From: Candidatus Latescibacterota bacterium
GTDB lineage: Bacteria; JAAXHH01; JACQVL01
Direction: 5' to 3'
Assembly (NCBI GenBank): GCA_016209865.1
Contig: JACQVL010000109.1
Location: forward strand, 1 to 20,177
Length of the DNA stretch: 20,177 nucleotides
The notes under the pieces were generated by a model. That model was given only the letters and a program-made list of their open reading frames with translations. It was not told the origin of the DNA and did not search any database. Shown here piece after piece: positions 1 to 20,177 of the stretch (position 1 is its first letter; each line of letters starts with the position of its first letter). The position numbers and the translations under genes are program-made.

Positions 1-908
1 ACGGCAACTATCCCTCCAACGACAAAGGCCAGCGCCTCTACCCACGCTACGAGTTCTTCAAGCAGTGTGTCGAGGTGTTCGAAGCGAGCGGCCGGTCGGT
101 CCCCGTCTTCAACGACAAGCACCTGTCGTGGAACTGGGATTACGCGGTCGAGATGTACGAGACAGCCCGTCGGATGGGGTTTGCGTTCATGGCCGGGTCG
201 AGTCTTCCGGTCACCTGGCGGACGCCGTCGATCGACATGCCGCCTGGCGCGCGCGTCGAGGAAGCGGTGTGCGTCGCCTACGGCGGAGTTGACAGTTACG
301 ATTTCCACGCCTTAGAGACGCTGCAGTGCATGGTCGAACGGCGCGCGGGCGGGGAGACCGGCGTGACATGGCTGCAAGCCTACCGGGGGGAACGGTTCTG
401 GAAGGCCCACCATGAAGGTGTCTGGTCGCCGGAGCTGTTCGAATCCGCCCTCTCGCGCAGCCATACCCTCAAACCCGCACGCGCCGGGTTCAACGACATC
501 TTCCCCACGTTAGACGAGATGAAGCAGGTCGTCACAGACCCGATCGCCTACTGCTACGAGCACGCGGACGGCCTGCGGTGTGCGATGGTCCTGATGAACG
601 GCCTGGTGCAGGATTTCAACTTCGCCGCGCGGGTAGAAGGACAGTCGGAGCCGTTGTCCACGCAGATGTACCTGCCGATGCCGCCAGCCCGCACCTCGTT
701 AGCCAACTTTTTCTCCCCGCAGGTGAACAATGTCGAGCAGATGTTTTTAACGGGGAAACCGACCTACCCGGTCGAGCGGACGCTGTTGACGACCGGACTG
801 ACGGCCGCCGGAGTCGAGAGCCTCTTCCGGGATCAGCAACGGGTCGAGACGCCCCATCTGGCGGGTCAGTACCAGCCGACTGCGGAATCCACGTTCTGGA
901 GGACGTAA
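1..908 (+). CDS. Conserved protein of unrecognised family, copy 1 (5'-truncated)
   Basis: The open frame enters from the window edge (first full codon at position 3) and ends at TAA 906-908; the true start lies upstream. It is a paralogue of the next gene: in the first 78 aligned residues about 54 match by eye. By that alignment roughly 98 N-terminal residues are missing here. Shared motifs in order are a GNYP/GEYP turn, YPR-EFFKQCVEVFE, NDKHLS, GSSLPVTWR, HALETLQCM followed by ERR-GGETGV, and a late YPVERTLL. There are no membrane segments or signal peptide in the visible part. Conserved His, Glu, Asp and Arg residues hint at an enzyme, but I do not recognise the family and assign no reaction. 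It is the first visible gene of an operon with isoprenoid enzymes; its stop overlaps the next start. Confidence 0.85.
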   Translation, partial: GNYPSNDKGQRLYPRYEFFKQCVEVFEASGRSVPVFNDKHLSWNWDYAVEMYETARRMGFAFMAGSSLPVTWRTPSIDMPPGARVEEAVCVAYGGVDSYDFHALETLQCMVERRAGGETGVTWLQAYRGERFWKAHHEGVWSPELFESALSRSHTLKPARAGFNDIFPTLDEMKQVVTDPIAYCYEHADGLRCAMVLMNGLVQDFNFAARVEGQSEPLSTQMYLPMPPARTSLANFFSPQVNNVEQMFLTGKPTYPVERTLLTTGLTAAGVESLFRDQQRVETPHLAGQYQPTAESTFWRT

Positions 909-2101
909 TGACTTCCCCAACACCCCCGAAACGCCTGGCGGTCATCGCCACGGTCTACCGGTATCTGTCGCACGCCCAGCATTTTGCCGACCGGTTTCTG
1001 GTGGGCTATCCCCGCCAGGGACGCTGGCACCGTCCTAACACGAAGGTCGTCTCCCTCTACGTCGATCAGCGTCCCGAAGGCGACCAGAGCCTCGACCGGG
1101 CGCGCGAATTCGGGCTCACCGTCTACCCCACGATCCCCGAAGCCCTGCGCTGCGGGGGCGAACGGCTCGCCGTCGACGGCGTCCTGCTGATCGCCGAACA
1201 CGGGGAGTACCCGCGGAATGAAAAGGGGCAGATTCTTTACCCGCGCCATGAGTTCTTCAAGCAGTGCGTCGAGGTCTTCGAGCAGGACGGCCGGGCGGTT
1301 CCCGTCTACAACGACAAGCACCTGTCGTACAGCTTCGAGAAGGCGCAGGAGATGGTCGACGATGCTCGCCGCCTCGGCTTTTCCCTGTTAGCCGGGTCGT
1401 CCCTTCCGGTGACCTGGCGGCTGCCCGATATCGACCTCCCGCTCGACTGCGACATTGACAGCGCGCTGATGGTGGGAGTGGGCGGGTCAGACTCGATGGA
1501 CTACCATGCCCTTGAGACGATGCAGTGCATGATCGAACGGCGACGGGGTGGGGAAACGGGCGTCAAGGCAGTGCAGATGATCGAAGGGGACGCGGTCTGG
1601 GAAGCGGGCGAGCAGGGGCGCTGGTCGAAGGAACTGCTGACCGCCGCCCTGTCCCGCAGTGACACTCCGCAGGGACTGACGATCACGGACGGCCGGACGC
1701 AGGATGTGGTCGGCAGCGGGGAGCTGCCCCGCTTAGTCGAGCATCCGGCGGCGTACTTCATCGAGCATCTCGACGGCCTGAAGACAACGCTGCTGATGCT
1801 CAACGGCGCGGTGCAGGATTTCTGCTTCGCGGCGCGCGTGAAGGGCGTCCCGGAGCCGGTGTCCACGCAGTTCTTCCTGCCGCCGGTCCCCAACGTCACG
1901 TACTCGGCGTGTCTCGTCGCCAAGATCGAGGAGATGCTCATGACCGATCGAGCGCCGTTCCCGGCCGAGCGCACCCTCATCGTCAGCGGCATCCTGGAGA
2001 GCTGTCTGACGTCGCGCATCCAGGGCCACGAGCGTCTGGAGACGCCCCATCTCCGCGTTCAGTACCGGGCGCCGGCGGAGTCCCAACATTGTCGAGCCTG
2101 A
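908..2101 (+). CDS. Conserved protein of unrecognised family, copy 2 (possible Gfo/Idh-like N-terminus)
   Basis: 397 residues from the ATG that overlaps the previous stop (TAATG), with a GGAGG ribosome site at 898-902 five bases upstream; a longer in-frame extension to 578 would lie inside copy 1 and is not credible. Residues about 9-98 read like a Rossmann-type half: a beta strand RLAVIATVY, then a segment with LTVYPTIPEAL and VDGVLLIAEHGEYP, the spacing seen in Gfo/Idh/MocA N-termini, but without a clear GxGxxG. The second half carries the family motifs NDKHLS (135-140), GSSLPVTWR (163-171), HALETMQCM (200-208) and GGETGV. No membrane segment or signal. It sits two bases before the FAD oxidoreductase gene, so it is probably co-translated. 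The function is unknown; a dehydrogenase-like or sugar/isoprenoid-modifying enzyme is only a guess. Confidence 0.88.
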   Translation: MTSPTPPKRLAVIATVYRYLSHAQHFADRFLVGYPRQGRWHRPNTKVVSLYVDQRPEGDQSLDRAREFGLTVYPTIPEALRCGGERLAVDGVLLIAEHGEYPRNEKGQILYPRHEFFKQCVEVFEQDGRAVPVYNDKHLSYSFEKAQEMVDDARRLGFSLLAGSSLPVTWRLPDIDLPLDCDIDSALMVGVGGSDSMDYHALETMQCMIERRRGGETGVKAVQMIEGDAVWEAGEQGRWSKELLTAALSRSDTPQGLTITDGRTQDVVGSGELPRLVEHPAAYFIEHLDGLKTTLLMLNGAVQDFCFAARVKGVPEPVSTQFFLPPVPNVTYSACLVAKIEEMLMTDRAPFPAERTLIVSGILESCLTSRIQGHERLETPHLRVQYRAPAESQHCRA

Positions 2102-2103
2102 CC

Positions 2104-3369
2104 ATGAATCCGATCTCAGATGCTGACGTGATCGTCGTCGGCGCCGGGCCGGGGGGGAGCGCGGCGGCCGCCCGGCTGGCGCTGTCAGGTCGGCGGGTGC
2201 TGCTCCTGGAAGCTGCGACATTCCCCCGTGACAAAGTCTGCGGGGACGTTCTCCTGCCAGAGATCGACGCGCTTCTGGCCGCCATCCGGACCGACCTGCG
2301 TACCCTGGCCCCGGACGCCCGCTGTCTGGGCGGCTGCGTCTACACCGCGCCCGGCGGCCAGCGCATCACGGGGGAGATGCGCGACGCACACGGCATCGTC
2401 CGTCCCTGGCGGATCTTACCCCGCCTGGTGTTCGACCATCGGCTGGCAGAGCACGCGTGCCGCTGCGGGGCGCAGCTCCGGGAGGAGCATCGAGTGGTGG
2501 AGGTCGAATGGGAGGCTGAACGTGCCCGGAACGTCGTCCACATCCGGACGCCCGGCGGCACGGCGACCCTCACCGCGCCTATCGTCATCGGGGCGGACGG
2601 GGCGACCAGCCGGGTGGCGCGTAGCCGGGGTCTGCGTCCCTCCGCCGCCGACCGCAGCGCCAACCTGTGCGTCGCCCTCCGCACGTACGTGCCCTGGACA
2701 GACTCGCAGCCGTCGTTCGAGGTGATCACCGACCATGCCCTGGGCGCGGGCTGCTGCTGGATCGTCCCCGGCCCGGACGGGCGGGCGAACGTCGGCATCG
2801 GCCTGGTCGACCCCGGCCGTGAATCCCGTGCCGGTTCACTGCACGCCCATCTGGAACGGGTGTTAGGGGGACGGGTGGATTTTACCCAGGCTTCGTCGCC
2901 AGCCGGATGGCAGCTTCCGTTCGGCGACCTTCGCCGGCGCGCGACGGCGGATGGCCTGCTGCTCGTCGGGGATGCGGCCGGGTTCATCGACCCGTTCACC
3001 GGTCATGGGATTCACACCGCCATCCACAGCGGCCTGCTCGCCGCGCGAGCGGCCGAGGAGGCGCTCGCCACTGGCGACGTCCGCGCCTCGGCTCCGCCGT
3101 TCCGCGCATACGAGCGCGCCTGGAAGCGTCGCTTTGGCCGTGATTTTCTGCTCGGCCGCTGGCTGCAATGGACGATGCGGCGGGCGCACGCCTCGCCGTG
3201 GATGATCGAGTTGATCGTGAACCGTGCCGCCCACAACCGTCGCTGGGCGGACCGGTTCATGGGACTGGTCGGACACGCTCTCCCCAAGACGCACATTCTG
3301 CATCCCGGCTTTCTCCTCGACTTCATCCGGTCCGACGCGGCCTGGCGTCGCCGTCGGCAGGTGGCCTGA
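2104..3369 (+). CDS. FAD-dependent oxidoreductase, geranylgeranyl reductase family
   Basis: 421 residues starting at the ATG two bases after the previous stop. Residues 9-19 (VIVVGAGPGGS) are a dinucleotide-binding strand with GxGxxG at 13-18. FPRDKVCGD follows at about 40-48, the Cys-Gly motif typical of the geranylgeranyl reductase/UbiH-like group. A second FAD contact, LLLVGDAAGFIDPFTGHGI, has its Gly-Asp at 289-290. The length is normal for the family. Members reduce isoprenoid double bonds (chlorophyll side chains, archaeal lipids, menaquinone) or act as related FAD monooxygenases. The downstream prenyl synthase overlaps its stop (TGATG), so a polyprenyl or squalene-like substrate is likely, but saturation versus oxidation cannot be decided here. 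It is not an HpnE/CrtI-type amine-oxidase-like sequence. There are no membrane helices. Confidence 0.85.
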   Translation: MNPISDADVIVVGAGPGGSAAAARLALSGRRVLLLEAATFPRDKVCGDVLLPEIDALLAAIRTDLRTLAPDARCLGGCVYTAPGGQRITGEMRDAHGIVRPWRILPRLVFDHRLAEHACRCGAQLREEHRVVEVEWEAERARNVVHIRTPGGTATLTAPIVIGADGATSRVARSRGLRPSAADRSANLCVALRTYVPWTDSQPSFEVITDHALGAGCCWIVPGPDGRANVGIGLVDPGRESRAGSLHAHLERVLGGRVDFTQASSPAGWQLPFGDLRRRATADGLLLVGDAAGFIDPFTGHGIHTAIHSGLLAARAAEEALATGDVRASAPPFRAYERAWKRRFGRDFLLGRWLQWTMRRAHASPWMIELIVNRAAHNRRWADRFMGLVGHALPKTHILHPGFLLDFIRSDAAWRRRRQVA

Positions 3370-4439
3370 TGCGTCCTCCGTTCTCCCTCTCCGGCGCGGA
3401 GGCGATCGCGGAAACGATCGCCGCGCGGGATTACAACAACCTGTACCGCACGAGTTGCTTCTTCCGTGACGTCGAGCGCTACCGCGCGTTCTGCGCTCAA
3501 TACGCGATCATGCGGGTCGTGGACGACCGGATCGACGCGCTTCCGTCCCGTTCGACGCTCTCGTCTGACGCTCGCCGCGCCGAGCAGAAGATCGTCATGG
3601 CCTGGCGCCATGCCGTCACTGCCGCCCATCGCGGCCAGACGGCTGATTTCTCTCCCCTGATGAGCCATCTGGTCCATCCCCAGGCGGGTGACCTGCTGGA
3701 GGCTCTGACCGGCGCGTGCGAGCGGTTTCCGGTCCCGCTGAGCCTGTGGGACAATTTTTTCGACGCGATGGAGTGGGACCTCGAACGATCCCGGTTCCGC
3801 ACGTACCAGGAATTCCTCGGCTACGCCGAAGGGGCGACCGTCGCCCCCACCACGATCTATCTCTACTTGCTCAGCGCGAGCGAACAGGCGGACGGACGGT
3901 ACCGGCCGCCGGACGACTTCGACCTCATCCGGTGCGGCCGGGCGCTCGGCATCTTCTCCTACCTCGGCCACATCCTCCGCGACCTGCCCGACGACCTGTC
4001 AACGGGTGGCGACGGCTTGCTCTACTTCGCGGCCGACGACCTGAGCCGTCATCATCTCACCGAAGAGATGCTGTTCGCCGACCTGGCCGCCGGTCGCGGG
4101 AGCGAGGCGCTGCGCGGGCTCGTCGCCGACCTGGCGGGACGCGGCCGGGCAGACCTGGCGGAAGGCCGTGGCTACCTGACGGCACTGGACGGACGGCTGA
4201 CCCCGGACTGCACCTTCATCCTCGAACTCATCATCACCATCTACGAAGCGGTGCTGACCAAGATCGAAGCGTGCGGCTATGACCCGATGGCCCGCCGCCA
4301 TCACCTGACCGACGAGGAGAAAGACCGGATCGCGTTCGAGGTGGCCAGACGGACGGCATTCCTCCCTACCCCGGGTCCCCGCCGGGCAGGTGGGCAGTCC
4401 CGACCCCCACCCTTCCCTCCACCGGGCAGTGGGCAATAG
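3369..4439 (+). CDS. Squalene/phytoene synthase family prenyl synthase
   Basis: 356 residues; the ATG overlaps the previous TGA, and AGGTGG sits five bases upstream. Both Asp-rich motifs of the trans-isoprenyl diphosphate head-to-head synthases are present: VVDDRID with D52, D53 and D56, and ILRDLPDDL with D205 and D209, which bind Mg-diphosphate. The segment YFAADDLSRHHLTEEML after motif two matches the usual position of the LPAEEL-like stretch in CrtB/HpnC/HpnD. The expected reaction joins two C15 or C20 prenyl diphosphates; squalene versus phytoene cannot be told apart. The family usually ends near residue 330. Here residues about 332-356 (Pro/Gly/Arg-rich) are encoded by an intergenic inverted repeat that has replaced or run into the natural 3' end. 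It pairs functionally with the upstream reductase. Confidence 0.88.
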   Translation: MRPPFSLSGAEAIAETIAARDYNNLYRTSCFFRDVERYRAFCAQYAIMRVVDDRIDALPSRSTLSSDARRAEQKIVMAWRHAVTAAHRGQTADFSPLMSHLVHPQAGDLLEALTGACERFPVPLSLWDNFFDAMEWDLERSRFRTYQEFLGYAEGATVAPTTIYLYLLSASEQADGRYRPPDDFDLIRCGRALGIFSYLGHILRDLPDDLSTGGDGLLYFAADDLSRHHLTEEMLFADLAAGRGSEALRGLVADLAGRGRADLAEGRGYLTALDGRLTPDCTFILELIITIYEAVLTKIEACGYDPMARRHHLTDEEKDRIAFEVARRTAFLPTPGPRRAGGQSRPPPFPPPGSGQ

Positions 4440-4506
4440 AAGCCGTTCCCCCGTCCACTGCCTACTGCCCACTGCCTACTGCCCGGTGGGGAAGGGCCGG
4501 GGGTGA
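4404..4506. repeat. Imperfect inverted repeat between convergent genes, possible bidirectional terminator
   Basis: The left arm (about 4404-4434) and the reverse complement of the right arm (about 4474-4506) align with a few gaps; the core ACCGGGCAGT at 4421-4430 is matched exactly by ACTGCCCGGT at 4478-4487. The loop is about 39 bases. It lies at the meeting point of two convergent genes, ending in the last codons of the prenyl synthase gene on one side and a few bases from the stop of the membrane protein gene on the other. A long GC-rich stem in this place could end transcription from both sides, though there is no T-tract. Confidence 0.7.
4456..4483 (+). repeat. Heptanucleotide tandem repeat, YACTGCC x4
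   Basis: Four direct units of seven bases alternate CACTGCC and TACTGCC. The left arm of the surrounding hairpin carries the same motif in reverse orientation (GGCAGTG then GGCAATA at 4426-4439). It resembles the short tandemly repeated repetitive heptamers known from filamentous cyanobacteria and scattered in other phyla. Confidence 0.85.
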
Positions 4507-4511
4507 GGGGC

Positions 4512-6452
4512 CTACCCGTGCAGGATGGGGTGGCCAACACCGGGGACGAAGAGCAGATCGACGAAGAACGACAGGCCGACGCCCAAGAAATGGCCGAGGA
4601 TCAGCCCGATGAAGAAGGGGACCGCTCTGCGGTAGCGGTCGATGCCGCCGAAGCGGAGGATGAGGCGTTTGACGGCCCAGACGACGAAGATCGCGGCGGC
4701 CTGATTCCGGATCATCCAGACCGACGCGACCGACAGCCCGACGGGATGCAGCGGCCACCAGGGGAAGCGGTACTGCATCACGGTCAGCCCGGCCATGGCC
4801 GCTGCGCCGCCGGCCATGAACGTGAGCTTCTGGACATCCATCCCTTCCGGCGTCTTGATCTTGCCTAAGACCTCCTCGAACGCCCGGAGACCGGCGCCAG
4901 ACGACACCTGGAAGAACCACGACCGGAAGTTGGACGCCCCCTGCTCATAGCCCATCACGATGATGTACCCGATGGACGCCGCAAACCCCACCAGGACGGC
5001 CACCGCGATGGCGACACTCAGCCCGCGCCGGTCGCTCCGGATGGCGTCGTGCAATTTCGCCGCATGGGCCGCCGCGGGCATGAAGATCGACTGCACGTCG
5101 CCGAAGAACGAGTAGGCCAGTCCCAGGGCGGTCAGGCCGGGCGGGGTGATCGCACGGGTTCCCAGAGAGACGATCGTCATCGCCTGGCCGACGATGGGCG
5201 TGGTCACGTAGTAGACGCCCGTCTGGACGACGATCCGGGTGATGCCGACGTAGGCGATCAGGACGCACCCCAAGAAGAGCAGCGCCGCCGGGTAGGGCAG
5301 TCCGGCGCGATGCAGCCAGGCGAGCATGTAGACGACCCCCAGGCACAGCCCCACGACCGCGGCGCGGTAGGACAGCAATTCCCCGGAATCATCGACGGGC
5401 GCGCGGCGATCCCACGCCTTGCGGAACACGTCACGAAGATGGTCGCGGGCCATCCACAGGCTCCAGAGAACCATGACGACGAACGCGCCCCAGCACTGCC
5501 AGGAAGTGGACGGCAGTCCCCAGACGAACGCGTCGGTCCTGGTCACGCCAAGCCCGAAACGATTAAACAGTCCTTCCTCTATCAGGGTGATGAGGTAGAA
5601 GAACCAGATGCTGAACGTGACGTTCGTGTGGACGAAGTACATGAAGCCGATGACAGGAAAGTACAGCCGGACGTTGATCGGCGGAAACCCGCGTGCGACG
5701 GTGATGGGGTAGTCCCATGCGATCGGGGAGACGACGGGCCGGAAGAACCCGGCGATGTTCCAGAGCACGATGACGAGCGGGATGCTCGCGCCCACCCAGC
5801 ACCAGGGACTGCGGAGGATCGCCGGGACAGTCGAGGGACTGTCCGCGTCGGCGACGAGCGTCTGCGGGACTTCCATCAGAGGGAAGACGAGGCGCTCGCG
5901 CTCGACCCATTGCCTGCGGAGGATGACGACCAGGACGAAGCACACGAAGTAGAGCGTCCACACGAAGCTGAGCCACCAGAACAGGGGGACCGCCCAGGCA
6001 TGCAGGAGGACGCGCCAGGGGACGGGTTCTCCGGCGGGCAGCCCTTCGAAGAACCACGTCATGGCTTTCTGCGCATTGTCAGGGATGAGCCAGGAGGGCA
6101 GGTGAGGGAGGACGTACTCCGCCCATTGGTTTTCGGGGGAGGCTAAGTAGTGAGGGGTAGTCGGGATGGCGAGCAAAAACCCCACCATGAAGATGGGGAT
6201 GCCGGTGACGACCAGCCCCATGACGACGACCGTGACCAGCTCGGCGGGACGCAGCGCCCAGGGGGGATGGACGGCCTTGAGGAGGCTGTTCAGCAGGATC
6301 AGGCACAGGAAGGGGAAACCCACCCCGATCGGGAAGAACGACCAGGTGATCTCGGAAGACCCTAACACCCAGATCGCCGAGGGCGCGCCCACGCAGACGA
6401 GCAGCACCTGGACGAGGCCGAGGAGCAGGGAGCGCAGAGTCAGTCCGCTCAT
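4512..6452 (-). CDS. Polytopic membrane protein, DUF6785/DUF6784 (OPT-like) family
   Basis: 646 residues from the ATG at 6452. The open frame extends to 6617, but that upstream part precedes a strong promoter at 6531-6559, and family members typically begin directly with a TLRxLLLGL-like helix as here (MSGLTLRSLLLGLVQVLL). An ATG at 6464 is the alternative. The protein has about 14-16 hydrophobic helices along its whole length with few soluble loops. Landmarks are LRPAELVTVVVMG, a YLASPENQWAEYVLPHLPSW loop and LIPDNAQKAMTWFFEGLP, followed by a helix-rich half with GVYYVTTPIVGQAM and a long C-terminal bundle. The family is related to oligopeptide transporters and is common in Poribacteria, Planctomycetes and relatives; its substrate is unknown. 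There is no clear ribosome site directly before 6452, which overlaps the stop of the upstream mini-ORF (ATGA), suggesting translational coupling. Confidence 0.8.
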   Translation of the reverse strand: MSGLTLRSLLLGLVQVLLVCVGAPSAIWVLGSSEITWSFFPIGVGFPFLCLILLNSLLKAVHPPWALRPAELVTVVVMGLVVTGIPIFMVGFLLAIPTTPHYLASPENQWAEYVLPHLPSWLIPDNAQKAMTWFFEGLPAGEPVPWRVLLHAWAVPLFWWLSFVWTLYFVCFVLVVILRRQWVERERLVFPLMEVPQTLVADADSPSTVPAILRSPWCWVGASIPLVIVLWNIAGFFRPVVSPIAWDYPITVARGFPPINVRLYFPVIGFMYFVHTNVTFSIWFFYLITLIEEGLFNRFGLGVTRTDAFVWGLPSTSWQCWGAFVVMVLWSLWMARDHLRDVFRKAWDRRAPVDDSGELLSYRAAVVGLCLGVVYMLAWLHRAGLPYPAALLFLGCVLIAYVGITRIVVQTGVYYVTTPIVGQAMTIVSLGTRAITPPGLTALGLAYSFFGDVQSIFMPAAAHAAKLHDAIRSDRRGLSVAIAVAVLVGFAASIGYIIVMGYEQGASNFRSWFFQVSSGAGLRAFEEVLGKIKTPEGMDVQKLTFMAGGAAAMAGLTVMQYRFPWWPLHPVGLSVASVWMIRNQAAAIFVVWAVKRLILRFGGIDRYRRAVPFFIGLILGHFLGVGLSFFVDLLFVPGVGHPILHG

Positions 6453-6496
6453 CCCGCGCCGCATCCGACGATCACGGCCGTATACGAACGAGGCAT
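6449..6496 (-). pseudogene. 15-codon upstream ORF resembling the N-terminus of a Gfo/Idh/MocA dehydrogenase
   Basis: On the minus strand, an ATG at 6496 with GGAG a few bases upstream opens a frame encoding MPRSYTAVIVGCGAG and then TGA at 6451-6449, which overlaps the start codon of the membrane protein (ATGA). The peptide is a basic start, a beta strand and a Gly-x-Gly-x-Gly turn, which is how Gfo/Idh/MocA enzymes begin. It may be the stump of a deleted dehydrogenase gene that still lends its promoter and ribosome site to the transporter, or a leader peptide used for coupling. Fifteen residues are too few for certainty. Confidence 0.5.
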
Positions 6497-6530
6497 AGGG
6501 GGCTCCAAGGTGGCATTCGCAACTGTTCCA

Positions 6531-6559
6531 ATAATAGACAGCGTCTCTTGCGCTGACAA
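6531..6559 (-). promoter_or_regulatory. Sigma70-type promoter for the upstream mini-ORF and membrane protein
   Basis: Read on the minus strand, TTGTCA (6559-6554), a 17-base spacer and TATTAT (6536-6531). A start near 6524 would leave a leader of about 28 bases before the mini-ORF ATG at 6496. It rules out the longest start of the membrane protein gene. Confidence 0.65.
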
Positions 6560-6648
6560 GGATTTTCTGAGTGGTTGAGTTACAGTCCCAGGATGAAAGG
6601 CTTGACACCGGAGACATTTATGACGATGTTTATCAAACAGAATCACGC

Positions 6649-6704
6649 GTAGGGGCGATCCTTGTGATCGCCCGCATCGGGACGAAGACCAGATTCGTCC
6701 CTAC
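6649..6704. repeat. Compound palindromic element (two hairpins in one)
   Basis: Two perfect 8-bp stems stand side by side: GGGCGATC/GATCGCCC (6653-6660 with 6666-6673) and GGGACGAA/TTCGTCCC (6679-6686 with 6694-6701). The whole unit is bounded by GTAGGG (6649-6654) and its complement CCCTAC (6699-6704). Elements of the GTAGGGGCG...CGTCCCTAC style are dispersed in several bacterial phyla as small non-autonomous repeats. It lies in the divergent gap between the membrane protein and the M3 peptidase. Confidence 0.75.
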
Positions 6705-6787
6705 ATGGTATTGCCAATTCTGTTCGTCAAAATTCATGAGCATCATCGTTCAGCTTTTTGATAAAATCCCGACACGAAAGGGCGACT

Positions 6788-8881
6788 ATGCCTGAACCGA
6801 AAATAGCCAATCCCCTGCTCGACTGGGACGAACTTCCCGCATTCGACCGTATAGAGATCAGTCACATCGAACCCGCCGTGCGCGCCACGCTCGCCGCCTG
6901 CGAGCACGCGTTGAGCGAACTCGAAGGGACGACGCCGGCCGCATGGTCGGCGCTGATGGAACCGCTCGAACGCCTCGAAGACGACCTCTCCCGTGTCTGG
7001 GGCATCGTCCGCCATCTCTATGCCGTGCGCAACAGTCCTGACCTGCGCACGGTATACGACCGGCTCCAGGGGGATGTGGTGGCGTTCTCCACCCGCCTCG
7101 GCCAGAGCCGTCCGCTCTTCAAGGCGTTCCGCACGCTCCGCGACAGCGCCGAATGGGCCCGGTACGACGAGGCACAGCGGCGTATTCTCGAATCATACAT
7201 CCGCGAAGCGGAACTGGAGGGCGTCGGCCTTGAAGGAGAGGCGCGGGAGAGGTTCAACGCGCTCACCCAACGGTACGCCGAACTCTCCACCCGCTTCTCG
7301 AACAACGTCCTCGACGCGACGAAGGACTTCACCCTGACGCTCACCAGCCGGGACGACGTCGAGGGATTGCCGGCCAGTCTGCTCGACCTGGCCCTCGACA
7401 CCGCGCGGAGCGCCGGACATCCGGACGCCACCCCCGAATCCGGTCCCTGGGTCATCACCCTCGACTCCCCGAGCTTCTTCCCCTTCTTGCAGCACAACAC
7501 GCGCCGCGACTTGCGGGAACGAGTCTACCGCGCGTTCATCACGCGCGCCTCGGCGGGCGGGCTGGACAATACCCCCCTCATCGACGAGATCCTCGACCTC
7601 CGCCAGGAGAAGGCCCGGTTGTTAGGGTTCCAGACGTTCGCGGAGGTCAGCCTCAGCCGCAAGATGGCCCCGAATGTGGAGACGATCCAATCCCTGCTCG
7701 ACGAGCTGCGGCAGGCGGCCCATACGGCTGCGGTGCGTGACCTGGAAGAGCTGCGCGACCTGGCCCGGTCGGCGGGGGCGGCCGAGGCGGACGACCTCCG
7801 CCACTGGGACATCCCGTTCTGGGCGGAGCGGCTGCGCGAAGCCCGGTACGACCTCCACGATGAGGAATTGCGCCCGTATTTTGCCCTGCCCCGTGTCCTG
7901 GACGGACTGTTCACCTTAGCGGAACGGCTGTTCGACATCCGGGTCGTCCCGGCGGACGGCGAGGCGTCCATCTGGCATGAGGATGTGCGATTCTCCCGGG
8001 TGTACGACCGCGACGGGTCGCCGCTCGCTGCGTTCTACCTCGACCCGTACAGCCGTCCCGCCGAGAAGCGAGGGGGAGCGTGGATGGACATGCTCGTCGG
8101 CCGGAGCGCGGTGATGGCTCCGCCCAGCGCGGCCGTCCGCCTGCCAGTCGCCTACCTGATGTGCAACCAGACCCGGCCGATCGGCGGCAAGCCCTCGTTG
8201 ATGACCTTCAGCGAGGTCGAGACCCTCTTCCACGAATTCGGCCACGCCCTGCAACACATGCTGACGACCGTCGACTACGGCCCGGCGGCCGGGATTTCCA
8301 ACGTGGAATGGGACGCGGTGGAGCTGGCCAGCCAGTTCATGGAGAACTGGTGCTACCACAAGCCGACCCTGCTCGGCCTGGCCGAGCATTACGAGACCGG
8401 TCAGCCGCTGCTGGACGAGACCGTCGAACGCATCCGAAAAGCCCGGACGTTCCGCGCCGGGACCGACACCCTGCGTCAGGTGCTGTTCGGTCTGGTCGAC
8501 CTGGAACTCCATCACCGCTTCAACCCCGCCGGCCCGGAAAAGCCGGTCGATATCTACACCCGCCTCAGCGAGCAGACGCTGGTCCTGCCGCCGTTGCCGG
8601 AAGACCGGTTCCTCTGCGCCTTCACCCACATCTTTTCAGGGGGCTACGCCGCCGGGTATTACAGCTACAAATGGGCAGAAGTCCTGAGCGCGGACGCGTT
8701 CGCCGCCTTCGACGAGGCGGGCCTCGATGATGAGGCGACAGTGCGCCGCCTGGGACGGCGCTTCCGCGAGACCGTCCTCGCGTTAGGGGGAAGCCGGCAC
8801 CCGATGGACGTGTTCAAGGCCTTCCGCGGCCGCGAACCCTCGACCGAGGCGCTGCTCCGGTACAGCGGGCTGAAGGGATGA
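6788..8881 (+). CDS. M3 family oligopeptidase (oligopeptidase A-like zinc metallopeptidase)
   Basis: 697 residues from the ATG at 6788, which has AAGGG seven bases upstream; an in-frame ATG at 6758 has no such site and adds a non-family extension. The N-terminal helical half (about 1-440) is typical of the thimet oligopeptidase/PrlC fold. The zinc site is HEFGH at 482-486, with the third ligand E512 in the block WDAVELASQFMENW, exactly 30 residues after the first His as in PrlC. C-terminal blocks FRAGTDTLRQVLFGLVDLEL and FSGGYAAGYYSYKWAEVLSA complete the family pattern. The length matches PrlC (about 680). It should be a cytoplasmic enzyme cleaving short peptides, including degraded signal peptides; no signal sequence. 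It is transcribed alone; a TAAAAT at 6762-6767 could serve as a -10 but I see no convincing -35. Confidence 0.95.
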   Translation: MPEPKIANPLLDWDELPAFDRIEISHIEPAVRATLAACEHALSELEGTTPAAWSALMEPLERLEDDLSRVWGIVRHLYAVRNSPDLRTVYDRLQGDVVAFSTRLGQSRPLFKAFRTLRDSAEWARYDEAQRRILESYIREAELEGVGLEGEARERFNALTQRYAELSTRFSNNVLDATKDFTLTLTSRDDVEGLPASLLDLALDTARSAGHPDATPESGPWVITLDSPSFFPFLQHNTRRDLRERVYRAFITRASAGGLDNTPLIDEILDLRQEKARLLGFQTFAEVSLSRKMAPNVETIQSLLDELRQAAHTAAVRDLEELRDLARSAGAAEADDLRHWDIPFWAERLREARYDLHDEELRPYFALPRVLDGLFTLAERLFDIRVVPADGEASIWHEDVRFSRVYDRDGSPLAAFYLDPYSRPAEKRGGAWMDMLVGRSAVMAPPSAAVRLPVAYLMCNQTRPIGGKPSLMTFSEVETLFHEFGHALQHMLTTVDYGPAAGISNVEWDAVELASQFMENWCYHKPTLLGLAEHYETGQPLLDETVERIRKARTFRAGTDTLRQVLFGLVDLELHHRFNPAGPEKPVDIYTRLSEQTLVLPPLPEDRFLCAFTHIFSGGYAAGYYSYKWAEVLSADAFAAFDEAGLDDEATVRRLGRRFRETVLALGGSRHPMDVFKAFRGREPSTEALLRYSGLKG

Positions 8882-8921
8882 GTGGTCGGTTGCAATCAGT
8901 GACGAGTGACAAGTGACGAGT
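8882..8921 (+). repeat. Left arm of a 40-bp inverted repeat around the glycosyltransferase gene
   Basis: It starts at the base after the M3 peptidase stop. It matches the reverse complement of 9836-9875 at 36 of 40 positions by eye: GTGGTCGGT, four different bases, then 27 identical bases containing heptamers. Weaker similarity (AGAAAAAT) continues inward. Confidence 0.85.
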
Positions 8922-8925
8922 GACG
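8898..8925 (+). repeat. Heptanucleotide tandem repeat, AGTGACR x4
   Basis: Four direct units: AGTGACG, AGTGACA, AGTGACG, AGTGACG. They lie mostly inside the left inverted-repeat arm, between the convergent ends of the M3 peptidase and glycosyltransferase genes. Confidence 0.9.
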
Positions 8926-8973
8926 AGAAAAATCGGTTATCATTCTCGCAAAAAATGACAAAGACCTCCTTCC

Positions 8974-9690
8974 TTACTCTGACTCTTTTGTCCGTCCCGT
9001 AAACAGATGCTTCAGGATCACCGCGAAGATCTTGACCGTCGCCCGGACCGTCCCACCGACCGTCCCGCTGATCTTGGACGACCCGATGCGGCGCCGGTAG
9101 CGGACCGGGACTTCCAAAATTCGGTAACCCATCCTGGCCGCCTTGATCTGCATCTCGACTGTCCAGCCGAACGTCCGGTCTTGCATATTCAACCCCAGGA
9201 GCTTATCGAACCGAATCGCCCGGAACGGCCCCAGGTCGGTGTACTCCGCCCCGTAGAGCGCCCGCACGGCGAACGAGATGAGACGATTCCCGATGAGGGC
9301 GTGGATCGGCAAGGCGCCCGGCTCCCGGACGCCCCGCGTCCGCGACCCGATGACCAGGTCGTACCCGTCCTCGACGATGGGGGCGATCAGGGACATCATC
9401 TCCTCAGGATAGTCGCTGTAATCCCCGTCCAGGAAGACGACGATATCCGGCCGGAATGCAGCCGCGGACGCCATCCCTCGCAGGCACGCCGCCCCGTACC
9501 CCTGTTGAGACTCGGAGACGACCAGCGCCCCGGCTTCAGCGGCCACCGCCGCCGTCCGGTCGGTCGACCCGTTGTCGACGACGATCACCCGTGCGACGAG
9601 GCCCGCCGGGATAGCGGCCAGGACCTTCCCGATCGCCTGTTCCTCGTTCAACACGGGGATGATGGCGATGATGGATGGAGGCTGAGTCAT
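8974..9690 (-). CDS. Glycosyltransferase family 2 (dolichol-phosphate-mannose-synthase-like)
   Basis: 238 residues from the ATG at 9690; a TTG at 9708 gives six more residues and is less likely. Neither has a clear ribosome site. The GT-A fold signature is complete: IIAIIPVLNEE (7-17), VVDNGSTD (37-44), the metal-binding DGD (88-90) in FLDGDYSDYPEE, and the acceptor-side block GWTVEMQIKAARMGYRILEV (175-194) followed by PVRYRRRIGSSKIS. Such proteins transfer a sugar from a nucleotide donor to polyprenyl phosphate or a similar acceptor at the cytoplasmic membrane face. There are no obvious C-terminal membrane helices, unlike GtrB/ArnC types. The gene stands alone on its strand and is enclosed by inverted repeats at 8882-8921 and 9836-9875, so it may be a mobile or phase-regulated cassette. 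Donor and acceptor are unknown. Confidence 0.9.
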   Translation of the reverse strand: MTQPPSIIAIIPVLNEEQAIGKVLAAIPAGLVARVIVVDNGSTDRTAAVAAEAGALVVSESQQGYGAACLRGMASAAAFRPDIVVFLDGDYSDYPEEMMSLIAPIVEDGYDLVIGSRTRGVREPGALPIHALIGNRLISFAVRALYGAEYTDLGPFRAIRFDKLLGLNMQDRTFGWTVEMQIKAARMGYRILEVPVRYRRRIGSSKISGTVGGTVRATVKIFAVILKHLFTGRTKESE

Positions 9691-9714
9691 GAAGTCACTG
9701 ACTACCAATTACAG

Positions 9715-9735
9715 AGTGACGAGTGACGAGTGACG
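9715..9735 (+). repeat. Heptanucleotide tandem repeat, AGTGACG x3
   Basis: Three identical direct units, upstream of the glycosyltransferase start (9690) and inverted relative to the array at 9839-9859. With that array it frames a 103-base segment (9736-9838) holding the likely glycosyltransferase promoter. Confidence 0.9.
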
Positions 9736-9741
9736 GCACTG

Positions 9742-9771
9742 AATAGAGCCACACTTGCACTGAAATGACAA
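9742..9771 (-). promoter_or_regulatory. Candidate promoter of the glycosyltransferase gene
   Basis: On the minus strand TTGTCA (9771-9766), an 18-base spacer and TCTATT (9747-9742). The -35 is good; the -10 matches the consensus at four of six positions. Transcription would begin near the AGTGACG array. Confidence 0.4.
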
Positions 9772-9835
9772 CCTTCAGGACGATTATGTCCTACTGTTAC
9801 AGAGAATTGGGTATGAGTTGCCGGAATTTTTCTGT

Positions 9836-9875
9836 ACTCGTCACTTGTCACTCGTCACTGATATTCACCGACCAC
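9836..9875 (-). repeat. Right arm of the 40-bp inverted repeat, with CGTCACT heptamers
   Basis: Complement of 8882-8921 at 36 of 40 positions. It contains CGTCACT, TGTCACT and CGTCACT units at 9839-9859. It lies upstream of the glycosyltransferase gene and about 60 bases before the smc promoter. Confidence 0.85.
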
Positions 9876-9938
9876 CGAATCAACGCCCCCTCTCCCCCAC
9901 CTGTCAACCCCTTTCTCACAAGATGTCGTATAAAATAC

Positions 9939-9966
9939 TTGACAAAACCACTATATATGCTATTAT
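9939..9966 (+). promoter_or_regulatory. Sigma70-type promoter of smc
   Basis: A consensus TTGACA at 9939-9944, a 16-base spacer and TATTAT at 9961-9966, in an AT-rich island unlike the surrounding DNA. A start near 9973 gives a leader of about 105 bases before the smc ATG. Confidence 0.7.
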
Positions 9967-10008
9967 TACAAACGTTTAGTTATTCTCCGTTTAGGTAGTG
10001 CGTCAACG

Positions 10009-10038
10009 GCGGTGGGAAAACACACGTGTTCCCATCGC
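10009..10038 (+). other. Hairpin in the smc mRNA leader
   Basis: GCGGTGGGAA (10009-10018) pairs with TTCCCATCGC (10029-10038) over ten positions, one of them G-U, around a 10-base loop. No T-tract follows, so it is not an intrinsic terminator. It lies about 40 bases before the start codon and may influence stability or translation. Confidence 0.5.
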
Positions 10039-10078
10039 GTTGAGAAGCCTTCCACTCTTTGACGGGGGAACGACACGG

Positions 10079-13000
10079 ATGCGACTGTCTCATCTCCATA
10101 TCCTGGGGTTCAAGTCGTTTGCCGATAAACTCGACATCGCGTTTAGCGACGGGATTACGGCGGTCGTCGGTCCGAACGGGTGCGGGAAAACAAACATCGT
10201 CGATGCCATCCGGTGGGTCCTGGGGGAGCAACGGGCCACCGTCCTCCGGGGCGGCCGGATGGAGGACGTCATCTTCAACGGCTCCGCACGCCGGAAGCCG
10301 CTCGGCATGGCGGAAGTCTCGCTCACCATCGAGAACACGAAACACCTCCTCCCGATCGAATACAGCGAAGTGACGATCACCCGCCGGGTCTTCCGGTCGG
10401 GTGAGAGTGAATACCTCTTGAATAAAGTCCCCTGCCGACTCAAGGACATCACCGACTTATTTCTCGACACCGGGATGGGTACGCACGCCTATTCGATGAT
10501 CGAGCAGAGCATGGTGGACGCGATCGTCAACGGGAGCCCGCTCGAGCGCCGGCTGCTGATCGAAGAAGCGGCCGGCATTAATAAATATAAGACGCGCCGG
10601 AAGCTGGCGGAACGAAAACTGGAGAGCACCGAACACGACCTCGTCCGCATCGCGGATATCTTGGATGAGGTCGATAAGCAGGCCGGCGCCCTCCGGCGCC
10701 AGGTGTGGAAGTGCGAACGCTACCAGCGGTTCGCCCAGGAGCAGAAAGAGTTCGAGATCGCCCTCGCCCACCACGACTACCTGACCGTCCGGAAGGACGC
10801 CGAACCCATCCGCGGCCAGATCGACGCCTTAGCCGGGGAGAAGAACATCCTCTCCGCGAAAGCCTCCGCCGCCGAGACCCGGATCGAAACCCTCCAGCTC
10901 GACCTGATCGAGAAAGAAAAAATCCTCACCGCGCGCCAGCAGGACGTCAACGCCTGCGATCAGCGGATCCATGAGTTGAACGAGCAGGTGCTCGTCCACC
11001 GCGAGCGGCGGAGCGGTCTGGAGAGCCGGATTCAGTCGGCCGACCAGGAATGTCTGACGATTCGAGTGGAGTTGGAGACCGCCCTCGCCCAGCAGAAGAA
11101 GGCGGAGCAGGAGAGCCAGAGTATCGAGAAAGAGATCGAACGAGCGCGGCAGGTCTTCCAGAAGCGGGACGAGGAATCGCGGGCGTTTGCCCGGCACGTC
11201 ACCGAACGGAAAGAACACGCCCGGACGGTGCAACAGCGACGGCTCGACCTCCTTCAGAAGCAGACGGAGCAACGGGGATCGTTAGCCGGGCTGACCTCCC
11301 GCCTCGACAGCCTGCACGACCGGCAAGGCCAGCTCACCCAGTCCCTGGACGCGGTCCGGCGGAACCGGACGGACATCGACGCCCAGGCGAAGCAGGCGAG
11401 CGCAGACCTGAAGGCACTGACGGCGACGGTCGATGACCTGATGGAGCAGAGAGCGACGGTCGACCAGGACATCGCGGACGGCCAGCAGCGCCGGGACGGG
11501 CAGCGTGCCCGGAGGGCGGCGCTGGAGACGCAGCTCGCCGCCAAAGCGCGTGAACATGCCGTGCTCGTCGAGATGCGGCAGCGGTACGAAGGGTACGGCC
11601 AGGGTGTCCGCGCCCTCTTGGCCAATGGCCCGGCCATCAACGGGCTGAGGGGGACGGTGGCGGACGCGATCACCGTCGATCCCCCTTACGCGGCGGCGAT
11701 CCAGGCGTTCTTAGAGGAGGCGCTGCAGTACGTCTTCTCGACCTCCACCGACGCCGCCCGGTCGGGCATCCGGTACCTGAGCGATGACCACAAAGGCAAG
11801 GCCTCCTTCCTCCTCCTCGACCGGCTGTCCGCTCATCAGAAATCATTCCGCAATCCGCAATCTGCAACCCGCAATCTGGGTCCCGGCGTCCTCGGCCGGG
11901 CCACCGACTTTGTCCGCGTCCCCGCCGGCCTGGAGCCGGCGATCACTCATCTGCTCGGTCACGTCCTGCTCGTCAACGACCTGGACACCGCCTTCCACAT
12001 CGCCGACAAGGCCGGCGCGGACAACGGGTGGCGGTTGCTGACGCTCGACGGCGAGGTGGTTGATCCGGCCGGGCTTGTGGCGGGCGGGGCGACGGCGGAC
12101 GAGGATACGGGCCTGCTCAGCCGGACGGCGCGGATCGAGGCGCTGGAACAGGAGATCGCGCAGGCGTCGGCCGAACAGGCGGCCGTGTCTCAGGAGGTCG
12201 ACGCGCTCACCACGCAGCTCAACGACCTGATCGAACGCCGGACGGTGACGGAACGCCGGCTGGCCGAACAGCAGCAGGCTCAGCTCCAGGCGGAGAAGAC
12301 CGCCAGTCAGCTCGAATTCCAGCGCACGCAGTTGACCGAGCGGGAGCACGCCCTCACCGACGAGGCCGAACAGGTCGAGGCGGGGACGAAACAGGACACT
12401 GAGCAACTGACCGCCCTCAAGGCCGGCCTGGCGCGACTCGAACAGGAACGGGACGATGCAGAGCGGGAAGACCGGGCGGCACAGGAGGCGCTGGAACGGC
12501 TGGAAGCGGACGGGCAGCGGCTGCTGAACGCCGCCCAGGAAGCGCGCGTCGCCCTCGTCTCCATCGAGAGCCGGGGGAATGAACTGCGGGCGGCGTGCGA
12601 TCATCTGCGGGAACAGGAGCAGCGGCTGACGACCAGCCTCCGGCAGCGCGAGCAGGAGATCGCGGACGCGACCGTGAAAGTGACCGAGCTGAAGCGGCTG
12701 CTCGACGAGGGAGAAGCTACGCTCAAGACGCTCTACGCCGACCGGCGGGAGAAGGAAACCGCCCGGGACGCTGTCGCCGCCGAGCACCGGGCCCTCCAGG
12801 ACGACATCCGGACCCTCCAGACCGAGGCACAGGAAACCCGGAAAGCGTTGGGTGAGCTGCAAGACCAGATCCACAGCGCCGAGCTCCGGGATGCGGAACT
12901 GTTCATGCGGGGGAATGAGATCCGCCGGCTGCTCATCCAGCAGTACGACACCGACCCGGAGACCCTGCCCGGCGTCCCGCAGGTGCCCGGTCTGGAGGAG

Positions 13001-13726
13001 TTCGACCCCGACCAGGCGAGGGGTCTGCTCCAGGACGTGCGGCGGCGGATCGACGAACTCGGCCCGATCAACTTAGCCGCCGTGGATGAATACAACGCGG
13101 TGAAGGAGCGCTCAGACTTCCTGACGCAGCAGCGGGACGACCTGATCGAGGCGAAGAACAACTTAGAGAAGACGATTATCAAAATGAACAAAGCCGCCCG
13201 GGCCCGGTTTCTCGATACCTTCGAGGAGGTCCGGCGGAACTTCATGAAGACGTTCCAGGCGTTGTTCGAGGGAGGAGAATCCGACCTCCGGCTGGAGGAC
13301 GGCGACCCGCTGGAAGCCGGGATCGAGATCGTCGCCCGGCCGCACGGGAAACGGCTGCAGAGCATCGCCCTCCTCTCCGGCGGGGAGACCGCTCTCACTG
13401 CCATCGCCCTCCTGTTCGCCATCTATCTCGTCAAACCCAGCCCGTTCTGCATCTTCGACGAAGTCGATGCCCCGCTCGACGACGCCAACATCCGGCGGTT
13501 CGCCGCCGCCCTCCGTCAGTTCGCCACAGACACCCAGTTCATCGTCGTCACCCACAACAAACGGACGATGGAAGCGGCGGACTGCCTGTACGGAGTGACG
13601 ATGGAAGAACCCGGCACCTCCAAGATCGTGTCCGTGCGGCTCGAAGGCGACGGGGAGAACGGGACGGTCGTGTCCGCCCCGACGAACGGGGCGCGGGCCG
13701 GGGTTCCCGTCGCCAACGGAGAATAA
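10079..13726 (+). CDS. smc: Chromosome partition protein SMC
   Basis: 1215 residues from the ATG at 10079; a GGGGGA site lies about nine bases upstream and the protein opens with the classic MRLSHLHILGFKSFADK. The open frame to 9998 has no family support. The head contains Walker A GPNGCGKTN (31-39), WVLGEQ (46-51) and the Q-loop VIFNGS (64-69). A first coiled coil spans about 170-500, the hinge about 510-680, a second coiled coil about 680-1020, then the C-terminal head with signature LLSGGE (1098-1103) and Walker B FCIFDEVDAPLDD (D1127, E1128). The dimeric ATPase loads on chromosomes with ScpA/ScpB (not in this window) to compact and segregate DNA. Length is normal. Oddity: residues 591-600 of the hinge are encoded by a 7-bp tandem repeat at 11848-11875. 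The gene has its own promoter and probably stands alone. Confidence 0.97.
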   Translation: MRLSHLHILGFKSFADKLDIAFSDGITAVVGPNGCGKTNIVDAIRWVLGEQRATVLRGGRMEDVIFNGSARRKPLGMAEVSLTIENTKHLLPIEYSEVTITRRVFRSGESEYLLNKVPCRLKDITDLFLDTGMGTHAYSMIEQSMVDAIVNGSPLERRLLIEEAAGINKYKTRRKLAERKLESTEHDLVRIADILDEVDKQAGALRRQVWKCERYQRFAQEQKEFEIALAHHDYLTVRKDAEPIRGQIDALAGEKNILSAKASAAETRIETLQLDLIEKEKILTARQQDVNACDQRIHELNEQVLVHRERRSGLESRIQSADQECLTIRVELETALAQQKKAEQESQSIEKEIERARQVFQKRDEESRAFARHVTERKEHARTVQQRRLDLLQKQTEQRGSLAGLTSRLDSLHDRQGQLTQSLDAVRRNRTDIDAQAKQASADLKALTATVDDLMEQRATVDQDIADGQQRRDGQRARRAALETQLAAKAREHAVLVEMRQRYEGYGQGVRALLANGPAINGLRGTVADAITVDPPYAAAIQAFLEEALQYVFSTSTDAARSGIRYLSDDHKGKASFLLLDRLSAHQKSFRNPQSATRNLGPGVLGRATDFVRVPAGLEPAITHLLGHVLLVNDLDTAFHIADKAGADNGWRLLTLDGEVVDPAGLVAGGATADEDTGLLSRTARIEALEQEIAQASAEQAAVSQEVDALTTQLNDLIERRTVTERRLAEQQQAQLQAEKTASQLEFQRTQLTEREHALTDEAEQVEAGTKQDTEQLTALKAGLARLEQERDDAEREDRAAQEALERLEADGQRLLNAAQEARVALVSIESRGNELRAACDHLREQEQRLTTSLRQREQEIADATVKVTELKRLLDEGEATLKTLYADRREKETARDAVAAEHRALQDDIRTLQTEAQETRKALGELQDQIHSAELRDAELFMRGNEIRRLLIQQYDTDPETLPGVPQVPGLEEFDPDQARGLLQDVRRRIDELGPINLAAVDEYNAVKERSDFLTQQRDDLIEAKNNLEKTIIKMNKAARARFLDTFEEVRRNFMKTFQALFEGGESDLRLEDGDPLEAGIEIVARPHGKRLQSIALLSGGETALTAIALLFAIYLVKPSPFCIFDEVDAPLDDANIRRFAAALRQFATDTQFIVVTHNKRTMEAADCLYGVTMEEPGTSKIVSVRLEGDGENGTVVSAPTNGARAGVPVANGE
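11848..11875 (+). repeat. Heptanucleotide tandem repeat inside the smc hinge, CYGCAAY x4
   Basis: Units CCGCAAT, CCGCAAT, CTGCAAC, CCGCAAT, read in frame as part of RNPQSATRNL. It lies between hinge blocks FLLLDRL and GPGVLGRATDFV, where other SMC proteins have a short loop, so the array appears to have been accepted in a tolerant loop. Confidence 0.85.
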
Positions 13727-13841
13727 CCCGCGCCGGACGCACCATTCCGCTTTTTTCCTTCCTGATTGATTCACTCCCGCTATCCTTTTTCCTCCTCGCG
13801 CGTCTTTTCTATAGACCCCCTCGACCTCGGAGCCACCCCGC

Positions 13842-14414
13842 ATGAGCCAGGACCAGCCCAGTGATGCCGAGCTGATCGAAGCACACCGGCATGGGAGCGC
13901 CACTGCGTTGATGCAACTGTGGTTGCGGTACGACAGCCTGGTGTACGGGATCGCGCACAGTCTCGTCCGGCAGCGCGAGGCGGCGGAAGACATCCGGCAA
14001 GAGGTGTTCCTGAAGATGTATCAGGGGTTAGCCCGCTTACAGGACGCCACGAAATTTTCGAACTGGTTGCACACCATCACCCACAACACCGGAAAATCCT
14101 GGCTCCGCCGTCAGCGGACGACCGTCCCGGTCGACTCCCTCGCCGCCGACGAGCATCCGACGGCTTCCTTCGCCGCCGACCTTGAACAGCGCGAACAGCG
14201 GACGGCCCTGCGGCGCATGATCGATCAGCTCCCGGTCGAGTACCGGACCGTCGTCGAGCTCCACTACTTTGAGGGTCAGCGCATCATGCACATCGCCGCA
14301 TTCCTCGGCCTCTCCGAGGCGACAGTCAAATGGCGGCTGTACAGAGCGCGAGACATCCTCCAGCGAGCCGCGAAACTCGCGGGCTATGAGGTTCCTGAAC
14401 AACCTGAGCGATGA
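13842..14414 (+). CDS. ECF-type RNA polymerase sigma factor
   Basis: 190 residues; the ATG has GGAG about nine bases upstream. Region 2 (about 24-90) includes AAEDIRQEVFLKMY, the core-binding/-10 helix, and KFSNWLHTITHN. Region 4 (about 125-172) has LPVEYRTVVELHYFEG followed by the helix-turn-helix IAAFLGLSEATVKWRLYRAR. No region 1 or 3 is present, so it is an extracytoplasmic-function type of standard length. The upstream 115 bases after smc are pyrimidine-rich with a TATAGA, but I see no firm promoter. The next gene starts inside or just after its stop, so its product is the natural candidate regulator of this sigma factor. The promoter it recognises is unknown. Confidence 0.92.
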   Translation: MSQDQPSDAELIEAHRHGSATALMQLWLRYDSLVYGIAHSLVRQREAAEDIRQEVFLKMYQGLARLQDATKFSNWLHTITHNTGKSWLRRQRTTVPVDSLAADEHPTASFAADLEQREQRTALRRMIDQLPVEYRTVVELHYFEGQRIMHIAAFLGLSEATVKWRLYRARDILQRAAKLAGYEVPEQPER

Positions 14415-14420
14415 AAGGAG
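14414..14420 (+). promoter_or_regulatory. Ribosome binding site deciding the start of the sigma-linked gene
   Basis: AAAGGAG overlaps the last base of the sigma factor stop and stands eight bases before ATG 14429. An earlier ATG at 14411 (ATGA overlap) lies upstream of this site and lacks one, so 14429 is preferred. Confidence 0.7.
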
Positions 14421-14428
14421 TGATTCCC

Positions 14429-15127
14429 ATGACGATGAACATCAACACCCTGATCAAACTCTTGAAGAACTTTCAGGAGGAACTGCACGTGTGTATGGAC
14501 CACAAGAACCGTGAGGGAACAGTGAGTGGAGGCGTCATAGGCAAGCCAGACCCTATTCTGCTTGGTGATTTCATCGTGGAGGCATACAACAATTACTTAA
14601 CCGCTGCCAAAGCGTGCTGCGATCATCCCCTCATTCAGACACTCTCGCCAGTCGAGAAGCTGGATGAAGCTACCGGGATTGCCGATACAACAAGGGTCGG
14701 GAGTCATCCCCGGTTGCAGAAGATGCACGAAGTCGCCTTAGCGACCCGGCAATTGGTGACCTGCTTAGAGCAGGCGATCCAGACAGGCCAGGCGGGTACC
14801 TACAGTGAGACGATCGGAGTGATGGCCTTGTTAGAGAGCCTGGGCGATAACCTCCGACACCTCGAACGAGATATCGCAGACGCGAAGCTCACGGGAAGAC
14901 ACGTCGGGGACGATGAGTGGCGTGAAGCGGCCCGCCCGTTGCTGGATGCGTACAACCAGTATGTGAATATCCTCCAGGAACAGACCGAGGACCCGGTCCT
15001 CCGGAAGCTGTTTCGCCCGCTGGAACCGGACGAGGCGCGGGGGTACAGCTATCTCCTCTCCCAGGTGAAACTGGCCCAGACGGGGTTGCTCACCTATCTG
15101 CGCAAGACGGCTGAACGGCAAGAATGA
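14429..15127 (+). CDS. Unrecognised helical protein with internal duplication, coupled to the sigma factor
   Basis: 232 residues, predicted all-helical, with no signal peptide, no membrane helix and no zinc anti-sigma motif (H-x3-C-x2-C). It contains two related halves: about 46-112 (EAYNNYLTAAKACCDHPLIQ, then TLSPVEKLDEA) and about 169-228 (DAYNQYVNILQEQTEDPVLR, then KLFRPLEPDEA), each followed by a Leu-rich helix. Between them lies a helical linker with LLESLGDNLRHLERDI. I do not recognise the family. Its position fourteen bases after an ECF sigma gene suggests a cytoplasmic partner, perhaps a non-classical anti-sigma factor or effector, but this is inference from context only. It is followed by the AT-rich BlaI promoter, so the operon probably ends here. 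Confidence 0.85.
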   Translation: MTMNINTLIKLLKNFQEELHVCMDHKNREGTVSGGVIGKPDPILLGDFIVEAYNNYLTAAKACCDHPLIQTLSPVEKLDEATGIADTTRVGSHPRLQKMHEVALATRQLVTCLEQAIQTGQAGTYSETIGVMALLESLGDNLRHLERDIADAKLTGRHVGDDEWREAARPLLDAYNQYVNILQEQTEDPVLRKLFRPLEPDEARGYSYLLSQVKLAQTGLLTYLRKTAERQE

Positions 15128-15165
15128 TGACCCCCAATCCATTACGCATATTGTTCAAAAAATCC

Positions 15166-15194
15166 TTGACACTACGAAACGTTTCGTATATATT
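15166..15194 (+). promoter_or_regulatory. Sigma70-type promoter of the BlaI/M56-HEAT operon
   Basis: TTGACA at 15166-15171, a 17-base spacer and TATATT at 15189-15194. The spacer is almost wholly a 16-bp palindrome, so a repressor bound there would block RNA polymerase. GGAGG at 15233-15237 precedes the repressor ATG by seven bases. Confidence 0.8.
15173..15188. promoter_or_regulatory. Operator 1, perfect palindrome TACGAAACGTTTCGTA
   Basis: A perfect 16-bp dyad exactly between the -35 and -10 boxes. By position it is the expected site of the BlaI-type repressor encoded next. Confidence 0.8.
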
Positions 15195-15195
15195 G

Positions 15196-15211
15196 TACGA
15201 AAATCTTCGTA
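15196..15211. promoter_or_regulatory. Operator 2, TACGAAAATCTTCGTA
   Basis: A second dyad with the same TACGAA/TTCGTA half-sites, immediately after the -10 and over the probable transcription start; its centre is 23 bases from that of operator 1. BlaI/MecI-type regulators usually bind paired dyads as dimers. Confidence 0.75.
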
Positions 15212-15244
15212 TCAAAAATTATCTCCCCAACCGGAGGCTGCTGC

Positions 15245-15634
15245 ATGTCTCAGATGAACGTGCCCCTGCCGACCGATGCCGAATTAGCGATCCTTCAGGT
15301 GCTCTGGGCACGCGGGCCGTGTACCGTCCGCGACGTCTATGAGCAACTCAGCCAGGATCGACCGATCGGCTACACCACCGTCTTGAAGCTGCTCCAGATC
15401 ATGACCGACAAGGGCCTGGTCGTCCGTGACGAGTCGCAGCGCGCTCATGTCTACGAGGCACGCGCGGCAGAGGCGGAGACCCAGACGCGGCTGGTGGATG
15501 ATCTGTTGAGCCGGGCGTTCGCCGGCTCCGCCGAGAAGCTGGTGCTCCGGGCCTTGACGGCGCAGCGGACGTCCCCGGAAGAATTAGAACGGATCCGAAC
15601 ACTCCTCGATGAGTTGAAAGGAGGCCGGTCATGA
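15245..15634 (+). CDS. BlaI/MecI family transcriptional repressor
   Basis: 129 residues, the usual size. The winged helix (about 8-70) shows LPTDAELAILQVLWARGPCT, VRDVYEQLSQ, IGYTTVLKLLQIMTDKGLV and the wing RAHVYEA. The C-terminal dimerisation part has LLSRAFAGSAEKLVLRAL, the region where BlaI and MecI are cut by the cognate protease. It should repress its own operon by binding the two dyads in the promoter at 15173-15211, and be inactivated by the M56 protease that follows. The stop overlaps the next start (ATGA), so repressor and protease are translationally coupled, as in classical bla/mec and other BlaI-M56 pairs. There is no beta-lactamase or PBP gene nearby, so the inducer is probably not simply a beta-lactam. 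Confidence 0.93.
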   Translation: MSQMNVPLPTDAELAILQVLWARGPCTVRDVYEQLSQDRPIGYTTVLKLLQIMTDKGLVVRDESQRAHVYEARAAEAETQTRLVDDLLSRAFAGSAEKLVLRALTAQRTSPEELERIRTLLDELKGGRS

Positions 15635-17424
15635 CTCTCATTCTCTCGCTCCTCTCCCCGCGTGTCATGCAGGCGCTCGGCTGGGCGCTGGTGCATTTCG
15701 TCTGGCAGGGCGTCTTGATCGCCGGAGTGCTGGCGTGCAGTTTACGTCTGCTGCGGGATCGTTCCGCCACCATCCGCTATCTGCTCTGCTGCGGCGCGCT
15801 CTGGATGATGCTGTGCTTGCCCATCATCACCGGCGGACTCGTCTATGAGGCCACGGTGCCCCGGCCGCTCGACACAGGGAACCAGAATCCTCTCACAGAG
15901 GTTGAAACGACTCCGGGCGCCCCGCTGCTCCCGAACCTCACCGCCACACCGGTTGAAGACCTCTTCTCCATACCACGGGATGAACGCTTCGCCGTCCGAT
16001 TCGACTGGCTGATGCCGTGGATGGTCTCCGCCTGGCTCATCGGCGTGGCTTTCCTGTCGATCCGCCAGGCGGGCGGGTGGGTGTATCTGCAGCGACTCAC
16101 ACGCCGGGCGGGTCTGCCGGTCGCCCAGCCCTGGCAGCAGAGCCTGCACAGGTTGATGCAGGAGATGGGCATCGCCCGGCCGGTCCGCCTGCTCGAATCC
16201 GCACGGGTACAGGTGCCGATCGTGATCGGATGGCTGCGGCCGGCGGTGCTGATCCCCATGAGCATCCTCACCGGCCTCACCCCTCAGCAGGTCGACGCGA
16301 TTCTGGCTCACGAACTGGCGCACATCCGCCGTCACGACTATCTGGTGAACCTGCTGCAGACGCTCGTCGAGACGCTCCTGTTCTACCATCCGGCGGTCTG
16401 GTGGGTCTCAGGCCGGGTTCGTCAGGAACGGGAGTACTGCTGCGATGACCTGGCAGTCGCGGTCTGCGGCGACCGTGTGGCGTATGCCCGGGCGTTGACC
16501 GATTTGGAATCCCTCCGGACGGCCGACCATGCGCTGGCGCCGGCGGCCACCGGCGGTTCCTTATTGGATCGTATTCGCCGCGTGATCGAAGGGCCGTCCG
16601 CATCACACAGCCGATCGGGACACTACGCGACGAGCATCGTGGCCGTGATCCTCGTCAGCCTCTTCATCATCGGAATCTGGCTGCCGTGGCCTTATACGAG
16701 CACCGTGGCCGCACGGGTGTTTAGCCGCGGCGACGAGTCGGGACCGCAGACCGAACGGACGGCAGACCAGGCCGCTGGCCGTCCTGCTCAGAAAGTGACC
16801 CCCAAAGCAGCGAAAACGCAGAGCACACCAGACACAACGAACTCGTCCCGTGCGGACGTTGAGGTTCAAAAGCAGGCGCTCTTTGCCCTCAGCCAGTCGC
16901 CGCAAGGCATTCAAAAGCTGATGGAGGTTGCGCAGTCCCTTCAAAACCGTGAACTCCGCAAACAGGCGATCTTCTGGCTGAGCCAGCGAGGCGGGGATGA
17001 GGCAGGCTCCACGCTCAATCAGATTTTTAGGGAGGACTCCGATCCCGAGATACGGAAGCAGATACTGTTTGCCTACACACAGATGTCGCGTGAGGCAGGG
17101 ATCCCACGCTTGATTGAGGCTGCAAAGACTGAACGGGATCGTGAGGTAAGGAAACAGGCGATCTTCTGGCTGAGTCAACGGGGTGGGGATGAGGCGCTCA
17201 GCACTCTCGATCAGATTTTCCGGGATAACCCGGACCGAGAGATGCGAAAGCATATTCTGTTTACCTATATTCAGGTGCCCCACCATGAAGGTATCCCGCG
17301 CCTCATCGAGGTTGCGAAAAATGCGGATGAAGATGCGGACGTGCGCAAGCAGGCGATCTTCTGGTTAGGCCAGAGCGACGACCCTCGCGCCCGTGATGTG
17401 TTGATCGACATCATCCAACGTTAA
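15631..17424 (+). CDS. M56 (BlaR1-like) membrane metalloprotease with C-terminal HEAT repeats
   Basis: 597 residues; the ATG is preceded by AAAGGAGG six bases upstream. Membrane helices lie at about 12-40, 47-70 and 122-145. The cytoplasmic gluzincin domain (about 150-300) has HELAH at 227-231 and the third ligand E268 in REYCCDD. A fourth helix (about 333-352) leads to a low-complexity Lys/Thr/Ser linker (about 365-407), then six HEAT-like repeats of about 31 residues (408-597) with the consensus VRKQAIFWLxQ. In BlaR1 the C-terminal domain is an extracellular penicillin sensor; here HEAT repeats occupy that place, implying a protein or peptide ligand rather than a beta-lactam. Signalling would activate the protease to cleave the BlaI repressor. 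The last repeat is nearly the same as that of the next gene product. Confidence 0.9.
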   Translation: MTLILSLLSPRVMQALGWALVHFVWQGVLIAGVLACSLRLLRDRSATIRYLLCCGALWMMLCLPIITGGLVYEATVPRPLDTGNQNPLTEVETTPGAPLLPNLTATPVEDLFSIPRDERFAVRFDWLMPWMVSAWLIGVAFLSIRQAGGWVYLQRLTRRAGLPVAQPWQQSLHRLMQEMGIARPVRLLESARVQVPIVIGWLRPAVLIPMSILTGLTPQQVDAILAHELAHIRRHDYLVNLLQTLVETLLFYHPAVWWVSGRVRQEREYCCDDLAVAVCGDRVAYARALTDLESLRTADHALAPAATGGSLLDRIRRVIEGPSASHSRSGHYATSIVAVILVSLFIIGIWLPWPYTSTVAARVFSRGDESGPQTERTADQAAGRPAQKVTPKAAKTQSTPDTTNSSRADVEVQKQALFALSQSPQGIQKLMEVAQSLQNRELRKQAIFWLSQRGGDEAGSTLNQIFREDSDPEIRKQILFAYTQMSREAGIPRLIEAAKTERDREVRKQAIFWLSQRGGDEALSTLDQIFRDNPDREMRKHILFTYIQVPHHEGIPRLIEVAKNADEDADVRKQAIFWLGQSDDPRARDVLIDIIQR

Positions 17425-17467
17425 CGGCTGGCTCCAACCGCCCCCTCTGATCCACAAGGATAGAGAT

Positions 17468-18637
17468 ATGACCACCCACAAAATACCCCCCGTCCTTCTC
17501 ATCCTGGTGTTGCTCACGACGTCATGCCTCCAGGCACAGCCGATCACCATCCATCCGGACGCCGCAGCACCGCTCGATCAGCGCTGGGCGTGGGGGATGG
17601 ACCAGGGCACACGCCAGGGTGGTCAGTCGGGATACTGGATCGGCTACAGCATCCGACGCCGCATGGGCGAACACGAGACCACAGGCACGTGGAATTCAAA
17701 GTGGGAAGACCGGACGAGCCTCTACGAACTCATCTACGGGACTCCTCCGCCGTATGCTCAGCGAAGGGAGTCCGCGGGGGTGTCTGAAGAGGAGCAGGTG
17801 CGCCAGGCGGCGCGACGGGCGCTGGATGCCCGCGAACACGACAAGAAAGACCGGCGCGAATCCAGCCAGAAGGTGTGGAAGGACATCGCTATCCTGTTCT
17901 TGTTCCGCCAGGGTTCAGTGGAGCCGGAGGACGTTGACCTTCAGACGATGTCGGTCTATTACGATCTGAGACAGCGTCCGCTGTACTGGTTGGGGACGGC
18001 CAGCGATGCCCAGAGCCTCGACCTGCTCGCGCGGGAGTATGAGAAGGTCACGACCACGCGTCTCAAAAAAGACCTCATCGGGGCTGTGGGGGTTCATCAG
18101 TCCCCCGATCGGGTGGTCCCGTTCCTGGAGCGCGTGTTGACCGGCCGAGAGGGCGACGAGGTCCGCAAGCAAGCGGCCTTCTGGTTGGGCCAGCAGGACA
18201 CCCCGCGTGCCCTGCGAATCCTGGAACGTGCCGTTCGAGAGGATCGCTCCGTCGAGGTGAGGAAGCAGGCGGTGTTCGGCATCAGTCAGCTCGACCTCGA
18301 CGAAGCGACGGACTCCTTGATCGACCTGGCGCGCCGTGCGGACGACCGGGAAGTCCAGAAGCAGGCGATCTTCTGGTTAGCGCAACGGGCTTCCACGAAG
18401 GCGGCAGACACACTCAGAAACATTGTCTACGATAAAACGGATACCGAGGTCAAGAAACAGGCGGTCTTTGCCTTGACGCAACTCCCGGATCACAATGGGG
18501 TGCCGCTCCTGATCGAGATCGCCAGAACACATCCCAACCCCGACGTGCGCAAGCAGGCGATCTTCTGGCTCGGCCAGAGCGGCGATCCGCGCGCCCTCAA
18601 TACCCTCATCGACATCGTGCAGGACAAGAGACGATAG
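17468..18637 (+). CDS. Secreted HEAT-repeat protein
   Basis: 389 residues, with AAGGA about eight bases before the ATG. A Sec signal occupies about 1-24 (PPVLLILVLLTTSCLQAQ). The Cys at 20 is preceded by TTS rather than a good lipobox, so lipoprotein status is doubtful. Residues about 25-165 form an unrecognised N-terminal domain with a Trp/Tyr/Gly-rich start (WAWGMDQG, YWIGYSIRRR) and a charged middle. From about 165 on there are HEAT-like repeats of 31 residues with E/DVRKQAxFWLGQ cores, the first clear one at 231. These match the repeats of the M56 protease C-terminus, and the final repeats agree even at DNA level. It lies 43 bases after the protease gene, in the same operon. It could be a periplasmic partner, decoy or ligand-presenting protein for the sensor; the role is inferred. 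Confidence 0.88.
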   Translation: MTTHKIPPVLLILVLLTTSCLQAQPITIHPDAAAPLDQRWAWGMDQGTRQGGQSGYWIGYSIRRRMGEHETTGTWNSKWEDRTSLYELIYGTPPPYAQRRESAGVSEEEQVRQAARRALDAREHDKKDRRESSQKVWKDIAILFLFRQGSVEPEDVDLQTMSVYYDLRQRPLYWLGTASDAQSLDLLAREYEKVTTTRLKKDLIGAVGVHQSPDRVVPFLERVLTGREGDEVRKQAAFWLGQQDTPRALRILERAVREDRSVEVRKQAVFGISQLDLDEATDSLIDLARRADDREVQKQAIFWLAQRASTKAADTLRNIVYDKTDTEVKKQAVFALTQLPDHNGVPLLIEIARTHPNPDVRKQAIFWLGQSGDPRALNTLIDIVQDKRR

Positions 18638-18686
18638 GTGGTTTGGGAATACAGGAGAGCCATATCTTTCCTCAGGAGGTCCTCTT

Positions 18687-19598
18687 ATGCAAGACAGCAT
18701 GCTCGTTGCGGTGCTCTGCAGTGTGGTGATGGTGGCATCTGTCCATGCTGCGTCACTCGATCAACCGGCGGAGAATCCGCCTGGTTGGAGTTGGTTGATC
18801 CCGCCCATGCCGATGCCGACCCCGCAGAGCGCTTGGTCGCAACGCGGCGTCATGGGCATTGCCTCTCAGACCCCGGATGGCGCCTATCTGCTGACCCTGG
18901 CATGGCAACGGGCCGAGGGGACTCGCTATCGCATCGTCGTCTTCGATCCCCGAGGGCGCCGGTACGAGCTTGACGAGCAACTGGGGACCGGCAGTGGCCT
19001 GCTGTATCTGGCCCAGTTTCGCGTCGATCCAGCGTTGCTGCCCCAGGCACAGATTCGCGCCGTGGGGGTGGAGCAGTTAACCCCGGAGGGATGGCGCATC
19101 GCCTCGCAGATCGCGGCCGAGCGGGCCCGCGCGGCCCAGATTGAAATCCTCCCATTGCCGCGGCTCAATGAACCGTATCGGTTTACTCTGACGACCGTCA
19201 ATGGGCGGCAGATTCGTGCGGAGGACTTGCACGGGTCCGTGGTCGTACTGGATTGTTGGGCGACGTGGTGTGGCCCGTGTATGGCCAAGATGCCCCAGTT
19301 GCGGGCCTCCTATGAGGCGTGGCGGCCCCACGGCTTTGAGGTCATCGGGATCAATTTTGATCAAGACTGGAACCGAGCCGTCCAAGCGCTTCAGGAATTG
19401 AACATTCCGTGGGCGCAGGTGGCAGTGCCGAACGACCGCGGAGTGCGGGAGCTCTGGTATGAGGTGTCGAGTATTCGGACATTGCCCCGCATCTTGGTGC
19501 TGGACCGCGAGGGGATTTTGCGAATGGATACGTTGAATCCCCGCGAAGCAGAGGCCGTCATTCACCAGTTGTTGGCTCCAAGCCCGAAGCCAGAATGA
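18687..19598 (+). CDS. Secreted TlpA/ResA-like thioredoxin-fold protein with extra N-terminal domain
   Basis: 303 residues; AGGAGG at 18674-18679 stands seven bases before the ATG. A Sec signal covers about 1-22 (LVAVLCSVVMVASVHA). Residues about 23-155 form a beta-rich domain that I do not recognise (ending near EILPLPRLNEPYRFTL). Residues about 160-300 are a thioredoxin domain: VVVLDCWATWCGPC with the redox pair C195 and C198, VIGINFDQD, and the cis-proline TLP before RILVLD. TlpA/ResA-like proteins keep exported cysteines reduced, for example in cytochrome c maturation. It follows the secreted HEAT protein by 49 bases and probably belongs to the BlaI-controlled operon, which would make the response an envelope redox or folding response. 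Confidence 0.9.
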   Translation: MQDSMLVAVLCSVVMVASVHAASLDQPAENPPGWSWLIPPMPMPTPQSAWSQRGVMGIASQTPDGAYLLTLAWQRAEGTRYRIVVFDPRGRRYELDEQLGTGSGLLYLAQFRVDPALLPQAQIRAVGVEQLTPEGWRIASQIAAERARAAQIEILPLPRLNEPYRFTLTTVNGRQIRAEDLHGSVVVLDCWATWCGPCMAKMPQLRASYEAWRPHGFEVIGINFDQDWNRAVQALQELNIPWAQVAVPNDRGVRELWYEVSSIRTLPRILVLDREGILRMDTLNPREAEAVIHQLLAPSPKPE

Positions 19599-19905
19599 GT
19601 CTCGGTCGCCGAGCAACCCAAACCACCTAACCACGCGCTGCAGGCGACCGGAACCGCGCCCGGCGTTTGGCATCGGTGTCTATGAGGTCCCCGCTCTGCC
19701 GTTCGCTCGTCCCGGGCGGTTCCGGCGGCTGAGCGCGGACGATAGCATGTTCGCACCCCGAACCGCTTCCCGCGCTGGTCCCCGATCGCCGTGTTTTTTT
19801 CCCACATCCACCAACCTTTCCGCCGTCCGTAGAGTCTATCCTATAAACTCGTCGCCTGTGATGTGCTCGTGTTGAGGTGAGGTCGATCTGTGAGGAGGAT
19901 TTTCG
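19599..19905 (+). other. Intergenic region, 307 bases, no gene seen
   Basis: It holds no credible ORF. A small hairpin CTCGG-TCG-CCGAG (19601-19613) follows the thioredoxin stop but lacks a T-tract. A run of seven T (19794-19800) has no good stem before it. TATCCTATAAA near 19837-19847 could contain a -10 for the next gene, without a clear -35. Otherwise I see nothing. Confidence 0.5.
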
Positions 19906-20177
19906 ATGGCAGAAACCCGCCGTTTTGTGCATATATCCCTTGTTCTGACGTCCTGGATGCTCACCCTTGCCACGCCTCTTCCCGCCCAGGAACCGGCGAA
20001 GAGTCATCCCGAAAAGACGATGACGGCCGTTCGGATCAACCCAAGACCGCCGGTCCTCGACGGCGTTCTCGACGATGAGGTCTGGCAGTCCGCCCCGAGC
20101 TTCACCGGGTTCACTCAGAAAGACCCTAAAGAAGGAGAGCCGGCCACGGAGAAGACGACCGTGCAACTCATCTACGA
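19906..20177 (+). CDS. DUF5916-type protein with CBM9-like N-terminal domain (3'-truncated)
   Basis: Ninety complete codons are visible before the window ends. The ATG at 19906 has GAGGAGG (19892-19898) seven bases upstream, an almost ideal site. Residues 1-28 form a Sec signal ending near PLPAQEP. The mature part begins with the characteristic VRINPRPPVLDGVLDDEVWQ, followed by FTGFTQKDPKEGEPATEKT and VQLIY, the start of the carbohydrate-binding family 9-like domain found at the N-terminus of DUF5916 proteins. Full members usually run several hundred residues with a C-terminal beta-barrel-like part and are thought to be envelope proteins of unknown substrate. It follows the BlaI operon after 307 bases and is probably separately transcribed. 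Confidence 0.8.
   Translation, partial: MAETRRFVHISLVLTSWMLTLATPLPAQEPAKSHPEKTMTAVRINPRPPVLDGVLDDEVWQSAPSFTGFTQKDPKEGEPATEKTTVQLIY

Follow-up and report, generated by a model that had tools for sequence, protein, structure and literature searches.

Most of what is known about proteases of the BlaR1 type concerns their role as antibiotic sensors in Gram-positive bacteria. In the beta-lactam-inducible BlaI/BlaR1 and MecI/MecR1 systems of Staphylococcus aureus and Bacillus licheniformis, the repressor gene adjoins the protease gene, and BlaR1 has a penicillin-binding sensor. The operators of BlaI, MecI, and CopY are of the TACA-N2-TGTA type. In the S. aureus BlaR1, H201 and E242 are 41 residues apart, and the protein has an N-out, C-out topology (PMC9834060).

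Here, we describe an operon from a Candidatus Latescibacterota bacterium, a host from a little-sampled phylum, that is a real and novel variation on the BlaI/BlaR1 theme. It shares with the known systems the repressor family, the adjoining repressor and protease genes, and, by prediction, the N-out, C-out topology of the protease. However, a HEAT-repeat tail, a protein-binding scaffold, takes the place of the penicillin-binding sensor, the operator sequence differs, and a gene for an exported HEAT protein is added. We consider it rather probable that this operon is a self-contained, BlaR1-like signaling system in which the HEAT tail and the exported HEAT protein act as a sensing pair and BlaI represses its own operon.

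RESULTS

Operon layout, BlaI, and operators

The window, by which we mean the whole 20,177-nucleotide stretch that was analyzed (contig JACQVL010000109.1 of assembly GCA_016209865.1), contains the operon, whose genes encode, in this order, BlaI, an M56 protease whose tail consists of six HEAT repeats, HEATsec (our name for an exported protein that also has HEAT repeats), and an exported TlpA-like thioredoxin. The BlaI and M56 genes overlap in an ATGA, and the next two gaps are 43 and 49 nt long. The initial annotation, with a range that began at 15166, had placed these closely spaced genes behind one promoter, and a strong promoter does start at that position.

15166..15194, + strand: sigma-70-type promoter TTGACA-17-TATATT, by consensus match only (11 of 12 consensus positions)
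15173..15188, no strand assigned: putative BlaI operator 1, palindrome TACGAAACGTTTCGTA in the -35/-10 spacer (exact match)
15196..15211, no strand assigned: putative BlaI operator 2, palindrome TACGAAAATCTTCGTA directly 3' of the -10 element (exact match)
15245..15634, + strand: BlaI/MecI-type repressor, 129 amino acids (PF03965, 97.6 bits; full-length alignment with MecI 1sd6)

The first gene was correctly read as blaI. The PF03965 match covers residues 10 to 123 of the protein and positions 2 to 115 of the 115-position profile, and MecI 1sd6 aligns over residues 11 to 122; winged helix and dimerization domain are thus present over the full length. The TACA-N2-TGTA type of operator was not found at this locus. 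Both putative operators are instead the palindrome TACGAA-N4-TTCGTA, which is carried by the window's class, and the second stands 23 nt from the first. Among 77 BlaI-M56 loci of the window's M56 class, the window counted in, the motif occurs with at most one mismatch and within 250 bp of blaI in 56; it is exact in 41 and tandem in 44, with a tandem spacing of mostly 21 to 23 nt. In the divergent M56 class, by contrast, only 1 of 12 loci has any match. Because the motif is kept across same-class loci and scarce in the divergent class, it likely serves as operator throughout this BlaI class and is not a feature of the HEAT system.

No exact copies besides these two occur in the 3.75-Mb genome, which is 83% complete, so that more operators could be absent from the assembly. 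Exact copies are likewise confined to the blaI promoter in the genomes that have a HEAT version of the system or a relic of it (G014, G059-G063, and G202). A wider BlaI regulon was considered and rejected, since no further exact operator was found genome-wide and matches with two mismatches stayed at the control level (29 versus 35). The operators overlap the promoter and are kept in the class. Because they are the sole exact copies in the genome, the operon is probably its own main target if BlaI binds such sites alone.

M56 protease and its HEAT tail

15631..17424, + strand: M56 protease with HEAT tail, 597 amino acids (PF05569, 115 bits; HEAT_2, E = 1e-22)
16309..16323, + strand: HELAH zinc-protease motif, residues 227 to 231 (H, E, and H invariant in 64 relatives)
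16432..16446, + strand: ExxxD motif (EYCCD), residues 268 to 272, third zinc ligand (BlaR1 spacing)
16627..16683, + strand: fourth transmembrane helix, residues 333 to 351 (hydropathy; helix at 330 to 350 in the model)
16834..17421, + strand: predicted extracytoplasmic HEAT tail, six hairpins, residues 402 to 597, no cysteine (model and sequence)

The intact HELAH and downstream glutamate that had been reported for the M56 protein are in place, at residue 227 and, in EYCCD, at residue 268. Indeed, H227, E228, H231, E268, and D272 are invariant across 64 relatives, the HExxH-ExxxD spacing of 41 residues is the same as in BlaR1, and the protease part superposes on the BlaR1 fold (Z of 18.6, rmsd of 3.9 over 247 residues, 15% identity). 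An AlphaFold model of the M56 protein, made with 64 sequences, has a mean pLDDT of 84.9 and a pTM of 0.60. In this model a disordered linker precedes six HEAT hairpins (residues 407 to 596, pLDDT of >90 almost throughout), in agreement with the HEAT_2 match and with the six repeats noted earlier. The solved structures nearest to the HEAT parts are alphaReps, which are designed HEAT-repeat protein binders.

Four predicted transmembrane helices with positive-inside loops give an N-out, C-out arrangement, as judged from hydropathy and charges. Given these helices, the positive-inside pattern, the match to the BlaR1 fold, and a Gemmatimonadota protein (G202) in which HEATsec is fused behind the last transmembrane helix, the HEAT tail very probably lies outside the cytoplasm, as the initial annotation had expected from BlaR1. 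The fusion supports an outside tail because the standalone HEATsec has a signal peptide.

No Pfam match to a C-terminal penicillin-binding sensor domain was found in the window M56 protein, which scores 89.9 bits, below the 400-bit cut-off of the curated NCBIfam BlaR1 equivalog. Nor is there a beta-lactamase, PBP, or PBP2a gene among the window proteins scanned, as had already been said of the neighborhood. The protein would be BlaR1-like in its working, yet it is not BlaR1 itself.

Related loci and the origin of the HEAT tails

BlaI-M56 systems of Acidobacteriota, Planctomycetota, Verrucomicrobiota, and Gemmatimonadota, in which the M56 part is of the window's class and ~37 to 49% identical to that of the window, have tandem operators in common with it, again mostly 21 to 23 nt apart. 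However, in most of their tails no HEAT repeats were detected, and genes for exported HEAT proteins are unlinked. The neighbors that the initial annotation expected to be conserved proved so in part: the linkage of BlaI, M56, and HEATsec recurs (G014, G201, G240, and G202), and that of the thioredoxin does not. G014 belongs to the same order but to a different family. Its blaI is intact (62% identity) and has two exact operators; what follows is a fusion of M56 residues 1 to 27 with HEATsec residues 172 to 342. Judged by its sequence, this locus is what remains of a decayed copy of the operon, with the gene order unchanged. G201 and G240 each have consecutive genes for BlaI, M56-HEAT, and an exported HEAT protein, and their M56 protein is of a divergent class. 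In G202, a single chain of 1006 residues comprises M56 and the last transmembrane helix, a complete HEATsec (query residues 22 to 381, 33% identity), and extra HEAT repeats. Having M56 and HEATsec in one chain lends indirect support to the HEAT-HEAT coupling that we infer. On the other hand, five closely related Gemmatimonadota fusions (L017, L019, L034, L047, and L076) have BlaI and M56-HEAT with no HEATsec in the operon, and HEATsec is therefore not obligatory in cis.

A tree of 105 M56 domains, with the window's own branch not firmly placed and HEAT repeats only weakly evident in L087, takes eight changes of the HEAT label. Well-supported branches force at least five of these, by which a single origin of all M56-HEAT fusions was rejected; HEAT tails were probably acquired more than once. 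Such tails might be mere spacers or dimerization scaffolds, with the membrane part taking the signal, and the very diverse tail length among related M56 proteins does suggest that the membrane part may sense alone. However, we regard this as quite improbable: HEAT tails were gained repeatedly, and the G202 chain took up HEATsec in full, N-terminal domain included, both of which speak for a specific role.

HEATsec and the HEAT pairs of ECF sigma factor loci

17468..18637, + strand: HEATsec, exported HEAT protein, 389 amino acids, Cys 20 in the signal peptide (HEAT_2, E = 2.5e-44)
17534..18055, + strand: HEATsec N-terminal domain, approximately residues 23 to 196 (homologue matches)

The HEAT_2 match and the signal peptide bear out the secreted protein with HEAT repeats that had been proposed, and Cys 20 of the signal peptide makes a lipoprotein possible. 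A single-sequence model, unreliable over its first 174 residues, has about seven hairpins. The N-terminal domain gives clear matches (50 to 79 bits) only in the second genes of HEAT pairs, in single HEATsec genes, and in the G202 fusion. The initial annotation did not mention this domain, the two operators, the HEAT pairs of ECF/anti-sigma loci, or the DUF5916 neighbors described below.

A HEATsec-like protein (E of <1e-25) was found in 39 of 297 sampled Acidobacteriota genomes, and the best relatives there are 43 to 44% identical to HEATsec over 340 to 350 residues, N-terminal domain included. At nearly all loci read closely, the HEATsec-like gene is the second of two adjoining HEAT genes, and the first HEAT proteins carry TPRs in those pairs that were scanned with Pfam. 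Where the contig extends far enough, most pairs stand 3' of genes for an ECF sigma factor and a one-transmembrane-helix protein, the latter passing the zf-HC2 cut-off in the clearest case. Similar ECF-type HEAT-pair loci occur in Gemmatimonadota, and contig C270 of the window's own genome encodes a one-transmembrane-helix protein, a TPR-HEAT protein, and a HEATsec-like protein.

At these loci, as in the window, HEATsec with its N-terminal domain follows a HEAT protein. However, the switch is a sigma factor with a one-transmembrane-helix anti-sigma factor, whereas in the window it is BlaI with an M56 protease, and the first HEAT protein is a separate chain with TPRs, whereas in the window the preceding HEAT repeats are the M56 tail. 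No ECF sigma factor with such an anti-sigma factor was found in the HEAT operon of the window, and the HEAT genes there have their own promoter. Since HEATsec-type pairs exist elsewhere behind ECF/anti-sigma switches, C270 included, the BlaI/M56 operon looks as if its transmembrane switch had been swapped while a conserved kind of HEAT pair was kept. Of six close Acidobacteriota pairs, five give the M56 tail a better score with the first HEAT gene and one gives a tie; Gemmatimonadota pairs show the same preference. In more distant pairs the scores reverse, and descent of the tail from the first gene of an ECF pair is therefore no more than possible. An ECF gene upstream of the operon (13842-14414) was considered and rejected as a member of the system; the gene that follows it encodes a 238-amino-acid protein with no transmembrane helix and no Pfam match, which does not resemble an anti-sigma factor, and neither of the two was found at the G014 relic locus.

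Operon-encoded negative regulators are usual at ECF loci, and second HEAT genes stand 3' of anti-sigma genes there. HEATsec may be a regulator of this sort, bound to the HEAT tail at rest so that the protease is off, in an RseB-like logic. Unfolded or surplus envelope proteins would then draw HEATsec off and turn the protease on, and new HEATsec would restore silence. The operon to be silenced does encode HEATsec, and it has the only exact operators found. However, a HEATsec fused to M56, as in G202, is unable to leave, and HEATsec is missing from the operon of several fusions; we view a negative role as possible but doubtful, and the removal of HEATsec by envelope proteins as doubtful to the same degree. 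We retain the reading in which HEAT tail and HEATsec sense as a pair.

Thioredoxin and DUF5916 neighbors

18687..19598, + strand: exported TlpA/ResA-like thioredoxin (PF00578/PF08534, AhpC-TSA/Redoxin; CGPC at residue 195)
19906..20177, + strand: 5' part of a gene for an exported DUF5916/CBM9-type protein, truncated at the contig end (similar to the DUF5916 protein of C270, E = 3e-9)

The exported thioredoxin of the initial annotation is there and is probably cotranscribed with the operon, but it is not a conserved member of the system: its N-terminal domain has no relatives in the 59 genomes searched, where the TlpA domain alone gave matches, and the gene is absent from all other HEAT operons examined. 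Its position 49 nt 3' of HEATsec, with a strong ribosome-binding site, would suit a scheme in which the thioredoxin is the effector and envelope redox state is sensed through disulfides in the HEAT proteins. However, cysteines are absent from the HEAT tail, and the only one in HEATsec lies in the signal peptide. With no cysteine in the HEAT parts beyond that peptide, a redox switch on the HEAT pair is very unlikely, and with no thioredoxin linkage in the other HEAT operons, the scheme is highly improbable overall and largely refuted for the HEAT proteins.

The DUF5916/CBM9-type gene is a candidate client or output of the operon. Of 35 HEAT loci of both switch types, 9 have a DUF5916 gene no more than 3 kb away, versus 1 of 75 BlaI-M56 loci without HEAT (Fisher p of about 1e-4), although there are only approximately 4 to 14 copies per genome. 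As the test was post hoc, some HEAT loci are mutually orthologous, and the controls came mostly from other phyla, the association is a lead and not a result. The enrichment would fit an arrangement in which HEAT tail and HEATsec directly bind an outer-membrane partner, e.g., DUF5916/CBM9, and report its assembly or amount. We think this unlikely, as 26 of the 35 loci have no such gene and none stands behind an exact operator.

DISCUSSION

In the BlaR1-like system with a HEAT sensing pair, which we prefer, BlaI would sit on the two operators over the operon promoter and repress it. The zinc protease of M56 would face the cytoplasm and the HEAT tail the envelope, where it would pair with the exported HEATsec, presumably by HEAT-HEAT contact. 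An envelope protein or peptide state would be the signal; it would alter the binding state of the HEAT pair and, with it, the activity of the protease, which would inactivate BlaI, presumably by cleavage, and turn the operon on. More sensor, more HEATsec, and thioredoxin would follow. Since no other exact operator was found in the genome, the main output would be HEATsec itself, with TlpA and perhaps the next gene, in a feedback loop. The computed features behind this scheme are the gene content, the operators, the BlaR1-type protease, its predicted topology, the chassis exchange, the one-chain fusion, and the repeated gain of HEAT tails.

The HEAT pair would resemble an older module that is elsewhere coupled to an ECF sigma/anti-sigma switch. 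HEATsec is a partner common to the M56 switch and the sigma factor switch. Tentatively, and with less confidence than in the operon itself, we suggest that the exported HEAT pair may be a general envelope sensor for two unrelated switches, with an envelope protein as ligand, possibly the neighboring DUF5916/CBM9 protein. It can now be tested whether M56 proteases serve generally as envelope receptors whose sensors can be exchanged, and the findings point to a widespread, unstudied way of envelope sensing. The TACGAA-N4-TTCGTA motif could serve to map the regulons of many uncharacterized BlaI-M56 systems. In the open-access literature, nothing relevant was found on HEAT repeats in combination with M56, BlaR1, or ECF, or on the operator. 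The M56-HEAT architecture may well be listed automatically in domain databases; the novelty lies in the shared HEATsec, the exchange of switches, the one-chain fusion, and the operator.

Counting against the preferred reading are the fusions without HEATsec, the 83% completeness of the genome, and the residues at the cleavage position of BlaI. The N101-F102 residues of the S. aureus cleavage site are not kept, and the window BlaI has R-A there. The LV-x-x-AL pattern around this position is conserved in the window's BlaI class.

M56 proteins of the same genome and the blaI promoters

Two other M56 proteins, BlaR1-type zinc proteases with C-terminal tails, are encoded in the genome of the window (G000), and each gene adjoins a BlaI-like gene:

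L003 (G000:C175), 1414-3318: M56 protein with a repeat tail
L001 (G000:C44), 1345-3351: third M56 protein of the genome

The tail of the L003 protein is built of GVTPEFI-type repeats; this is the same protease type as that of the window, with a different repeat sensor. The L001 tail carries neither HEAT nor GVTP repeats, and the end of this protein resembles a small outer-membrane barrel. Across the regions upstream of blaI in loci L015-L094, which come from several phyla, the palindromes TACGAA-N4-TTCGTT and TACGAA-N4-TTCGTA were found in tandem, spaced 21-23 nt, 5' of most BlaI-M56 operons, providing a motif usable for regulon mapping.

HEAT loci and other genes of the window

Window, 75-908 and 1034-2101: two neighboring protein genes
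Window, 13842-15127: ECF sigma factor gene and, directly after it, the gene for a 238-aa soluble protein
Window, 19906-20177: DUF5916/CBM9-like gene adjoining the BlaI/M56 HEAT locus
L231 (G000:C270), 617-3274: DUF5916/CBM9-like gene adjoining the second HEAT locus
L231, 4699-8537: second HEAT pair of the genome

The ECF sigma gene overlaps the following gene by 4 bases. The 238-aa product has no match in Pfam or NCBIfam and bears no resemblance to an anti-sigma factor. At L231 the pair consists of a TPR-HEAT protein and a protein like HEATsec, the exported HEAT protein; an anti-sigma-like protein with one TM helix belongs to the same locus. Both HEAT loci of this genome have DUF5916/CBM9-like genes next to them, as do several HEAT loci elsewhere. 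The two proteins at the window start, both without a Pfam match, share stretches such as HALET-QCM-ERR-GGETGV, and their genes apparently represent a tandem duplication.
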